From assembly GCA_015689735.1 (NCBI GenBank), contig WVSP01000002.1:124001-188000 (forward strand): DNA of 64,000 nt, given 5' to 3'. Shown here one piece after another: positions 1-64,000 of the stretch. The notes beneath the pieces are model-generated. The model did not search any database. It was not told the origin of the DNA and saw nothing but the letters and a program-made list of their open reading frames with translations. The translations under genes were made by a program, and so were the position numbers. The stretch comes from Rhodobacterales bacterium LSUCC0031. GTDB lineage: Bacteria > Pseudomonadota > Alphaproteobacteria > Rhodobacterales > Rhodobacteraceae. How positions within the stretch are numbered: the stretch's first letter is position 1; each line of letters opens with the position of its first letter.

Positions 1-291
1 GGCCATGATCGGTAATGGCCCCCTGGGGCGTGCGGCGGCAAGGGTGGCCAAGGCGGCATCGCCCCTCGCATCGCCAAAGGCCAAAGTGCCATCCGCCCCG
101 ATATAAAGCGTGTCGGGCTGCGGATCGCTACGCGCAGCGTCAGCCATAGGGGCCTTGATCGCAAGGGGCGGTGCTGGCGTAAGGCTCGCGGTCATCAAGA
201 AGAAAACCAACAGTAGGAACACAACGTTGATCATTGGCACGATGGCGCGGTCTTGGGCCATGCGGGGTTTGCGGGGGGCGGCGAAGTTCAT
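1..291 (-). CDS. ExbD-like biopolymer transporter, second copy, 3' end cut by window edge
   Basis: The reading frame starts with ATG at 291 and is open to base 1 (97 codons). The N-terminus is a short basic segment followed by one membrane helix at about residues 18-36, the ExbD/TolR layout, with the periplasmic domain continuing out of the window. It is the last visible gene of the B12-uptake operon and overlaps the upstream exbD by ATGA. The odd point is residue 22: the helix reads PMINVVFLLL, with Asn where ExbD/TolR proteins carry the proton-pathway Asp seen in the neighbouring copy (PMIDVVFLLL). Family knowledge: ExbD works with ExbB to energise TonB-dependent receptors. I infer a specialised or structural partner for the first ExbD. 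Confidence 0.88.
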   Translation of the reverse strand, partial: MNFAAPRKPRMAQDRAIVPMINVVFLLLVFFLMTASLTPAPPLAIKAPMADAARSDPQPDTLYIGADGTLAFGDARGDAALATLAAARPRGPLPIMA

Positions 292-674
292 GGCGCCACC
301 AAGACGAGATGAGTGAACCCCGCCCCCTCCAAGATCGCCATGACATCGAGCAGGCGTTGCATGGCGACACCCTCGTCGCTGCGGATCATGACCGGGTCTG
401 ACATCGTCTCTGTCAGGCGGGATAGCGCCAGTTCCAGCGCCGCGGGTGCGATGGGCTGACCGTTCAGCTGTAGCTCCGTTTCTCCGATCTGCACCACCCG
501 TGGTGGCCCTTGCCATGCGGTGGTGGTGCCACCCGCGATCCGCAGGTCAAGCGCGCCCTCCTGCCCGAAGCGCGCGGCCAGCATGAAGAACACCAACAGC
601 AAGAACACCACATCGATCATCGGCGTGAGGCTGGGCCTGCGGCGCGGCCGGGGTGGGGCGAAGCGGAAACTCAT
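288..674 (-). CDS. exbD: ExbD/TolR-family biopolymer transporter
   Basis: A 128-aa protein with a basic cytoplasmic N-terminus (PRPRRRP), a single membrane helix at about residues 18-35 containing the conserved proton-pathway Asp (D21, in TPMIDVVF), and a small periplasmic domain. This is the usual ExbD length and layout. It works with ExbB in the inner membrane to convert proton motive force into energy for TonB-dependent outer-membrane transport. It overlaps exbB by 4 bp at 671-674 and the second exbD by 4 bp at 288-291, so the three are probably translationally coupled. Its place behind btuBFCD suggests it powers B12 uptake. No tonB gene is visible; it may lie beyond base 1. Confidence 0.93.
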   Translation of the reverse strand: MSFRFAPPRPRRRPSLTPMIDVVFLLLVFFMLAARFGQEGALDLRIAGGTTTAWQGPPRVVQIGETELQLNGQPIAPAALELALSRLTETMSDPVMIRSDEGVAMQRLLDVMAILEGAGFTHLVLVAP

Positions 675-1303
675 CGCGCGCGCGCGCCCCCACGGGCAAA
701 GATGCGGGTCGCGTCATCCTCCATCTCGGCCTGCAACCTGTCGGCAATGCTGTCGAACCATGTGAGCGCGGCGGCGGCGGGGATTGCTACCGCCATGCCT
801 GCCGCGGTGGTCAAGAGCGCCTCCCAGATGCCACCGGCCAGCGTGGCGGGGTCGGTTTGTCCGCCGGCCTCCTGTAGGGCCTGAAAGGCCGCGATCATCC
901 CCAGAACCGTGCCAAGCAACCCCAGAAGCGGCGCGATCGTCACGATGAGGTCAAGTGGCCGCAGCCCACCGCGCAGCTCGGCCAATAGCGCGCGGGCGAT
1001 GCGCGTGGTTTCCTCGCGCGCGGCCTCTGGTGTCAGGCGCGTGTCGCCATGCGCGCTCATCGCCGCATGGGCAAGGCGCGCGCGCACCGAAGCGCGGGGG
1101 GCAAGCTGGGCAATGGCCGCATCCGCCGCGCCATCCTGCCAGAGCGCAATGGCCGATGCGGTGACACGCCCGCCCGCCCAAGCGCCCATCGCCGACAGGC
1201 GGTAAAGCTTCCACAAGATCAGCGCGAGGGTCAGCACCGACAGGGCCGAAATGGCCCAGATCACCGGGCCGCCTCGCGTCATAAGATCGGGGAGTTCGGT
1301 CAT
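671..1303 (-). CDS. exbB: ExbB/TolQ/MotA-family proton channel protein
   Basis: A 210-aa inner-membrane protein with three predicted helices: about residues 12-33, 118-140 (APLLGLLGTVLGMIAAF) and 158-180. The two C-terminal helices carry the MotA/TolQ/ExbB signature. ExbB forms the oligomeric channel around ExbD that drives TonB. It overlaps the ABC ATPase gene by 4 bp (1300-1303) and exbD by 4 bp, placing it inside the B12-uptake operon. ExbB and TolQ are hard to separate by sequence; the neighbouring btu genes and the absence of tolA/tolB favour ExbB. Confidence 0.92.
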   Translation of the reverse strand: MTELPDLMTRGGPVIWAISALSVLTLALILWKLYRLSAMGAWAGGRVTASAIALWQDGAADAAIAQLAPRASVRARLAHAAMSAHGDTRLTPEAAREETTRIARALLAELRGGLRPLDLIVTIAPLLGLLGTVLGMIAAFQALQEAGGQTDPATLAGGIWEALLTTAAGMAVAIPAAAALTWFDSIADRLQAEMEDDATRIFARGGARAR

Positions 1304-2058
1304 CGCAGCACCTCGAGCGGTTGGAAGACAAGCCCGTCGGGGCCATCGGTCATATACGCGGTAATGCCAAAGACCTGTGCAAGGTTCTCGCGCGTTAGCA
1401 CGCTATCGGGCGGCCCATCGGCATGGATGCGGCCCCGGTGCATCAAGATCAGCCGTGTGCAATGGCGTGCAGCGAGCCCCAGATCATGCAGCGAAACCAT
1501 CACCGCCTTGCCCCCCGCCGCCAAGCGGCCAAAGGCCGACATGGTGGCGATCTGGTGGCCGGGATCGAGGCCCGCGATGGGTTCGTCCGCCATGATCAGG
1601 GGCGTGTCTTGGGCAAGCGCGCGCGCGATCAGCACGCGCGCCTGTTCACCGCCCGACAGCGCGGTAGCGGCCCGCTTTGCGAAGCCGGAAAGATCCATCG
1701 TCGCCAAGGCATCCGCCACGGCGGCATGGTCGGCGGCACTTGGGCGCTGGCCGCTTGCCAGATGCGGGATGCGGCCCAGCATCACCAGCGTCTCGACGGC
1801 GATGGGCCAGGCGATCTCGCGCGATTGGGGCAGCCACGCGGCATGGCGCGCGCGCGCCGCAGGGGTCATCGCGGTGAGCGAGGATTGGCCGCGATGCGGC
1901 AAAAGCCCCAGCGCGCCGCGCATCAAGGTGGTCTTGCCTGCACCATTGGGGCCGATCAGCCCGACCAATTCACCCGCGCCGATCGCAAGCGTGGCGGCAT
2001 CGACCACCGGGCAATCGCCCCGCATCACGGTCAGATTGTCGAGGGAAAGCAAGGTCAT
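1300..2058 (-). CDS. btuD: ABC transporter ATPase, vitamin B12 import (BtuD/FecE type)
   Basis: A 252-aa ATP-binding subunit with Walker A at residues 36-44 (GPNGAGKTT), the ABC signature LSGGEQARV, Walker B LIMADEP, and the switch His region (VSLHDLGLA). This subfamily serves siderophore, haem and B12 importers. It overlaps the permease gene by 4 bp and exbB by 4 bp. The cobalamin riboswitch and BtuB-like receptor at the head of the operon point to B12 or another corrinoid as substrate. The ATPase alone would not distinguish B12 from iron chelates, so the assignment rests on the riboswitch. Confidence 0.9.
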   Translation of the reverse strand: MTLLSLDNLTVMRGDCPVVDAATLAIGAGELVGLIGPNGAGKTTLMRGALGLLPHRGQSSLTAMTPAARARHAAWLPQSREIAWPIAVETLVMLGRIPHLASGQRPSAADHAAVADALATMDLSGFAKRAATALSGGEQARVLIARALAQDTPLIMADEPIAGLDPGHQIATMSAFGRLAAGGKAVMVSLHDLGLAARHCTRLILMHRGRIHADGPPDSVLTRENLAQVFGITAYMTDGPDGLVFQPLEVLR

Positions 2059-3041
2059 GCCCGCCCCTCGCGCGTTTTGTAGATCAGGTGCAGGAAGAGC
2101 GGCGCGCCGATGATCGCCATGACCACCCCCAGTTTCAGGTCACGCTCGGGCAGCACAAGCCGCACCGCGATATCCGCTAATAGCACCATCGCCGCCCCGC
2201 CAAGGGCCGAGGCCGGCAGTAGGACCGAGGGCCGCGCCCCCACGATGGGGCGCAGCAAATGCGGCACGACCAGCCCGACAAAGCCGATGGCCCCGGCGAC
2301 CGCCGTGGCCGCCCCCACGCATGCCGCGACACCCAAGACCAGTTGCAGCCGCAGCCGAGCAAGATGGATGCCCATCGCCGCCGCCGCATCCTCGCCCAAG
2401 CTCAGCGCGTCAAGGCCCCGGCCCAAGCGGATGAGCATGAGCCAGCCAAGCGCCATGAAAGGTGCCGCCAGCCACAGATGCGAAAAGCTGCGATCGGCGA
2501 GCGAACCCATCATCCAGAACACGGTTTCCGCCGTGGCGAAGGGGTTGGGCGACAGGTTCAGCGCCAGCGACATCAGCGCGCCCGCCAAGGCCGAGATGGC
2601 GATGCCCGCAAGGATCAGTGTCAGCGACCCGCCGCGCGGACCGGCGAGCAGCAAGATCAGCAGCACCGCGATGATCGCCCCCGTCAGCGCCGCAACAGGC
2701 AAGGCCAGCGCGAAGGCGGCGGCAAAGCCTGTCTGCATGGCGATCACCGCACCAAGTGCTGCCGAGCCTGAAACCCCGATCAGGCCCGGTTCGGCGAGGG
2801 GGTTGCGCAGATATCCCTGCAATGCCGCACCCGACAGGCCAAGGCTTGCGCCGACCATCACGGCGAGCATCGCGCGCGGCAGGCGGATCTCGCGCATCAC
2901 CAGCGTCACCGCCTCGCCTTGGCCAGTGAGCAAGGCCCGCAGGCTTTCGCCAAGGCCAAAGCCCGCAGGCCCGGTCAAGAGCGATATCATGAACAGTGCG
3001 GCACAAAGGAGCGCCAGCAAGGGAAACAAAGCGCGGTTCAT
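2055..3041 (-). CDS. btuC: ABC transporter permease, FecCD/BtuC family
   Basis: A 328-aa, strongly hydrophobic protein with about ten helices, typical of the FecCD permeases. Recognisable family segments include LPRAMLAVMVGASLGLSGA, PGLIGVSGSAALGA and FVGLVVPHLLRP. The ATG at 3041 was chosen because it gives the normal family N-terminus and overlaps the btuF stop by 4 bp (ATGA); an in-frame upstream extension to 3119 would run deep into btuF and has no family character. It forms the transmembrane channel with BtuD and receives corrinoid from BtuF. Confidence 0.92.
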   Translation of the reverse strand: MNRALFPLLALLCAALFMISLLTGPAGFGLGESLRALLTGQGEAVTLVMREIRLPRAMLAVMVGASLGLSGAALQGYLRNPLAEPGLIGVSGSAALGAVIAMQTGFAAAFALALPVAALTGAIIAVLLILLLAGPRGGSLTLILAGIAISALAGALMSLALNLSPNPFATAETVFWMMGSLADRSFSHLWLAAPFMALGWLMLIRLGRGLDALSLGEDAAAAMGIHLARLRLQLVLGVAACVGAATAVAGAIGFVGLVVPHLLRPIVGARPSVLLPASALGGAAMVLLADIAVRLVLPERDLKLGVVMAIIGAPLFLHLIYKTREGRA

Positions 3042-3865
3042 GGCGTGGCCTCGATCCGTTCGCGCATCTCGACCAAGGCGCGCAGTGCCGCAATCACGCG
3101 TGGCGTGCCGCAGGCCCAATCCGGCCCGCTTTCATGACCCGCACCCGCCGCGATCAACGCGGTCAAAGCGGGGTGGTTCATCAATTCTTCGGCGCGCGAG
3201 GCACCGGGATAGGGGCGGTCGCGGATGATCAGATCGGGCGCGGCCAATACCAGAAGCTCGAGCGCGATCTGCCCGGTGGCGCTGGGCGTGATCTCGGTCG
3301 CGATGTTGCGAAACCCCGCCCGCGTCAGGATTTCATGCGACAGAGACCCTTCGCCAAGGCTATAGCCATTTGGGAAATAGATCACCGCGCGCGGCCCATC
3401 TTGGGGTGCGGAAAGGGCGGCAAGATCAGTCTCGAATTGGCGGATCAGAGCCTCAGCCGCGGCTTGGCGGCCGAGCAGCTCGCCAAAGCGGCGCAAGCGC
3501 GCTGGGATGTCCGAGAGTTGCCGCACCCCTTCGACCTGCACCACCGCGATGCCGAGCCGCCGCAGCATCGCAAGCGCGGCGGGGTCGGTCCAAGGGTCGG
3601 CCAGCACCAGATCGGGGGCGAGCAGGTAGATTTCTTCGGCGCTGCCATGGTTGAGCGGGTAGCGCGCCGCGAGATCGGCCAAGGGCGAGGTGACAGGATC
3701 GGCCGAGATATAGCTGACCGACACAAGCTGGTCAGGTGCGGCCAGCATGAGGGCGAATTGATCGGTGCAAAGGTTCATCGAAACCACCCTTTGCGGTGGT
3801 TCCTGCGCGCCCAAAGGCCCCGCCACAAGGGCAAGGCCAAAGGCAAGGGCGCGCAGGGGACGCAT
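3038..3865 (-). CDS. btuF: Periplasmic corrinoid-binding protein (BtuF type)
   Basis: A 275-aa protein with a signal peptide ending near residue 20 (ALVAGPLGAQ) and a two-lobed helical-backbone binding-protein fold: RVVSMNLCTDQFAL near the N-terminus and APDLVLAD further in. No lipobox is visible, so it is probably soluble in the periplasm. It captures corrinoid released by BtuB and delivers it to BtuCD. Its start overlaps the btuB stop by one base (TGATG) and its stop overlaps btuC, so order and coupling fit one transport transcript. Related haem or siderophore binding proteins share the fold; substrate is inferred from the riboswitch. Confidence 0.9.
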   Translation of the reverse strand: MRPLRALAFGLALVAGPLGAQEPPQRVVSMNLCTDQFALMLAAPDQLVSVSYISADPVTSPLADLAARYPLNHGSAEEIYLLAPDLVLADPWTDPAALAMLRRLGIAVVQVEGVRQLSDIPARLRRFGELLGRQAAAEALIRQFETDLAALSAPQDGPRAVIYFPNGYSLGEGSLSHEILTRAGFRNIATEITPSATGQIALELLVLAAPDLIIRDRPYPGASRAEELMNHPALTALIAAGAGHESGPDWACGTPRVIAALRALVEMRERIEATP

Positions 3866-5709
3866 CAGAAGCGGCTCCGCAAACCGAGGTAGAACGCCCG
3901 GTCGGATGTGCCGTAGTTTTGTCTTAGCTGATACTCGTTGTCTTGCAGGTTCTCGATCCTGAGATAGGCATCGAGGCCCTCGGCGACGGCAAAAGTAAAG
4001 CTGGCATGGGCCACGGTGTAATCCGCCAGGGTGGGGCGGTTGCTGACCGATTGCATCGAGAGCGTCGTTGAAAAGCGCTCGGTGATCTTGCCGCTGAGCG
4101 TAAGGGAAAGGTCATTGCCGGGAAATTCAAGGTTCCAAGCATTGCCCGAAGTTAGTGTCGGATTCTTACCTGTCGTGACGGTATAGTTGCCATCAATTCG
4201 CCAGTGTTCGGTGATCGCTGTGCCGAACTCCACCTCAAACCCACGGCGGCTGACGGTACCAGGAACTTGGAAGTATCGTGCCCATGGCGCAGCGTTCAAA
4301 GAAAGGTTGTCGATGATCTCAGTGGTTTCGTTGTAAAAACCCGTGAAGCGCAGGAAGGTATCTGCGCCAAAGCGGCGTTCGATCCCCAGATCGAGCGAGC
4401 GGCTTTCTTCTGGCTGCAAGGCGGTATTGCCATATGGCCCATATAGCTCATAGAGCGAGGGTGCGCGGAAGCTTTGCGCTGCCGAACTCCGGATGATCCA
4501 CGTTTCATTTGGCCGCCACGATGCTGCAATGCGCCCAGAGGTCAGCCCGTCGAATTGGGAGTGATCATCATGGCGAAGCGTAGCGGCGATATCGACGTCA
4601 TCGTTCGGCGACCACGCGATTTCGGCAAAAACTCCGCGCGTGTCACTATCGCCCGAACCCGGACCGTAGTCGCCTGATTGAGCGAAATCTTCGCGTTCGG
4701 CGTCGAAACCGAAGCGGAGTTCAGTGCGCGCCGCGATATCGACCCTGCCCACATAGCTAATGCCGACACGTTCGCCTTGGTAGCGATTGTTGGCCCCATA
4801 GCCACCCGCAGATCCACGCACATCGCGATCCAGCTCGTAATAAGTTGCAGCGATAGTGCTATCGATCACACCTGTCGGCAACTCCAGAGAAGCGCGTAGA
4901 CCGCGCGAGCCGTTATATGACACTTCGTCTGCTGTCCCATCGCCGACCGGGAACTCTTCATCAAACTCCACCCGCGCATCCTCAACAAAACCGTTCACTC
5001 CCACGCGTCCGCCATTGGCGAGATCATGGCCCACGGAAAAGCTTAAACGGTTGGACTCAAAGCCATCGGCTTCGGTATTGCCGTTATTCTCATCCGCTGC
5101 GGAAAACCCGTCGGTCTGGGTGCGGGTCAGGCTAAAGGCGTAATCCAAAGCCCCGATATCGGCCGCAACACCGTATGAGCCGCGAAAGCTGTTGTAGCTT
5201 CCGGCCTCGATCGTGGCGAATTGCTGCACACCCTCCGCCTCAGCGCGCCGCGTGGTGATGTTGATGACGCCACCAATCGCCTCTGAGCCGTAGACAGCCG
5301 ATTGTCCACCACGCAGCAATTCAATACGCGAGATATCGGCGGTGGTCAGGCTGCCGAAATCAAAGGCATGCTGGGTGCCGGACACATCGGATACGTCGAT
5401 CCCATCGACCAGAACCCGAACATAATTCTGGCCCGCGCCGCGGATCGTGATCGACGTCAATGAACCGATCGGCCCACGCGCGCGCACATCGATCCCGGGA
5501 AGGCGCGCGATGTAGTCGATCACGCGGGTTTCACCGCTGGCGGCAAGCTGCTCGCCGGAAACGACGGAAATGCTGTTGCCGGTTTCTTGCAAGGTCGTGG
5601 CGCCAAACTCGGCCGAAAAAACGATCTCATCGAGATCGAAGACGGATTGCGCCTGTGAAATGGCGGGAAAGAGCAGCGCTGGGATCAGCGCGGCGGAGAG
5701 GTGTTTCAT
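3865..5709 (-). CDS. btuB: TonB-dependent outer-membrane vitamin B12 receptor
   Basis: A 614-aa protein with signal peptide (MKHLSAALIPALLFP..AQS), a TonB-box-like segment right after it (DLDEIVFSA), a plug domain (RLPGIDVRARG, GGQSAVYGSEAIGGVIN) and a 22-strand-type barrel ending in the terminal aromatic residue Phe (GLRSRF). It imports corrinoids across the outer membrane using TonB/ExbBD energy. The ATG at 5709 is preferred over the adjacent ATG at 5712 because a GGGGGA ribosome-binding site lies 6 bases away from it. The preceding leader contains a cobalamin riboswitch, so expression should fall when B12 is plentiful. Confidence 0.94.
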   Translation of the reverse strand: MKHLSAALIPALLFPAISQAQSVFDLDEIVFSAEFGATTLQETGNSISVVSGEQLAASGETRVIDYIARLPGIDVRARGPIGSLTSITIRGAGQNYVRVLVDGIDVSDVSGTQHAFDFGSLTTADISRIELLRGGQSAVYGSEAIGGVINITTRRAEAEGVQQFATIEAGSYNSFRGSYGVAADIGALDYAFSLTRTQTDGFSAADENNGNTEADGFESNRLSFSVGHDLANGGRVGVNGFVEDARVEFDEEFPVGDGTADEVSYNGSRGLRASLELPTGVIDSTIAATYYELDRDVRGSAGGYGANNRYQGERVGISYVGRVDIAARTELRFGFDAEREDFAQSGDYGPGSGDSDTRGVFAEIAWSPNDDVDIAATLRHDDHSQFDGLTSGRIAASWRPNETWIIRSSAAQSFRAPSLYELYGPYGNTALQPEESRSLDLGIERRFGADTFLRFTGFYNETTEIIDNLSLNAAPWARYFQVPGTVSRRGFEVEFGTAITEHWRIDGNYTVTTGKNPTLTSGNAWNLEFPGNDLSLTLSGKITERFSTTLSMQSVSNRPTLADYTVAHASFTFAVAEGLDAYLRIENLQDNEYQLRQNYGTSDRAFYLGLRSRF

Positions 5710-5869
5710 CATCGGTCCCCCGATACGGGCCGGAACTTGGCCCAATTGTGGTCACAGATGTTCTTTGGGGGAGACACGCGGCCGTGACCCTCCCGCGAAC
5801 GGCGAGGCGTCACCACGACGGAAGGGTCCGTTGCCCATAGCGCCCACCGCGCCCGGACAGGGTGATCAC

Positions 5870-6015
5870 TCCGGCAGGTCTCCTGACTCGCGGGTCATCG
5901 CATGGGCCGGGCCTTCCCGGGGCAAGTCTCGCCCCAGTGGCATATGCCGGTCACGCTCGCCGCTTACAGTTGCGGGGGCAGTCACGGAGTTTCACCGCGT
6001 TCCCTTTTCACCGGA
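5870..6015 (-). promoter_or_regulatory. Cobalamin riboswitch (B12 element) controlling btuB operon
   Basis: On the minus strand the leader contains the B12-element blocks in order: GGTGAAACTCC, GACTGCCCCCGCAACTGT, GCCACTG, GGGAAGGC, GATGACCCG, GAGTCAGGAGACCTGCC. The outer stem is visible as TCCGG (6015-6011) pairing with CCGGA (5874-5870). It sits 161 bases before the btuB start in the correct orientation. Established knowledge: adenosylcobalamin binding folds this RNA and represses downstream expression, by translation block or termination. I could not find a clear U-tract terminator between it and btuB, so translational control seems more likely. Confidence 0.95.
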
Positions 6016-6445
6016 TGGTTGTGCCACCCGGACCGAAGCACAACCTTGTTAGCGGGCGATCGCCACCCCTGGCAAGCCCAGAGGCGACCGAATTTGCACG
6101 GATACCGAAATTGCCGCAGGCCGGTTGTGTGCCGCGCTGTGCGCGCCTTGCCCCGACAGGATGGGCGTTTGCGCCATCCGGGTCACCGACCGAGGGATAC
6201 CTATTTTGCCAAAGGATTTCGGTGTTCCAGGCGCTCGTCCTTTGGCGCGCGGGCAAAACATGGCGACGGCGAGCGACAGGCTGGCCCCTGATGCGAGGAC
6301 CCACATCCATATTAGGGGCGGGCATTCATAATCTGCGCATCCTTTTGGGCATACCACGCTGCCGCCCAAGGCTCGCGCACAAAGCATTGCTTAAATCACG
6401 CGAAGGCGGCAAAGTCGCTCTACCCAAGGCAGAGGGAGGACGGCC
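6016..6445. other. Intergenic region between the B12 operon and the response-regulator gene
   Basis: About 430 bases separate the riboswitch outer stem from the divergent response-regulator start. It must hold the btu operon promoter (minus) and the promoter for the signalling genes (plus). Next to the riboswitch, 6020-6050 can form a GTTGTG/CACAAC hairpin in the RNA leader. A minus-strand frame at 6049-6306 could encode an 85-aa protein with one helix, but it has no ribosome-binding site and weak codon bias, so I do not call it. No confident -35/-10 pair was found. Confidence 0.5.
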
Positions 6446-6835
6446 ATGGGCGGACGCATCTTGTTGATCGAGGATGAGGGCAATATCCGCGAAGCGATCG
6501 GGTTCATTCTCAGCCGCGCCGGTTGGGAGGTGCAAGGTCATGGCAATGGCGCAACCGCGATCGATGCCGTTGCCCGTACCAAGCCCGATCTCATTATTCT
6601 CGACATCATGTTGCCGGGGCGATCGGGGTTCGAGATCTTGCGCGCCTTGCGCGACGGGGCGGAGACGGCCACGTTGCCAGTCTTGATGCTGACAGCCAAA
6701 GGCCAAGCCCGCGATCAAGAGGCCGCCTTCGAGATGGGCGCCGATGCCTATTTGACCAAACCCTTTTCCAATGCCGATCTCTTGGCCACGGTCGCGCGCC
6801 TTGCGCAGGCCGATGCGGCCGGTGATCGCGCCTAG
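6446..6835 (+). CDS. Single-domain response regulator (CheY-like receiver)
   Basis: A 129-aa stand-alone receiver domain. The acidic pocket is E9-D10, the phospho-acceptor is D53 (ILDIMLPG), with T83 (MLTAKG) and K105 (YLTKPF) completing the conserved set. There is no output domain, so it must act on a partner protein or as a phospho-relay shuttle. Start ATG at 6446 follows AGAGGGAGG, a strong ribosome-binding site. It is followed 19 bases later by a small membrane protein and then a sensor histidine kinase, so the kinase is the likely phosphodonor. The FliM/FliN-like protein downstream is a possible binding partner, by analogy with CheY, but this is inference. Confidence 0.93.
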   Translation: MGGRILLIEDEGNIREAIGFILSRAGWEVQGHGNGATAIDAVARTKPDLIILDIMLPGRSGFEILRALRDGAETATLPVLMLTAKGQARDQEAAFEMGADAYLTKPFSNADLLATVARLAQADAAGDRA

Positions 6836-6854
6836 GCGCGGCGGGGTACAGATC

Positions 6855-7169
6855 ATGGCGCGGCGGTTGTTCCTAGAGCGGCGGACCTATCGGCAAAACC
6901 GCCTGCAAGATGCGGCGCGGCTTTTGCCTGTGCTGGGCTTGCTCTTGGGTTTTGCGCCGGTTTTCATCCGGGGTGATACGGCCTTGCTGGGCGGCGCAAG
7001 CCTGTCGAATTGGCTCGTCTATTACTTTGTTATCTGGATTGGGTTGATCGTGCTGACTGCCTTCGTGTCGCGCGCGCTCATGCGCACGGACCGCAAGGAT
7101 CAGGCGCCCGATCACGGGCAGATGCCAAGTGGCTCTGCGCCCCCGCAGCCATTGGCGGAGCGGCGATAA
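6855..7169 (+). CDS. Small two-helix membrane protein, partner of symporter-type kinase
   Basis: A 104-aa protein of unrecognised family: a basic N-terminus (ARRLFLERRTYRQNR), two hydrophobic helices at about residues 22-40 and 51-72 (NWLVYYFVIWIGLIVLTAFVSRALM), and a polar C-terminal tail. ATG at 6855 was chosen as the last start before the first helix. Its stop overlaps the kinase start (TAATG). The layout resembles the small subunits (DUF4212/DUF485-like) encoded just before some sodium:solute symporters, and here the next gene starts with a symporter domain. I infer an accessory subunit for that domain. Confidence 0.8.
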   Translation: MARRLFLERRTYRQNRLQDAARLLPVLGLLLGFAPVFIRGDTALLGGASLSNWLVYYFVIWIGLIVLTAFVSRALMRTDRKDQAPDHGQMPSGSAPPQPLAERR

Positions 7170-9853
7170 TGCTCAGTTTTGATGGTCTTGTCGCCGTCTG
7201 TGTCCTTTATGTTTTGATCTTGTTCGGCGTCGCCTTCATCGCTGAGAAACGCGCAGCCGAGGGCAAGGCGCGTTGGCTGAATTCTCCCATCACCTATACG
7301 CTCAGCCTGTCGATCTACACGACGGCTTGGACATTCTATGGCGCGGTCGGGTCAGCTGCGCGCAACGGGCTGGAGTTCCTGACCATCTATCTCGGGCCGA
7401 CACTGGTGTTCATCGGCTGGTTTTGGCTCTTGCGTAAAATGGTACGGATCGGGCGGGCGCAGCGCATTACGTCGATCGCTGACATGATTTCCAGCCGCTA
7501 TGGCAAATCGGGTGGGGTTGCAGCCCTTGTGACGCTGCTCGCGGTGATCGGGGCCACGCCCTATATCGCTCTGCAACTGCAATCCGTGACGCTGTCATTT
7601 TCGGTCTTTGCCGAAGGCGGGGCATTGGGCGCGCCCGATGCCGAGCAGACGGCAATCTGGGTGGCGGCGGGGCTTGCGCTCTTCACCATTGTATTCGGCA
7701 CTCGCTCGCTTGACGTCAACGAGCGTCATCCCGGCCTTGTCTCGGCGATCGCGCTTGAGGCCATCGTCAAGCTGGCGGCCATTCTGGCGGTTGGTGTCTT
7801 CGTCGTGTGGGGGGTAGCCGATGGGCCAGCCAACATGCTCGCCCGGATCGAGGACAGCGCGATCAACAATGCCCCTTGGAACGGTGCGCGCTGGCTGGGG
7901 CTGACAGTTTTGGCGGGGGCGGCGATCTTGTGTTTGCCGCGGATGTTTCAGGTGCTTGTCGTGGAAAACACCGATGAGCGGCACTTGGCGACCGCCGGCT
8001 GGGCCTTTCCGCTCTATTTGCTGTTGATCAGCCTTTTCGTGGTCCCCATCGCGGTGGTCGGCATCGAGATGTTCGGCACCGACGCCAACCCCGATCTTTT
8101 CGTGCTGACCGTCCCTTTGGGGCTGGGGCAGGACGGGCTTGCGCTTTTGGTGTTCTTGGGCGGGTTCTCGGCGGCGACCTCGATGGTGATCGTGGCGGCG
8201 CTGGCGCTTTCGACGATGCTCTCGAACCATATCATCGTGCCATTCTGGCTACGGCTGACGCGTCACGACGACCCGATGTCGGGCGATATGCGCCGTGTGG
8301 CCCTGACCGCGCGACGCCTCTCCATCGCTGGCGTCTTGTTTTTGGGCTATGGCTATTACCGCCTATCGGGCGGGGCAGATGCCTTGGCCGATATCGGGTT
8401 GATCGCCTTCTTGGGCGTGGCGCAAATCTTGCCTGCGCTCTTGGGGGGGATCTTGTGGCGCGGAGCCACACGGGTGGGGGCGGCCCTTGGGATCGGTGCG
8501 GGTTTCATGATCTGGGTCTGGCTTTTGCTCATTCCCAATGTCGCCGAGACAGGTGGCATCATGCCCGCGATACTGAGCGAGGGACCATTCGGCCTGACAT
8601 GGCTGAGCCCTGCCACGCCCTTGGGGCTTCAGGCAACCGATCCCCTGTTGACCGCGATGGTGCTTTCCTTGGGGGTCAACACGCTTTTGTTCATCTTGGG
8701 CTCGCTGTTGTCATTTCCCAGCCCGCTTGAGCGGTTGCAAGGCGCGCAATTCGTCAATGTCTACGACCATTCCCAGCCGCTTTATGGCTGGCAAGGCGCA
8801 ACGGGGGCTGCCGATGACCTTTTGGTGATGGCGCAGCGCATTTTGGGGGCGGGCAGGGCAGGGCGGCTTTTCGAGACTGCCGCCCAGGCGCAGGGCCGCA
8901 GCGGCGGTGTGCCGGAACCCACGCCCGATTTCCTTGAAACGCTTGAACGTGAATTGGCCGGATCGGTCGGCGCGGCAACAGCCCATGCCATGGTGGCCCA
9001 GATTGTTGGCGGTGCCAGTGTCTCGGTGCGCGATCTGCTCGCCGTAGCCGATGAAACTGCGCAGATCATGGAGTATTCGATCCAGCTTGAAACCAAGTCC
9101 GAGGAATTGGCCCAGACCGCCGCCCGCCTGCAAGAGGCCAACGCCAAACTCACCGCGCTGTCGCGCCAGAAAGACGCGTTTCTCAGCCAAATCAGCCATG
9201 AGTTACGCACACCCATGACCTCGATCCGCGCATTTTCCGAGTTGCTGATGCAAGATGACGGGATCGACGATGCCACCCGTGCAAGGTTCTCGCGCATCAT
9301 CCATGACGAGACGTTGCGCCTAACACGGCTTTTGGATGATCTGCTCGATTTGTCGGTTCTCGAACATGGGCGCGTCACGCTCCACGAGGGTGAGACGCTC
9401 TTGTCTGATGTGCTGGAGCGCGCGATACGAGTGGCAGGCGCGCAAACGGGCGACGGGCAGCTCAAGATCGTCCGCGACCCTGCGACCGAGGCCGTGACGC
9501 TGTGGACAGATGCCGACCGGCTGACGCAGGTTTTCATCAACTTGATCTCGAACGCGCAAAAATACTGCGATGCGGCTCAGCCCGAAATGGTGATCGCAGT
9601 GCGCCAAATGCCGGGCCGCATCCAAGTGGATTTCGCCGATAATGGCAGCGGGATCCCCGCCCGCCAGCAGGCCTTGATCTTTGAGAAGTTCGCGCGCGCC
9701 GATACCGCACGCGGGGTGCCGGGTGCGGGATTGGGGCTGGCGATCAGCCGCGAAATCATGCTGCGACTGGGCGGAGGTCTCGGCTATGTGCCTTCCGAGC
9801 AAGGCACGCGGTTTCGGGTGCGCCTGCCCCTGCGGATGCAGCGTGTGGCTTGA
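7169..9853 (+). CDS. Sensor histidine kinase with N-terminal sodium:solute symporter domain
   Basis: An 894-aa fusion. Residues 1 to about 540 form a multi-helix sodium:solute symporter (SSF/PutP-like) domain, followed by a linker resembling the STAC region of CbrA-type kinases, a coiled coil (EELAQTAARLQEANAKL), a HisKA domain with phospho-acceptor H677 (ISHELRTPMTSIRAF) and an HATPase domain with N box (FINLISNAQKY), G1 (DNGSGIP) and G2 (GAGLGLAISREI). No PAS domain is evident between transporter and kinase. Known relatives couple sensing or transport of a small solute to phosphorylation; the ligand here cannot be read from sequence. ATG at 7169 overlaps the stop of the small membrane protein, indicating coupled synthesis. 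Confidence 0.93.
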   Translation: MLSFDGLVAVCVLYVLILFGVAFIAEKRAAEGKARWLNSPITYTLSLSIYTTAWTFYGAVGSAARNGLEFLTIYLGPTLVFIGWFWLLRKMVRIGRAQRITSIADMISSRYGKSGGVAALVTLLAVIGATPYIALQLQSVTLSFSVFAEGGALGAPDAEQTAIWVAAGLALFTIVFGTRSLDVNERHPGLVSAIALEAIVKLAAILAVGVFVVWGVADGPANMLARIEDSAINNAPWNGARWLGLTVLAGAAILCLPRMFQVLVVENTDERHLATAGWAFPLYLLLISLFVVPIAVVGIEMFGTDANPDLFVLTVPLGLGQDGLALLVFLGGFSAATSMVIVAALALSTMLSNHIIVPFWLRLTRHDDPMSGDMRRVALTARRLSIAGVLFLGYGYYRLSGGADALADIGLIAFLGVAQILPALLGGILWRGATRVGAALGIGAGFMIWVWLLLIPNVAETGGIMPAILSEGPFGLTWLSPATPLGLQATDPLLTAMVLSLGVNTLLFILGSLLSFPSPLERLQGAQFVNVYDHSQPLYGWQGATGAADDLLVMAQRILGAGRAGRLFETAAQAQGRSGGVPEPTPDFLETLERELAGSVGAATAHAMVAQIVGGASVSVRDLLAVADETAQIMEYSIQLETKSEELAQTAARLQEANAKLTALSRQKDAFLSQISHELRTPMTSIRAFSELLMQDDGIDDATRARFSRIIHDETLRLTRLLDDLLDLSVLEHGRVTLHEGETLLSDVLERAIRVAGAQTGDGQLKIVRDPATEAVTLWTDADRLTQVFINLISNAQKYCDAAQPEMVIAVRQMPGRIQVDFADNGSGIPARQQALIFEKFARADTARGVPGAGLGLAISREIMLRLGGGLGYVPSEQGTRFRVRLPLRMQRVA

Positions 9854-9924
9854 CGGTTTGTTAATCGATCACGCGGTAGGCTCGCCCCCAGTTCCACCCG
9901 CTTTTGCGTTGATCATGGCCTGAT

Positions 9925-10875
9925 ATGACCCGCTCGCTTGCGCATGACGCCCTTCGCCGCAAGATCGCGGCGCATCAACCGGCCGCACCGGCGGCCGCTG
10001 AACTGAACGCCGACATGTCCCATGTGTTTGGCCGCGCCCTGCGCCGCGCGGCGATGCCCTTTGACGGCTTGGGACTGACGCTTGGGCCGATCGCGGTGCA
10101 ACGCGGTCAGCCATTGCAGGTGGCCGCAGCCAACTTGCCTGAGCAGGGGCTTGTTGCCGCGGTTGAGGATGAGCATGGTCTGCGTGGCTTGATCGGGCTG
10201 TCGGCGCCGCTCATCGATGCCTTGATCGAGGTGCAGACCACCGGTCGGGTCGAGGCGATGGCCCTTCCACCCCGCCCTGTCACCCGTATTGATGAGGCTT
10301 TGTCGCGCGATTTCATCGATCTTTTGCTCTCGGCCATGGCGCAAGAGGGGCAGAAGATGATGGGCCGCGATTGGCCTGACCGTATGAGCTATGGAAGCCG
10401 GATCGCCGATCGGTCGCAAATCAACCTGTTACTGCCTGATCGCGACTATGTCATGTTGCAAGGGGAGGTAGGTTTTGACGCGGTTACACGGCGGGCGCAT
10501 GTCGTGTTGATCATGCCGCGGCTCGCACCGGTCGGCTTGGGCAGCACAGCCCCAGCGCTTGCGCCGCTCGATCCAAGCTGGGTTGGTGCGCGCGAACGGA
10601 TGATCGCGGCACTGCCACTTCCGCTTGATGCGGTTTTGATGCGGTTGCATCACCCCTTGGCACAGGTCGAGCGCCTTGCAGTGGGTGATTTGTTTGCCTT
10701 TGGTCCCGCCGATCTTCAGGCGGTGACGCTTGTGGATTTGGAGGGGCGGGTGCTTGCGCATGGGCGCCTTGGGCAGGCCGGGGGGCGGCGTGCCTTGCGG
10801 GTGCAGGCCAGTGATGCGCGCGCGGCCAACCCCGCGCCAAGCGATCCCATGACGGAATTGTCCAATCACAGCTAG
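9925..10875 (+). CDS. FliM/FliN-family (SpoA-domain) protein
   Basis: A 316-aa protein whose C-terminal segment, about residues 228-298 (LPLPLDAVLMRL..GRLGQAGGRRALRV), has the SpoA/FliN pattern of flagellar switch and type III secretion C-ring proteins. The first ~200 residues resemble the middle part of FliM loosely, without an obvious CheY-binding N-terminal peptide. No other flagellar gene is in the window, so this is either a distant member of the flagellar set or a switch-like protein used elsewhere. It lies 71 bases after the sensor-kinase gene on the same strand. Rhodobacteraceae carry such FliM-like proteins; precise role unknown. Confidence 0.75.
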   Translation: MTRSLAHDALRRKIAAHQPAAPAAAELNADMSHVFGRALRRAAMPFDGLGLTLGPIAVQRGQPLQVAAANLPEQGLVAAVEDEHGLRGLIGLSAPLIDALIEVQTTGRVEAMALPPRPVTRIDEALSRDFIDLLLSAMAQEGQKMMGRDWPDRMSYGSRIADRSQINLLLPDRDYVMLQGEVGFDAVTRRAHVVLIMPRLAPVGLGSTAPALAPLDPSWVGARERMIAALPLPLDAVLMRLHHPLAQVERLAVGDLFAFGPADLQAVTLVDLEGRVLAHGRLGQAGGRRALRVQASDARAANPAPSDPMTELSNHS

Positions 10876-11220
10876 CACGTGCTTCTGATATCGCTGAAAA
10901 GGCCAAGCATCCAAGATTGGAAGCTTTTGCCAAGATTTTGCCGCAAATCCGACCCGAAAATACCGCGTCACTGCCCCTGAACCGTCCTTGCTGCGTCGTT
11001 GTTTCGCCGTTGATGAGCGGCATGATCCGCCCCAAGACCGCTCTCTCGGTGCGAAGGGAACCACGCCGGAGGCGCCCCACAGCCAAGTTGGATGTGCGTG
11101 GTGATGACGACAAAGACCGCAAAAGGCGGTGAAAAAACAGACCGCGAAACGCGGCGTGAACGATTGGCCGCGAAACGCGGCATGAACGATTGGCCGCGAA
11201 ACGCGGCATGGAGGCAGGAA
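10876..11220. other. 345-bp intergenic region with stacked palindromes next to lipoprotein gene
   Basis: No gene is evident between the FliM-like stop and the lipoprotein start; overlapping frames on both strands lack ribosome-binding sites and family character. The last 100 bases carry four regularly spaced palindromes described as a separate entry. The first 230 bases presumably hold the promoter for the lipoprotein gene, but I see no clear -35/-10 pair and no terminator after the FliM-like gene. Confidence 0.55.
11116..11206 (+). repeat. Four tandem short palindromes (26-bp period)
   Basis: Palindromes lie at 11116-11130 (ACCGC AAAAG GCGGT), 11142-11154, 11168-11180 and 11194-11206; the last three are identical (CCGCG AAA CGCGG). 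Copies two to four are spaced exactly 26 bp and the linker is also repeated (CGTGAACGATTGG, then CATGAACGATTGG). The last palindrome ends three bases before the ribosome-binding site GGAGG of the lipoprotein gene, so in RNA these would be a row of small hairpins right upstream of translation initiation. In DNA they could be stacked operator sites. Confidence 0.9.
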
Positions 11221-11853
11221 ATGATCCGTTTGCTAAAATCCCCCGCCCTGATCATCGTGGCCATCATGGGCTTGTCGGCTTGCGCGGCGCCTCATGATGT
11301 GTCGCGCAACGCGCCGCTCGATACCATGCGGCCCGTGGTCGATCTCCCGTCACAGGATTGGTCGATCCAAGAGGTCGCGATCAACGTGCCGCGTAGCCTG
11401 AAGGTGTCCGAGGCCAATAGTATCAAGCCCTTCTCTGATATCGTCTGGCGTGCCGAGCCTTTGGGCGATCGTCATGCGCAGGTTCAAGCACTGATGGAAC
11501 GTGCCTTGTCGCCCGTGATGCGTCCGCGCGATGGCGCCGCAACCCCCGTTACCGTCAGCATCGACGTGACCCGCTTTCACGCGCTGACCGAACGCGCTCG
11601 CTATACCATTGGCGGCGAACACGAGATCGAGTTCATCTTGACCGTGACCCATGCCCAAACCGGCGAGATCTTGTCTGGTCCACGTCCTGTTGATCTGACC
11701 TTCATGGCGCTGGGTGGTCAGCAAGCCATTGCCGCTGAGGCGCGGGGGATTTCTCAACAGGTGCGTATCACCCAGCGCTTGCAGCAATGGGCGCTGGACG
11801 AGTTTGCCATGGCCCGTCCCGATGTTCTTGTCGCGGCGCGTGTGACGAACTGA
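11221..11853 (+). CDS. Lipoprotein, DUF6778-like
   Basis: A 210-aa protein with a lipoprotein signal (helix residues 9-18, lipobox LSAC, C21). The rest is a soluble domain with regular beta-strand patterning (TPVTVSIDVTRFHAL, HEIEFILTVTHAQTGEIL) similar to the DUF6778 family found in Rhodobacteraceae; function unknown. ATG at 11221 is supported by GGAGGCAGGAA just upstream and by the signal peptide beginning there. It probably sits in the inner leaflet of the outer membrane or the periplasmic face of the inner membrane. The leader with four hairpins hints at post-transcriptional control. Confidence 0.8.
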   Translation: MIRLLKSPALIIVAIMGLSACAAPHDVSRNAPLDTMRPVVDLPSQDWSIQEVAINVPRSLKVSEANSIKPFSDIVWRAEPLGDRHAQVQALMERALSPVMRPRDGAATPVTVSIDVTRFHALTERARYTIGGEHEIEFILTVTHAQTGEILSGPRPVDLTFMALGGQQAIAAEARGISQQVRITQRLQQWALDEFAMARPDVLVAARVTN

Positions 11854-11890
11854 TCTTCCGTCTGATGCCGCATCACGGTAGAGGGGGCGC

Positions 11891-13099
11891 ATGACAGCGC
11901 CCCTTTCACCTTTGCCCGTCCTGCGACTAAAGCCCAAGGCCGATGCGCGCGCCATCCGCCACGGCCATCCTTGGGCATGGGGCGATGATTTGGTCTTGGA
12001 TCGCCGCGCGCGCGCCATCCCCGCAGGCGCGCTGGCGGTTCTCGAAGACGCCGAGCGGCAACCGCTTGGCCTTGGGGTCGCCACGGTCGAGGCCAAGATT
12101 GGCCTACGCCTGTTGGATCGTGACCCGGGGGCGGTGATCGATCAAGCATGGGTCGCCGCACGCATCGAGGCGGCCTTGGCCTTGCGCGACACGCTTTACG
12201 ACGCGCCTTTTTACCGACTGATCCATGCCGAGGGCGACGGCCTGCCGGGATTGATCGTGGATCGCTTCGGCGACACGCTTGTGATGCAGCCAAATGCGAT
12301 CTGGCTTGAGGAACGCGAAGCGGCCGTTGTCGCGGCACTTTGCAAGGCGACGGGCTGTGCCACGCTGATCAAGAATGGCACAGCGCGCGCCCGGCTGGCA
12401 GAAGGACTTCCCGAGGTGATGTCGGTCTTGGTCGGGGCGGCACCCGATGCGCCCATCCCCGTGCCGATGAATGGGGCCATCTACATGGCAGATGTCATGG
12501 CGGGCCAAAAGACGGGGCTGTTTTTCGATCAGCGCGATAATCACGCCTTTGCGGCGCGTCTATCGCGCGGAGCGCGCGTGCTGGATGTGTTTTCCCATGT
12601 GGGCGGGTTTGCGCTGGCAGGCTTGGCAGCGGGTGCCAGCCATGCGCTTGCGATCGATGCCTCTGCACCGGCCCTGCAACTGGCCGCCTTGGGCGCCCAA
12701 GCGACAGGAACGGCCGACCGTTTCGCCACCCGTCAAGGCGACGCCTTTGCCGCCCTCGAAGCGCTGGCCGCCGAAGGGGCGCGTTTCGATCTGGTGATCT
12801 GCGACCCGCCCGCCTTTGCGCCCTCGCGCCAAGCGCTCGAGGCGGGTTTGCGCGCCTATGAACGCATCGCCAAGCTCGCCGCCCCCTTGGTTGCCGAGGG
12901 TGGCGCATTGATTTTGTGCTCATGCAGCCATGCCGCCGAACTGTCCAAGTTCCGTGCCGCTTGCCTGCGTGGGATCGGCCGTGCCGGGCGCGCACCGCGT
13001 CTGATCTACACAGGCTTCGCCGGCCCCGATCATCCGCAGCATCCGGCCCTGACCGAGACGGGCTATCTTAAGGCGTTGGCCTTTCGCCTGATGCCATGA
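11891..13099 (+). CDS. Class I SAM-dependent 23S rRNA methyltransferase, RlmI-like
   Basis: A 402-aa protein with an N-terminal PUA domain (about residues 8-80, HPWAWGDDL), a central domain (LPGLIVDRFGD) and a C-terminal Rossmann methyltransferase: motif I VLDVFSHVGGFAL, motif IV DPPAFAPS and the cysteine pair CSCSHA. This is the RlmI/RlmK layout that methylates cytosine C5 in 23S rRNA. The exact target base is not provable here. Its stop overlaps the start of the PIN-domain gene (ATGA at 13096-13099), so the two are co-translated. Confidence 0.9.
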   Translation: MTAPLSPLPVLRLKPKADARAIRHGHPWAWGDDLVLDRRARAIPAGALAVLEDAERQPLGLGVATVEAKIGLRLLDRDPGAVIDQAWVAARIEAALALRDTLYDAPFYRLIHAEGDGLPGLIVDRFGDTLVMQPNAIWLEEREAAVVAALCKATGCATLIKNGTARARLAEGLPEVMSVLVGAAPDAPIPVPMNGAIYMADVMAGQKTGLFFDQRDNHAFAARLSRGARVLDVFSHVGGFALAGLAAGASHALAIDASAPALQLAALGAQATGTADRFATRQGDAFAALEALAAEGARFDLVICDPPAFAPSRQALEAGLRAYERIAKLAAPLVAEGGALILCSCSHAAELSKFRAACLRGIGRAGRAPRLIYTGFAGPDHPQHPALTETGYLKALAFRLMP

Positions 13100-13638
13100 G
13101 GGCGGTGATCGACGCCTGCGTGCTTTACCCTACGGTACTGCGTGAGATCGTCTTGGGTACCGCGAAGACAGGGCTGATCACACCGCTGTGGTCGGAACGG
13201 TTGCTCGACGAGTGGGTGCGCGCGGCCGCCCGCCATGGCGGGACCGTCGATGAGGCCTTGGCCCGCGGCGAGATCGCGGTGCTGGGCGTGGTCTTTCCGC
13301 AGGCGAAAATCCCCGCCGATCCGGGTGGCGAAGCGCGGCTCTGGCTGCCCGACAGCGGTGATATCCATGTTCTGGCGACCGCCGTCACCGGACAGGCGGA
13401 GGTAATCGTCACCTTGAACTTGCGCGATTTTCCTGCGCGCGAACTGGCAGGGCAGGGGGTCAGGGCGATCCATCCCGATGCGCTGCTTTATGCGCTTTGG
13501 CGCGCCCATCCTGACCAAGTGGCTGCGGTCGTCGAACGCGTTCATGCAACCGCCGAACAGCTGTCGGGCGCACGGATGGACAAGCGCACGCTATTGAAAC
13601 GGGTGCGCTTGCCCCGGCTCGCGAAGGCTCTGGCGTAA
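13096..13638 (+). CDS. PIN-domain protein, RSP_2648 family
   Basis: A 180-aa protein with a PIN ribonuclease fold: first catalytic acid D6 (VIDACVLYP), an acidic cluster in the middle (LLDEW) and later acids at DSGDIHVLA and TLNLRDFP. PIN domains cleave RNA using divalent metal. There is no antitoxin gene beside it; instead it is coupled by a 4-bp overlap to the rRNA methyltransferase. The family name comes from a Rhodobacter sphaeroides protein. A role in RNA processing rather than a toxin-antitoxin pair is inferred. Confidence 0.87.
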   Translation: MRAVIDACVLYPTVLREIVLGTAKTGLITPLWSERLLDEWVRAAARHGGTVDEALARGEIAVLGVVFPQAKIPADPGGEARLWLPDSGDIHVLATAVTGQAEVIVTLNLRDFPARELAGQGVRAIHPDALLYALWRAHPDQVAAVVERVHATAEQLSGARMDKRTLLKRVRLPRLAKALA

Positions 13639-13708
13639 GCGCAGGCGCCCGCATCGGGCCGGGAAAGACAGCAGATTTGCCAGTGGTCTTGCTGTGGCAA
13701 AACGGCCC

Positions 13709-14458
13709 TCATTCGTGCGGCAATGCCGCGGCCCAACGCGCCTCGAGCGCCTCGATGGCCTGCACGCGGTCGGCGGTCTTGGGATGGCTCATCAACCAAG
13801 CGGGCATGCCGCGCCCGCCCATGCCGGTCAGCCCTTCAAGCTTGAGAAATAGCGATTTTTGTGGTCCCGTCCCGATCCCGGCTTTGGTCAAAAGCGCCGC
13901 GGCATAGGCATCGGCCTCGTATTCATCTTGGCGGCTTAGGCGCGCGGCCAACATGCCAGCGAGGAGATTGGCAATCCACACGCCGACCCCCGGCACCAGA
14001 CGCCCCAAAACCGTGGCCAAGGCCATACGGATCGCGTTTTGCCCCGAGAAATCGATCATCCGCCGCCGCGCATGACCCAACGCCACATGGCCCAATTCAT
14101 GGGCCACGACGCTGGCCAATTCTTCGCCCGTGACCTCACCGGACCGATACTTGTCGTAAAAGCCGCGTGTCAGGAAAATCCGCCCATCAGGGGCGGCCAG
14201 CCCATTGACCGGGTCGATCTCGTAGATATGCACCCGCACCCGTTCGATCCCCAGCGCCTCGGCCATGCGCGCCATCAGGCCGCGCAGGCGCGGATCGGCC
14301 AGCTCGGTCGAGCGCGCGTCCAATTCTCGCTTGGTGCGCCAAGCCGAGAATTGATACATCACCAGCGCATAGCCGATGGCCAGAAGGATCGGGGTCAGCT
14401 TCAACATGGTCCAGATATGGGGCCTATCGGGGTGTGGGGCAACGCTTGGTTCAGCCAT
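13709..14458 (-). CDS. M48-family zinc metalloprotease (HtpX-like)
   Basis: A 249-aa membrane-associated protease. An N-terminal helix lies near residues 18-36 (KLTPILLAIGYALVMYQF), the zinc site is HELGH (VVAHELGHVALGHARR) and the third zinc ligand is the Glu in DEYEADAYA. A hydrophobic hairpin (VPGVGVWIANLLAGMLAA) between them is usual for HtpX-like enzymes. It probably degrades damaged membrane proteins. ATG at 14458 overlaps the DedA stop by 8 bp and follows GGGGG; an internal ATG at 14407 (MLKLTPIL) is an alternative start. Confidence 0.9.
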   Translation of the reverse strand: MAEPSVAPHPDRPHIWTMLKLTPILLAIGYALVMYQFSAWRTKRELDARSTELADPRLRGLMARMAEALGIERVRVHIYEIDPVNGLAAPDGRIFLTRGFYDKYRSGEVTGEELASVVAHELGHVALGHARRRMIDFSGQNAIRMALATVLGRLVPGVGVWIANLLAGMLAARLSRQDEYEADAYAAALLTKAGIGTGPQKSLFLKLEGLTGMGGRGMPAWLMSHPKTADRVQAIEALEARWAAALPHE

Positions 14459-15047
14459 GCCCCCGCTGGCGCAGCGCGGCACGCAGCCACAGGCCCAATG
14501 CCCCCATCACCGCCAGCGCCGCCAACAGCCCCGAGGCATTGCCCAGCATCGCGGCCAGCGCCACGATGTCATCGGCAAAGGCCGCGCCAAGCCCGACATA
14601 GAGCGTGACCCAGATCATCTCGCCTGCCGCGCCTGCGCGGGTGAAACCGCGCCAGTCCACCCCCGCCGCCCCGCCTGCGAAATTGACGTAAGGCCCAAGC
14701 GGCGACACCAGCCAACGGCTGAAAAACACGGCCGCGGCCGCATTTTGGTGCAGCTTGGCCTCGGCGCGCGCCAACAGCGCGGCGTGGCGTGGGGCCAGCG
14801 TACCTTCCTTCAGATACCGTGCGGCATGCCGTCCGATGATATAGCCCATCTGGTCGCCCGTGATCGCCCCGATCAGGGACGTGGCCCAGACCTTCCACAA
14901 GACCAGATCGCCTGCGGCGGCAAAACCGCCCGCGGCGAGCATGATCAGCGAACTTGGCACCGGCAGCGCAAGGCAAGAGAAAAAGGTGCTGAGCGTCAAG
15001 AGCGCTAGCCCGTAAACCGGGACCAAGGCGAGGATCGCCTCGGTCAT
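14451..15047 (-). CDS. DedA/SNARE-associated family membrane protein
   Basis: A 198-aa polytopic protein with the DedA features: an N-terminal amphipathic entrance (YGLALLTLSTFFSCLALPVPSSLIML), the GAITGDQMGYIIGR motif, and a basic segment before RWLVSPLGPYVNFAGG. DedA proteins take part in lipid flipping and membrane homeostasis. It overlaps the small membrane-protein gene upstream by 4 bp and the M48 protease gene downstream by 8 bp. Confidence 0.9.
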   Translation of the reverse strand: MTEAILALVPVYGLALLTLSTFFSCLALPVPSSLIMLAAGGFAAAGDLVLWKVWATSLIGAITGDQMGYIIGRHAARYLKEGTLAPRHAALLARAEAKLHQNAAAAVFFSRWLVSPLGPYVNFAGGAAGVDWRGFTRAGAAGEMIWVTLYVGLGAAFADDIVALAAMLGNASGLLAALAVMGALGLWLRAALRQRGHG

Positions 15048-15394
15048 CGGGCGCCCGCCGCGCCGATCGCATCCTCGATATGGGCGATCAGCACGGGTAG
15101 GGGGATGCTGGTCTGCGCCGCAATATCGGTCAATGTGCTGCGGGCCGCCGGCGTGATCGGCAGGGCCGCGCGGATCACGGCAAGGTCAACATCGTGAGAG
15201 CGCGCGATATAGCCCGGCGTCATCCATCCCGCGATGGGTTGGTTGCGATGGGCGGGATCGGACCAGTAGATCGTGAACAGCGTCAGCCGCAGCGCAAAGA
15301 CCACCACCACCAACAGCGCGGCCGCAAAGCCGATCACACCCCAGCGGTGATGCGCCCAGAGATACCGAAGCGCCGTCGGGCGTGGCCTCCTCAT
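15044..15394 (-). CDS. Small membrane protein, hypothetical
   Basis: A 116-aa protein of unrecognised family. A basic N-terminus leads into one strong helix at about residues 19-40 (VIGFAAALLVVVVFALRLTLF), followed by a predicted periplasmic domain (WSDPAHRNQPIAGWMTPGYIARSH segments) without cysteines. ATG at 15394 overlaps the VWA gene stop by 4 bp (ATGA) and the stop overlaps DedA, so the gene is firmly embedded in the operon. Longer in-frame starts upstream would sit inside the VWA gene and were rejected. Confidence 0.8.
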   Translation of the reverse strand: MRRPRPTALRYLWAHHRWGVIGFAAALLVVVVFALRLTLFTIYWSDPAHRNQPIAGWMTPGYIARSHDVDLAVIRAALPITPAARSTLTDIAAQTSIPLPVLIAHIEDAIGAAGAR

Positions 15395-16575
15395 CGCCCA
15401 AGGCTCTGCATGCCGCGGGTGAGCCCCTCCAGCGTCATCGGCACCATCCTGCCCTCGAAAATCTCGGCGATCATCTCGATCGACTGGGTATGGGGCCATA
15501 GCTTTTCGGGTGTGGGGTTGATCCACAGATGGTCGGGCCATTGGGCGCGCGCGCGTTGCAGCCAAACCTGCCCCGCCTCCTCGTTCCAATGCTCGGACGC
15601 GCCGCCGGCAAAGGCGATTTCATAGGGCGACATGGCGGCATCACCCACGAAGATGCATTTGTAATCAGCGCCATAGGTGTTCATCACCTCATGGGTCGGA
15701 ATCTTTTCGGTCCAGCGCCTGCGATTGTCGCGCCAGACGCTCTCGTACAGGCAGTTGTGGAAATAATAATGCTCGAGATGCTTGAATTCGGCGCGCGCCG
15801 CCGAGAACAGCTCTTCCACCACGCGGATATGGTCATCCATCGACCCGCCCACATCGAGAAACAGCAGCACCTTGACCGCATTGCGCCGCTCGGGGCGGGT
15901 TTTCACATCAAGCCAGCCCTGCTCGGCGGTGGCGCGGATCGTACCGTCGAGGTCCAGCTCCTCGGCCGCGCCATCGCGCGCCCATTGGCGCAAGCGCTTG
16001 AGCGCCACCTTGATATTGCGGGTGCCGAGTTCAACATCGCTCGCGAAGTCCTTGAATTCGCGCTTATCCCAGACCTTGACCGCGCGGCGATGACGGCTTT
16101 CGTCTTGGCCGATCCGCACCCCTTCGGGATTGTAGCCATAGGCCCCGAAGGGCGATGTGCCGGCGGTGCCGATCCATTTGTTCCCTCCCTGATGACGCCC
16201 TTTTTGTTCGGCCAAACGTTGGCGCAGGGTTTCCATCAGCTTGTCGAAACCGCCAAGTGCCGCGATCTCGGCGCGCTCCTCCGGGGTCAGGTGTTTCTCG
16301 GCCAGCTTCTCCAGCCATTCGGCCGGGATATCGACCGCCTCCAAGATCTGCTCGGGCGTGATCTCGGCCAACCCCGCGAACGCCTTGGCAAAGCATTGGT
16401 CGAAGCGGTCCAGATGGCGCTCATCTTTCACCATTACAGCCCTGGCAAGATAGTAGAACCCATCGACATCATAGGTCACCAGCCCGGCCTGCACGCCCTC
16501 GAGAAAGGCGAGGTATTCACGCAAGCTGACCGGGATGCGTGCTTCCCGCAGGGTTTGAAAAAAGGGCAGGAACAT
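15391..16575 (-). CDS. VWA-domain protein, CoxE-like
   Basis: A 394-aa protein with an N-terminal helical region (residues 1-200) and a C-terminal von Willebrand A domain. The metal-ion site reads DVGGSM instead of the usual DxSxS, a form common in CoxE-like proteins. A MoxR-type ATPase is encoded 1.8 kb upstream on the same strand; MoxR and VWA proteins usually act together as a chaperone pair for metal-centre insertion or complex assembly. The client is unknown. No coxLMS or similar enzyme genes are nearby. Confidence 0.9.
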   Translation of the reverse strand: MFLPFFQTLREARIPVSLREYLAFLEGVQAGLVTYDVDGFYYLARAVMVKDERHLDRFDQCFAKAFAGLAEITPEQILEAVDIPAEWLEKLAEKHLTPEERAEIAALGGFDKLMETLRQRLAEQKGRHQGGNKWIGTAGTSPFGAYGYNPEGVRIGQDESRHRRAVKVWDKREFKDFASDVELGTRNIKVALKRLRQWARDGAAEELDLDGTIRATAEQGWLDVKTRPERRNAVKVLLFLDVGGSMDDHIRVVEELFSAARAEFKHLEHYYFHNCLYESVWRDNRRRWTEKIPTHEVMNTYGADYKCIFVGDAAMSPYEIAFAGGASEHWNEEAGQVWLQRARAQWPDHLWINPTPEKLWPHTQSIEMIAEIFEGRMVPMTLEGLTRGMQSLGR

Positions 16576-16590
16576 GATGCCCTCAAAATG

Positions 16591-16755
16591 TCAGCCAGGC
16601 GCGGGGATCACAAGCATCGCGAAGGCCCCGATGATGAAGCCGACAATGCCAAAGATCGTCGCGTAATGCAAAAGGTCCAGACGGTTGCCCCCACGCTTGG
16701 CCGCCACCCATAACCCCAGCGCGATTCCCAGCGCCGCTCCGACAAAATTCAGCAT
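16591..16755 (-). CDS. 54-aa two-helix membrane protein
   Basis: A short gene encoding MLNFVGAALGIALGLWVAAK, a basic turn (RGGNRLD), and a second helix (TIFGIVGFIIGAFAML) ending PAPG. ATG at 16755 is preceded by GGCAGGTGAC, a good ribosome-binding site with normal spacing. It lies 15 bases before the VWA gene and 24 bases after the DUF2927 gene, so it fills the operon without gaps. Codon use matches its neighbours. Function unknown; size and topology suggest a membrane anchor or regulator of the adjacent MoxR/VWA pair. Confidence 0.75.
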   Translation of the reverse strand: MLNFVGAALGIALGLWVAAKRGGNRLDLLHYATIFGIVGFIIGAFAMLVIPAPG

Positions 16756-16779
16756 GTCACCTGCCCGTTGCGCGTCATT

Positions 16780-18171
16780 TCATGGTGTCAGCGCAGCAAT
16801 CTCGGTCAGACGCGCGCCCACATCCCTGTGCGAGCCAAAGCCATAGCGGCCCCAGCCAAGGCTGTCGAGGCGTACCTGCTGCGCCTCGGATGACCGTCCA
16901 AGCGCATCGAGTGCTTCGGCCCTGATCATCAACAAGGTTGACAAAAGCGCTGCATTCTCGGCCTGCATGGCCGCAGGTGTCGCCGCAGCGGTCAAGCGCA
17001 GCGCGTCATCAAAGCGGCCGGTGCTCAATGCAAAGGCGGCAAGTTGCATATCAATATGGGCGGTATGGATGCGCCCTGATGCCGTGCTGCCATAGATGTC
17101 ACGCGCCGTTAGAAACGCCTTGGCCGCTTGCTCTGGGTTCTCGGCCAGCGAAAGGCGGCCCAAGGCGAAATAGCTGAAGGCCAATCGTGCATCCGTCAGC
17201 CCGGCTTGGCGCGCGATCTCGACGGCTTGGGCAGCGGCGGGGCTGCGCCGCGCCTCCGGGGTGCCGGGACCAAGGGCTGTTTCGATCGCAGTGATCCATG
17301 CGCGCGGAGTTTCCGTGGCCTGAGCTGCGCCGCCTTGCGGGGCCGACGGGTTGATGCGCGCCAAGATTGCAGGCAGGGCCGCGGCCACTTCGTTGCGTGT
17401 CATGCCCGAGCGCAGCGCATCGTCGTAATAGGCGCGCAAGATCAACATGTCGAAGCCCGTCAGCACGGCGTTGAAATTGTCATCGTTGAAGACGCTGTCG
17501 GCCAAGCGATACAGGTCGTTCAACGGCCCCAGTGCTTGGGCCACTTCTTCATGGAGGCAATCGCGGATCTCTTGCGGTGCGACATCATTTGGAATGAAGA
17601 CCGCCACCTGTGTGCGCGTCTCCAATCGGGTCCAATCCATGATACGGCTGTTGCGATTGCGCCGAAACTCAGACCAACTCGACACGCCGGGGACAACGAA
17701 ACAGGCCGCTTGCGGCACGACGCGCTGCATCTGCACACGCGGCAAGGTTTCGATGGTGATATTTGCAGGCACCTCGCCATAGGCCGTACGGCGGATATCG
17801 ATACGTGCCTCCTGGCGTAGCCGCGCGATCAAGCGATCTAGATCAGAGAGGGCCGAGGCAGGCGCGCCGGGGGTGATGGTAACGCTGACTGGCCCTTCGA
17901 ACCGGGTCAGCCGCGGGATCGGGCGGCCCGACTCCATCATGAAGCTGAGTTCCAGAAAATCCTGTGCGGTCTGCGCGTTGGAACGCCCGGAAGGCAAGGG
18001 GCGGGGGGAGCCGAATTGCCTCATCGGCGGCATGACACCCAGCGCTTCAGGCGCCACCGATCGATTGGCGACATCATGCAAGCCCGGCGCAGCGGGCATG
18101 CACCCAGCCAGCAGCACAAGCAAAAAGGCGCAAAGCGGGGCAATCCTGTGGGTTGGCAAGCTGATGGTCAT
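16780..18171 (-). CDS. DUF2927-domain lipoprotein with C-terminal TPR-like region
   Basis: A 463-aa protein with a lipobox (LLAGC, C24). The DUF2927 core spans about residues 60-270 and contains CLHEEVAQALGP followed by SVFNDDNF and a hydrophobic GFDMLILRAYYDD block. The HE pair in a helix beginning HEEVAQ looks like half of a zinc-protease site, but no second HExxH His is evident. Residues about 320-440 look helical and repeat-like (AFSYFALGRLSLAENPEQAAKAFLTARD), possibly TPR. A second DUF2927 lipoprotein occurs at 28181-29116. Here it lies between a MoxR gene and a VWA gene. Function of the family is unknown. Confidence 0.85.
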   Translation of the reverse strand: MTISLPTHRIAPLCAFLLVLLAGCMPAAPGLHDVANRSVAPEALGVMPPMRQFGSPRPLPSGRSNAQTAQDFLELSFMMESGRPIPRLTRFEGPVSVTITPGAPASALSDLDRLIARLRQEARIDIRRTAYGEVPANITIETLPRVQMQRVVPQAACFVVPGVSSWSEFRRNRNSRIMDWTRLETRTQVAVFIPNDVAPQEIRDCLHEEVAQALGPLNDLYRLADSVFNDDNFNAVLTGFDMLILRAYYDDALRSGMTRNEVAAALPAILARINPSAPQGGAAQATETPRAWITAIETALGPGTPEARRSPAAAQAVEIARQAGLTDARLAFSYFALGRLSLAENPEQAAKAFLTARDIYGSTASGRIHTAHIDMQLAAFALSTGRFDDALRLTAAATPAAMQAENAALLSTLLMIRAEALDALGRSSEAQQVRLDSLGWGRYGFGSHRDVGARLTEIAALTP

Positions 18172-18349
18172 CCGCAGCTACAGGGGCCATGCACGATCGG
18201 CATAGCCATTTGGGTCAACATCCAAGTTGCCACGCGTCGCTCCTTCCGGAATAAATCCGCCCGACGAAAACACATGTGCGACTGTACCGCAAACATCAGT
18301 GCCAGATACAGGTGAATTGCGCAAAATCGACATCACGCATGCGCATCGG

Positions 18350-19195
18350 CTAGCGCTGACGCCGCGCCATGAACGCCAAGCGTTCGAACAAGGCCACATC
18401 CTGCTCGTTCTTCAAAAGCGCTCCATGAAGCTTGGGCAGCGCCGATGGCCCGTCTCGCCTCAGATCCTCAGGCGCGAGGTCTTCGGCCAAGAGCAATTTG
18501 AGCCAATCCAGCACTTCCGACGTGGAAGGTTTCTTCTTCAATCCCGGCTGTTCGCGGATCTCATAGAACTGCGTGAGCGCGGTGGCCAAGAGCTGCTGTT
18601 TGATCTGGGGGAAATGCACGGCGATGATGGCCTTCATCGTGTCGGGATCGGGAAAGCGGATGTAGTGGAAAAAACACCGGCGCAAGAATGCGTCGGGCAA
18701 TTCTTTTTCATTGTTCGAAGTGATGATGACGATCGGTCGGGTTTGGGCGCGGATCGTCTCGCCGGTCTCATAGACGAAGAACTCCATCCGGTCCAACTCC
18801 TGCAACAGGTCGTTGGGAAATTCGATATCGGCTTTGTCGATCTCGTCGATCAACAGCACGCATTTGCTCGGATGGGCAAAGGCCTGCCAAAGCTTGCCTT
18901 GGCGGATGTAGTTTTTCACATCACTGACCCGCGCATCGCCCAGCTGGCTGTCACGCAGCCGCGAGACGGCGTCATATTCGTAAAGCCCCTGCTGCGCGCG
19001 GGTGGTCGATTTGATGTGCCATTCGATGATTGGCAATCCCAAGCTTGCCGCCACCTGGCGGGCCAGTTCGGTCTTGCCCGTCCCCGGTTCGCCCTTCACC
19101 AAGAGCGGGCGCTCCAATGTCACCGCCGCATTGACCGCAACCGTCAGATCCTCGGTTGCCACATAGCTGTCACTGCCATTGAATTGCGTGTGCAT
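18350..19195 (-). CDS. MoxR-family AAA+ ATPase
   Basis: A 281-aa ATPase with Walker A at residues 35-42 (GEPGTGKT), Walker B CVLLIDEIDKAD and sensor 1 IITSNNEKELP, the MoxR pattern. MoxR ATPases remodel or activate complexes with VWA partners; the VWA gene at 15391 is the likely partner. ATG at 19195 (MHTQFNGSDSYVATEDL) was chosen because GGAG precedes it and this is the family's usual N-terminus; an upstream ATG at 19207 is possible. A 178-bp gap separates it from the DUF2927 gene, so a second promoter may lie there. Confidence 0.92.
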   Translation of the reverse strand: MHTQFNGSDSYVATEDLTVAVNAAVTLERPLLVKGEPGTGKTELARQVAASLGLPIIEWHIKSTTRAQQGLYEYDAVSRLRDSQLGDARVSDVKNYIRQGKLWQAFAHPSKCVLLIDEIDKADIEFPNDLLQELDRMEFFVYETGETIRAQTRPIVIITSNNEKELPDAFLRRCFFHYIRFPDPDTMKAIIAVHFPQIKQQLLATALTQFYEIREQPGLKKKPSTSEVLDWLKLLLAEDLAPEDLRRDGPSALPKLHGALLKNEQDVALFERLAFMARRQR

Positions 19196-19492
19196 CGCGC
19201 TCTCCATGCTTGTTGCACCCCGGTGTAAACCGAAGATTGGCCGGGCGAAAGCGCACACTGTCAGGCGATGCTTGCATTTTCAACTATAGGGCGAAGTCTG
19301 CGCAATCCCGCGTAATTAAAGGGCAATTCACGCGCAATTCATGACATGCCAAGGCGTCGCACAGGCGAGGGCGATACATTCTTCAATAGACAGGTGACAA
19401 GGGCGCTTTGGTCTTGTAAGCGGTCCGCACGGTGCCGGGGACGCGTTATGCCAGACCGACAAAACGACCCTGCCTCCGTTGAGGGGAGCGTT

Positions 19493-19915
19493 ATGAAGGC
19501 CGAGAATTTTCTGCCCGAGGACTATCGTCCCGCCGAGGACGAACCATTCATGAACGAGCGCCAACTTGAGTATTTCCGGCGCAAATTGCTAAGTTGGAAA
19601 AACGATCTGCTCGAGGAAAGCCGCACCACCGTCGAAGCCTTGCAAGATGGAACGCGCAACATTCCCGACATCGCCGACCGCGCAAGCGAAGAGACCGACC
19701 GCGCGCTTGAATTGCGGACCCGTGATCGCCAGCGCAAGTTGATCGCCAAGATCGATGCGGCGCTGCGCCGGATCGAAGAGGGTGAGTATGGCTATTGCGA
19801 AGTGACCGGCGAGCCGATTTCGCTCAAGCGGCTCGATGCCCGCCCGATCGCGACAATGAGCCTTGAGGCGCAAGAGCGCCATGAGCGGCGCGAAAAGGTC
19901 CATCGCGACGACTGA
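19493..19915 (+). CDS. dksA: DksA/TraR-family transcription regulator with one cysteine
   Basis: A 140-aa protein with the DksA coiled coil and its tip motif DxxDxA (D59, D62, A64 in NIPDIADRASEE), which reaches into the RNA polymerase secondary channel. The globular end reads YCEVTGEPISLKRL and keeps only one of the four zinc-binding cysteines (C102). A Rhodobacter sphaeroides DksA homologue with the same reduced cysteine set (RSP2654) functions like E. coli DksA. ATG at 19493 follows GAGGGGAG; upstream starts at 19448 and 19346 lack such a site. Confidence 0.92.
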   Translation: MKAENFLPEDYRPAEDEPFMNERQLEYFRRKLLSWKNDLLEESRTTVEALQDGTRNIPDIADRASEETDRALELRTRDRQRKLIAKIDAALRRIEEGEYGYCEVTGEPISLKRLDARPIATMSLEAQERHERREKVHRDD

Positions 19916-19995
19916 CCGCGGGCGATGATGCGCGATCACATGAAAAGACAGGGGCATTCTGCCAGAGGGTGCCCCTATTCGTTCAAGGATCACGT

Positions 19996-21159
19996 ATGCT
20001 GATCGGTCAAAAGGTGACAATTATTGGCGGTGGGATTGGTGGTCTCACAGCAGCGATTGCCCTCGCGCAACGCGGCGCGTCCGTTGACCTGCTCGAACAA
20101 GCCCCCACCATAGCCGAGGTCGGGGCTGGGCTACAAATCAGCCCCAATGGCTGGCGCGTGCTTGCAGCCCTCGGTTTGGCCGATGTGATCGCCGCCACAA
20201 GCCTGCGCGCCGAGGCAGTGCAGCTGCGCGATTTCCGTCATGGGGCAGGCGTCTTTACCATGCCCCTCGGACGTCCTGACCAGCCATGGCACCTCATTCA
20301 TCGTGTCGATCTGATCGCAGCCTTGGCCGAAGCAGCACAAAGTGCGGGTGTCACGCTGCGTTTTGGCGCGCGCGTTACCGCGATCACGCCGGAGGCGGCG
20401 GGTACCCTCTTGCAGATGGCAGATGGCACCCAAGAACATCATGGGCTGGTCGTGGCCGCTGATGGGTTGCACTCACCAGCCCGTGCCGCGCTCAACCCCA
20501 AATCCCGCCCGTTTTTTACCGGTCAGGTGGCGTGGCGCACGACCATCGCGGTCAATCGCCCACTTGCACCCGAGGCCCATGTTTTCATGGGGCCAGGCCG
20601 TCATTTGGTGCGCTACCCATTGCGCGACCACCACCTCGTCAATGTCGTCGCAGTCGAAGAGCGCGATGACTGGGCTGCCGAAGGCTGGCACCACCGCGAC
20701 GACCCGGCCCATCTGATCCGCGCCTTCACCGATTTCTGCCCCGAGGTCACAAAGCTTTTGGCACAGGCGCAAGATGTCCATCTTTGGGGCCTCTTTCGCC
20801 ACCCGGTCGCGGAGCGCTGGCACGCGCATAAGCTGGTCTTGTTGGGTGACGCAGCCCATCCTACGCTCCCCTTCCTCGCGCAGGGCGCGAATATGGCGCT
20901 GGAAGATGCCTATGCGCTCGCGCGCTGCCTCGCCGAGGATCCCGATCACGCGGCCGCTTTCGCGCGCTACCAAGCAATCCGGCGCCCACGTTGCGCGCGC
21001 ATCGTGCAGGCCGCCGGCGAGAATGCCACCAACTACCATCTGCGCCCCGGCCCGCTGCGATTTGCCGCCCATCGCGCGCTGCGATTAGCGAACCGCTTCG
21101 CCCCCCAGCTTGTGCATCGCAAATTTGCTTGGGTTCACAGCTTCGACGTCACGCGCTGA
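19996..21159 (+). CDS. FAD-dependent aromatic monooxygenase (salicylate hydroxylase-like)
   Basis: A 387-aa flavoprotein with the N-terminal FAD fold (IIGGGIGGLTAAIALAQRG), the DG motif region (VAADGLHSPAR) and the second FAD motif (LLGDAAHPTLPFLAQGAN). This group hydroxylates aromatic acids using NAD(P)H and O2. Substrate is not identifiable; no ring-cleavage genes are nearby. ATG at 19996 follows AAGGA. It is monocistronic and ends against a hairpin-rich repeat that separates it from the converging Anbu operon. Confidence 0.88.
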   Translation: MLIGQKVTIIGGGIGGLTAAIALAQRGASVDLLEQAPTIAEVGAGLQISPNGWRVLAALGLADVIAATSLRAEAVQLRDFRHGAGVFTMPLGRPDQPWHLIHRVDLIAALAEAAQSAGVTLRFGARVTAITPEAAGTLLQMADGTQEHHGLVVAADGLHSPARAALNPKSRPFFTGQVAWRTTIAVNRPLAPEAHVFMGPGRHLVRYPLRDHHLVNVVAVEERDDWAAEGWHHRDDPAHLIRAFTDFCPEVTKLLAQAQDVHLWGLFRHPVAERWHAHKLVLLGDAAHPTLPFLAQGANMALEDAYALARCLAEDPDHAAAFARYQAIRRPRCARIVQAAGENATNYHLRPGPLRFAAHRALRLANRFAPQLVHRKFAWVHSFDVTR

Positions 21160-21163
21160 CCCC

Positions 21164-21250
21164 TTCTTCTTCGTTTCTGAAATATCCCGGGGGAGCCCGG
21201 CACGGGCGGGGGCAGAGCCCCCCGAATTTTCGTATGAAAATTCGCGACTC
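21164..21250. terminator. Convergent terminator region with dispersed GC-rich repeat
   Basis: Between the converging monooxygenase and Anbu genes lie two hairpins: 21208-21222 (GGGGGC AGA GCCCCC) and 21223-21244 (CGAATTTTC GTAT GAAAATTCG, a perfect 9-bp stem). Just before them is the block AAATATCCCGGGGG at 21180-21193, which recurs on the other strand at 60312-60325. The symmetry suits termination from both sides. Similar elements are scattered between genes in Rhodobacteraceae genomes. Confidence 0.7.
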
Positions 21251-21257
21251 GCGCCGC

Positions 21258-22001
21258 TCAATCCGTAAGCGAATAGGCCGGCAATCCGTCGAACGCGGCG
21301 CGCAAGGCTTCGCCCCAACCTGATGAGATCATCTCGTAGAATGCATCGTCGCGCGCGATCCGCCGGACCAACCCCGTCTGCAGACTATCCGTTTCATAAA
21401 GGTGAAGATCAAGCGGTAAGCCTACGGAAAGATTTGCCTTTATTGTGCTGTCAAAGCTCAGCATCAACAGCTTCACCGCCTCTTCAAAACGCATAGCCGG
21501 ATCATAGGCGCGCACCAAGATGGGTTTGCCGTATTTTGTCTCGCCGATCTGAAAAAACGGCGTATCGGTGCTGGCTTCCACGAAATTGCCCTCGGGATAG
21601 ACCATGAACAAGCGCGGCTCGCCGCCTTTGACCTGTCCGCCGAGGATCATCGTCGCTGAAAACGGGCTGTCGGCCTGTGGCCCTTCGCGGCGTGTCTGCT
21701 CGGCAATCACCTCGCGCAGTGTTTCACCCACAAGCTTGGCCACCTGGAACATTGACGGCGCCTCGAGGATCGAGGGCTGGCCACGTTCCTCGGCAGGCTT
21801 GGCGCGTTCGCTCAACAGCGATACCACCGCCTGCGTCGTGGCAAGATTGCCTGCCGTCATCACGGTGATCGACCGCTCACCAGGGCTTTCCCACATGAAC
21901 ATCTTTTTGAAAACGCTGATGTTATCGACACCTGCATTTGTGCGGGTATCCGACATGAACACCAAGCCGCGATCCAGCTTCAGCCCCACGCAATAGGTCA
22001 T
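21258..22001 (-). CDS. Anbu, proteasome-related peptidase
   Basis: A 247-aa Ntn-hydrolase of the Anbu family (ancestral beta-subunit). Removal of Met would expose Thr1 (TYCVGLKLDRG), with Asp17 (MSDTRTNAG) and a lysine pair at 31-32 in the usual proteasome active-site spacing. ATG at 22001 is preceded by GAGGGTGG; longer in-frame starts run back into the transglutaminase gene. It is the last gene of the four-gene module ATP-grasp, alpha-E, transglutaminase, Anbu, an arrangement known in many Proteobacteria and linked to making and breaking a peptide of unknown identity. Activity has been hard to show for the family. Confidence 0.92.
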   Translation of the reverse strand: MTYCVGLKLDRGLVFMSDTRTNAGVDNISVFKKMFMWESPGERSITVMTAGNLATTQAVVSLLSERAKPAEERGQPSILEAPSMFQVAKLVGETLREVIAEQTRREGPQADSPFSATMILGGQVKGGEPRLFMVYPEGNFVEASTDTPFFQIGETKYGKPILVRAYDPAMRFEEAVKLLMLSFDSTIKANLSVGLPLDLHLYETDSLQTGLVRRIARDDAFYEMISSGWGEALRAAFDGLPAYSLTD

Positions 22002-22029
22002 TTTTCCACCCTCAAGCCTTGCGCCTGTC

Positions 22030-22833
22030 CTACTGCTGCTGGACTTGGATGTCGATGGACATCGCCTCGCCGCCGCTGCCGAAGCGCAACCCGCTGATCG
22101 GTGCGGCCTCGCGATAATCAAGGCCGGTGGCCACCCGCACGTAGCGCGGATCAGGCGAAATGCCGTTTGACACATCAAACCCGACCCAGCCAAGCATATC
22201 AACATGTGCCTCGGCCCAGGCATGGCTGGCATCTTGATGCACACGGTCATCCATCATCAGGTAACCCGAGACATAGCGCGCGGGATATCCCAAAGCCCGC
22301 GCCGCCGCGACAAAGACATGCGCATGGTCTTGGCACACGCCCCCGCCATGTTCGAGCGCCTCCTCGGCGGTGGTCTCGGCATGGGTGAGGCCGATCTCGT
22401 AGGGGATCGCCGCGCGAATACGGGCCGAGAGGGCATGTAGCCTTGGCAGGTCTTCGGGTTCTTCTTCCTTCAACCCACGCACAAGCGCGCGCAATCGCGC
22501 ACCCGGACGGGTCAACTCTGTCTGGCTTTGGAAATACCACAAGGGCGCAAAGCCGCCATGCCGCCCCGTGACGCCCGCCATATCCGTGGTTTCCACCTCG
22601 CCCTCGCATGACAACATGATCGCCGTGGCACTTGGATCAAACGAGACGAGCGAAACATGGTTTTGATGATGATCGGTAAAGGATGTTTCGACCTGTCCTC
22701 CGTCGATCGTCATCGACCACTGCAAGACGGTCTGGCCGGTTCGGCTTTTTGGCACCAAACGCAACTGCTGTAGCCCATAGGCCATGGGGCGTTCAAACCG
22801 ATAGGTGGTGGTATGCAAGATCCTAAGTCGCAT
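22030..22833 (-). CDS. Transglutaminase-like cysteine peptidase (Anbu operon)
   Basis: A 267-aa protein with an N-terminal beta domain (residues 1-110, common to this subfamily) and a transglutaminase-like domain with the catalytic triad C167 (GGGVCQDHAHVF), H204 (DASHAWAEAH) and D220 (GFDVSNG). Such enzymes hydrolyse or transfer amide bonds. It is 5 bases after the alpha-E gene and 28 bases before anbu, on the same strand. Its partner ATP-grasp enzyme probably forms the bond that this enzyme processes (inference from conserved operon). Confidence 0.92.
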   Translation of the reverse strand: MRLRILHTTTYRFERPMAYGLQQLRLVPKSRTGQTVLQWSMTIDGGQVETSFTDHHQNHVSLVSFDPSATAIMLSCEGEVETTDMAGVTGRHGGFAPLWYFQSQTELTRPGARLRALVRGLKEEEPEDLPRLHALSARIRAAIPYEIGLTHAETTAEEALEHGGGVCQDHAHVFVAAARALGYPARYVSGYLMMDDRVHQDASHAWAEAHVDMLGWVGFDVSNGISPDPRYVRVATGLDYREAAPISGLRFGSGGEAMSIDIQVQQQ

Positions 22834-22838
22834 GCTGA

Positions 22839-23780
22839 TTACCCCAAGAACCTGTAATCGGCTTCGATCTGTTGGCCAAGCTTGCCCACATCCGCCAAGA
22901 AATCGGTGATGAATTCATGTAAACCATCCTCGAAAACGCGCTCGATCTTGCCATGCCGCAGCCGTGCGGAAAGCCCGTCGATCTGCGCGTGGCAAGGGTG
23001 GCGCGTCTGATAGGCCTGTTCGAGATAGGCCAAGTTCGTGGCAATCTTGCCCACAGAAAAGGCAAGGCTGCGCGGCATGCGCGTGTCAAAGATCAAGAAA
23101 TCCGCGATCCCCATCGGGCTTGTCTCGCCTTGCGTGATCCAGCGATAGGCGCGCATGCCTGCAACCGAGCGCAGGATGGTTTCCCACTGCACATTATCGA
23201 GGCTTGAGCCGATCTGACTGATCGAGGGCAGAAGCACATAGTATTTCACGTCCAAAATCCGCGCAGTGTTGTCGGCGCGTTCGAGGAATGTGCCAAGGCG
23301 GCAGAAATCGAAGATGTCATTCCTGAGCATCGTCCCGTGCATCGCACCCCTGACCAAGGCTGATTGCTGGCGGATCAGCGCCAGTACCTCGGGCAAATCG
23401 CGGGCCGAGACGGGGCGCGCGAGGGCCGCTTTCAGCACCATGTAGGTGTCGTTCACCGCTTCCCATACCTCGCGGGTGATGGCGGTGCGCACGAGGCGGG
23501 CGTTTTGGCGCGCCTGCGCGATGGCCGACATCACCGATGAGGGGTTGCCGGGATCGCGCAGCAGGAAATCGATGGCCTTGGCCGCTTCGATCTGACTATA
23601 CTTTTCGAAATAGAGATGGGCCACGGCGGCTGTTTGCAACACGCTCGTCCATTCGTCGTCATCGCCATCGGCGCGCGTGAGCGCGATGCGAAATCCCGTC
23701 TCGATCAGCCGCGCGGTGTTTTCCGAGCGCTCGAGATAGCGAAACATCCAGAACAGGCCGCCTGCGGTTTTTCCAAGCAT
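22839..23780 (-). CDS. Alpha-E domain protein (Anbu operon)
   Basis: A 313-aa, almost entirely helical protein of the alpha-E family, beginning MLGKTAGGLFWMFRYLERSE with further family landmarks NDTYMVLKAALARPVS and RGAMHGTMLRNDIFDFCRLG. The biochemical role is unknown; it is always found beside the circularly permuted ATP-grasp gene, here 4 bases away. It probably forms part of the peptide-synthesising complex. Confidence 0.92.
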   Translation of the reverse strand: MLGKTAGGLFWMFRYLERSENTARLIETGFRIALTRADGDDDEWTSVLQTAAVAHLYFEKYSQIEAAKAIDFLLRDPGNPSSVMSAIAQARQNARLVRTAITREVWEAVNDTYMVLKAALARPVSARDLPEVLALIRQQSALVRGAMHGTMLRNDIFDFCRLGTFLERADNTARILDVKYYVLLPSISQIGSSLDNVQWETILRSVAGMRAYRWITQGETSPMGIADFLIFDTRMPRSLAFSVGKIATNLAYLEQAYQTRHPCHAQIDGLSARLRHGKIERVFEDGLHEFITDFLADVGKLGQQIEADYRFLG

Positions 23781-23784
23781 CTCG

Positions 23785-25212
23785 CTATTCCTCCAGCACC
23801 CAAGTATCCTTGGTGCCGCCCCCTTGGCTGGAGTTCACCACGAGCGAGCCCTTTTTCAGGGCGACTCGCGTCAGCCCGCCGGGCGTAATCGTGATCTTGT
23901 CGGGCGCCACCAGAACGAAAGGGCGCAGATCGACATGGCGTGGTGCGAGCCCCGCTTGCGTCAGGATCGGCACGGTCGAGAGCGCGAGTGTGGGCTGGGC
24001 AATGTAATTGGCGGGTTTGGCCAAAAGCTTGGCCCGGAACGCCGCCAATTCTTTTTTCGAGGCGGCTGGCCCCACCAGCATCCCGTAACCGCCCGAGCCA
24101 TGCACCTCTTTGACCACCAGTTCCGAAAGGTGATCGAGCACATAGGCCAGCGCGTCGCCCTCCGAACAGCGCCATGTCGGCACGTTCTGAAGGATGGCTT
24201 TCTCGCCTGTGTAGAATTCGACGATATCGGGCATGTAGGAATAGATCGCCTTGTCATCGGCGATGCCCGTGCCGGGTGCGTTGGCGATGGTGATGCCGCC
24301 TGCGCGATAGACATCCATCACACCAGGCACACCCAACAGGCTATCGGGGCGGAAATTCATCGGGTCGAGGAAATCATCATCGACCCGGCGATAGAGCACA
24401 TCAATCGGCTTGTAGCCTTGGGTCGTGCGCATCTGAACCTTGCCGCCGGTGATGCGGATATCATGGCCTTCGACCAGTTCGACGCCCATCTGGTCGGCCA
24501 AAAACGCGTGCTCGAAATAGGCCGCGTTGTGAATGCCCGGCGTCAGCACCGCGACCGTGCAATCGGGTGAACAGTCGCGCGGCGCCGAAGCCGCAAGCGA
24601 GCGATGCAGATTGACCGGGTAATCCTGCACTGCTGCCACCTTGATGCGGGTGAACAACTCAGGGAACATCTGGAGCATGGTTTCGCGGTTTTCCAGCATG
24701 TAGCTGACACCACTTGGCGTGCGGGCGTTGTCTTCGAGGACGTAGAACTCATCCTCGCTTGTGCGCACCAGGTCGACGCCCACGATATGGGTATAGACCC
24801 CGCCGGGTGGGGCCATGCCGATCATCTGGGGTAGGAAGGCGGCATTCTTGGCGATAAGTTCGACAGGGATACGCCCTGCGCGCAAGATCTCTTGCCGGTG
24901 ATAGATGTCGTGCAGAAAGGCGTTGATCGCGCGCACGCGCTGCTCAATCCCGCGCGTCAGCCGCGCCCATTCGCGGCCTGCGATAATGCGCGGCACCAGA
25001 TCAAAGGGGATCAGCCGCTCATCGGCCTCGGCCTGCCCATAGACGTTGAAGGTGATACCCGTGCGACGGAAGAAGCGTTCCGCATCGGCGGATTTCTTGC
25101 GCAGATCGCGCAGGTCTTCGCCTTTGAACCACGTGTCGTAGCCGGTATAGGGCGCACGGGGCGCGCCATCGGGCTGCTGCATTTCGTCGAAGAAGCGGGG
25201 GGTGTCGCGCAT
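23785..25212 (-). CDS. Circularly permuted ATP-grasp type 2 protein (Anbu operon)
   Basis: A 475-aa protein of the permuted ATP-grasp family, with landmarks FFDEM near the start, TPSGVSYMLENRETM, LTPGIHNAAYFEHAFLA, the Mg/ATP region VKEVHGSGGYGM and the C-terminal SSQGGGTKDTWVL. Members ligate carboxylates to amines using ATP. ATG at 25212 (MRDTPRFFDEM) gives the standard N-terminus and length and has GGA nine bases upstream; longer starts at 25239 and 25296 were not preferred. It is the first gene of the Anbu module. Confidence 0.92.
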   Translation of the reverse strand: MRDTPRFFDEMQQPDGAPRAPYTGYDTWFKGEDLRDLRKKSADAERFFRRTGITFNVYGQAEADERLIPFDLVPRIIAGREWARLTRGIEQRVRAINAFLHDIYHRQEILRAGRIPVELIAKNAAFLPQMIGMAPPGGVYTHIVGVDLVRTSEDEFYVLEDNARTPSGVSYMLENRETMLQMFPELFTRIKVAAVQDYPVNLHRSLAASAPRDCSPDCTVAVLTPGIHNAAYFEHAFLADQMGVELVEGHDIRITGGKVQMRTTQGYKPIDVLYRRVDDDFLDPMNFRPDSLLGVPGVMDVYRAGGITIANAPGTGIADDKAIYSYMPDIVEFYTGEKAILQNVPTWRCSEGDALAYVLDHLSELVVKEVHGSGGYGMLVGPAASKKELAAFRAKLLAKPANYIAQPTLALSTVPILTQAGLAPRHVDLRPFVLVAPDKITITPGGLTRVALKKGSLVVNSSQGGGTKDTWVLEE

Positions 25213-25329
25213 GGTGTCCGTTTCGAAAAGTCTGACCATCACGGTGCAGACCGCGCGGCCAAGGGCCAGCGGATCGCATATGCCATTCGATCTCACCTTA
25301 CATTATCGCACAATCTTTGGGCGGTTTGC

Positions 25330-25767
25330 TTAAATTTCGATCCAAATTGTCACGGGACCATCATTGATCAGGCTGACCGCCATATCGGCGCCGAATTGGC
25401 CCGTCTCGACCTTGGGACCAAGGGCGGCCAAGGCTTGTGCGAAATGCCGGTAGAGTGCTTCGCCCGTCTCGGGCGGGGCGGCGGTGGAAAAGCCGGGGCG
25501 GTTGCCCGAGCGGGTATCTGCGGCCAGCGTGAACTGGCTGACCACAAGCGCGCTGCCGCCCATATCCAAAAGCGCGCGGTTCATCTTGCCCGCCTCGTCC
25601 TTGAAGATGCGCATCTTCGCGATCTTTGCTGCCAGAGCCTCGGCCTGTGCTGTCGTATCGTCCTGCATCGCGCAGACAAGGATCAACAGCCCCGGCCCGG
25701 TTTGGCCGATGATCTTGCCTGCCACGCGCACCTGTGCCTCGGTCACGCGCTGTACCAATGCCCGCAT
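25330..25767 (-). CDS. dtd: D-aminoacyl-tRNA deacylase
   Basis: A 145-aa protein with the Dtd signatures [15 protein letters not shown] and the cross-subunit motif [10 protein letters not shown]. It removes D-amino acids wrongly attached to tRNA and also clears glycine from tRNA-Ala. Start ATG at 25767 (MRALVQRV) is the family start and follows GAGGCGAGGG; an ATG 15 bases upstream is less likely. It lies 27 bases after the zinc-ribbon gene on the same strand. Confidence 0.95.
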
Positions 25768-25794
25768 ACCCTCGCCTCCCAATGCGGCGGCGCG

Positions 25795-26943
25795 CTAACG
25801 AAAGGCGCCGCTCTCATCCATTACGCCATAGAGGTAGCCCGCCGCGGCGATGACCACCAGCGCGGTCAGCACGGCCAGCGCGATCTTGATCCAAGACCAC
25901 GGGCGCTCGCCTTGCACCCGGCCGGTCTGGCCATTGACCACGAAGCGATAGGATTGACCGCGATACTTGTAGGCTGCAACCCAGATAGGCAGCAAGATAT
26001 GCTTGAAGGTGACATCATCGATGCGCACGCGCATCTCGTCGATCCGCTGGGCGTCGCCCCCGATATCGCGGCGGATATCCGCCCGGATCTGCGCCTCCAT
26101 CAGCGCCTTGGCCTCGTCAAAGCCTTCGTCGAGCGCGACCTGATAGCCCTCGGCGCGAAAGCCCGACAGGAACTCGGGCCGATAGCCGCGCAAGCCCGCA
26201 AGATCCCAAGGTGCCAGCCGGTCGGTGAGCCGCTTGGGCAGCGAGCGCGAGGCGAGGATCAAGATATCGTCAAAGGCGCGCGCCACCCGCCCCGAGGCGC
26301 GCCGCCAGCGGATGCGCCGCTCTTGGCGCGATTTGCCATCGGGGCCGCGCACGGTGACGTAGTAGGCATCGCCGCGCTGGCCGCGATATTGCGTGGCCGT
26401 ATCGGCGTCATAGGTCCAGAACGGCACATAGACCCCCTGCATCCGCCGCCCTTTGCGGGCATAAGCCTGAAGGCCGTTGGGCGCAAACCACAACCGCCCC
26501 AGCCAGTCATTCATCGCCTGGTGCGCCTGCCGTTCGGTCAGCTGAAAGGGGATCACGCCCTTGGGCTTGATATGGCGATGGGTGCCGGTATCGGCCACGA
26601 CCGGCGTCGCACAAAAAGGGCATTCCTTGGCGTGAAGGTCAGGGTGGAATTCGACCTGCGCGCCGCAGCCCTTGCAGGTGGTGACGCGCGTCTCCTCCAT
26701 CTCCTCGCGGGGGAGTTTCGCGGCGATCGCCGCCGCGTAATCCAATTCGATCAGCGCCGGTTCTTCGCGCGCCCATGGGCCATGCGCGGCCATGTCGATT
26801 GGGGCGCTATGGCCACAATGATCGCACAAAAGCCGCCCTTCGCTGGGTGCAAACCGCAAGTCAGAGCCGCATTTCGGGCAGGGAAAGCGCGCTTCCTCCA
26901 TCAGCGGTGTCTCGCTTGCCGCCATCCCGCGCTGATCCATCAT
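25795..26943 (-). CDS. Zinc-ribbon protein with C-terminal membrane helix (TFIIB-type ribbon)
   Basis: A 382-aa protein with two zinc knuckles: CPKCG/CDHCG at about residues 22-45 and CKGCG/CPFC at about residues 90-115. A central region (PFWTYDADTATQYRGQRGDAYYV) resembles a domain found in other zinc-ribbon membrane proteins, and the C-terminus has one helix (IKIALAVLTALVVIAAAGYLYGVM). ATG at 26943 or 26940 both have GAG upstream. It follows the SPFH-GYF gene and is probably membrane-tethered with the ribbons in the cytosol. Function unknown. Confidence 0.8.
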   Translation of the reverse strand: MMDQRGMAASETPLMEEARFPCPKCGSDLRFAPSEGRLLCDHCGHSAPIDMAAHGPWAREEPALIELDYAAAIAAKLPREEMEETRVTTCKGCGAQVEFHPDLHAKECPFCATPVVADTGTHRHIKPKGVIPFQLTERQAHQAMNDWLGRLWFAPNGLQAYARKGRRMQGVYVPFWTYDADTATQYRGQRGDAYYVTVRGPDGKSRQERRIRWRRASGRVARAFDDILILASRSLPKRLTDRLAPWDLAGLRGYRPEFLSGFRAEGYQVALDEGFDEAKALMEAQIRADIRRDIGGDAQRIDEMRVRIDDVTFKHILLPIWVAAYKYRGQSYRFVVNGQTGRVQGERPWSWIKIALAVLTALVVIAAAGYLYGVMDESGAFR

Positions 26944-27037
26944 CGCCACTCGTCCCGCTCGACCCATGGGAGGGGACCGCTCCCCCCCTTCATCTTTCCA
27001 AAAATACGCATGCGACCGCGCCGCACCAACCCATGGT

Positions 27038-28138
27038 TCAGTTTGGCGGCGGCGGCGGCGGCAGCACCGTGAACAGCTGGGCGAGTTCGGTCACATCGCC
27101 TGCGTGTTTCCAGCCATCTTGGCCCGCTGTCCAGACATGGCTCCGGCGGGTCAATTCGCCATTTGCGGCCATCCGCCCAAGTGCTGCCTTGGAAAAGGGG
27201 CCTTTGGTCTGTCCGTTCTCGGCGATATGCCAGACATGTTCGACCGGGGGCAGCGGGGGCGGCGCGGCAGCCGGGGCGGGGGCCATGGATTGCGCCAGCC
27301 CTTGGGCCATCGCCATGCCCATCCCCATGCCAAGACCCGCGCCCATGCCGCCATCGCCGGCCGGGTTGGAGGCTGCCAGCCGCATCGCCTCGGCGGTCTG
27401 GAACTGGGTGTATTTGCCCAGATCGCCCACCACCCCCATCGAGGTGCGCCGATCCAGCGCCTCTTCGACCGCGGCAGGTAGCGAGATGTTCTCGATATAA
27501 AGCTCTGGCAATTCCAACCCGTAGGCCGCGATGGTCGCCGATATGCGCGTGGCCAAAAGCTTGCCAAGCTCGGCGGTATTTGCCGCCATATCGAGCACCG
27601 GGATACCCGAAGACGCGATGATCTGGCTGAATTGCTGCACGATGATGTTGCGGATCTGATCGCTGACCTCGTCGGTGGTGAACTCACCATCGGTGCCGAC
27701 GATTTCGGTCATGAAACGGCCAGCATCGGCCACCTTGACCGAATAGGTACCAAAGGCGCGCAGCCGCGTTGGCCCGAATTCGGGATCGCGCAGCATGACC
27801 GGGTTCTTGGTGCCCCATTTGAGATTGGTAAACCGCGCGGTCGAGACAAAGTAAATCTCGGATTTGAAGGGCGAGGCAAAGCCGTGATCCCAATGCTGCA
27901 AGCTGGTCATGATCGGCATGTTGTTGGTCTCGAGCATGTAGAGACCTGGGGTAAAGACATCGGCCAGCCGCCCCTCATGGACGAACACGGCCATCTGCCC
28001 TTCACGCACCGTTAGCTTGGCGCCATACTTGATTTCATGGCCAAACCGCTCGAAGCGCCAGACCATCGTGTCGCGGGTGTCGTCGGTCCATGCGATGACA
28101 TCGATGAACTGGCCCTTGAGAAAATCCATGAACGGCAT
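27038..28138 (-). CDS. SPFH/Band-7 protein with C-terminal GYF_2 domain
   Basis: A 366-aa protein. Residues 1 to about 250 are an SPFH (virion-core-protein-like YdjI type) domain: FIDVIAWTDDTRDTMVW, GQMAVFVHEGRLADVFTPG. Residues about 255-300 are a Gly/Met/Ala/Pro-rich linker (GMGAGLGMGMGMAMAQG). Residues about 303-358 are a GYF_2 domain (WHIAENGQTKGPFSKAAL), a module that binds proline-rich peptides. The protein ends PPPPPPN, coded by a GGC triplet run at 27045-27062, which could be a ligand for its own GYF domain. ATG at 28138 follows AGGAGG. It sits between the DUF2927 and zinc-ribbon genes. Confidence 0.87.
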   Translation of the reverse strand: MPFMDFLKGQFIDVIAWTDDTRDTMVWRFERFGHEIKYGAKLTVREGQMAVFVHEGRLADVFTPGLYMLETNNMPIMTSLQHWDHGFASPFKSEIYFVSTARFTNLKWGTKNPVMLRDPEFGPTRLRAFGTYSVKVADAGRFMTEIVGTDGEFTTDEVSDQIRNIIVQQFSQIIASSGIPVLDMAANTAELGKLLATRISATIAAYGLELPELYIENISLPAAVEEALDRRTSMGVVGDLGKYTQFQTAEAMRLAASNPAGDGGMGAGLGMGMGMAMAQGLAQSMAPAPAAAPPPLPPVEHVWHIAENGQTKGPFSKAALGRMAANGELTRRSHVWTAGQDGWKHAGDVTELAQLFTVLPPPPPPN

Positions 28139-28180
28139 GGTCTGGTCCTCCTACTGATCGAAAAGCGGCGTGGCGGGGTG

Positions 28181-29116
28181 TCAGCTTGACCCAGCCATCA
28201 ATTCCTCGGCGATGGCGCGCACCACGGGGCGGGCGCGCTCGGGTGTCATCCCCGGCGTCAGGCGCGGGTCATACAAGATACGCAAGAGCAAGGCGTCATG
28301 CGGGGTCAGCAGGGCGAATTCCTCGTCGTCATTGAAGATCGAGGGGCGCGCGCGTGCGCTGTCATTGGGCAGGCCCAGCCCTTGGGCCACTTCCTCATGC
28401 ACGCAAGACCGCCGCAAAAGGTTGGGATGTTCGCTGCGGATGATCGCGACAGCCGTCACATAGACAGGCCGTGCGCCTGCTTCGGAAAAGGCAAAAACCG
28501 CGCAAAATGTCGCGCGCGGCATGGTTTCGATCTCATCGATGGTTTCTTGCCCGATCCCCGGCACGATGCTGCGCAAAAGCGATGCAGCGTTGCGCTGTTC
28601 GTCACGGTCGAGATAGAGCACATGGAAATTGCCGCCCTCAGGCACGGTGATCACAGGATGGCCGCTCGCGCGTGACAGAGCGCTTGCGTAGGTCGACAGC
28701 ACCGACAGATCTGCGGCTTTTTGGCTGTCATCGACCGAGGCACCGAAATGCGCCTGAAGTTGGACGGGCTTTTCCCAGCGCCGCAACTGCGACGGCGTTT
28801 CGCGCTGGATGAAACGCCCAGCCGATAGCACATATTCGTCGAAAAGCGCGATCCGTTCGAAATTGGTGGCAAGTGTCTCGGCGGTGAAGGGGGCATCGAC
28901 AAGCCCACCGTCGCTGCGCAGCAAGCCATCACTGACCAGCCGCGCCTCGACATTGGTGTAATAGCGCGCAAGTGCGGCACTTTCGGGGGATTGGGCAAAA
29001 CCCACCCCATCGCTTCGATCGGCGGGGGGCAAGTTTTGCGGCCCGGTCTGCATCATGCAGGCCGACAGCCCAAGGGCTACGGTGCATAACAGCAGAATTC
29101 GGGCCGGTTTGCGCAT
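28181..29116 (-). CDS. DUF2927-domain lipoprotein, shorter paralogue
   Basis: A 311-aa lipoprotein with lipobox LSAC (C20). The core matches the other DUF2927 protein of this window: SCVHEEVAQGLG followed by PSIFNDDEEFALLTPHDALLLRILYDPRLTPGM. It lacks the long helical C-terminal extension of its paralogue. It is 6 bases after telA and 42 bases before the SPFH-GYF gene, so it is part of the TelA-type cluster. It is predicted to sit outside the cytoplasmic membrane, while its neighbours are cytosolic or membrane-bound, which suggests an assembly that spans the membrane. Function unknown. Confidence 0.85.
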   Translation of the reverse strand: MRKPARILLLCTVALGLSACMMQTGPQNLPPADRSDGVGFAQSPESAALARYYTNVEARLVSDGLLRSDGGLVDAPFTAETLATNFERIALFDEYVLSAGRFIQRETPSQLRRWEKPVQLQAHFGASVDDSQKAADLSVLSTYASALSRASGHPVITVPEGGNFHVLYLDRDEQRNAASLLRSIVPGIGQETIDEIETMPRATFCAVFAFSEAGARPVYVTAVAIIRSEHPNLLRRSCVHEEVAQGLGLPNDSARARPSIFNDDEEFALLTPHDALLLRILYDPRLTPGMTPERARPVVRAIAEELMAGSS

Positions 29117-29122
29117 GTTTGA

Positions 29123-30307
29123 CTAGCCTGCCGTCGCGGGATCGGCGACAGTCTGGCTTGCTCGCGCCGAGGCCGCGCTGAGCGTATCGCGCAATTCGAT
29201 TTCCATCTTTTGCATCTCCTCCTCGGCGGCGGCGCGGCGGCGCTTGCCTTCATCTGCGATCTGCAACGACTCCTCGATGGTTGCGATCAATTCGGCATTG
29301 GCCGCCTTGACCGCGTCGATATCGAAAACGCCGCGCTCCATCTCTTCGCGCACGATGCGGTTACTGTCGCGCAGATTTGCGGCATTGCGGGTCAACAGCT
29401 CGTTGGTGAGATCGGAGGCCTCGCGCACCGCTTTTGCGGCTTCGGTCGAGCGTTGGATCGTTACGGCTTGGGCCAATTGGGTTTCCCACAGCGGCACGGT
29501 GTTGACCAAGGTCGAGTTGATCTTGGTGACAAGGCTCTTGTCGTTTTCCTGCACCAGCCGGATCGAGGGCAGCGATTGCATCGTCACCTGACGGGTCAGC
29601 TTGAGGTCATGGACTCGGCGTTCGAGATCGTCGCGCGCGGCGCGCAGATCGCGCAATTCCTGCGCCTTGAGGATTTGATCGGCCGCGGGGGCTGCATCGA
29701 CCTCGGCGGCCTTGGCGGGGATCGTTTCCTCATCGAGTTCACGCAGCTTTTCCTCGCCCGCCGCGATATAGAGCGCCAGCTCGTGATAGAAATCGAGCGT
29801 CTTTTCATAGAGCAGGTCAAGCGACTTGATATCCTTCATCAGCGCATGCTCGTGGCGGAGCAGGTTCTCGGTGATGCGGTCGATCTGGTCTTGGACCTGT
29901 TCGTATTTCGCGATGAAATTGTGAATGGGTTTGGCCTTGACAAACAGCCGCTCCCACCAGCTTTGCTTGCGGTTGGGGTCAAGCTCATCGACCGAAAAGC
30001 CGCGGATGGTGCCGACGATCTCGCGCAAGCTATCGCCTGCGGGGCCGACATCCTTGTTTTTCACACCTTGCAGCATGGCTTGGCTGATCTGTTGCAATTC
30101 GGCCTGCGCCGATGATCCGAAGCTGACGATGGAATTGGTGTCGCCCATGTTGATTTGCGCCATGCGCGCGCGGATCTGTTCGGCGGTTGGCGCATCGGCT
30201 TGTGGCAGCGGCACCAGATCGGCGGAAGGGTCGGGCAAGACCACGGCGTTGATTTCATCGATCATCTTGGCAGCGGCTTCGGCCTGTTGGCGGATCTCTG
30301 TGGTCAT
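29123..30307 (-). CDS. TelA-family toxic anion resistance protein
   Basis: A 394-aa, highly charged helical protein of the TelA/KlaA family (KQSWWERLFVKAKPIHNF, HEHALMKDIKSLDLLYEKTL, TQVAV-type coiled segments such as LNSTLVNTVPLWETQLAQ). The family was named for tellurite resistance but its mechanism is unknown; it often occurs with XpaC, as here, 9 bases away. It is cytosolic by prediction and is followed at once by a DUF2927 lipoprotein. Confidence 0.9.
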   Translation of the reverse strand: MTTEIRQQAEAAAKMIDEINAVVLPDPSADLVPLPQADAPTAEQIRARMAQINMGDTNSIVSFGSSAQAELQQISQAMLQGVKNKDVGPAGDSLREIVGTIRGFSVDELDPNRKQSWWERLFVKAKPIHNFIAKYEQVQDQIDRITENLLRHEHALMKDIKSLDLLYEKTLDFYHELALYIAAGEEKLRELDEETIPAKAAEVDAAPAADQILKAQELRDLRAARDDLERRVHDLKLTRQVTMQSLPSIRLVQENDKSLVTKINSTLVNTVPLWETQLAQAVTIQRSTEAAKAVREASDLTNELLTRNAANLRDSNRIVREEMERGVFDIDAVKAANAELIATIEESLQIADEGKRRRAAAEEEMQKMEIELRDTLSAASARASQTVADPATAG

Positions 30308-30316
30308 GGTCGGTCC

Positions 30317-31213
30317 TTATCCCTCGTTATGCAAGTTTTCACGGGTGAGGCGCGCGCGCAGCACCTCGGTTTCGATGTCGAAATTGGTGCGATCATCGCG
30401 CAAAAGCGCGGCGGTACGGCTGGCGAAATTCATGTCGAGATCATCGAGAAAGGCGATATAGTCGGCACGTGTCTGCGCGTCGCGGCTACGCGCGTAAAGA
30501 TCGACAAATTGCATGGTCGCATCGCGCGCGCCTTGCAAATAGACACCCAGATACCGCCGTGCGGCGGCCAGATCGCGCGGATCGGCCTCGACCTGCCGGA
30601 AAAGAGTGCGCACCGTCTCGCAAAAGCCCGTCACACGATGTTCCAGTTCGGTGTCGCGCGCGCGACCGATCGCTTCGCGCATCTGCGCGAGCAGCTTTTC
30701 GGCCTCGTCGATCTTGCGCGCGATGCGGTCGCTTTGCATGCGATCGACACCTGTCATCCCTTTGTCTCTGAGCGGATCAAGCCCAAATGCACCCAAATGC
30801 AGCGCCGCTGCGATCATCCCTGCCAAGACCGCGGGGATGATGACCCATTGGCCACCGAAGACCAAGAGCGCCACACCCGCCCCCATCGTCACAGCGCCAA
30901 AAATCTTGCGCGGAATGGCAGGGCGCCGGGCTAGCTTGCGCTCATCATAGGCGTCTTCGGCCCGCACACCGTCGCGCGTCAGCCATGCCGACAGCAATAG
31001 CGCGCCCATGCCAGCCAGATCGGTTGCCATCGCGGTCAACGGCTGGAAAAAGGCGCTCAGCAAAGGCAATAGCGCCAATCCAAATAGCAAGTTGAGCTTG
31101 GCGCCATGTCGGAGCGGTTTGCGGCCGCGAAAGCTGACCGGCGCGGGGCGCGGCTGTTGGCCTTGCGCATCGCGCGCGCCGGGGCTGAAGTCTCCACCGA
31201 ACCGCCGGGCCAT
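30317..31213 (-). CDS. XpaC-like membrane protein (5-bromo-4-chloroindolyl phosphate hydrolysis family)
   Basis: A 298-aa protein with a basic, proline-rich N-terminus, two helical hairpins (LNLLFGLALLPLLSAFF; TDLAGMGALLLSAWL; then FGAVTMGAGVALLVFGGQWVI) and a long helical cytosolic domain (QSDRIARKIDEAEKLLAQMREA). This matches XpaC-type proteins, the usual partners of TelA. The annotated hydrolase activity of the family is weakly founded. It starts 2 bases after the stop of a 29-aa membrane peptide and is followed by telA. Confidence 0.87.
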   Translation of the reverse strand: MARRFGGDFSPGARDAQGQQPRPAPVSFRGRKPLRHGAKLNLLFGLALLPLLSAFFQPLTAMATDLAGMGALLLSAWLTRDGVRAEDAYDERKLARRPAIPRKIFGAVTMGAGVALLVFGGQWVIIPAVLAGMIAAALHLGAFGLDPLRDKGMTGVDRMQSDRIARKIDEAEKLLAQMREAIGRARDTELEHRVTGFCETVRTLFRQVEADPRDLAAARRYLGVYLQGARDATMQFVDLYARSRDAQTRADYIAFLDDLDMNFASRTAALLRDDRTNFDIETEVLRARLTRENLHNEG

Positions 31214-31214
31214 C

Positions 31215-31304
31215 TTACATGGTACCCAAGCCGCCGAAGACGGCCATGATGACGACCATCATCAACGCGAAAAACGATACGCCCTGTAGAAATCCAGAAC
31301 TCAT
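31215..31304 (-). CDS. 29-aa single-helix membrane peptide
   Basis: A short frame encoding MSSGFLQGVSFFALMMVV followed by IMAVFGGLGTM, one transmembrane helix with glycine-rich ends. It lies immediately upstream of xpaC (stop at 31215-31217, xpaC ATG at 31213), on the same strand and in operon spacing. GGGG lies about eight bases before the ATG at 31304. Support is topology, spacing and codon use; there is no family match I can recall. It may be a small regulator of the TelA-XpaC complex. Confidence 0.5.
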   Translation of the reverse strand: MSSGFLQGVSFFALMMVVIMAVFGGLGTM

Positions 31305-31430
31305 ACCAACCCCGCAACCCGCATCATCGTGCTTGCCTCCTTGGTTAGAAAACTTTGCCACCGAAAGAAAGGTCGGGCGCGTGTCATTGGCCAGTTTTCT
31401 GCCATGTCAGATCGGGGCGTTCCCCCACGA

Positions 31431-32324
31431 TCACAAGGGCAACGCACCGCGAAGGCCGCGTTTTTTACCAGATTTGCGCATTTCTTGGCATAGCACGCGA
31501 TCCAGCTGGTCCAGGAAATCGGCCCTTTTGGGGTCCAGCACGGCCCGGTAAAGCGCAAACAGCCCCGGCCGTAGATAGCTTGACCAATGGCAGATCGGGG
31601 CGCTGGGCGCAGGCAGACGAATACCAAGGCGCCGCAAGGCCGAACGGCTTGAGCTGCGATCGATGAACAGGTCGCTCCACCCGGCTAGATCGGTCATGCC
31701 ACCTGAGAGCGCCCAATCACGCACTTGCGGTGCAGGCACAGCCAGCCGAAAGATCAGGTCAAACAGGGCGTTCGCATCGCTTGCGACGTTCAGAACGCGG
31801 GCGCTACGACCGGCAGGGCTACGCATCGCGGCACGTGCTTGGCTGCGGTACTCGGCCCCCGACAGCAGCAAAAGGTGGGAAACATCGCCTGCGCGCAGCC
31901 TGTGCAACGCCGCCAAGGCGACCCGCGCGCCCAGCGAATGGGCCATCACATTGACCGCCACATCAGGGCGGTGTGATCGGATCCGGGTGATAAGATCGGC
32001 CAAGACCGCGCCGATGACGAAGGCGCGCGCCGCGACGCGCCGCAAGGATCCGCGTGCAGGCCAGCCAAAGCCGATGCCAAGCCCGGCCCCGGCGCGGTTC
32101 AGATGCAAATGGCGCGGCCAGCTGATCGCCTTCCAGCATCCCGGATCGGGCGTATGCGACAAGATATGGCCATGCGGATCATGTCCGCTGATCCCCGGTG
32201 CAAAGCGGTAGCCATGGATCATGATCATGATCGAGCCATGCATGGGCAAAGCATCCAACGCAGCTGTCAGCGCCCCCGCATCATGCCATCCGCTGTCGGA
32301 TGCAGTGATGGAAATCAGCCCCAT
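31431..32324 (-). CDS. Alpha/beta hydrolase (DUF900-like)
   Basis: A 297-aa protein with strand IMIMIHGYRFAPG at the oxyanion position and nucleophile elbow NVMAHSLGARVAL (GxSxG variant with Ala first). Later motifs include LLLSGAEYRS. It resembles DUF900/esterase-like hydrolases; substrate unknown. ATG at 32324 (MGLISITASDSGWHD) is chosen because AGG precedes it and the fold begins there; starts at 32366 and 32414 lack a site. It is separated by 126 bases from the TelA cluster and may be transcribed separately. Confidence 0.78.
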   Translation of the reverse strand: MGLISITASDSGWHDAGALTAALDALPMHGSIMIMIHGYRFAPGISGHDPHGHILSHTPDPGCWKAISWPRHLHLNRAGAGLGIGFGWPARGSLRRVAARAFVIGAVLADLITRIRSHRPDVAVNVMAHSLGARVALAALHRLRAGDVSHLLLLSGAEYRSQARAAMRSPAGRSARVLNVASDANALFDLIFRLAVPAPQVRDWALSGGMTDLAGWSDLFIDRSSSRSALRRLGIRLPAPSAPICHWSSYLRPGLFALYRAVLDPKRADFLDQLDRVLCQEMRKSGKKRGLRGALPL

Positions 32325-32462
32325 GCCTGATGTCCTTGCCAGACCTTGGGCCTGCGATACGGTCATGGCGCAACATCTGCATGAAGGCTGCGCGACATTT
32401 CGATGACGGGTCACAAGCGATCAAGCCCGCTTGACGCGGGCGCGGCCAAAGCGTAGCCAACC

Positions 32463-32523
32463 GCGCGTGGCGATTTGTGAACCGGATTGCGGGCCACGTT
32501 AAACAAACCGCTAAAGAGGTCGC
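32463..32523 (+). promoter_or_regulatory. SAM-II riboswitch upstream of metZ
   Basis: The leader has the SAM-II (metA motif) pattern in order: CGTGGCGATTTG, ACCGG, TTGC, then GGCCACGTTAAA, and GCTAAAGAGG. GTGGC at 32467-32471 pairs with GCCAC, and the downstream CTAAAGAGG closes the pseudoknot. It ends about 80 bases before the metZ start and is in the right orientation. Known: SAM-II binds S-adenosylmethionine and represses methionine-biosynthesis genes in Alphaproteobacteria, mainly by hiding the ribosome-binding site. Confidence 0.92.
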
Positions 32524-32605
32524 GGATGATCGGCTTGCCCGCCCCCTCCCGACCCTGAGCTTAACCAAGGTCGCCATCTGCGACCTGTCGCGAAAGGAGT
32601 GGGGC

Positions 32606-33808
32606 ATGACGCATCCGAAAAACCCCAATTGGAAACCCCGTACCCGTGCCGTGCATGGCGGCACCAAGCGCAGCCAGTATGGCGAGGTGAGCGAGGCGAT
32701 TTTCCTGACCCAAGGCTTTGTCTATGACACCGCCGAGGCCGCCGAGGCGCGTTTCGTCGAAACCGGCCCCGACGAATACATCTATGCCCGCTACGGCAAC
32801 CCGACGGTCGCGATGTTTGAGGAACGCATCGCGGGCCTTGAAGGGGCCGAGGCCGCCTTTGCCACGGCAAGCGGCATGGCGGCGGTCAACGGCGCGCTTG
32901 TCTCGCTTTTGCGGGCGGGCGATCATGTGGTGTCGGCCCGCGCGCTCTTCGGCTCGTGCCTCTATATCCTCGAAGAGGTGCTGACCCGCTACGGCGTCAC
33001 CGTCACCTTTGTCGATGGCACCGATCTGGCGCAATGGGAGGCCGCGATCCGCCCCGAGACCAAGGCCGTGTTCTTCGAGTCGATCTCGAACCCCACGCTT
33101 GAGGTGATCGATATCGCCGCCGTCTCGAAACTTGCCCATACGGTGGGTGCGCTGGTGATCGTGGACAATGTCTTTGCGACGCCTGTTTTCCAGGACACGC
33201 TGGGCCTTGGTGCCGATGTAGTGATCTATTCGGCGACCAAGCATATCGACGGGCAGGGGCGGTGCCTGGGCGGTGTGATCCTGGGCAGCCATGACTACAT
33301 CAACAAGACCGTGATCCCCTATATGAAGCATACGGGCGGTGCGATGTCGCCCTTCAACGCTTGGGTGATGCTCAAGGCGCTTGAGACGATGGATCTGCGT
33401 TGTCGCGCACAAGCGACAAGCGCCTTGCAGATCGCGACGGCCCTTGAGGGGCAGGCGGGCCTGACGCGCGTGATCTATCCCGGTCTGCGCAGCCATCCCC
33501 AGCATGCGCTGGCGATGGCACAGATGGAAAAGGGCGGCACCATGATCGCGATGGAGGTTGCAGGCGGGCAGGGGGCGGCGTTCCGTTTCCTCAACGCGCT
33601 GCGCACGATCATCATCTCGAACAATCTCGGCGACGCGAAGTCAATCATCACCCATCCGGCGACCACGACGCATCAACGGCTTTCGGAGGCGCAAAAGGCC
33701 ACGCTTGGCATCACGCCGGGTTTGGTGCGGCTTTCGGTCGGGCTGGAAGATCCCGAAGATCTGATCGCTGACCTTCTGGCCGGTCTTGCAGCGGCGGGTG
33801 GCGCATGA
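32606..33808 (+). CDS. metZ: O-succinylhomoserine sulfhydrylase
   Basis: A 400-aa PLP enzyme of the Cys/Met metabolism family. The PLP lysine is K212 (YSATKHIDGQGRCLGG) and the family N-terminus is TRAVHGGTKRSQYGE. It makes homocysteine directly from O-succinylhomoserine and sulfide. O-acetylhomoserine sulfhydrylase is close, but the ~400-aa length and TKHIDGQGR motif match MetZ. ATG at 32606 follows AAAGGAG. A SAM-II riboswitch precedes it, consistent with methionine biosynthesis. Its stop overlaps the acetyltransferase start (ATGA). Confidence 0.93.
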   Translation: MTHPKNPNWKPRTRAVHGGTKRSQYGEVSEAIFLTQGFVYDTAEAAEARFVETGPDEYIYARYGNPTVAMFEERIAGLEGAEAAFATASGMAAVNGALVSLLRAGDHVVSARALFGSCLYILEEVLTRYGVTVTFVDGTDLAQWEAAIRPETKAVFFESISNPTLEVIDIAAVSKLAHTVGALVIVDNVFATPVFQDTLGLGADVVIYSATKHIDGQGRCLGGVILGSHDYINKTVIPYMKHTGGAMSPFNAWVMLKALETMDLRCRAQATSALQIATALEGQAGLTRVIYPGLRSHPQHALAMAQMEKGGTMIAMEVAGGQGAAFRFLNALRTIIISNNLGDAKSIITHPATTTHQRLSEAQKATLGITPGLVRLSVGLEDPEDLIADLLAGLAAAGGA

Positions 33809-34302
33809 ATGGCCTGACCTATCGGCCCTGTCGTGTCACCGACACACCCGGTCTTGCGCAACTTTTTCACCGCGCGGTCCATGAGGGGGCAGGGCAGCAC
33901 TACTCGGCTGCGCAGCGCAGCGCTTGGTCGCCCGAACCCCCCTTTTCGCCCGATTGGCATCGCCGCTTGATCGAGGCGCAGACGATCGTCGCTGAAAAGG
34001 ATGGCGCGCTGTTGGGTTTCATGACGCTGGATATCGCCACGGGTTGGCTGGATTTCGCCTATGTCATCCCCGAAGTCATGGGCCAAGGGGTAAGCGACAC
34101 GCTCTATGCCATGATCGAGGGGCGCGCGCGCGCCGTAGGTCTGCGCGATCTCGAGACCGAGGCCAGCCTATTGGGTGAGCGTTTTTTTCGCCGCCACGGC
34201 TGGCGTGTTGTCACGCGCAAACAGGTGACGCGCGATGATATCACTCTGCCCGCGGCGGTGATGCGCAAAGCCTTGGCACGGTCGCGCTTTGCTGCGGCCT
34301 GA
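33805..34302 (+). CDS. GNAT-family N-acetyltransferase
   Basis: A 165-aa protein with the GNAT layout: LLGFMTLDIATGWLDFAYVIPEVMGQGVSDTLYAM, where the pyrophosphate loop is VMGQGVSD, and a C-terminal segment ASLLGERFFRRHGW typical of this fold. It overlaps metZ by 4 bp, so it is under the same riboswitch control, but its substrate is unknown. Confidence 0.88.
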   Translation: MNGLTYRPCRVTDTPGLAQLFHRAVHEGAGQHYSAAQRSAWSPEPPFSPDWHRRLIEAQTIVAEKDGALLGFMTLDIATGWLDFAYVIPEVMGQGVSDTLYAMIEGRARAVGLRDLETEASLLGERFFRRHGWRVVTRKQVTRDDITLPAAVMRKALARSRFAAA

Positions 34303-34388
34303 GCGCGCGGTGGTTGCGCAAGGGGGATGCAATCGGCATGGTGGGGGGTTAAATTAACGCAAACCCCCTTGCCCAAAGGCACACACAG

Positions 34389-35060
34389 ATGACGACGGCG
34401 GCCAAAACCGAAGATTGGATCGATCGTTTCAACGGGCTGAGCAGCCTTGAGCCGGGCTTGCGCGACCTGCTGACCAAGCGTAGCCACGTGGTGCGCCTGC
34501 CTGCCGAAACAGTGATCTTTGCCCCCGGAAAATCGCCCGATAACCTGCTTTTGCTGTTGCAAGGCACGGTCCGAGTGCAACAGCTTGCCGAAAGCGGGCG
34601 CGAGGTAGTGCTCTATCGCGTAACCGCGGGTGAAAGCTGTGTGCTGACAACGGCCTGCATGCTGGCCTACGAGGATCACAGCGCCGAGGGGATTGCCGAA
34701 ACCGATATTGTCGCTGCCGCCATTCCCCGTGGTGTGTTCGACGATCTGGTCGCCAGCTCCAAGGCGTTTCGCGATTTCGTTTTCCGTGCCTATTCGCGCC
34801 GGATCACCGATTTGTTCCATGTGATCGAAGACATCGCATTCCGGCGCATGGATATCCGGCTTGCCCAAAAGATCATCGCGCGGGCTGATCACGGTGTCTT
34901 GAAAGCCACCCACGCGCAATTGGCCGCCGAGCTTGGCACCGCGCGCGAAGTCATCTCGCGGCAATTGGCCGAGTTTCAGCGCCGCGGCTGGATTGCGCAA
35001 TCGCGCGGGGTGATCGAGATCATCGATTGCGACGGTCTGCGCGGTCTGGCCGAGACCTAA
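34389..35060 (+). CDS. Crp/Fnr-family transcription regulator
   Basis: A 223-aa regulator with an N-terminal cyclic-nucleotide-binding-type beta roll (residues 20-125), a dimer helix, and a C-terminal winged helix (THAQLAAELGTAREVISRQLAEF). It lacks the FNR iron-sulfur cysteine set. Two cysteines lie close together in the sensor domain (C84 and C90, GESCVLTTACML) and could form a di- or tetrasulfide. It is directly upstream of sulfur transport and persulfide oxidation genes, so I infer that it senses sulfide or persulfide through these cysteines. Confidence 0.9.
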   Translation: MTTAAKTEDWIDRFNGLSSLEPGLRDLLTKRSHVVRLPAETVIFAPGKSPDNLLLLLQGTVRVQQLAESGREVVLYRVTAGESCVLTTACMLAYEDHSAEGIAETDIVAAAIPRGVFDDLVASSKAFRDFVFRAYSRRITDLFHVIEDIAFRRMDIRLAQKIIARADHGVLKATHAQLAAELGTAREVISRQLAEFQRRGWIAQSRGVIEIIDCDGLRGLAET

Positions 35061-35077
35061 GGTGGCAAGCGGGCTGG

Positions 35078-35091
35078 AAATCGCGCGATTT
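35078..35091. promoter_or_regulatory. Candidate operator palindrome upstream of sulfur-transport genes
   Basis: AAATCGCGCGATTT is a perfect 14-bp palindrome 17 bases after the Crp/Fnr-type gene and about 130 bases before the leader peptide. It is the only perfect palindrome of this length I noticed in this intergenic region. It could be a binding site for the adjacent dimeric regulator, but no consensus is known to compare it with. Confidence 0.4.
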
Positions 35092-35218
35092 TCTGCACAG
35101 AAAACCCCGGTCGTTCGCCCTGTTTGCGGGTCGAGGGCGGGCTTGTGTGACTAGATCACTGATCGATGGCGAAAGAATCGCTATTCATCCATCTGCGAAC
35201 AGGAAGGAGCCAGTCAGC

Positions 35219-35272
35219 ATGACGGCATTTATTACGCTATGCTTGCCCGCCACTCATGAGGTGCGGGCATGA
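35219..35272 (+). CDS. 17-codon leader peptide coupled to the YeeE-type gene
   Basis: A short frame encodes MTAFITLCLPATHEVRA. It is preceded by AGGAAGGAG nine bases from the ATG, the strongest ribosome-binding site in the region, whereas the transporter gene itself has none of its own. Its TGA overlaps the transporter's ATG (ATGA at 35269-35272), so ribosomes finishing the leader would initiate the transporter. It has one cysteine. A translated coupling leader or a sulfur-sensing attenuator are both possible. Confidence 0.6.
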   Translation: MTAFITLCLPATHEVRA

Positions 35273-35703
35273 TCGAAACTGCATTCACCCCCTTGGCGTC
35301 ATTGGGCGGCGGGGCCTTGATTGGCCTTGCATCGGTGCTTTTGATGCTGACCATCGGTCGTGTCATGGGCGCCACCGGTGTTTTGGCGGGCGTCATTGCC
35401 CCCTCGTCTTGGCAAGACGCAAGCTGGCGCATCGCGCTGCTGTTGGGCATGGTCACCGGCCCCACTGTCTATTGGCTGATCTCAGGCCGGATGCCCGAGA
35501 TCACGGTCCCCGTCTCGACCCCGATGCTGCTCATTGGCGGCTTCATCGTTGGTATCGGCGTCACCTACGGGGCGGGCTGCACCTCGGGCCACGGCGTCTG
35601 CGGCATGGCGCGGCTTTCCCCCCGCTCGATCGCGGCGACGCTGACCTTTATGGCGACGACCGTCGTGACCGTCTTTCTCGTCCGCCACGTTTTCGCAGGG
35701 TGA
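35269..35703 (+). CDS. YeeE/YedE-family sulfur transporter subunit (PmpA type)
   Basis: A 144-aa membrane protein with four or five helices and the family motif GAGCTSGHGVCGMARLSPRS, carrying C104 and C111. YeeE-type proteins conduct thiosulfate or other sulfur species by passing them between cysteines. This half-length form pairs with a second half-length protein encoded 5 bases downstream, as in the PmpAB pairs of sulfide-responsive operons. Initiation is probably coupled to the preceding leader peptide. Confidence 0.9.
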   Translation: MIETAFTPLASLGGGALIGLASVLLMLTIGRVMGATGVLAGVIAPSSWQDASWRIALLLGMVTGPTVYWLISGRMPEITVPVSTPMLLIGGFIVGIGVTYGAGCTSGHGVCGMARLSPRSIAATLTFMATTVVTVFLVRHVFAG

Positions 35704-35708
35704 TCATC

Positions 35709-36146
35709 ATGCATCTGGTTTTCGTTTATCTGATCGGCGTGATCTTTGGCACCGGCATCGTCGTGTCGGGCATGGCCAACCCCGCCAAAGTGATCAATTT
35801 CTTTGATATCGCAGGCACTTGGGACCCCTCGCTTGCCTTTGTGATGGGTGGTGCGCTGGTCGTGACTTTCGTGGGCTACCGCATCGTCTTCGGCCGCAGC
35901 CGTCCGATGTTCGAGGGGCGCTTCGTGCTGCCCACCGCACGCAATCTCGATGCGCGCCTGATCGGCGGCTCGGCGGTCTTCGGTGTGGGCTGGGGCATTG
36001 CGGGTTTTTGCCCTGGTGGCGCGCTGCCCGCGCTTGGCACCGGCCGCATCGAGGTGATCTTGTTTGTCGCGGCGCTTATCGGTGGCATCTTGGCCGCGAA
36101 ATTCCTGCAAAACCTGTCTCGGCCCAAGGCCCAGGCAACATCGTGA
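35709..36146 (+). CDS. YeeE/YedE-family sulfur transporter subunit (PmpB type, DUF6691)
   Basis: A 145-aa membrane protein with family features VFGVGWGIAGFCPGGALPALGTG, with the conserved cysteine C101 in GFCPGG, and an N-terminal segment GVIFGTGIVVSGMANPAKV. It complements the preceding half-transporter. ATG at 35709 follows the stop of that gene by 5 bases; a longer in-frame extension upstream would lie inside it and was rejected. Confidence 0.9.
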   Translation: MHLVFVYLIGVIFGTGIVVSGMANPAKVINFFDIAGTWDPSLAFVMGGALVVTFVGYRIVFGRSRPMFEGRFVLPTARNLDARLIGGSAVFGVGWGIAGFCPGGALPALGTGRIEVILFVAALIGGILAAKFLQNLSRPKAQATS

Positions 36147-36170
36147 ACCACTCAGCTGGAGGGCTCTGAT

Positions 36171-37055
36171 ATGTCCGATTTTCCCGTGAACATGAATGTC
36201 CGTCCCGAGGTCGAGCCCTTCTTCGACCCCGCGACCAACACGATCTCCTATGTCGTGAAGGACCCCAATTCCAACAGCTGTGCGGTCATCGACAGCGTGA
36301 TGGATATCGACTACGCGGCCGGACGCATCACCTATGACAATGCCGATGAAATCATCGCCTATGTCCAGGAAAAGGGTCTGAAGGTCGAGTGGCTGATCGA
36401 GACCCATGTCCATGCCGATCACCTGTCCGCCGCGCCCTATATCCAGTCAAAGCTCGGCGGCAAGATCGGCATCGGACGCAACATCACCGTGGTGCAGGAC
36501 ACCTTCGGCAAGGTCTTCAACGAAGGGACCGAGTTTCAGCGTGACGGGTCGCAGTTCGACAAGCTTTTCGACGATGGCGACAGCTACGAGATCGGGGGCC
36601 TGCGCGCCTTTGCGATATATACGCCCGGTCATACGCCCGCCTGCATGACACATGTGATGGGCGATGCGGCCTTCGTGGGTGATACGCTCTTCATGCCCGA
36701 TGGCGGCTCGGCACGCGCCGATTTTCCCGGCGGTGATGCAGGTACGCTTTACGACAGCATCCAGAAGGTGCTGAGCCTGCCGGATGATATGCGGCTGTTC
36801 ATGTGCCACGATTACGGCCCCAATGGTCGCGACATCCAGTGGGAAACCACCGTGGGCGATGAAAAGGCGCATAACATCCATGTGGGCAGCGGCAAATCCA
36901 AGGAGGATTTCGTCAAGTTTCGCACCGAGCGCGATGCGCAGCTCGACATGCCCAAGCTGATCATCCCCTCTTTGCAAGTGAACATGCGCGCAGGCGACAT
37001 CCCCAAGGACAAGGATGGCAACCCGATGCTCAAGGTGCCGCTCAACGCGCTGTGA
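36171..37055 (+). CDS. Metallo-beta-lactamase-fold persulfide dioxygenase (Blh/ETHE1-like)
   Basis: A 294-aa protein with the metal-binding motif H79-x-H81-x-D83-H84 (ETHVHADHLSAA), GHTPACM and GDTLF with its Asp. In ETHE1-type enzymes one iron is bound by two His and one Asp and oxidises glutathione persulfide to sulfite. Position after the sulfur-transport pair and before a sulfur transferase supports this. GGAGGG precedes the ATG. A plain glyoxalase II function is less likely given the context. Confidence 0.9.
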   Translation: MSDFPVNMNVRPEVEPFFDPATNTISYVVKDPNSNSCAVIDSVMDIDYAAGRITYDNADEIIAYVQEKGLKVEWLIETHVHADHLSAAPYIQSKLGGKIGIGRNITVVQDTFGKVFNEGTEFQRDGSQFDKLFDDGDSYEIGGLRAFAIYTPGHTPACMTHVMGDAAFVGDTLFMPDGGSARADFPGGDAGTLYDSIQKVLSLPDDMRLFMCHDYGPNGRDIQWETTVGDEKAHNIHVGSGKSKEDFVKFRTERDAQLDMPKLIIPSLQVNMRAGDIPKDKDGNPMLKVPLNAL

Positions 37056-37126
37056 CCCGGTCTGGGCGGGGCCACGCCCCCGCCCGCCTCTCCCATTCAA
37101 TCCGCCATGACGAAGGAGGTGCTGCG

Positions 37127-37477
37127 ATGGAAATGCGCGCCCTGACCCCCGGCTTGTCCGTGACTGGCCAAATCACTCCAGCCGACATGCCCCAGATCGC
37201 CGCCCAAGGCTTTCGCGCCATCATCTGTAACCGCCCTGATGGTGAAGAAGCCGATCAGCCGAGCTTTGGCCAAGTCGAACACGCCGCCCGCGCTGCGGGG
37301 CTGGAGATGAGGTACCTGCCGATTTCGCATGATGATCTGACCGCGCCCAAGGCCCAAGCTTTTGCCAAGCTCTTGGCCGATCTGCCTGGCCCGGTTCTCG
37401 CCTATTGCCGCAGCGGCATGCGCTCGGCCACGCTGTGGTCGATGGCGCAATCGCACCAGGATCATCTGGCGCCGTAG
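37127..37477 (+). CDS. TIGR01244-family sulfur transferase (Blh phosphatase-like domain)
   Basis: A 116-aa protein with a dual-specificity-phosphatase-like fold and active-site loop Y-C94-RSGMRS-A. This family occurs fused to or beside persulfide dioxygenases and is thought to move sulfur as a cysteine persulfide (similar to rhodanese). ATG at 37127 follows AGGAGG. It is 71 bases after the dioxygenase gene. Confidence 0.9.
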   Translation: MEMRALTPGLSVTGQITPADMPQIAAQGFRAIICNRPDGEEADQPSFGQVEHAARAAGLEMRYLPISHDDLTAPKAQAFAKLLADLPGPVLAYCRSGMRSATLWSMAQSHQDHLAP

Positions 37478-37545
37478 CCGCATCTTTCGTCGCTCATCGA
37501 CCGGCCGCCCAACCCAAACCGCTCCAGATAAAAAGGCCACCGGCC

Positions 37546-39276
37546 ATGATCGAGACCTTGCGCAAATATGTTCCCATCCTTGACTGGGGACGCCGCTACA
37601 ACCGCGATGCGCTGCAAAACGACCTGATGGCCGCCGTGATCGTCACCATCATGTTGATCCCGCAATCGCTAGCTTATGCGATGCTTGCGGGCTTGCCGCC
37701 TGAGGCGGGGCTGTATGCCTCGATCCTGCCGATCATCTTGTATGCGATCTTTGGTACCAGCCGCGCCTTGGCCGTGGGGCCGGTGGCGGTTGTGTCGCTG
37801 ATGACGGCGGCCGCCGTAGGGCAGGTGGCCGAGGTCGGCACGATGGGATACGCCGTCGCGGCCCTCACACTTGCCGTGATGTCGGGGGCGATCTTGCTGG
37901 CGATGGGCATTTTGAAGTTGGGCTTTTTGGCCAATTTTCTCAGCCATCCGGTGATCGCGGGCTTTATCACCGCATCGGGCATCTTGATCGCGGCAAGCCA
38001 GCTTAAGCACATCTTGGGTGTCTCTGCCTCGGGTCATACGCTGCCTGAGATCGTGGGCTCGCTGATTGCCCATCTGGGCGAGATCAACCCCATCACGCTG
38101 GTCATTGGAATCGTTTCGACCGGGTTTTTGTTTTGGGTGCGCAAGGGGTTGAAGCCCTTGCTGATTGCCAAGGGCCTCCGCCCCAAGCTGGCCGAGATCG
38201 CGCAAAAGGCGGGGCCGGTCGCCGCGGTGGTCGTCACCACGCTGGCGGTTTGGCTGTTCGGCTTGTGGGGCCATGGCGTGTCGATCGTGGGGGCTGTCCC
38301 GCAATCCTTGCCGCCGCTGACCATGCCAAGCGCAAATTTCGACTTGCTGACGGCCTTGTTCGTGCCTGCGCTGTTGATTTCCGTCATCGGGTTCGTCGAG
38401 TCGATCTCGGTCGCGCAGACCTTGGCTGCCAAAAAGCGCCAGCGCATCGACCCCAATCAGGAATTGATCGGGCTGGGGGCCGCCAATCTCGGCGCGGGCT
38501 TTACCGGCGGATACCCGGTGACGGGTGGTTTTGCGCGCTCGGTCGTGAATTATGATGCTGGCGCTGAAACACCCGCCGCGGGTGCCTTTACCGCCGTGGG
38601 GCTTGCCATCGCCGCCTTGGCGCTGACGCCGTTGATCTATTTTCTGCCCACCGCCACGCTGGCGGCCACGATCATCGTCGCGGTGCTGAGCCTTGTGGAT
38701 TTCTCGATCCTCAAGACAAGCTGGGGCTATTCCAAGGCCGACTTTGCGGCCGTTGCCGCGACGATTCTGCTGACGCTGGGCTTTGGCGTGGAAACGGGTG
38801 TTTCGGCAGGTGTGATCTTGTCGATCCTCTTGCATCTCTACAAGACTTCGAAACCCCATGTGGCCGAAGTGGGCCTGGTGCCAGGTACCCAGCATTTCCG
38901 CAACATCCACCGCCATGCAGTCGAAACCGACCCCGCCGTGCTGACCATCCGTATCGATGAAAGCCTGTATTTCCCCAATGCCCGCTTTCTGGAGGATTAC
39001 GTGCTGGACCGGGTGGGTAAGGATGGGCCGATCCGCCACGTGGTGCTGATGTGCTCGGCGGTCAATGTGATCGATTTCTCGGCGCTCGAAGCGCTCGAGG
39101 CGCTCAATCACCGGTTAAAGGATATGGGCGTCAGCTTGCACCTGTCGGAGGTGAAGGGGCCGGTGACAGACCGGCTGAAGAAAACCCATTTCCTCGATGA
39201 GCTGAGCGGGCGTGTGTTCTTGTCGCAATATGATGCATGGATCGCCCTCAGCGCAGCGCAGGAGAAGGCGGAATAG
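37546..39276 (+). CDS. SulP-family anion transporter with STAS domain
   Basis: A 576-aa permease with the SLC26/SulP membrane domain (IMLIPQSLAYAMLAGLPPEAGLYAS, GPVAVVSLMTAAAVG, FTGGYPVTGGFARSVVN) and a C-terminal STAS domain (about residues 455-560; VVLMCSAVNVIDFSALEAL). Members move sulfate, bicarbonate or dicarboxylates. Here it would fit export or uptake of sulfate or sulfite produced by persulfide oxidation (inference from context). ATG at 37546 follows AAAAGGCC and gives the normal N-terminus. Confidence 0.92.
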   Translation: MIETLRKYVPILDWGRRYNRDALQNDLMAAVIVTIMLIPQSLAYAMLAGLPPEAGLYASILPIILYAIFGTSRALAVGPVAVVSLMTAAAVGQVAEVGTMGYAVAALTLAVMSGAILLAMGILKLGFLANFLSHPVIAGFITASGILIAASQLKHILGVSASGHTLPEIVGSLIAHLGEINPITLVIGIVSTGFLFWVRKGLKPLLIAKGLRPKLAEIAQKAGPVAAVVVTTLAVWLFGLWGHGVSIVGAVPQSLPPLTMPSANFDLLTALFVPALLISVIGFVESISVAQTLAAKKRQRIDPNQELIGLGAANLGAGFTGGYPVTGGFARSVVNYDAGAETPAAGAFTAVGLAIAALALTPLIYFLPTATLAATIIVAVLSLVDFSILKTSWGYSKADFAAVAATILLTLGFGVETGVSAGVILSILLHLYKTSKPHVAEVGLVPGTQHFRNIHRHAVETDPAVLTIRIDESLYFPNARFLEDYVLDRVGKDGPIRHVVLMCSAVNVIDFSALEALEALNHRLKDMGVSLHLSEVKGPVTDRLKKTHFLDELSGRVFLSQYDAWIALSAAQEKAE

Positions 39277-39279
39277 GTA

Positions 39280-39297
39280 GGAAAACGGCAGTTTTCC
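39280..39297. terminator. Convergent hairpin between sulP and ugpC
   Basis: GGAAAAC GGCA GTTTTCC forms a perfect 7-bp stem with a 4-base loop in the 26-bp gap between two converging genes. The A/T-rich inner halves give short T runs on both strands, which is suitable for bidirectional termination, though no long U tract follows. Confidence 0.6.
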
Positions 39298-39302
39298 GAT
39301 CC

Positions 39303-40364
39303 TTACTCCACCATGCTGAGCGCGGGTGTCTCGCCGCGTACCATTGCGCGCCCGGCCGCGTCGAAAAACAGCACCGCATCCGCATCCGCATCCAGCCGCA
39401 GCGTATCGCCCTGACGTACCCGGCTTGCATGCCCGTCGCGCAGGATCAGACGATCCGTGTCGATGGCCAGATGCACGAGCGTTTCAGCCCCCAGCGCCTC
39501 GACGAGGATGACCCGCGCCGCGATGCCGTCACGCCCGATCCTGAGCGTCTCGGGGCGCAGGCCCGCAGCGGTCGCGCCCACCGGCGCGCCACCCGCCAGG
39601 CCGGCGATGGCCCTGCCGCCCGCCGTGTCGAGGTCGAAGACATTCATCGGCGGCGCGCCGATGAATTCGGCGACAAACCGGCTGGCGGGGCTTGCGTAAA
39701 GCTCCATCGGTGTGCCGATCTGTTCGATCCGCCCCTGCGACATGATCACGATGCGGTCGGCCAAGCTCATCGCTTCGACCTGGTCATGAGTGACGAATAC
39801 GAATGTCGCGCCAAGGCGACGGTGAAGTTCCTTCAATTCGGCACGCAGCTGCGTGCGCAGCTTGGCGTCGAGGTTCGACAATGGCTCGTCGAACAGAAAC
39901 ACCGCCGGTTCGCGCACGATCGCGCGCCCCATGGCCACGCGCTGACGCTGTCCGCCTGAAAGCGCGCGGGGCTTGCGGTCGAGATAGTCGGTGATTTGCA
40001 GGATTTGCGCAGCCTCGGCGATGCGGCGGTCGATCTCCGCGCGGGGGGTGCCGCGATTGCGCAGCCCGTACTCCATGTTTCGGCGCACGCTCATGTGCGG
40101 ATAGAGCGCGTAGTTCTGAAACACCATCGCGATGTCACGTTCTGCCGGTTCCAGCGTGTTCACCACGCGGCCGCCGATCTCGACGGCGCCGGTCGTGATC
40201 GTCTCTAGCCCCGCGATCATCCGCAGGATCGTGGATTTGCCGCATCCCGAGGGGCCGACCAGCACGATGAACTCACCATCTGCGATATCGACCGAGGCCC
40301 CTGCGACCGCTTGGATGCCGCCGCCGTAGGTCTTGCCAAGATTGCGTAGTCTCAGTTCCGCCAT
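39303..40364 (-). CDS. ugpC: sn-Glycerol-3-phosphate ABC transporter ATPase
   Basis: A 353-aa MalK/UgpC-type ATPase: Walker [10 protein letters not shown], signature LSGGQRQRV, Walker [13 protein letters not shown], switch His [10 protein letters not shown], and a C-terminal regulatory beta domain ([11 protein letters not shown] onward). It powers the UgpA/UgpE permease. The gene order ugpB-ugpA-ugpE-ugpC matches that of known ugp operons; ugpQ is not present here. Starts 2 bases after ugpE ends. Confidence 0.93.
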
Positions 40365-40366
40365 CT

Positions 40367-41215
40367 CTATTTCTCGCTATCCACCAGCCCCTTGACGAAA
40401 AGGCGCTGCATAAAGATCACCACCGCCACCGGCGGCAACATGGCGAGGATCGTGACCGCCATGATGTAATTCCACAAAGGTTCGCTATCGACGACATCGG
40501 CCATGCGCTTGATGCCCGCGACAATGGTATAATAGCCGCTATCGGTCGTTACGAGCAGCGGCCAGAGATACTGGTTCCAGCCATAGATAAACAAGATAAC
40601 GAACAAGGCCGCGATATTGGTCTGCGACAAGGGCAACAGGATATCGCGAAAGAACTTCATCGGCCCGGCGCCATCGATGCGCGCAGCCTCCATCAACTCG
40701 TCGGGGATGGTCAGAAAGACCTGCCGGAACAAAAAGGTCGCCGTGGCCGAGGCCATCAGCGGCACGGTCAACCCCGCATAGCTGTTGAGCATCCCCAGAT
40801 CGGCGATGACCGCGAATGTCGGCACAATCCGCACTTCGACCGGCAGCATCAAGGTGATGAAGATGATCCAAAAGGCCAAGACCCGGAAGGGAAAGCGGAA
40901 ATAGACAATGGCGAAGGCCGAGATGATCGAGATCGCGATCTTTCCCGTGGCGATCAACAGCGCCATCACCATGGAGTTGAACAGCATCAGGTTGATCGGC
41001 ACCGACATCTGCGCGGCGACACCACCGGCAAGGACATCGCCATAGCTGGCAGGGGCATGGGTGCTCGGCACAAGCGGGATCGTGCCTGACATAAAGGCTG
41101 TCGGGGCATGGGTCGAAGCGACGAGCGCGAGATAGACCGGGAATGCCACGGTCGCCACGCCAAGGATCAAGATCACATGCGCGAAGATATCAAGCCAACG
41201 CTGGTTCTCGACCAT
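40367..41215 (-). CDS. ugpE: sn-Glycerol-3-phosphate ABC transporter permease UgpE
   Basis: A 282-aa permease with six helices and the binding-protein-dependent permease EAA loop ([25 protein letters not shown]). N-terminal [19 protein letters not shown] is typical of UgpE. ATG at 41215 follows GGAGAGG; a possible TTG start six codons upstream was rejected for lack of a site. It forms the channel with UgpA. Confidence 0.92.
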
Positions 41216-41229
41216 CTGCCTCTCCCCCC

Positions 41230-42117
41230 TCAATAGGTGACCTTGCGTTCCACGTAACGGAACTGGACAAAGGTCAGCACCATCACGATTATCATCAACA
41301 CCACCGACTGCGCCGCCGATGAGCCAAGGTTGAGGCCGACGAAACCATCGTCATAGACCTTGTAAACCAAGATGTTGGTCGCCTGCGCGGGTCCGCCGCC
41401 CGTTGTCGCGTCGATGATCGCGAAGGTGTCAAACAGCGTATAGACCACGTTGACCACCAGCAGGAAAAAGGTGGTGGGCGACAAAAGCGGCAAGGTGATC
41501 GTCCAGAAGCGCTTGAATGGCCCCGCGCCGTCGATCGCGGCCGCCTCGCGCAGGCTGGTGGGGATGGATTGCAGCCCTGCCAGAAAGAACAGGAAGTTGT
41601 AGCTGATTTGTTTCCACACAGCGGCGACAACGACCAAGATCATCGCGTCGCGCCCGGTCAGGTTATGGTTCCAGTCATAGCCGAAGCGTGCCTCCATCAC
41701 ATAGGGCAAGATGCCGATGGCCGGGTTGAAGATGAACCACCACAAGATGCCCGCGACGGCCGGTGCCACCGCATAGGGCCAGATCAACAACGTCGTGTAG
41801 GCCTGCGCGCTCTTGAGCATACGGTCCACTGCAAGCGCCAATATCAATGCAAGACTCAGCGACAAGACCACCGTCGCGATGGAAAAGACGACCGTTACCT
41901 GAAGCGCGTTGAGGTATTCGGGATTGTTGAGCAGCGCGCGGAAATTGCGCAGGCCCACGAATGTCGTCGAGAGGCCAAAGGCGTCTTCGCGCAGAAAGGA
42001 TTGGCGCACCGCTTGACCTGCGGGCCACAGGAAGAACACCGCCGTGATCGCAAGTTGCGGCGCCAAAAGCAGGTAGGGTAGGCCCTTGTTGCCGAAAATC
42101 GTGCGTTTGGTTTGCAT
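41230..42117 (-). CDS. ugpA: sn-Glycerol-3-phosphate ABC transporter permease UgpA
   Basis: A 295-aa permease with six helices and EAA loop ([25 protein letters not shown]). N-terminus [20 protein letters not shown] is characteristic of UgpA. ATG at 42117 is preferred over upstream in-frame starts. Located 67 bases after ugpB. Confidence 0.92.
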
Positions 42118-42184
42118 GCCGTTCCCTATGGCAAGAATGACCCGCGCCACCCGGTGGGCAGCGCGGGCCTTGGATCGTACAAGA

Positions 42185-43510
42185 TCAGTTGGCGGCCGCT
42201 TCGAAGTCGCGGATCAGCGCGTTGCCGCGTGCCACGACCGCATCGAGCGCGCCCTGCGCATCGACATCCCCCGCCAGAAGGCGCTGGAATTCCTCGTCGA
42301 TCACGCCACGGATCTGGACGTAGTTGCCGAAACGCAGACCCTTGGAATTGGGGGTCGGTGCGTTCAGCGTCATTTGCAGGATCGAGGTGTCGGCACCGGG
42401 GTTGGCGGCATAGTAGCCTTGGGCTTCGCTCAGCTCATAGGCGGCCTGGGTGATCGGCAGGTAGCCGGTATCCTGGTGCCACTGGGCCTGCACCTCGGGC
42501 GAGGAGAGGAAGTTGAAGAACTCTGCCACGCCGCGCTGTTCTTCGGCGCTGCCACCGGCCAGCACCCACAAGGTCGCGCCACCGATGATCGAGTTTTGCG
42601 GTGCGCCCGCGACATCGTCGTAATAGGGCAGCATGCCGATGCCCACTTCGAAATCGGGGGTGTTGTTCAGAACACCCGCGCGCGAGGCAGACGAATTCAT
42701 GTACATGCCGCACTTCTGGGAATAGAACATCGGGGGTGCATCGGCACCACCGCCGGGGCCACCATACTGGAACACGCCCTCTTGCTGCCAGCGGGCAAGG
42801 TTTTCCCAATGGCGCACCTGCACTGGGCCGTTGAAGGTCAGCTCGGTCTCGAGCCCGCCAAAGCCGTTTTCGAGCGTCCCGATCTGCTGGTTGTGCCAAG
42901 CCGAGAAATTCTCAAGCTGGACCCAGCTGACCCAACCGGTCGTGAAACCACACTCAGCGGCGCCTGACGCCATGATCTGACGCGAGAAGGCCTCGACATC
43001 GGCCCAGGTGCGCGGCGGCTGCTCGGGATCAAGGCCTGCCGCGGCGAAGACGTTCTTGTTGTAGTACATGATCGGCGTCGAGGAGTTGAAGGGCATCGAC
43101 AGCATGTTGCCCGCGGGGTCGGTATAGTAGCCCACGACGGCGGGCAAAAAGGCCGCCGGGTCGAAGGGAACGCCTGCATCGGCCATCAGCTGATAGACGG
43201 GAACGATCGCACCTTCGGCGGCCATCATTGTGCCGGTGCCAACTTCGAATACCTGCACGATGTCGGGCTGCTCGCCTGCGCGGAAGGCCGCGATCGCGCC
43301 GGTCATCGTTTCGGTGTAGGAACCACGATAGCTCGGCACCACGACGAATGCGCTTTGGGCGGCGTTAAAGGCGGTGGCCAGCGCTTCGGTCTTCTCGCCA
43401 AGCTCGCCACCCATCGCGTGCCACCAATCGATCTGGGTCTGCGCTTGCGCGGACGCGGACAGTGCAAGCAGGCTGACGGTGCCAACTGCTGCAATCTTGT
43501 TGAATGTCAT
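42185..43510 (-). CDS. ugpB: sn-Glycerol-3-phosphate-binding periplasmic protein
   Basis: A 441-aa binding protein with signal peptide (residues 1-22, [11 protein letters not shown]) and a mature part starting with [19 protein letters not shown], matching UgpB. Further landmarks are [15 protein letters not shown] and a substrate-site segment [17 protein letters not shown]. It collects glycerol-3-phosphate and its diesters for UgpAEC. First gene of the operon; a Pho-box-like repeat lies upstream at 43644-43672. Confidence 0.93.
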
Positions 43511-43643
43511 CTCTTGCTCCTCGGCCGGTTACCCGGCGCGGCTAAAGGTCGGAACTGGAAAAGGCGGGCCGTTCTGGCCTGCCTCCGCGGTGCAGATAAC
43601 CGTGATTCATGACGAGCATGTTACGGCGGCGGTCGATCAGGGC

Positions 43644-43672
43644 AAGTCACGCATATGTCATGTGACTGTCAT
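43644..43672 (+). promoter_or_regulatory. Pho-box-like triple direct repeat upstream of ugpB
   Basis: Three 7-base units spaced at 11 bp: AAGTCAC (43644), ATGTCAT (43655), CTGTCAT (43666). The 7-4-7 arrangement of CTGTCAY-like units is the PhoB-binding pattern, and ugp operons are classic phosphate-starvation targets. It lies about 135-160 bases before the ugpB start. The units read on the strand opposite to ugpB, which is unusual and lowers confidence. Confidence 0.5.
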
Positions 43673-43689
43673 CCCAAGGGACCGGCTTT

Positions 43690-44472
43690 TCACGCGTCAA
43701 GCGTGATCCAGACAGGGACATGGTCAGAGGGTTTCTCGCTCGCGCGCACCGCTTTCTCGATGCCGCAATCGACCAAGAGGTCGGCCGCTTGCGGGCTGAG
43801 CAGCAGGTGGTCAATGCGGATGCCGTTGTTTTTCTCCCACGCACCCGCCTGATAATCCCAAAAGCTATAAAGCCCGGGCTGGGGCATGCGCACGCGGATC
43901 GCCTCCGTAAAGCCAAGATTCACGATCCGGCGAAAAGCTGCACGGCTTTGCGGCATGGCCAATGCATCGTCGCGCCATAATTCGGGGCGGGCGGCGTCGA
44001 TATCTTGCGGGATGACGTTGTAATCGCCTGCCAGTACCAAAGGCATCTCATCGGCCAAGAGCGCCTCGGCATGCGCGGCCATCCGGGCCATCCATGCAAG
44101 CTTGTAATCGTATTTCGGCCCCGGCGCAGGATTGCCATTGGGCAGGTAAAGGCCACAGACCCGCACCGCCTGTTTGTCGCCCATCACAGTCGCCTCGATC
44201 CAACGCGCCTGTTCATCTTCCGCGTCGCCGGGCAGGCCGCGGCTGATATCCTCAAGTGGCAGACGCGACAAGATCGCCACGCCATTGAAACTTTTCTGGC
44301 CATGGGTTTCCACGCGGTAGCCCATATCCTCGAAATGTTCGCGGGGGAAATTGTCATCCACCGACTTGATTTCCTGCAAGAGCGCGACATCGGGCTTGAA
44401 CGCGTCGAGCCATGCGGTCAGCGCCTCGAAGCGGGCCTTGATGCCATTGATGTTGAAGGTTGCGATTTTCAT
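43690..44472 (-). CDS. xthA: Exodeoxyribonuclease III
   Basis: A 260-aa AP endonuclease/exonuclease with the canonical motifs KIATFNINGIKAR, LLQEIKS (catalytic Glu), LYLPNGN, AGDYNVIP and the terminal SDHVPV with catalytic His. It cleaves DNA at abasic sites and degrades 3' ends in base-excision repair. ATG at 44472 gives the standard N-terminus MKIATFN. It follows erpA by 64 bases. Confidence 0.95.
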   Translation of the reverse strand: MKIATFNINGIKARFEALTAWLDAFKPDVALLQEIKSVDDNFPREHFEDMGYRVETHGQKSFNGVAILSRLPLEDISRGLPGDAEDEQARWIEATVMGDKQAVRVCGLYLPNGNPAPGPKYDYKLAWMARMAAHAEALLADEMPLVLAGDYNVIPQDIDAARPELWRDDALAMPQSRAAFRRIVNLGFTEAIRVRMPQPGLYSFWDYQAGAWEKNNGIRIDHLLLSPQAADLLVDCGIEKAVRASEKPSDHVPVWITLDA

Positions 44473-44536
44473 GGCATGCCCCGTCTTGTCCCGCGCGCTG
44501 CGCCGGGTGTCCCATGCGCGTGGCCTGATCGCAAGC

Positions 44537-44875
44537 TTACATCGAGAATGAGGTGCCGCAGCCGCAAGACGAGGTCGCGTTGGGATTGTCGATGGTAAAG
44601 CGCGCGCCAATCAACTCCTCGGTGAAATCGATCACCGCATCAGCCAGAAACGGCAGCGATACGCTATCAACCACCACTTTTTGCCCATCATGTTCCAAGA
44701 CCAGATCGTCATCGGTCGGATCATCGAGGCGGATATCGTATTGAAACCCCGAACATCCCCCACCATCGACCGCGATGCGCAGCGCCTTGGCATCGCCCAT
44801 CGTGGCGTTGATCTCGGCAAGCCGCGCGAAAGCGCGTGGCGTGACCTTTGGCGGCAATGTCAGTGTCAGTGTCAT
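44537..44875 (-). CDS. erpA: Iron-sulfur cluster insertion protein ErpA/IscA family
   Basis: A 112-aa A-type carrier with the three ligand cysteines C41 (GGGCSGFQY), C104 and C106 (SSCGCGTSF). It receives clusters from the scaffold and inserts them in target proteins. The C-terminal SCGCGTSFSM and overall length fit ErpA. AGGA is about ten bases before the ATG at 44875. It is divergent from the dGTPase gene across an 87-bp promoter region. Confidence 0.92.
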   Translation of the reverse strand: MTLTLTLPPKVTPRAFARLAEINATMGDAKALRIAVDGGGCSGFQYDIRLDDPTDDDLVLEHDGQKVVVDSVSLPFLADAVIDFTEELIGARFTIDNPNATSSCGCGTSFSM

Positions 44876-44962
44876 TGGCGAAGTCCTTCGCGGCGCTGTC
44901 GCATTTGCGTCTCATAGCATATATGAACCAATGCAACGCCGACAAGAACCGGAGACCGGACC

Positions 44963-46132
44963 ATGCGCAAGCCCTATGCCTGCGATCCTGCCCAAACACG
45001 CGGTCGGCGCATGCCAGAGGAGGAAAGCACCTTTCGCTCGCCCTTTCAGCGCGACCGCGACCGGATCATCCATGCATCGGCCTTTCGTCGCCTCAAGCAC
45101 AAGACACAGGTTTTCGTTGAGCATGAGGGCGATTATTTCCGCACCCGTCTGACCCACTCGATCGAGGTTGCACAGGTCGCACGCACCATCGCGCGGGCCT
45201 TAGGGCTGGATGAAGACCTGACCGAGGCAGTGGCGCTCGCCCATGATCTCGGTCATCCGCCCTTTGGCCATACCGGCGAGGATGCGCTGCATGATCTGAT
45301 GGCGCCCTTCGGCGGCTTCGATCACAATGCCCAAGCCATCCGTATCGTGACCCATCTGGAACGCCACTATGCCGATTTCGACGGGCTGAACCTGACATGG
45401 GAGACGCTTGAGGGGATTGCCAAGCATAATGGCCCGGTTGCAGCCCCCGTGCCTTGGGCCTTGGCCGCCTATAGTGCGAGCCATGACCTTGGGCTTGCCA
45501 CCCATGCCAGCGCCGAGGCGCAGGTCGCGGCCATTGCCGATGACATTGCCTATAACCACCATGATCTGCACGATGGCCTTCGGGCCGAGCTGTTCTCGAG
45601 CGACGAGTTGGCGCAACTTCCCATTCTCGATCGCTGCTTTGCCGCTGTCGATGCGGCCTATCCCGATCTGAACTATTATCGTCGCCGCCACGAGGCGCTG
45701 CGCCGGTTCTTTGGCGTCCTGGTCGAAGATGTGATCGGCTATGCGCGGGCAGAATTGCATAAGCTTGCCCCGTCCAGCGCAACCGATATCCGCATGGCCG
45801 GGCGCCCCGTCATCCGCTTTTCGCAAGGCGTGTTCGAGGATCTCAAGCGCATCCGCGCCTTCTTGTTTGCGCGCATGTATCGCGCCCCTTCGGTCGTGGC
45901 GATGCGCGTCAAGGTGACAGGCGTCGTACGCGATCTCTTTCCCTATTTCATGGCCAATCCCGACCAACTGCCCAAGCAATGGCGGCGCGATGTCGCCGAA
46001 ATCAGCGGCGATGAGATCGCCTTGGCGCGGATCGTGTGCGACTATATCTCGGGCATGACGGATCGTTTCGCACTTTTGACCCATAGTCAGTTTTGCGGTG
46101 GCGGCGCTGTCGGGCAGGGAGGTTATGGCTGA
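44963..46132 (+). CDS. dgt: dGTPase-like deoxynucleoside triphosphate triphosphohydrolase
   Basis: A 389-aa HD-domain enzyme with RLKHKTQVF, TRLTHSIEVAQVAR, the metal site AHDLGHPPFGHTGEDAL and the later DDIAYNHHDLHDGL. It splits dNTPs to deoxynucleoside and triphosphate. This is the type-2 dGTPase-like form common in Alphaproteobacteria. Start ATG at 44963 follows AACCGGAG. Confidence 0.92.
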   Translation: MRKPYACDPAQTRGRRMPEEESTFRSPFQRDRDRIIHASAFRRLKHKTQVFVEHEGDYFRTRLTHSIEVAQVARTIARALGLDEDLTEAVALAHDLGHPPFGHTGEDALHDLMAPFGGFDHNAQAIRIVTHLERHYADFDGLNLTWETLEGIAKHNGPVAAPVPWALAAYSASHDLGLATHASAEAQVAAIADDIAYNHHDLHDGLRAELFSSDELAQLPILDRCFAAVDAAYPDLNYYRRRHEALRRFFGVLVEDVIGYARAELHKLAPSSATDIRMAGRPVIRFSQGVFEDLKRIRAFLFARMYRAPSVVAMRVKVTGVVRDLFPYFMANPDQLPKQWRRDVAEISGDEIALARIVCDYISGMTDRFALLTHSQFCGGGAVGQGGYG

Positions 46133-46162
46133 TCAATCCAGCTTTGCGCGACCCACGCCTGA

Positions 46163-46190
46163 TTGACCTTGGGCGTTGCCGTGATACTAG
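46163..46190 (+). promoter_or_regulatory. Candidate promoter for argS
   Basis: TTGACC (46163-46168), 16-base spacer, TACTAG (46185-46190), 27 bases before the argS ATG. The -35 is good and the -10 is weak. Confidence 0.35.
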
Positions 46191-46217
46191 GCTGGCACCC
46201 GACCCGAGGATCTGACC

Positions 46218-47948
46218 ATGACGATGTTTGCCGATATTCACGCCGCAGTTCTGGCCGCGCTGGACAACATGACCGCCACGGGCCACTTGCCCGCCGGGCT
46301 TGATATGCGCGCCGTGGCGGTCGAGCCGCCGCGCGATGCGGCGCATGGCGACATGGCGACCAATGCCGCAATGGTGCTGGCCAAGCCCGCTGGCATGAAC
46401 CCGCGCGAGATCGCGACAGCGCTTGCAGAAACGCTGCTCCAAGACCCGCGCATCGCCAGCGCCGAGGTCGCGGGGCCAGGGTTTTTGAACCTTCGGCTGA
46501 CGGCGGATGCATGGCGGAGCGTCGTTGCCGCGATCTTGGCCCAAGGCACGCAATATGGCCGGTCTCAGATGGGGCAGGGGCGGCGGATCAATGTCGAGTA
46601 TGTCTCGGCCAACCCGACGGGACCCTTGCATGTGGGCCATACCCGCGGCGCGGTTTTCGGCGATGCGCTGGCACGGCTTCTGGATTTCACCGGCCATGAT
46701 GTGACGCGGGAATATTACATCAACGATGGCGGTGCGCAGGTCGATGTTCTGGCCCGTTCCGTCTATCTGCGCTACCTTGAGGCGCATGGCCAAGAGGTGG
46801 CATTTGCCGATGGCACCTATCCCGGCGATTACCTGATCGCGGTTGGCCAAGCGCTCAAGGAAAAGGTGGGCGATGCCTATCTGGGGAAAGATGAAGCTGT
46901 CTGGCTGACCGAGATCCGTGATTTCGCGACCGATCTGATGATGGAGCTGATCCGCGAGGATCTGGCCAGCTTGGGTGTCGCGATGGATGTTTTCTACTCT
47001 GAGAAATCGCTCTACGGCACCGGCCGGATCGAGGCAGCCTTGGGCGATCTGCGCGGCAAAGGCTTGATTTACGAGGGCGTTCTTGAGCCACCTAAGGGCA
47101 AGACCCCCGAGGATTGGGAACCGCGCGAGCAGACTTTGTTCAAATCGACCGATTTCGGTGACGATGTGGATCGGCCGGTGATGAAATCAGACGGGGCTTG
47201 GACCTATTTTGCCCCCGACATCGCCTATCACTTTGACAAGATCAGCCGTGGCTATGATGAATTGATCGATATATTCGGGGCCGATCACGGTGGCTATGTC
47301 AAGCGGATGAAGGCGGCTGTTGCCGCGCTCTCGGGCAATCGCGTGCCGCTTGATATCAAGCTGATGCAGCTTGTTCGGCTCAAGCGCGGTGACCAAGAGC
47401 TGAAAATGTCCAAGCGCGCCGGCACCTTTGTCACGCTGCGCGATGTGGTCGAGATGGTCGGTGCCGATGTAACGCGCTTCGTGATGCTGACGCGCAAGAA
47501 TGACGCGCCCCTGGATTTCGATGTCGACAAGGTGCGCGAGCAATCCAAGCATAACCCTGTTTTCTACGTGCAATACGCCCATGCGCGCATCCAGTCGGTG
47601 TTGCGCAAAGGGGCCGAGCTTGGGGTCATGCCGGGCGGCGCGGAGGATCTGGGCGCAATCAGCGATCCGGCGGAACTGGCGCTGGTGGCGAAACTGGCCC
47701 ATTGGCCACGCCTCGTGGAAAGTGCAGCCGAAGCGCATGAGCCCCACCGCATCGCCTTTTATCTCTACGAGCTTGCCAGCGATTTCCATGCGCTGTGGAA
47801 CAAAGGCAATGGCGCGCCTCAACTGCGCTTCTTGCAAGAAGATGATCCCGCCACAAGTCGCGGGAAATTTGCCATGATCAGTGCCGTGGCGATTGTTATT
47901 TCCAACGGTCTTGGTATCTTGGGTGTGCGTCCGGCCGAAAAGATGTGA
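46218..47948 (+). CDS. argS: Arginyl-tRNA synthetase
   Basis: A 576-aa class I synthetase with HIGH motif [24 protein letters not shown]-type motif [10 protein letters not shown] and a C-terminal anticodon-binding DALR domain ([37 protein letters not shown]). The N-terminal Arg-tRNA core domain is also present. It attaches arginine to tRNA-Arg. Length and order are normal. The stop is followed 89 bases later by a SPOR-domain gene. Confidence 0.95.
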
Positions 47949-48037
47949 GGCATCAGACCTCCCGTCGGCTGGGAAAACAGGCAAAACCCGGTGTCGCAAG
48001 GCACATAAACGGGAACCAAGAGCAGGCGTGGCAGGAT

Positions 48038-49003
48038 ATGGCAAGCATCGGATCATTCGGTGATGATCGCGGTTATGGGGCGTCGCATGCGCATGGCGGC
48101 GCGCGTCCCGTGACATCTCAGATTGGACAGATCGTGAACTGGGCAGGAGCGTTCGTCTCGCTCGGCTTGGTTGTGGGTATGGCTGTGTGGGCTGTTCAAT
48201 TGGCAGCACGGGATGTGTCGGGTGTGCCGGTGATCCGCGCCCTCGAAGGCCCGATGCGCAGCGCTCCCGAAGATCCCGGCGGCACACAGGCCGACCATCA
48301 GGGGCTTGCGGTCAATCGTTTGGCCGAAGGGGCCGCTGCGGCTGATGTCCCTGATACGCTGGTCTTGGCCCCTCCACCGGTCGAGTTGACGCCCGTTGCG
48401 ATGAGTTCCTCTTCGCTTGCCACCGAGGCTCCCAAACCGACACCCGAAGCGGCCGCAACGCAGACCCAGATCCTGATCGAACGCATCATGACACGCGATC
48501 TCGACGCCGCGCCTGTTGGAGAAGGGGCGGCTTTGGAGGCTGAGGATGCCGTCATCGGATCCTTGCCCGCACCCGTTTTGCCCCAGATCAGCCCGGCACC
48601 ACCCCGTGCGATTTCAGCCGATATCCCCGGTGTCAATCTCTCGATCCGTCCGCCGGTCAGACCCCGCACGATCCTTGCCGGGGCGAGCGTGGCGGATGCA
48701 GCGCAAGCACTAGGCGGGACGGTGCGTGATTTGGAAAGCGCCTCGCTCGCCCAAGGAACGCGGCTTGTGCAGCTGGGGGCGTTCGACAGCCCCAAGATTG
48801 CCAAGGCCGAGTGGGATCGCCTGCTCGCCCGCTTTCCCGATTATTTCGAGGGGCGCGCACGTGTAATTCAAGCGGCCAATTCCGGCGGCGAGACCTTCTT
48901 CCGCCTGCGGGCGCATGGCTTTGAAGATCTTGCTGCATCGCGCCGTTTTTGTGCAGCCTTGGTGGCGCGCAATGCGCCTTGTATCCCTGTCACGGTCAGA
49001 TAA
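48038..49003 (+). CDS. SPOR-domain membrane protein
   Basis: A 321-aa protein with one N-terminal-proximal helix at about residues 37-56 (AGAFVSLGLVVGMAVWAVQL), a long Pro/Ala/Glu-rich periplasmic linker and a C-terminal SPOR domain (about residues 240-321; RLVQLGAFDSPKIAKAEWDRLLARF). SPOR domains bind denuded septal peptidoglycan. ATG at 48038 is chosen; a GTG at 47945 overlapping the argS stop would add 31 residues. It lies 5 bases before nagZ, suggesting a joint role in wall remodelling. Confidence 0.85.
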   Translation: MASIGSFGDDRGYGASHAHGGARPVTSQIGQIVNWAGAFVSLGLVVGMAVWAVQLAARDVSGVPVIRALEGPMRSAPEDPGGTQADHQGLAVNRLAEGAAAADVPDTLVLAPPPVELTPVAMSSSSLATEAPKPTPEAAATQTQILIERIMTRDLDAAPVGEGAALEAEDAVIGSLPAPVLPQISPAPPRAISADIPGVNLSIRPPVRPRTILAGASVADAAQALGGTVRDLESASLAQGTRLVQLGAFDSPKIAKAEWDRLLARFPDYFEGRARVIQAANSGGETFFRLRAHGFEDLAASRRFCAALVARNAPCIPVTVR

Positions 49004-49008
49004 CGGCG

Positions 49009-50022
49009 ATGTCCGGGCTGTCGGCCACAATCCTTGGATGCGAAGGCCCGCGCCTGTCAGCGGATGAGGCGCGCTTTTTCGCCCAAGCCCAGCCTTGGGG
49101 CTTTATCCTTTTCGCGCGCAATATCGAAGATCCGGCACAGCTTGCGGCGCTGACCGCGGATTTGCGGGCGGCGGTGGGGCGCGATGCGCCGATCTTGATC
49201 GATCAAGAAGGGGGGCGGGTGCAGCGCATGCGCGCGCCCCATTGGCGGCAGTGGCGACCGGCCCTTGACCAGATGGCGCAAGCCGGGCCTGCGCGCGCGG
49301 CCCGCGCGATGTATCTCCGCGCGCGCCTGATCGCGCATGAGTTGCATGCCATGGGTATTGATGTGAATTGCATGCCCTTGGCCGATGTCGCGCGCGACAC
49401 CACCCATCCCGTGCTTTTGAACCGGCTTTACGGCACCGCACCCGATACGGTGATCAGTGCGGGCCGCGCAGTGGCCGAAGGGCTGACCGCAGGTGGCGTT
49501 TTGCCCGTGCTCAAGCATCTACCGGGCTATGGCTTGGGCGAGGTGGACAGCCATCTGAGCCTGCCGCGCGTAAGCGCGCCCTTGGCCGAACTGACACAGG
49601 TCGATTTTGCAGCCTTCAAACCCTTGGCCGATCTTCCCTTGGGCATGACCGCCCATATCGTTTACGAGGCGATCGATCCCGATGTGCCGGCCACCTTTTC
49701 GCGCCAGTTGATCGCGATGATCAGGGCCGAGATCGGTTTCGAGGGCGCCTTGATGACCGATGATTTGTCGATGGGGGCGCTGCCCGGCCCCATCGGGGAA
49801 CGTGCGGCGCGCGCGCGGGCCGCCGGATGCGATCTGATCTTGCATTGCAATGGCGACCGGTCGGAAATGGACATGGTACTCGCCGATGCGGGGCGACTTG
49901 ATGGCTTGTCGTTGGTCCGCTGTGAAGCCGCGCTGTCCCAGCGCAAGCGCCCCAAGCCGCTTGACATCGCGGCTGCCGAGGCCGACCTTGCCGATCTTCT
50001 GGACGGAGAGGTTTATGGCTGA
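49009..50022 (+). CDS. nagZ: Beta-N-acetylhexosaminidase
   Basis: A 337-aa GH3 glycosidase of the NagZ type: ILIDQEGGRVQRM, KHLPGYGLGEVDSHLSLP with the acid/base loop His, and the nucleophile Asp in MTDDLSMGAL. It removes GlcNAc from recycled muropeptides. The loop reads PGYG where most NagZ proteins have PGHG. ATG at 49009 gives the family start. It overlaps scpA by 8 bp. Confidence 0.9.
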   Translation: MSGLSATILGCEGPRLSADEARFFAQAQPWGFILFARNIEDPAQLAALTADLRAAVGRDAPILIDQEGGRVQRMRAPHWRQWRPALDQMAQAGPARAARAMYLRARLIAHELHAMGIDVNCMPLADVARDTTHPVLLNRLYGTAPDTVISAGRAVAEGLTAGGVLPVLKHLPGYGLGEVDSHLSLPRVSAPLAELTQVDFAAFKPLADLPLGMTAHIVYEAIDPDVPATFSRQLIAMIRAEIGFEGALMTDDLSMGALPGPIGERAARARAAGCDLILHCNGDRSEMDMVLADAGRLDGLSLVRCEAALSQRKRPKPLDIAAAEADLADLLDGEVYG

Positions 50023-50815
50023 CAGGCCAACGCCCGCCAATGAGACGGATAGCCATTGGGATGCCGTCGCCTCGCGCCGCGCGGCCGAGGCGCTGATCGT
50101 CGATGTCGATGGGTTCGAGGGGCCGCTCGATCTGCTTTTGAGCTTGTCGCGCACGCAAAAGGTCGATCTGCGCAAGATCTCGATCCTGCAACTGACCGAG
50201 CAATATCTGGCCTTCATCGACCAGGCGCGCGCGCTCAGGATCGAATTGGCGGCGGATTACCTCGTGATGGCCGCATGGCTGGCTTTCTTGAAGTCGCGTC
50301 TGCTTTTGCCCCCTGACCCAAGCGAAGAGGGGCCATCGGGGGAAGAAATGGCCGCCTATCTGGCGTTCCAGCTTGAGCGTCTCGCGGCGATGCGCGATTG
50401 TGCGGCAAAGTTGATGGCGCGCGACCGCTTGGGCCAAGACCGTTTCGTGCGCGGCGAAGAGCAAGAGGTCGCGACATCCCGGCGCATCACCTATACGGCA
50501 GGCCTGCTTGACCTGATGCAAGCCTATGCCCGCATCCGCACGCGCGATGAGTTCCGCCCCTTTGTCATGGATCGTGACAATGTCTTGACGATGGAACAGG
50601 CGCTTGACCGTATGCGCGGCTTGATCGGTTATGCGGGCGAATGGACCGATCTTGTCAGCTATCTGCCCGATGAATGGCGCGGCGATCCCAAGCGGCGGCG
50701 CTCGGCCACGGCGGCCAGTTTTGCCGCTGCCTTGGAGTTGGCCAAGGCAGGCAAGGTGTTGATCCGCCAATCCGAAACCTTTGCCCCCATCGAATTGCGC
50801 CGCAGGGACGACTAG
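50015..50815 (+). CDS. scpA: Segregation and condensation protein A
   Basis: A 266-aa kleisin of the bacterial SMC complex: VDGFEGPLDLLLSLSRTQKVDLRKISILQLTEQYL is the SMC-binding N-terminal part, and the C-terminal winged helix lies after residue 190. It bridges SMC head domains to condense the chromosome. ATG at 50015 overlaps nagZ by 8 bp; TAG is directly followed by scpB ATG. Confidence 0.93.
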   Translation: MADRPTPANETDSHWDAVASRRAAEALIVDVDGFEGPLDLLLSLSRTQKVDLRKISILQLTEQYLAFIDQARALRIELAADYLVMAAWLAFLKSRLLLPPDPSEEGPSGEEMAAYLAFQLERLAAMRDCAAKLMARDRLGQDRFVRGEEQEVATSRRITYTAGLLDLMQAYARIRTRDEFRPFVMDRDNVLTMEQALDRMRGLIGYAGEWTDLVSYLPDEWRGDPKRRRSATAASFAAALELAKAGKVLIRQSETFAPIELRRRDD

Positions 50816-51523
50816 ATGACAGATACCGCCCCCCCCAAGCGCGAGGAAAGCCTGTTTCGCGCGCCCCCCTTGGCCGAGCAAGAGCGGATGGTCGAGGCGA
50901 TGCTTTTCGCCGCCGCCCGCCCCTTAAACCTGGCCGAGATGGAGGCGCGGATGCCGCATGGCTGCGATGCGGCTGAGGCGTTGCAGCTGTTGCGCAAGCG
51001 CTATGAAGGGCGCGGTGTGACCCTTGCGCGCGTGGGCGATGCATGGGCGATCCGCACGGCGGCCGATCTGGGCTTTTTGATGGCGCGCGAAACGGTCGAG
51101 ACCCGCAAGCTATCACGCGCCGCAATCGAGACATTGGCGATCATCGCCTATCATCAGCCGGTCACCCGCGCCGAGATCGAGGAAATCCGCGGCGTGTCGG
51201 CCTCCAAGGGGACGGTCGACCAGCTGATCGAGATGGAATGGGTGCGTTTCGGCCGACGCCGGATGACGCCGGGTCGCCCTGTGACCTATGTGGTGACGCA
51301 AGGGTTCCTCGATCATTTCGGGCTGGAATCGGCACGCGATTTGCCCGGCCTGAAGGAACTGCGCGAGGCGGGGCTCTTGGAAAGCCGCCCCCCCGAAGGA
51401 ACCGAGCCGGACGCGGTCGGCCAAGGCGATACCGGCGATATGTTCGACGATGACGCGGAAATGGCAATGCGCGATGATGGCGAGGATCTTGTCGATGACG
51501 ATGATCGCGAAAGCCTGACCTGA
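50816..51523 (+). CDS. scpB: Segregation and condensation protein B
   Basis: A 235-aa protein with the two winged-helix domains of ScpB (MVEAMLFAAARPLNLAEMEARMP; ETLAIIAYHQPVTRAEIEEIRGV; FGRRRMTPGRPVTYVVTQGFLDHFGL). An acidic C-terminal tail (DDDAEMAMRDDGEDLVDDDD) is present. It binds ScpA as a dimer in the SMC complex. Start is immediately after the scpA stop. Confidence 0.93.
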   Translation: MTDTAPPKREESLFRAPPLAEQERMVEAMLFAAARPLNLAEMEARMPHGCDAAEALQLLRKRYEGRGVTLARVGDAWAIRTAADLGFLMARETVETRKLSRAAIETLAIIAYHQPVTRAEIEEIRGVSASKGTVDQLIEMEWVRFGRRRMTPGRPVTYVVTQGFLDHFGLESARDLPGLKELREAGLLESRPPEGTEPDAVGQGDTGDMFDDDAEMAMRDDGEDLVDDDDRESLT

Positions 51524-51546
51524 CTTTGCCGCATTTGTACTATACT
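51520..51546 (+). promoter_or_regulatory. Weak candidate promoter for the 63-aa gene
   Basis: TATACT at 51541-51546 is a good -10 hexamer in an otherwise GC-rich sequence; the best -35 is CTGACT at 51520-51525, with a short 15-base spacer. Only suggestive. Confidence 0.3.
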
Positions 51547-51609
51547 GAAAAAGAGGTGTGGTGGATATCGCCCCAAGCCGAGCGGTATCTGTGTAACGAG
51601 GGCAGAAAG

Positions 51610-51801
51610 ATGGACCGTATCATCAATATGATTATCCGGCAGGTCGTGAGCCAGCTTGTGAACCGTGGCATGCATGCCGGGATCAACAAGCTGACGCAGG
51701 GCCGCGCCGATGCAACCCCAAAGCAACAAGCGCAAGCGCGTCAGACCGGTGATCGCGCCAAGCAGGCAATCCGCCTGATCCGCCGTTTCGGCCGGTTCTG
51801 A
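51610..51801 (+). CDS. 63-aa basic protein, hypothetical
   Basis: A small protein MDRIINMIIRQVVSQLVNRG followed by a basic tail rich in Gln, Arg and Lys and ending IRRFGRF. The N-terminus would form an amphipathic helix. ATG at 51610 has GAGG 11 bases upstream; an in-frame start at 51526 is possible but has no site. It follows scpB by 86 bases and precedes a terminator. In many related bacteria tatA follows scpB; this is not tatA. Function unknown. Confidence 0.65.
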   Translation: MDRIINMIIRQVVSQLVNRGMHAGINKLTQGRADATPKQQAQARQTGDRAKQAIRLIRRFGRF

Positions 51802-51841
51802 CAGCACGGGCCGCCAGGCAACCAACCCGTGCAAAGCAAAA

Positions 51842-51869
51842 CGGGCGCCTTTGGGCGCCCGCTTCTTTT
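51842..51869. terminator. Bidirectional intrinsic terminator between scpB-side genes and glnA
   Basis: CGGGCGCC TTTG GGCGCCCG forms an 8-bp perfect stem with a 4-base loop. On the plus strand it is followed by CTTCTTTT and on the minus strand by TTTTGC, so it can end both the 63-aa gene transcript and the converging glnA transcript. Confidence 0.88.
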
Positions 51870-51887
51870 CGGTGATCTGACTGCAGA

Positions 51888-53294
51888 TTAGCAGCTGTAA
51901 TACATCTTGTATTCGATCGGGTGGGGGGTGTGCTCGAAGGCGTACACTTCCTGCCACTTCAGCGCGATATACGCCTCGATCTGGTCCTTGTCGAACACGC
52001 CGCCCTTGAGCAGGAAGTCGTGATCGGCTTCGAGATTCTCCAGCGCTTCACGCAAGGATGCGCAAACGGTGGGGATCGATGCCAGCTCTTCCGGGGGCAG
52101 ATCGTACAGATCCTTGTCCGAGGGCTCGCCGGGGTGGATCTTGTTCAAGATCCCGTCAAGGCCAGCCATCAGCAGCGCCGAGAAAGCAAGATACGGGTTG
52201 GCCGACGGGTCGGGGAAACGGGCCTCGACGCGCTTTGCCTTGGGGCTTTCGGTCCACGGAATACGCACGCAGCCCGAGCGGTTGCGGGCCGAATAGGCAC
52301 GCAGAACCGGGGCCTCGAAGCCCGGGATCAGGCGCTTATAGCTGTTGGTCGAGGGGTTGGTGAAGGCGTTCAGCGACTTGGCGTGCTTGAGGATGCCGCC
52401 GATGAAATAGAGCGCCTCGTTCGACAGGTCGGCGTATTTGTCGCCCGCGAAAAGCGGCTTGCCGTCTTTCCAGATCGACATGTTCACATGCATGCCAGTG
52501 CCGTTGTCGCCGGCCATGGGCTTGGGCATGAAAGTTGCCGACTTGCCATAGGCATGGGCCACGTTGTGGATGACATACTTGTATTTTTGGATGTCATCGG
52601 CCTGCTTGGTCAGCGTGCCGAAAATCAGGCCCAGCTCGTGCTGGTTCGACGCCACCTCGTGGTGGTGTTTGTCGACCTTCATGCCGATGCGCTTCATGGT
52701 CGAGAGCATTTCCGAACGCAAATCCTGTGCCGGATCGATCGGGTTGACCGGGAAATAGCCGCCCTTGATGCCGGGGCGGTGGCCAGTGTTGCCCATTTCG
52801 TATTCCGTGTCGGTGTTCCAGGCGCCGTCAACGGCATCGACCTCGAACGACACCTTGTTCATCGACACGGCATAACGGACATCGTCGAAGACAAAGAATT
52901 CAGCCTCGGGGCCGAAATAGGCCGCATCACCCACGCCCGACGACTTGAGATAGGCCTCGGCCTTCAGCGCGATGCCGCGGGGGTCACGGTTATAGGCTTC
53001 GCCGGTGTCAGGCTCGACCACGTTGCAATGCACGCAGATCGTCTTTTCGGCATAGAAGGGATCGACATAGGCGCTGTCGGTGTCGAGCATCAGCTTCATG
53101 TCGGAGGCTTCGATGCCTTTCCAACCCGCGATGGACGAGCCGTCGAACATAAAGCCTTCTTCGATGAAATCCTCATCCACGAGATCGGCCATCACCGTCA
53201 CATGTTGCAGCTTGCCGCGCGGATCGGTGAAACGGATATCGACGTATTCCGCCCCTTCCTCTTGGATCAGCTTCAAAAGGTTGTCTTTGCTCAT
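51888..53294 (-). CDS. glnA: Glutamine synthetase type I
   Basis: A 468-aa GSI with the standard metal and ammonia-site signatures ([38 protein letters not shown]) and the adenylylation loop [11 protein letters not shown] containing the modified Tyr. It makes glutamine from glutamate and ammonia and is the main target of PII/GlnE control. It follows glnB by 75 bases, the usual glnBA arrangement. Confidence 0.96.
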
Positions 53295-53369
53295 CGTGAC
53301 CTTCCCCTAACGTAATGGTCGTGTGATTGCTTGGCCTTGGGCGGGTGACACCGCCGTGCGACCAGCGGC

Positions 53370-55427
<2,058 letters not shown>

Positions 55428-55436
55428 AGGCGCGCC

Positions 55437-55928
55437 TTAGGCCGGAACGCCAAGCCGATCAGCCGAGACGAGCTCTAGCCCGTCAGCTTGGAAGATTGCA
55501 GGGCGGCCAAACCGCAACGCAAAGCCGGTCATCGGAGTCTCGAGCACCTCGACGCGGATAAACTCGCCATCAGCAAGCTGCCCTGCCGGGACACAGGCCT
55601 GTTTTTGGCCGTAAATCGCTTGCGCGCGCCAATCACGGATCAAGATCTGCTGGGAAGCTGGCAGCCAAAGATCGCGTTCTGGCCGACCGCCAAGCGCGTT
55701 TTTCGTCAAGCGCACGATCGCTGTGCCAAGGGGAAGTGTGACCTGGTCGATAGCCGCAATTGCCCGCGCACCTTGGCGGGTGATCACAAGATCTCCGGGG
55801 TAAAGATGCGCGACCGGCAAGCTGCCGTCGAGTGTTTGAACGGCGGCATCGGCTGCAATCGCCATAAGGCCTGCTTGGCCTATGGTGCGCACCAACGCCC
55901 CCGCCGTGATGGGGGTCAAATCGGTCAT
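55437..55928 (-). CDS. Hint (hedgehog/intein-fold) protein with lost catalytic residues
   Basis: A 163-aa protein matching the Hint_2 fold of alphaproteobacterial Hint proteins: AAVQTLDGSLPVAHLYPGDLVITRQG in the first half and LPASQQILIRDWRAQAIYG, QACVPAGQLADGEFIR in the second. Active members begin the fold with Cys (C-F-x-x-G-T) and have SPxHR in the middle; here the corresponding positions read Ala-Ile-Ala-Ala-Asp-Ala and ASQQI, so both the nucleophile and the His are gone. ATG at 55928 follows GCAGG; 55976 is an alternative that would add 16 residues. Confidence 0.75.
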   Translation of the reverse strand: MTDLTPITAGALVRTIGQAGLMAIAADAAVQTLDGSLPVAHLYPGDLVITRQGARAIAAIDQVTLPLGTAIVRLTKNALGGRPERDLWLPASQQILIRDWRAQAIYGQKQACVPAGQLADGEFIRVEVLETPMTGFALRFGRPAIFQADGLELVSADRLGVPA

Positions 55929-56178
55929 GTCGAAACCTGCTCGTTCATGGGCGTCTTTTTGCGCCCTATGCTTCATGCGCTCACCCTAGCCCAAGCCGCC
56001 GCAACGGCACGAGGGAAAAGATCAATTGCATCACCAAAGGGCGCAAAGTGTTGCGGAAAAACAGAAGGGCATGCAGGGCCAGTGTACCCTTTCTCCATGC
56101 TACAGGTTGAAAAGGCGTGAAGTGCGGGCGTTTTCACCCTCGCACATGGTGTTTGGCTCTGCTAAACGCAGCACGCAT

Positions 56179-56263
56179 GCGGGTGTGGCGAAATTGGCAG
56201 ACGCACCAGATTTAGGTTCTGGCGCCGCAAGGCGTGGGGGTTCAAGTCCCTCCACCCGCACCA
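56179..56263 (+). tRNA. tRNA-Leu (UAG)
   Basis: An 85-nt class II tRNA. The acceptor stem pairs GCGGGTG with CACCCGC, the anticodon arm is CCAGA TTTAGGT TCTGG with anticodon TAG, a long variable arm is present (GCGCCGCAAGGCGT), the T loop is TTCAAGT, and CCA is encoded at 56261-56263. Confidence 0.96.
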
Positions 56264-56303
56264 TCACCACATTGCGGCCAAGCTAGGGCAGGAACAGCCG
56301 ATC

Positions 56304-57194
56304 ATGACAATCACGCTTCTTGACGGTGGCATGGGCCAAGAATTGATCCATCGCGCTGGTGACCGGCCCACGCCGCTTTGGTCAACGCAGGTGATGATGG
56401 CCCATCCCGGCCTGGTAGAGCAGGTGCATGGCGATTATTTCGCGGCCGGCGCGCAGATCGCCACAACCAATACCTATGCAATTCATCGCGACCGACTGAT
56501 CCATGAAGGTCTTGAGCATCTCTTTGCTGAGCTGCACGCCGCCGCCATCGCCGAGGCGCTTGCCGCGCGCAAGGCCCATGGTCGTGGACGCATCGCCGGT
56601 TCCGTCGGCCCCTTGGTCGGCAGCTACCGCCCAGACCTGCACCCCGAGCCAGCCGCCGCCGTGCCGCTTTACGGTGAGATCGTCACGATCCTCGCGCCCC
56701 ATGTCGATCTGATCTTGTTCGAGAGCGTGGCATCCTTGATGCATGCCGAAACAGCGCTTGCCGCAGCAGGGGCGGTGGATTGTCCTGTTTGGCTGTCCGT
56801 CACGCTTGATGATGCTGATGGCGCGCGCCTGCGCTCGGGCGAAGCGGTCGCCGATCTCTTGCCGATCCTGAAGGCTGGGGGTGCTGCTGCCGTGCTGGCC
56901 AATTGCTCGATCCCCGAGGCGATGCCCAAGGCGCTGGCGATCTTTGCCCAAGGCGATTTGCCTTTTGGTGCCTATGCCAATGGCTTTACCAAGATCAGCG
57001 AAGGCTTTTTGGCTGACCGCCCGACGGTCGATGCACTTGCGGCGCGTAGCGATCTGGGGCCTGCGACCTATGCCGATCATGTCATGGGCTGGATCGACCA
57101 AGGCGCAACCATTGTCGGCGGTTGCTGCGAGGTCGGCCCTGCGCATATCGCCGAGATCGCCCGCCGTTTGCGCGCCAAGGGGTTGATCGCGTAA
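56304..57194 (+). CDS. Homocysteine S-methyltransferase family protein
   Basis: A 296-aa barrel enzyme with the three zinc ligands C201 (LANCSIPE), C274 and C275 (VGGCCEVGP), and N-terminal DGGMGQEL. Such enzymes methylate homocysteine with S-methylmethionine or betaine as donor. The donor is not identifiable. ATG at 56304, 40 bases after the tRNA. Confidence 0.87.
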   Translation: MTITLLDGGMGQELIHRAGDRPTPLWSTQVMMAHPGLVEQVHGDYFAAGAQIATTNTYAIHRDRLIHEGLEHLFAELHAAAIAEALAARKAHGRGRIAGSVGPLVGSYRPDLHPEPAAAVPLYGEIVTILAPHVDLILFESVASLMHAETALAAAGAVDCPVWLSVTLDDADGARLRSGEAVADLLPILKAGGAAAVLANCSIPEAMPKALAIFAQGDLPFGAYANGFTKISEGFLADRPTVDALAARSDLGPATYADHVMGWIDQGATIVGGCCEVGPAHIAEIARRLRAKGLIA

Positions 57195-57232
57195 GCCTTT
57201 GCACGGTCTTTGCCTGTATGATCGTGAATTCC

Positions 57233-57258
57233 TATTGATTGGCGGTATTTTGATCGTG
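57233..57258. promoter_or_regulatory. Candidate LysR-regulator site upstream of its own gene
   Basis: TATTGATTG (57233-57241) and TTGATCGTG (57250-57258) lie just before the lysR ATG at 57270. The same two blocks, closer together, are found before fdsG at 58235-58252, which suggests that one regulator binds both. Confidence 0.45.
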
Positions 57259-57269
57259 ATATTGAGATC

Positions 57270-58154
57270 ATGATCAACAAGCTTGAAATGTTTATCGCCG
57301 TCGCCAAAGAGGGTCACTTTGGCCGTGCCGCCGAAAGCCTTGGTGTCACGCAGCCGACGCTATCGACCGGCATCAAGCAGTTGGAGGAACAGCTTGGTGT
57401 GCAGCTGGTCTTTCGTGGCTCGCGCTATGGGGGGCTTACGCCCGAAGGGGCGCGCGCGCTGGTCTGGGCGCGCAAGCTGGTGGGTGATGCCCGCGCCTTC
57501 CGCGAAGAAATGCGCGTCAGCCGCCATGGGCTGTCTGGCCATCTGCGCCTTGCGGTCATTCCCACAGCACTGACTTGGGCTGCCAAGCTTTCGGCCCATT
57601 TCGCCGAGGCCCATCCCAAGGTGCGCTTTACGATCTTGTCGCGCAATTCATCCGACATATTGAAAATGCTCGAGAATCTTGAGGTGGATGCCGGGCTGTC
57701 CTATCTCGACAACGAGCCGTTGGGCCGGATGACCACCGCCCCGATCTATACCGAGCGCTACACGCTTGTCTGCCATGCCGACAACCCCTTGGCCTTGCAG
57801 GCACAAGTAACCTGGGCCGATCTGGCGGGTGAGCGTCTGTGCTTGCTGACACCCGACATGCAGAACCGGCGGATCATCAACCAATGCTTCATGGAGGCCG
57901 ATGTCACCCCCGATGCCTTGGTCGAAGCAAACTCGACCCTCGTACTGGCCGCCCATGTCGCAGAGGGCGGGTGGGTCACGATCTTGCCTGCGGACATGGC
58001 GCGATTCTTGAGTGCGGGCAAACGCTTGGCCATCGTGCCGATCACGGGGGCGCATGTGGAGCATGTCGTAGGCCTTGTGGCCCCCCATCGTGAGCCGCAC
58101 ACACCCGTGCTTGACGCGCTCTTGGGCTTTGCGGCGGCGCTGAACCGTGGGTAG
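57270..58154 (+). CDS. LysR-family regulator, probably of the formate dehydrogenase operon (FdsR type)
   Basis: A 294-aa LysR protein with N-terminal winged helix (FIAVAKEGHFGRAAESLGVTQPTLSTGIKQLEEQLGVQLV) and a C-terminal ligand-binding domain. It directly precedes the fdsG-fdsB-fdsA operon on the same strand, the place of fdsR in known fds clusters. The ligand could be formate. Assignment to the operon rests on position and shared upstream motifs. Confidence 0.88.
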   Translation: MINKLEMFIAVAKEGHFGRAAESLGVTQPTLSTGIKQLEEQLGVQLVFRGSRYGGLTPEGARALVWARKLVGDARAFREEMRVSRHGLSGHLRLAVIPTALTWAAKLSAHFAEAHPKVRFTILSRNSSDILKMLENLEVDAGLSYLDNEPLGRMTTAPIYTERYTLVCHADNPLALQAQVTWADLAGERLCLLTPDMQNRRIINQCFMEADVTPDALVEANSTLVLAAHVAEGGWVTILPADMARFLSAGKRLAIVPITGAHVEHVVGLVAPHREPHTPVLDALLGFAAALNRG

Positions 58155-58234
58155 CACCTCCGAGAGGTCGGAAATCGCCGCGTGATGGTCGCTGCCATGT
58201 CATTCGATTTCTCAATCAACTGACGGAAAAGCGA

Positions 58235-58252
58235 TATTGATTGTTGATCGTG
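58235..58252. promoter_or_regulatory. Candidate LysR-regulator site upstream of fdsG
   Basis: TATTGATTG (58235-58243) runs directly into TTGATCGTG (58244-58252), about 40 bases before fdsG. Both blocks also occur upstream of the lysR gene with a 9-base spacer. An inverted CAATCA at 58213-58218 faces the TGATTG, which could form part of a larger inverted repeat. Confidence 0.45.
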
Positions 58253-58289
58253 CATCTGCATGCTGGAGGGTGGATATCCGGAGCCAGAC

Positions 58290-58766
58290 ATGACCAACCC
58301 AGCCCCTGTTGCTGCGCCTGCGCGCCTTGCCGAGATCGAGGCGATCATCGCCGCTCACCTGTGGCGCGAAGGGCCGCTTTTGCCGATTTTGCATGATGTG
58401 CAGGCCGCCTTTGGGTTCATCCCATCCGATGCGCATGCGCCGATTGCAGCGGCGCTCAACATCAGCCGTGCCGAGTTGCATGGCGTTTTGAGTTTCTACC
58501 ATGATTTCCGCGACGCACCCGCAGGCAAGCATGTGCTCAAGATTTGCCGGGCCGAGGCCTGTCAGGCAATGGGTGGTGCGGCCATGTCGCAGGCGGTCCT
58601 CGACACGTTGGGGCTGGATTGGAACCAGACCACCCGCGATGGGCGGGTGACGGTCGAGCCTGTCTATTGTTTGGGGCTTTGCGCTTGCGCGCCTGCCGCA
58701 ATGGTCGATGGCAAGCTGAAGGGCCGCGCCACGGCGCAGACCATCTTGGCGGAGTTGAGCGCATGA
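58290..58766 (+). CDS. fdsG: NAD-dependent formate dehydrogenase gamma subunit
   Basis: A 158-aa NuoE-like subunit with the [2Fe-2S] ligands C86 and C91 (ICRAEACQAMGG) and C127 and C131 (VYCLGLCACAP). It passes electrons between FdsA and FdsB. ATG at 58290 gives the normal start MTNPAPVAAP. Its stop overlaps fdsB (58763-58766). Confidence 0.94.
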   Translation: MTNPAPVAAPARLAEIEAIIAAHLWREGPLLPILHDVQAAFGFIPSDAHAPIAAALNISRAELHGVLSFYHDFRDAPAGKHVLKICRAEACQAMGGAAMSQAVLDTLGLDWNQTTRDGRVTVEPVYCLGLCACAPAAMVDGKLKGRATAQTILAELSA

Positions 58767-60259
58767 AGATCTATGTTCCCCGCGATGCGGCGGCGCGCGC
58801 GCTTGGTGCTGATGCTGTTGCCCAGGCCTTTGCCGCCTTGGGTCACGAGGTGATCCGCAACGGTTCACGCGGGATGGTATGGCTTGAACCCTTGGTCGAG
58901 ATCGCGCAAGGCGGGGTACGCCGTGCCTATGGGGCGGTGACACCCGCCGATGTTGCGGGCATCCTGGCGGGGACGGTCGAAAGCCTGGGGGTGGTCGAGG
59001 ATATTCCCTTTTTCGCGCGCCAGACGCGGCTGACTTTCGCGCGCTGCGGGGTGATCGACCCGCTCGACCTTTCCGATTACGCAGCGCATGGCGGACTGAG
59101 CGGATTGCGCCGCGCGCTGGACCTTGGCCCTGAGGGGGTCGTGGACGAGGTCAAGCAAAGCGGCTTGCGCGGGCGTGGTGGCGCAGGCTTTCCCACGGGC
59201 ATCAAATGGGAGACGGTGGCGCGCGCCGCCGGTCCGCAAAAATACATCGTCTGTAATGCCGATGAAGGCGATAGCGGCACATTTGCCGACCGCATGATCA
59301 TGGAAGGCGATCCCTTCTCGGTGATCGAGGGGATGGTGATCGCGGGGATCGCCGTGGGGGCGACCAAGGGGTTCGTCTATATCCGCTCGGAATATCCCGA
59401 TGCGATCGACGTCATGACAAGCGCAGTCAAGATTGCACGTAAAAACAATCTATTGGGTTGCGTTCTTCACTCGTCGCATGAATTCGATATCGAAGTCCGT
59501 GTTGGCGCCGGCGCCTATGTCTGCGGCGAGGAAACATCGCTTTTGAATTCGCTCGAGGGCAAGCGTGGAGTCGTGCGGGCCAAACCGCCGCTGCCCGCGC
59601 TCGAAGGGTTCATGGGGCGGCCGACAGTCGTCAACAATGTCATTTCGCTCGCCACCATCCCGGTGATTTTCGAGAAGGGCGCGGCGCATTACGCGGGCTT
59701 CGGGCTGGGCCGGTCGAAAGGCACGATGCCAATCCAGATCGCGGGCAATGTGGCGCGCGGCGGGTTGTTCGAGACCGGGTTTGGCATGCCTTTGGGCGAA
59801 TTGGTCAACGATATCGCCGGTGGCGCGGCCACGGGGCGGCCGGTCAAGGCGGTGCAGGTCGGCGGACCACTCGGGGCCTATTTCGCGCCGGAGAAATTCG
59901 ACACCCCCTTTGCCTATGAGGAATTCGACGGGCAGGGCGGGTTGATCGGTCACGCGGGCGTCGTGGTCTTTGATGACAGTGCCGACATGCGGGCGATGGC
60001 GCGCTTCGCGATGGAATTCTGCGCGGTGGAGAGTTGCGGGAAATGCACGCCTTGCCGGATCGGCGCGGTGCGCGGGGTCGAGACCATCGACCGGATCGCG
60101 GCGGGCGATGCAGGGGCCATCCCGCTATTGGTCGATCTGTGCGAGACGATGAAGCATGGCTCGCTCTGCGCCTTGGGCGGTTTCACGCCCTATCCGGTGA
60201 TGAGCGTGCTCACGCAATTCCCCGAGGAATTCGCGGGTCATCGGGAGGCGGCGGAGTGA
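58763..60259 (+). CDS. fdsB: NAD-dependent formate dehydrogenase beta subunit
   Basis: A 498-aa NuoF-like subunit with an N-terminal thioredoxin-like region, FMN/NADH-binding glycine-rich stretch (RGRGGAGFPTGIKW; VGAGAYVCGEETSLLNSLEG) and C-terminal [4Fe-4S] motif (ESCGKCTPCRIGAVRG). It reduces NAD with electrons from formate. It overlaps fdsG by 4 bp. Confidence 0.95.
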   Translation: MKIYVPRDAAARALGADAVAQAFAALGHEVIRNGSRGMVWLEPLVEIAQGGVRRAYGAVTPADVAGILAGTVESLGVVEDIPFFARQTRLTFARCGVIDPLDLSDYAAHGGLSGLRRALDLGPEGVVDEVKQSGLRGRGGAGFPTGIKWETVARAAGPQKYIVCNADEGDSGTFADRMIMEGDPFSVIEGMVIAGIAVGATKGFVYIRSEYPDAIDVMTSAVKIARKNNLLGCVLHSSHEFDIEVRVGAGAYVCGEETSLLNSLEGKRGVVRAKPPLPALEGFMGRPTVVNNVISLATIPVIFEKGAAHYAGFGLGRSKGTMPIQIAGNVARGGLFETGFGMPLGELVNDIAGGAATGRPVKAVQVGGPLGAYFAPEKFDTPFAYEEFDGQGGLIGHAGVVVFDDSADMRAMARFAMEFCAVESCGKCTPCRIGAVRGVETIDRIAAGDAGAIPLLVDLCETMKHGSLCALGGFTPYPVMSVLTQFPEEFAGHREAAE

Positions 60260-60274
60260 GCAGTTTCGCCGCCT

Positions 60275-60346
60275 TCGGCGCCGACCGACCGGGGGGCGCT
60301 GCCCCCCGGACCCCCCGGGATATTTATGAAACAGAGAAGCAAGGGC
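60275..60346. repeat. Dispersed GC-rich repeat between fdsB and fdsA
   Basis: The 97-base gap has the hairpin CCGGGGGGC GCT GCCCCCCGG (9-bp stem) followed by CCCCCGGGATATTT at 60312-60325, whose complement AAATATCCCGGGGG is also present at 21180-21193. Copies of this type of element are normally between operons, here it is inside one. Confidence 0.75.
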
Positions 60347-60356
60347 AAGTTGGATC

Positions 60357-63269
60357 ATGAAGGATTTCATCATTCCCTGGGGTGACGATCGCGATATGGG
60401 CACGCCAGCCAAGAAGGGCGCGCCGGTCAGCCTGATGATCGACGGGTTCGAGGTCACAGTGCCTGAAGGCACCTCTGTCATGCGGGCGGCGGCGATTGCG
60501 GGCATTCAAGTGCCCAAGCTTTGCGCCAGCGACAATCTGGAGGCATTCGGGTCGTGCCGGCTTTGTGTTGTCGAGATTGAGGGGCGGCGCGGCACGCCGG
60601 CATCTTGCACCACGCCGGTGGCACCGGGCATGGTCGTGCGCACCCAATCCGAGCAGGTCAAGAAGATCCGCAAAGGGGTGATGGAGCTTTATATCTCGGA
60701 TCACCCGCTGGATTGTTTGACATGCAGTGCCAACGGCGATTGCGAATTGCAGGATATGGCGGGTGTCGTCGGCCTGCGTGATCAGCGTTTCGCGGCGCCC
60801 GAGGGCGGCATGCGCACTCATTTCGCGACCCGTGACACAAGCGGGCAGGAAAACCCTGAATACACGCCCAAAGATACCAGCAACCCCTATTTCACCTATG
60901 ATCCGGCGAAATGCATCGTCTGCAATCGTTGCGTGCGGGCCTGTGAGGAGGTGCAAGGCACCTTCGCGCTGACGATCGAAGGCCGGGGCTTCGAGAGCCG
61001 CGTGTCGGCTGGTGGGGTGGGAGATGATTTCCTGTCGTCTGATTGCGTGAGCTGCGGGGCCTGCGTGCAGGCCTGTCCCACGGCGACGCTTCAGGAGAAG
61101 AGCGTCATTGAGCTTGGCACGCCCACGCGCTCGGTCATCACGACCTGCGCTTATTGCGGGGTGGGATGTTCCTTCAAGGCTGAGATGAATGGTGACGAAT
61201 TGGTGCGGATGACGCCCTACAAGCACGGGGCGGCCAATCGCGGGCATTCCTGCGTCAAGGGGCGGTTTGCCTATGGCTACGCCACGCATGCCGACCGTAT
61301 CCTGAGCCCGATGATCCGTGCCAGCATCGACCAGCCTTGGCGTGAGGTCAGTTGGGAAGAGGCACTTGGCTTTGCCGCCGAACGGATGCGGGGCATCCAG
61401 GCCAAGTATGGGCGCAAATCGGTGGGGGTCATCACCTCGTCGCGCTGCACCAACGAAGAGACCTATCTGGTGCAAAAGCTGGCGCGTGCGGTGTTTCTTA
61501 ACAATAACACGGATACCTGTGCGCGGGTGTGCCATTCGCCGACGGGTTACGGCTTGGGTCAAACCTTCGGCACGAGCGCTGGCACGCAGAATTTCGACAG
61601 CGTGGCACATGCCGATGTTGTGGTCGTGATCGGGGCGAACCCGACCGATGGGCATCCGGTCTTTGCGAGCCGCCTGAAAAAGCGTCTTCGGGCGGGGGCA
61701 AAACTGATCGTCATCGATCCACGCCGGATCGATCTGGTCAAGACGCCCCATATCGCGGCGGCGCATCACCTGGCTTTGCGTCCCGGCACCAATGTGGCGC
61801 TCGTGACCGCCATGGCGCATGTGATCGTGACCGAGACGCTTTATGATGCAGATTTCATCAAGCAGCGCTGCGATTGGGACGAATTCCAAGAATACGCCGA
61901 ATTCGTGAGCGATGTGCGCCATTCCCCCGAGATGACCGAGATGTTGACGGGTGTTTCGGCCGAGGAATTGCGCGCGGCGGCCCGGCTTTATGCGACGGGC
62001 GGCAATGGCGCGATTTATTATGGGCTGGGCGTGACGGAACATTCCCAAGGTTCGACCACTGTGATGGGGATCGCGAACCTGGCGATGCTGACGGGCAATA
62101 TCGGGCGCGAGGGGGTGGGTGTGAACCCGCTTCGCGGGCAGAACAACGTGCAAGGCTCGTGCGACATGGGGTCGTTCCCGCATGAATTGCCGGGCTATCG
62201 CCATGTGAAACACGCCGATGTGCGCGCGATCTTCGAGAGCGCATGGGGGGTGGAGATCGACCCCGAGCCGGGTCTGCGCATTCCCAACATGCTTGATGCC
62301 GCCGCCGATGGCCGGTTCAAGGGGCTCTATTGCCAAGGCGAGGATATCCTGCAATCCGATCCCGATACGCACCATGTGGCGGCGGGGCTGGCGGCGATGG
62401 AATGTGTCATCGTCCATGACCTGTTCCTGAACGAGACAGCGAATTACGCCCATGTCTTCCTGCCCGGCTCGACCTTTCTGGAAAAGGACGGGACCTTCAC
62501 CAATGCCGAGCGTCGGATTAACCGCGTGCGCAAGGTTATGGCACCGCGTAATGGCTATGCGGACTGGGAGATTACCCAGATGCTCGCCAATGCAATGCTG
62601 AAGGCCGAGCATCGCCCGCTGTGGCATTACACCCATCCCGCCCAGATCATGGATGAGATCGCGGCCACCACGCCGGGTTTCGCCAATGTCGATTACGCGA
62701 TGCTCGAGGAAAAGGGATCGGTGCAGTGGCCCTGCAACGATGCCAATCCCGAGGGCTCGCCCATCATGCATGTTGACGGCTTTGTGCGGGGTAAGGGGCG
62801 GTTTATCGTCACCGAGTATATCGCGACCGAGGAACGGACCGGGCCGCGTTTCCCGCTTTTGCTGACCACGGGGCGCATCCTCAGCCAGTATAATGTCGGT
62901 GCGCAGACGCGGCGGACGCAAAACACCATCTGGCATGCCGAGGATGTGTTGGAAATCCACCCCCATGACGCGGAGGTACGCGGCGTGAAAGAGGGGGATT
63001 GGGTGAAACTTGCCTCGCGCTCGGGTGAGACGAGTTTGCGCGCCCATCTGACGACCCGCGTCAGCCCCGGCGTGGTTTACACGACCTTTCACCACCCCAC
63101 CACGCAGGCCAATGTGATCACCACCGATTTCTCGGATTGGGCCACCAATTGCCCCGAATACAAGGTCACGGCGGTGCAGGTGGGGCTGTCGAACGGGCCG
63201 ACGGATTGGCAGGAAAGCTATGAAGCGCAGGCGCGCCTGTCGCGCCGGATCTTGCCGGCGGCGGAATGA
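60357..63269 (+). CDS. fdsA: NAD-dependent formate dehydrogenase alpha subunit (molybdenum)
   Basis: A 970-aa molybdopterin enzyme. The N-terminal part holds a [2Fe-2S] ferredoxin domain (CASDNLEAFGSCRLC), a His/Cys cluster (HPLDCLTCSANGDCEL), two [4Fe-4S] motifs (CIVCNRCVRAC; CVSCGACVQAC) and the MopB cluster (TTCAYCGVGC). The Mo ligand is C392 in RVCHSPTGYG, with the following His typical of formate dehydrogenases. It oxidises formate to CO2 and can reverse the reaction. It overlaps fdhD by 4 bp. Confidence 0.96.
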   Translation: MKDFIIPWGDDRDMGTPAKKGAPVSLMIDGFEVTVPEGTSVMRAAAIAGIQVPKLCASDNLEAFGSCRLCVVEIEGRRGTPASCTTPVAPGMVVRTQSEQVKKIRKGVMELYISDHPLDCLTCSANGDCELQDMAGVVGLRDQRFAAPEGGMRTHFATRDTSGQENPEYTPKDTSNPYFTYDPAKCIVCNRCVRACEEVQGTFALTIEGRGFESRVSAGGVGDDFLSSDCVSCGACVQACPTATLQEKSVIELGTPTRSVITTCAYCGVGCSFKAEMNGDELVRMTPYKHGAANRGHSCVKGRFAYGYATHADRILSPMIRASIDQPWREVSWEEALGFAAERMRGIQAKYGRKSVGVITSSRCTNEETYLVQKLARAVFLNNNTDTCARVCHSPTGYGLGQTFGTSAGTQNFDSVAHADVVVVIGANPTDGHPVFASRLKKRLRAGAKLIVIDPRRIDLVKTPHIAAAHHLALRPGTNVALVTAMAHVIVTETLYDADFIKQRCDWDEFQEYAEFVSDVRHSPEMTEMLTGVSAEELRAAARLYATGGNGAIYYGLGVTEHSQGSTTVMGIANLAMLTGNIGREGVGVNPLRGQNNVQGSCDMGSFPHELPGYRHVKHADVRAIFESAWGVEIDPEPGLRIPNMLDAAADGRFKGLYCQGEDILQSDPDTHHVAAGLAAMECVIVHDLFLNETANYAHVFLPGSTFLEKDGTFTNAERRINRVRKVMAPRNGYADWEITQMLANAMLKAEHRPLWHYTHPAQIMDEIAATTPGFANVDYAMLEEKGSVQWPCNDANPEGSPIMHVDGFVRGKGRFIVTEYIATEERTGPRFPLLLTTGRILSQYNVGAQTRRTQNTIWHAEDVLEIHPHDAEVRGVKEGDWVKLASRSGETSLRAHLTTRVSPGVVYTTFHHPTTQANVITTDFSDWATNCPEYKVTAVQVGLSNGPTDWQESYEAQARLSRRILPAAE

Positions 63270-64000
63270 GCGCCAGCCGCTCCATATCCGCGCGGGCCTT
63301 TGGACCTGAGGGTGGGCGCGAGATCGCCCGCTCGCTGCCCGATGAGGTGGCAGTCGCTGTCACGTGCAACGGCTCGACCCAAGCCGTGATGATGTGCAGC
63401 CCCAGTGACCTTGAAGACTTTGCCCGTGGCTTCGCCTTGACCGAAGGTTATGCGCGCCCCGATCAGATCGAGCGGATCGACATCGTTGAGATGGCGCAAG
63501 GGATCGAAGCGCGGCTTTGGATCGCGCAAGAGGCCGCTGATGCGTTGGGGGCGCGGCGGCGCATGATGATGGGGCCGGTCGGCTGCGGGCTTTGCGGGAT
63601 CGACAGCCTTGAGCAAGCGATGCGCCCATTGCCCGTGCTTGCAAGCGATCTGAGGTTGGATTGGTCCGAAGCGGCAGGCGCGGTCGAGCGGTTGCGCGCC
63701 CATCAGCCCTTGCACGACCTGACGCATGCCGTTCATGCGGCCGGCTTTTTGGTGCCGGGGCGTGGCATCATCTGCGCGCGCGAGGATGTCGGGCGGCACA
63801 ACGCGCTCGACAAGTTGATCGGCGCCTTGCTTGCGGCCGGGATCACACCATCGCGCGGGGCAATGGTCATGACCAGCCGGATTTCAGTCGAGTTGGTGCA
63901 AAAGGCTGTTTTGGCGGGTTGCGCTGTGCTTTTGGCCGCCTCGGCGCCGACAGCACAAGCGGTGCGCATGGCCCAAGCCGCGGGGTTGAGCGTTGCGGGC
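63266..64000 (+). CDS. fdhD: Formate dehydrogenase sulfurtransferase FdhD (fdsC), cut by window end
   Basis: The first 245 codons of FdhD, with the mobile-loop cysteines GPVGCGLCG that carry sulfur and the segment REDVGRHNALDKLIG typical of the family. It inserts the sulfido ligand on molybdenum in FdsA. Its ATG overlaps the fdsA stop. The frame is still open at 64000; fdsD would be expected next. Confidence 0.94.
   Translation, partial: MSASRSISARAFGPEGGREIARSLPDEVAVAVTCNGSTQAVMMCSPSDLEDFARGFALTEGYARPDQIERIDIVEMAQGIEARLWIAQEAADALGARRRMMMGPVGCGLCGIDSLEQAMRPLPVLASDLRLDWSEAAGAVERLRAHQPLHDLTHAVHAAGFLVPGRGIICAREDVGRHNALDKLIGALLAAGITPSRGAMVMTSRISVELVQKAVLAGCAVLLAASAPTAQAVRMAQAAGLSVAG

Follow-up and report, generated by a model that had tools for sequence, protein, structure and literature searches.

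A family-wide gene array joining XpaC-TelA to an SPFH-GYF/zinc-ribbon pair in Rhodobacteraceae: a candidate envelope-stress system

Introduction

Within the 64,000-nucleotide stretch of Rhodobacterales bacterium LSUCC0031 DNA that we analysed (the window), six consecutive genes encode a micropeptide, XpaC-like and TelA proteins, a DUF2927 lipoprotein, an SPFH protein with a GYF domain and a double zinc-ribbon protein, which raises the question of whether these genes form one system and, if so, what that system would do. The names TelA and XpaC derive from tellurite and a dye phosphate, and a mechanism for the two proteins is lacking. A literature search conducted largely outside subscription journals yielded no paper on DUF2927 and no published description of the combined array.

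Results

Layout of the array

All six open reading frames lie on the minus strand at 25795-31304, as a preliminary description of this DNA had placed them, and its spacing of 1-95 bases agrees with the gaps of 1, 9, 6, 42 and 70 bases that we measured along the array (that is, 1-70, or up to 94 for the gap between the SPFH-GYF and zinc-ribbon genes if the zinc-ribbon protein begins at Met9). Pfam E-values for the proteins listed in Table 1 were 2.5e-23 for XpaC, 4.1e-108 for TelA, 1.8e-59 for the DUF2927 protein, and 1.8e-101 and 3e-21 for the Band_7_1 and GYF_2 parts, respectively, of the SPFH-GYF protein. The zinc-ribbon protein gave weak single-ribbon matches only, with cysteines C30, C33, C48, C51, C98, C101, C116 and C119 invariant in 24 aligned rows and a single hydrophobic segment at residues 362-380, and the SPFH-GYF protein had no hydrophobic segment over threshold. 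The hydropathy of the six proteins fits the layout across cytosol, membrane and periplasm that had been proposed for them.

Table 1. Features of the array and its downstream neighbour (positions within the window)
Feature	Position	Strand	Remarks
Micropeptide, 29 aa	31215..31304	-	Conserved family; hydrophobic 5-23
XpaC-like membrane protein, 298 aa	30317..31213	-	PF10112 Halogen_Hydrol; three hydrophobic segments over threshold
TelA, 394 aa	29123..30307	-	PF05816; no hydrophobic segment over threshold
DUF2927 lipoprotein, 311 aa	28181..29116	-	PF11150; predicted metzincin-like fold
Degenerate metzincin motif HEEVAQGLGLPND, DUF2927 residues 240-252	28361..28399	-	Reads EExxQxxGxxN vs HExxHxxGxxH
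SPFH-GYF protein, 366 aa	27038..28138	-	Band_7_1 PF13421 and C-terminal GYF_2 PF14237
Double zinc-ribbon protein, 390 aa	25795..26967	-	Eight invariant Cys; C-terminal membrane segment
D-Tyr-tRNA deacylase (Dtd)	25330..25782	-	Same-direction neighbour; housekeeping enzyme, outside the system

Conservation across the family

The array is a family-wide core and not a peculiarity of this genome. All five large genes followed one strict order in 62 of 74 family loci, and the random order in relatives that had been named beforehand as speaking against a common system was thus not seen; strict order was also found in 67 of 80 named loci, a sample that overlaps with the first, with a contig end cutting 9 of the remaining 13. 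One of the 17 non-family loci (L090) gave no TelA profile match and was excluded from the order counts. The array was also present in Ruegeria loci, among them L126 and L139, and a Paracoccus denitrificans record contains TelA and SPFH genes with 67 and 62 percent identity, respectively. Among 80 family genomes, chosen as one per genus, TelA and strong Band_7_1 matches were present in the identical 72 and both were absent from the other 8, and the zinc-ribbon gene was found in 69 of the 72 TelA-plus genomes as against 1 of the 8 TelA-minus genomes. An rpoB tree covering 66 of the 80 genomes placed the 6 TelA-minus rows such that 5 changes were required, and SPFH changed along with TelA in 5 of 5 pairs, a number that puts 0.05 out of reach of a sign test. 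An assembly gap deleting neighbouring genes may explain part of this joint absence, because the universal rpoB domain was also missed in 11 of the 80 genomes; two of the 6 TelA-minus genomes on the tree (G022 and G033) are incomplete, and 4 of the 8 minus genomes (G014, G029, G045 and G059) look sound. In four rearranged genomes (G018, G062, G004 and G023), the XpaC, TelA, SPFH and zinc-ribbon genes were retained at separate sites. Fixed order, joint presence and absence, and this retention of split modules bear out the claim that the genes belong together.

Outside the family, SPFH-zinc-ribbon and XpaC-TelA are mostly separate modules. Strong matches (E<1e-50) to TelA were found in 13 non-family genomes and to SPFH in 12, with both in only 3. 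TelA had XpaC nearby, without SPFH, at loci L076 and L078-L080 and in B. subtilis, and SPFH-zinc-ribbon dyads stood alone at L173, L175, L176 and L177 and on a Vibrio plasmid.

Neighbours and upstream sequences

The co-directional run extends past the array, with Dtd 12 bases on, followed by an ATP-grasp/Alpha-E/transglutaminase/proteasome-like set. Dtd was a same-direction neighbour in 46 of the 74 family loci. The Anbu-type cluster was considered as a part of the system and rejected, being adjacent in 3 of those 74 loci; its ATP-grasp gene follows the array in 7 of the 80 named loci.

A promoter-like element about 66 nt before the micropeptide gene was present in 18 of 65 loci and in none after shuffling, with the pattern derived from the very loci in which it was counted. 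The same element stood before the SPFH gene in 1 of 63 loci, and it was not found upstream of the array in the window at 4 mismatches. EcfG, RpoH, CtrA and sigma-70 patterns were not enriched upstream (65 of the 74 loci), two short RpoE-like words were somewhat above shuffles in the 65 loci (6 vs 2.1 and 11 vs 2.8), and a sigma-70 scan of the window returned 1 site vs 3.7 in shuffles.

A micropeptide coupled to XpaC

Judged by its conservation and tight coupling to XpaC in sequence comparisons, the 29-aa reading frame is almost certainly a genuine gene. It is not a random reading frame, because a micropeptide profile in a held-out test gave its top match in the whole locus at the expected site in 67 of 74 loci, and because pN (0.39) was below pS (0.65) for 61 micropeptides, these values being uncorrected and taken from pairs that are not independent. 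Members of the family are single-span and 27-30 aa long. The TAA stop codon is followed by one base and then by the XpaC ATG, and in 66 of 67 loci the distance from the micropeptide stop to the XpaC start was between -4 and +5 bases. At E<=0.003, the micropeptide was found in 61 of the 72 TelA-plus genomes of the family vs none of the 8 TelA-minus genomes; genome-wide searches did not find it in the 11 other TelA-plus genomes, and it was not found in one Paracoccus stretch. In one genome, it had relocated together with XpaC.

The DUF2927 lipoprotein

Of the outer lipoprotein that the preliminary description had proposed, the lipoprotein part stood: the DUF2927 protein has the lipobox LSAC at residues 17-20 and a hydrophobic segment at 4-22, in keeping with bacterial lipoproteins, and the lipobox pattern was present in 69 of 78 orthologues. 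Its AlphaFold2 model (pLDDT 88.7) gave 50 listed PDB matches in Foldseek, 49 of them matrix-metalloproteinase-type chains and one a Streptomyces zinc protease, with a best E of 2.5e-3 and none at or below 0.001 among the listed matches. Karilysin was the one bacterial chain among those 49. The C-terminal half of DUF2927 showed local sequence similarity to metzincins with a z of 6.7 over column-shuffled controls, in a test that compared 15 of 58 DUF2927 rows (every fourth) with 5 of 16 peptidase stretches and was biased toward a match because these stretches had been picked as matrixin-like. Profile-profile comparison with metzincins was not significant (probability 0.24 percent; the DUF2927 rows are low in diversity).

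The protein is predicted, with modest scores, to have a metzincin (M10 matrixin-like) fold. The zinc motif HExxHxxGxxH is absent from it, and the EExxQxxGxxN found instead is invariant in 58 aligned rows, with E241, E242, Q245, G248, N251 and D252 invariant both in these and in a set of 24 rows. DUF2927 would thus resemble the metzincins in fold and differ from them in that its zinc ligands are replaced, and it is therefore probably no protease.

XpaC and TelA compared with the Bacillota pair

The PF10112 and PF05816 genes are adjacent on the same strand, in an order identical to that of xpaC-yaaN of Bacillota, and TelA here is 36.5% identical to YaaN. The Bacillota pair, however, is flanked by unrelated genes, whereas here the two are joined to the SPFH-GYF, zinc-ribbon and lipoprotein genes and xpaC is preceded by the micropeptide gene. 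XpaC also differs in length (298 aa here, 204 aa in the Bacillota pair) and in its weaker Pfam match (2.5e-23 vs 7.7e-67).

TelA is present in a single copy in this genome. Its AlphaFold2 model was almost all-helical, with very long helices, and was poor (pLDDT 72). For this poor model, no PspA/ESCRT-III entry appeared among the 50 PDB matches listed by Foldseek, and that fold was set aside as a candidate; the listed matches were assorted coiled-coil and helical-bundle proteins (best E 0.058), and matches to alpha-pore-forming toxins (E 0.14 and worse) were judged to be chance helical similarity. When TelA, DUF2927 and the zinc-ribbon protein were searched by sequence against solved structures, none gave a useful E-value, and for the SPFH-GYF protein there was one weak match, between its GYF part and a gliding-motility protein.

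Comparison with PspA systems

According to published work, YdjI and YdjG, together with YdjH, dock PspA at the B. subtilis membrane, with YdjH as the PspA/YdjI contact; PspA foci disappear in mutants of ydjG, ydjH and ydjI, and pspA-ydjGHI is a SigW envelope-stress operon. The array resembles this operon in that an SPFH protein lies beside a double zinc-ribbon membrane protein, a likeness by protein type; the B. subtilis control genome also matches PF13421. It differs in that XpaC-TelA, DUF2927 and the micropeptide are in place without a PspA match or a TPM protein, and in that its SPFH protein bears a GYF domain, whereas the Bacillus protein has been described as having a C-terminal zinc ribbon. 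PspA/IM30 (PF04012) had no match in the whole genome of this bacterium, although the E. coli, B. subtilis and Caulobacter controls matched, and a Pfam scan of the six proteins and ten neighbours did not reveal any protein with a TPM domain (YdjH). Across the family, PspA was over the cut-off in 16 of the 80 genomes, 15 of which also have TelA.

Discussion

A role of the array in membrane stress, one half of the function that the preliminary description had suggested, is supported through homologues only. In Bacillus, xpaC-yaaN and pspA-ydjGHI are both SigW genes, and studies of Listeria, Lactococcus and Enterococcus have linked TelA or XpaC to cell-envelope stress or envelope antimicrobials. 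We give an about even chance to the reading that the array is one PspA-independent envelope-stress or membrane-maintenance system, in which two parts have been added to two older modules. One module would consist of membrane XpaC and a long helical cytosolic TelA, with the micropeptide as a dedicated XpaC partner, and the other of the SPFH-GYF protein and the zinc-ribbon membrane protein, a pairing of the YdjI-YdjG kind; the added lipoprotein would face the periplasm with a metzincin-like fold minus its zinc ligands. The zinc-ribbon protein may anchor an SPFH scaffold at the inner face of the membrane, and the GYF domain could bind a proline-rich partner. XpaC and the micropeptide would recruit TelA, which could form a sub-membrane structure in the role filled by PspA elsewhere, and the lipoprotein may relay envelope damage after binding a peptide or wall component in the periplasm. 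This scheme presumes a physical complex of the six proteins, the order of events just given and their role in stress.

In a bolder form, which we consider decidedly unlikely, the array would be a family-specific and complete PspA-independent membrane repair machine, in which TelA polymers replace PspA on the SPFH/zinc-ribbon platform, the micropeptide is a small subunit of XpaC and the zinc-free metzincin fold serves as periplasmic sensor. The replacement of PspA by TelA lacks fold support, because of the absence of PspA/ESCRT-III entries from the matches listed for TelA, and the presence of TelA in 15 of the 16 PspA-bearing genomes also tells against it. The single-system reading is further weakened by the missing TPM protein among the six proteins and ten neighbours and by the rarity of TelA and SPFH together outside the family. 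The joint presence of the genes in one family links TelA/XpaC to an SPFH/zinc-ribbon pair of the type on which PspA docks in Bacillus, and therefore provides a concrete, testable assignment for TelA/XpaC. Two further leads are the conserved micropeptide family coupled to XpaC and a DUF2927 lipoprotein family that resembles a matrix-protease fold without the zinc site.

The array might instead serve two or three independent housekeeping functions from one core operon, with XpaC-TelA and SPFH-zinc-ribbon co-expressed and no single assembly. The occurrence of each module alone elsewhere would suit such an operon, as would Dtd and a sugar kinase, which frequently share the run; however, we regard it as fairly unlikely, because TelA and SPFH were absent together in all five tree pairs and because G018, G062 and G004 retained both despite the break-up of the run. 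Quite improbable, in our judgement, is a reading that overlaps with the envelope-stress and membrane-maintenance explanation, namely quality control of membrane proteins or lipids, in which the SPFH-zinc-ribbon pair would act as a chaperone platform, with XpaC-TelA responding to misassembled membrane proteins rather than to membrane rupture. Band-7 and TPM proteins have been proposed to be chaperone-like in PSP contexts, and the transcriptome table of a study on membrane-protein overproduction in L. lactis lists an xpaC-like gene at 10.3 and telA1 at 3.44, but none of the six proteins was identified by Pfam as a protease or an AAA ATPase, and the metzincin-like lipoprotein is without zinc ligands.

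Resistance to tellurite or toxic anions, perhaps as an outlier of Ter systems, is very improbable even though the TelA family name points to it and 18 of the 80 named loci have an upstream TerC gene (PF03741, 7.5e-35 for one member). The Ter stress system combines TelA with TerC/TerD/TerB proteins and with PRTase/HAD enzymes, whereas the six proteins and ten neighbours scanned with Pfam include neither a Ter-type protein nor a PRTase or HAD; a Listeria telA mutant is reported to be 2-fold more sensitive to tellurite but 4-fold more sensitive to nisin. The defence half of the function first suggested fared worst, and an anti-phage machine is the least probable reading of all. For jumbo phages, TelA has been discussed as a Ter component lying beneath the membrane that could prevent entry, and TelA relatives occur in 50 of 50,697 phage records, but none of the six proteins matched PADLOC at E<=0.01, a mostly fixed order in 72 of 80 family genomes is unlike patchy defence islands, and just one TelA relative was confirmed in viral contigs at the sensitivity used. 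A phage origin of the array was also rejected, given this single viral-contig relative and phage TelA sequences that were all below 60 percent identity.

One phage nevertheless carries a comparable arrangement. In Sinorhizobium phage Phosso (PV764938.1), YqiJ, flotillin, XpaC and TelA genes are consecutive on one strand, so that an SPFH-family protein, XpaC and TelA stand in a row as in the array, while DUF2927 is absent from the stretch. Unlike the array, the Phosso set is phage-borne and has flotillin with a YqiJ partner instead of Band_7_1-GYF with a zinc-ribbon protein, and in it an SPFH-family gene has become linked to XpaC-TelA independently.

Composition and order of the array

The six array genes lie in one direction, separated by gaps of 1, 9, 6, 42 and 70 bases, and encode a micropeptide of 29 residues with a single hydrophobic span, XpaC, TelA, a DUF2927 lipoprotein, an SPFH protein that carries a GYF_2 domain (Pfam) at its C-terminal end, and a zinc-ribbon protein (ZnR). 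Four of the six proteins received Pfam names: PF10112 (XpaC-like), PF05816 (TelA), PF11150 (DUF2927) and PF13421 (Band_7_1, SPFH). ZnR has two zinc ribbons, all eight cysteines of which are invariant in an alignment of 24 rows, and a C-terminal hydrophobic segment. TelA is present as a single copy in the source genome; among named relatives, Roseicyclus came out closest in the scan, with a TelA 94 percent identical.

Coordinates of the array and of features discussed with it
Sequence	Positions	Strand	Feature
Window	31304-25795	-	Six-gene array
Window	31327-31301	-	AAGGAGG site, then 8-codon ORF (ATGATG...TGA), stop overlapping the micropeptide ATG
Window	31431-32414	-	Alpha/beta hydrolase-like gene directly upstream of the array; weak Tle3 and DUF900 matches
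Window	21258-25296	-	ATP-grasp, Alpha-E, transglutaminase and proteasome-like genes after Dtd (D-Tyr-tRNA deacylase gene), in the array's direction
Window	16780-18171	-	Second DUF2927 lipoprotein-like gene, 463 aa; weak TPR match, EExxQ motif kept
L041 (family locus)	6995-7819		Gene for a TerC-family membrane protein, upstream of XpaC and in its direction
L205 (Sinorhizobium phage Phosso)	1885-6065	+	Consecutive YqiJ-like, flotillin, XpaC and TelA genes

TelA was found in 72 of 80 sampled Rhodobacteraceae genomes (one per genus). We compared 74 family loci, made up of the window, the TelA loci of the 71 other TelA-positive genomes and two further family members, in which neighbouring genes were located with profiles seeded from the window proteins. 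The array genes are genetically linked, with the strict order XpaC-TelA-DUF2927-SPFH-ZnR in 62 of the 74 loci. In four of the 12 exceptions the run stops at SPFH, three times at a contig end; in L006, one of these four, the genome has its ZnR gene on a different contig. Two have XpaC-TelA alone and two XpaC-TelA-DUF2927, of which one reaches a contig end. The remaining loci, L041, L045, L059 and L064, have one gene missing or doubled. In a second, overlapping sample of 80 named loci, the five-gene order was present in 67, all six genes in 63 and micropeptide-XpaC-TelA in 74; a contig end cuts nine of the 13 loci that lack the five-gene order, and two close relatives, L096 and L098, have SPFH without an adjacent ZnR gene. 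The flanking alpha/beta hydrolase-like gene was seen at this position only in the closest relatives, and the proteasome-like gene set, of the Anbu type, adjoins the array in only 3 of the 74 family loci.

Four genomes have the run broken inside contigs, with the large parts retained elsewhere. XpaC-TelA and DUF2927-SPFH-ZnR lie about 36 kb apart in G018; G062 has micropeptide-XpaC-TelA-DUF2927, with SPFH-ZnR-Dtd on a different contig; in G004 two DUF2927 genes lie on the opposite strand 12 kb from XpaC-TelA, and SPFH-ZnR is on another contig; and G023 has TelA-DUF2927-SPFH-ZnR, with the micropeptide still ahead of an XpaC relocated 200 kb off. A genome-wide profile search returned no micropeptide in G004 or G018, and G018 has a weak match ahead of XpaC. 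One Paracoccus record contains TelA-DUF2927-SPFH-ZnR with neither XpaC nor the micropeptide adjoining.

All 16 non-family loci with TelA found by profile lacked the array. A record titled Enemella evansiae (L120, JAFKDC010000001.1) contains the array, with a TelA 75 percent identical; E. evansiae is an actinobacterium, and the record is probably a mislabelled Rhodobacterales genome.

Joint presence and absence of array genes

Strong Band_7_1 matches (E<1e-80) occurred in exactly the 72 TelA-positive genomes and in none of the eight TelA-negative ones, of which G059 gave a match of only 2e-6. ZnR was present in 69 of 72 TelA-positive versus one of eight TelA-negative genomes; DUF2927 was less telling, being present in 76 of the 80, mostly in two copies each. 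In an rpoB tree that covers 66 of these genomes, using TelA, SPFH, ZnR and PspA states from the genome searches, the six TelA-negative rows included (three on long branches) required five changes. SPFH tracked TelA in five of five independent tree pairs (p 0.0625, the maximum attainable with five pairs), ZnR tracked it in four pairs with no difference in one, and PspA showed no association with TelA on this 66-genome tree. Joint absence must be read with caution, because an assembly gap over the locus would remove neighbours jointly and the search missed even the universal rpoB domain in 11 of the 80 genomes. TelA-negative G022 and G033 are incomplete; four other TelA-negative assemblies seem sound, namely G014, G029, G059 and the single-contig G045. 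Outside the family, strong TelA was found in 13 genomes and strong SPFH in 12, and only three have both.

The micropeptide and the upstream region

When profiles from half of the loci were searched against all ORFs in the other half, the best match lay directly ahead of XpaC in 67 of 74 loci, with E<0.01 in 62 of these; two off-site matches below 0.01 (L050 and L067), beyond the marked stretch, may be the same gene. A few loci, such as L041, L099 and L106, gave no micropeptide. XpaC starts -4 to +5 bases from the micropeptide stop in 66 of the 67 loci and overlaps it in 34, one -8 case included. The genome-wide profile (E<=0.003) matched 61 of 72 TelA-positive genomes, 31 of the 72 having supplied training rows, and none of the eight TelA-negative genomes; in 60 of the 61 the site lay 1-2 kb upstream of TelA, and in the remaining one, G023, before the relocated XpaC. 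Leu14 is invariant and Gly27 near-invariant among 61 of the 67 peptides (score >20, <=34 aa), for which pooled pN was 0.39 versus a pS of 0.65, and 0.16 versus 0.63 in 71 close pairs.

From its sequence, the 8-codon ORF before the micropeptide is a possible leader. In 18 of 65 family loci, a conserved promoter-like element that does not resemble the usual -35 box stands about 66 nt before the micropeptide; it consists of TTCCCCCTAGCAAGC and, about 15 nt further on, CCTAAGTT-like letters, a pattern not found in the window. The TerC-family gene, found upstream of XpaC in L041 and in 18 of the 80 named loci, is a link to Ter proteins.

DUF2927 has a likely metzincin-like fold

The AlphaFold2 model of DUF2927 (58 rows) had a pLDDT of 88.7. 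Of the 50 PDB matches listed for it, 49 were matrix-metalloproteinase-type chains and one was a Streptomyces zinc protease; the best had E 2.5e-3, probability 1.00 and TM-scores of about 0.35 (query) and 0.6 (target), and none of the matches listed was at E <=0.001. Helix 232-246 bears EExxQ and terminates just ahead of Gly248, like the zinc helix of metzincins. All three zinc-ligand positions are altered (E241, Q245, N251), and the second Glu and the Gly of the metzincin motif are retained, each in 58 of 58 rows. Smith-Waterman comparison of the C-terminal half with bacterial M10-type stretches (15 of 58 rows, 5 of 16 stretches) gave a mean of 34.0, against 22.7 for a column-shuffled control (sd 1.7, maximum 28.3 of 200) and 24.3 for a different DUF2927 region, and profile-profile comparison of DUF2927 with M10-type sequences gave nothing significant. 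We therefore consider a metzincin-like fold likely and catalysis unlikely. The second DUF2927 gene in the window has a MoxR-like AAA gene and a gene of the VWA type beside it.

Likely function and related modules

According to one report, B. subtilis YdjI (SPFH), together with YdjG (zinc-ribbon membrane protein) and YdjH (TPM), brings PspA to the membrane; PspA was not recruited without YdjI, and deletion of ydjG or ydjH abolished PspA and YdjI foci (PMC8581546). The SigW regulon is reported to include both xpaC-yaaN (yaaN encoding TelA) and pspA-ydjGHI (PMC3498285). For Listeria, Lactococcus and Enterococcus, reports link TelA and XpaC genes to nisin, to other bacteriocins or to the overproduction of membrane proteins (PMC12791056, PMC3139573, PMC8865564, PMC7864038, PMC10269926); the authors of PMC7864038 call the role of XpaC uncertain.

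PspA had no match in the source genome. Because 15 of the 16 family genomes (of 80) that have PspA also carry TelA, TelA can at most stand in for PspA in genomes that lack it and is not its strict replacement. The predicted TelA structure has long helices, and PspA was not among the structural matches listed for it. In our reading, the array is a system for envelope stress or membrane maintenance that does not depend on PspA, with XpaC-TelA operating on an SPFH/zinc-ribbon platform; we infer that the proteins form one physical complex, that the lipoprotein acts as a sensor, and how TelA works.

The components are of known kinds, and Band-7, TPM and zinc-ribbon contexts are described in a comparison of PSP partners (PMC11237479). 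The word TelA is absent from the main text of PMC11237479, PMC9239133 and PMC10936438, and neither the joined array nor DUF2927 was found described in the literature searched. New to us are the gene combination, the unnamed micropeptide and the reading of DUF2927 as a zinc-free metzincin.

Parts of the array recur outside the family. SPFH-ZnR pairs without TelA were found in loci L173, L175, L176, L177 and L179 (the last with a weak zinc-ribbon match) and on a Vibrio plasmid, where the SPFH-GYF architecture is that of the window; XpaC lies near TelA in L076, L078-L080 and B. subtilis. Phosso is a jumbo phage with a 469-kb genome, in which the YqiJ and XpaC genes bear the annotation hypothetical; its run independently joins an SPFH protein to XpaC-TelA. 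The one TelA relative confirmed on the viral contigs searched, L172 (IMGVR_UViG_3300015360_000041), lies in a Ter-like setting, next to genes of the PRTase_3 and HAD-hydrolase kinds.
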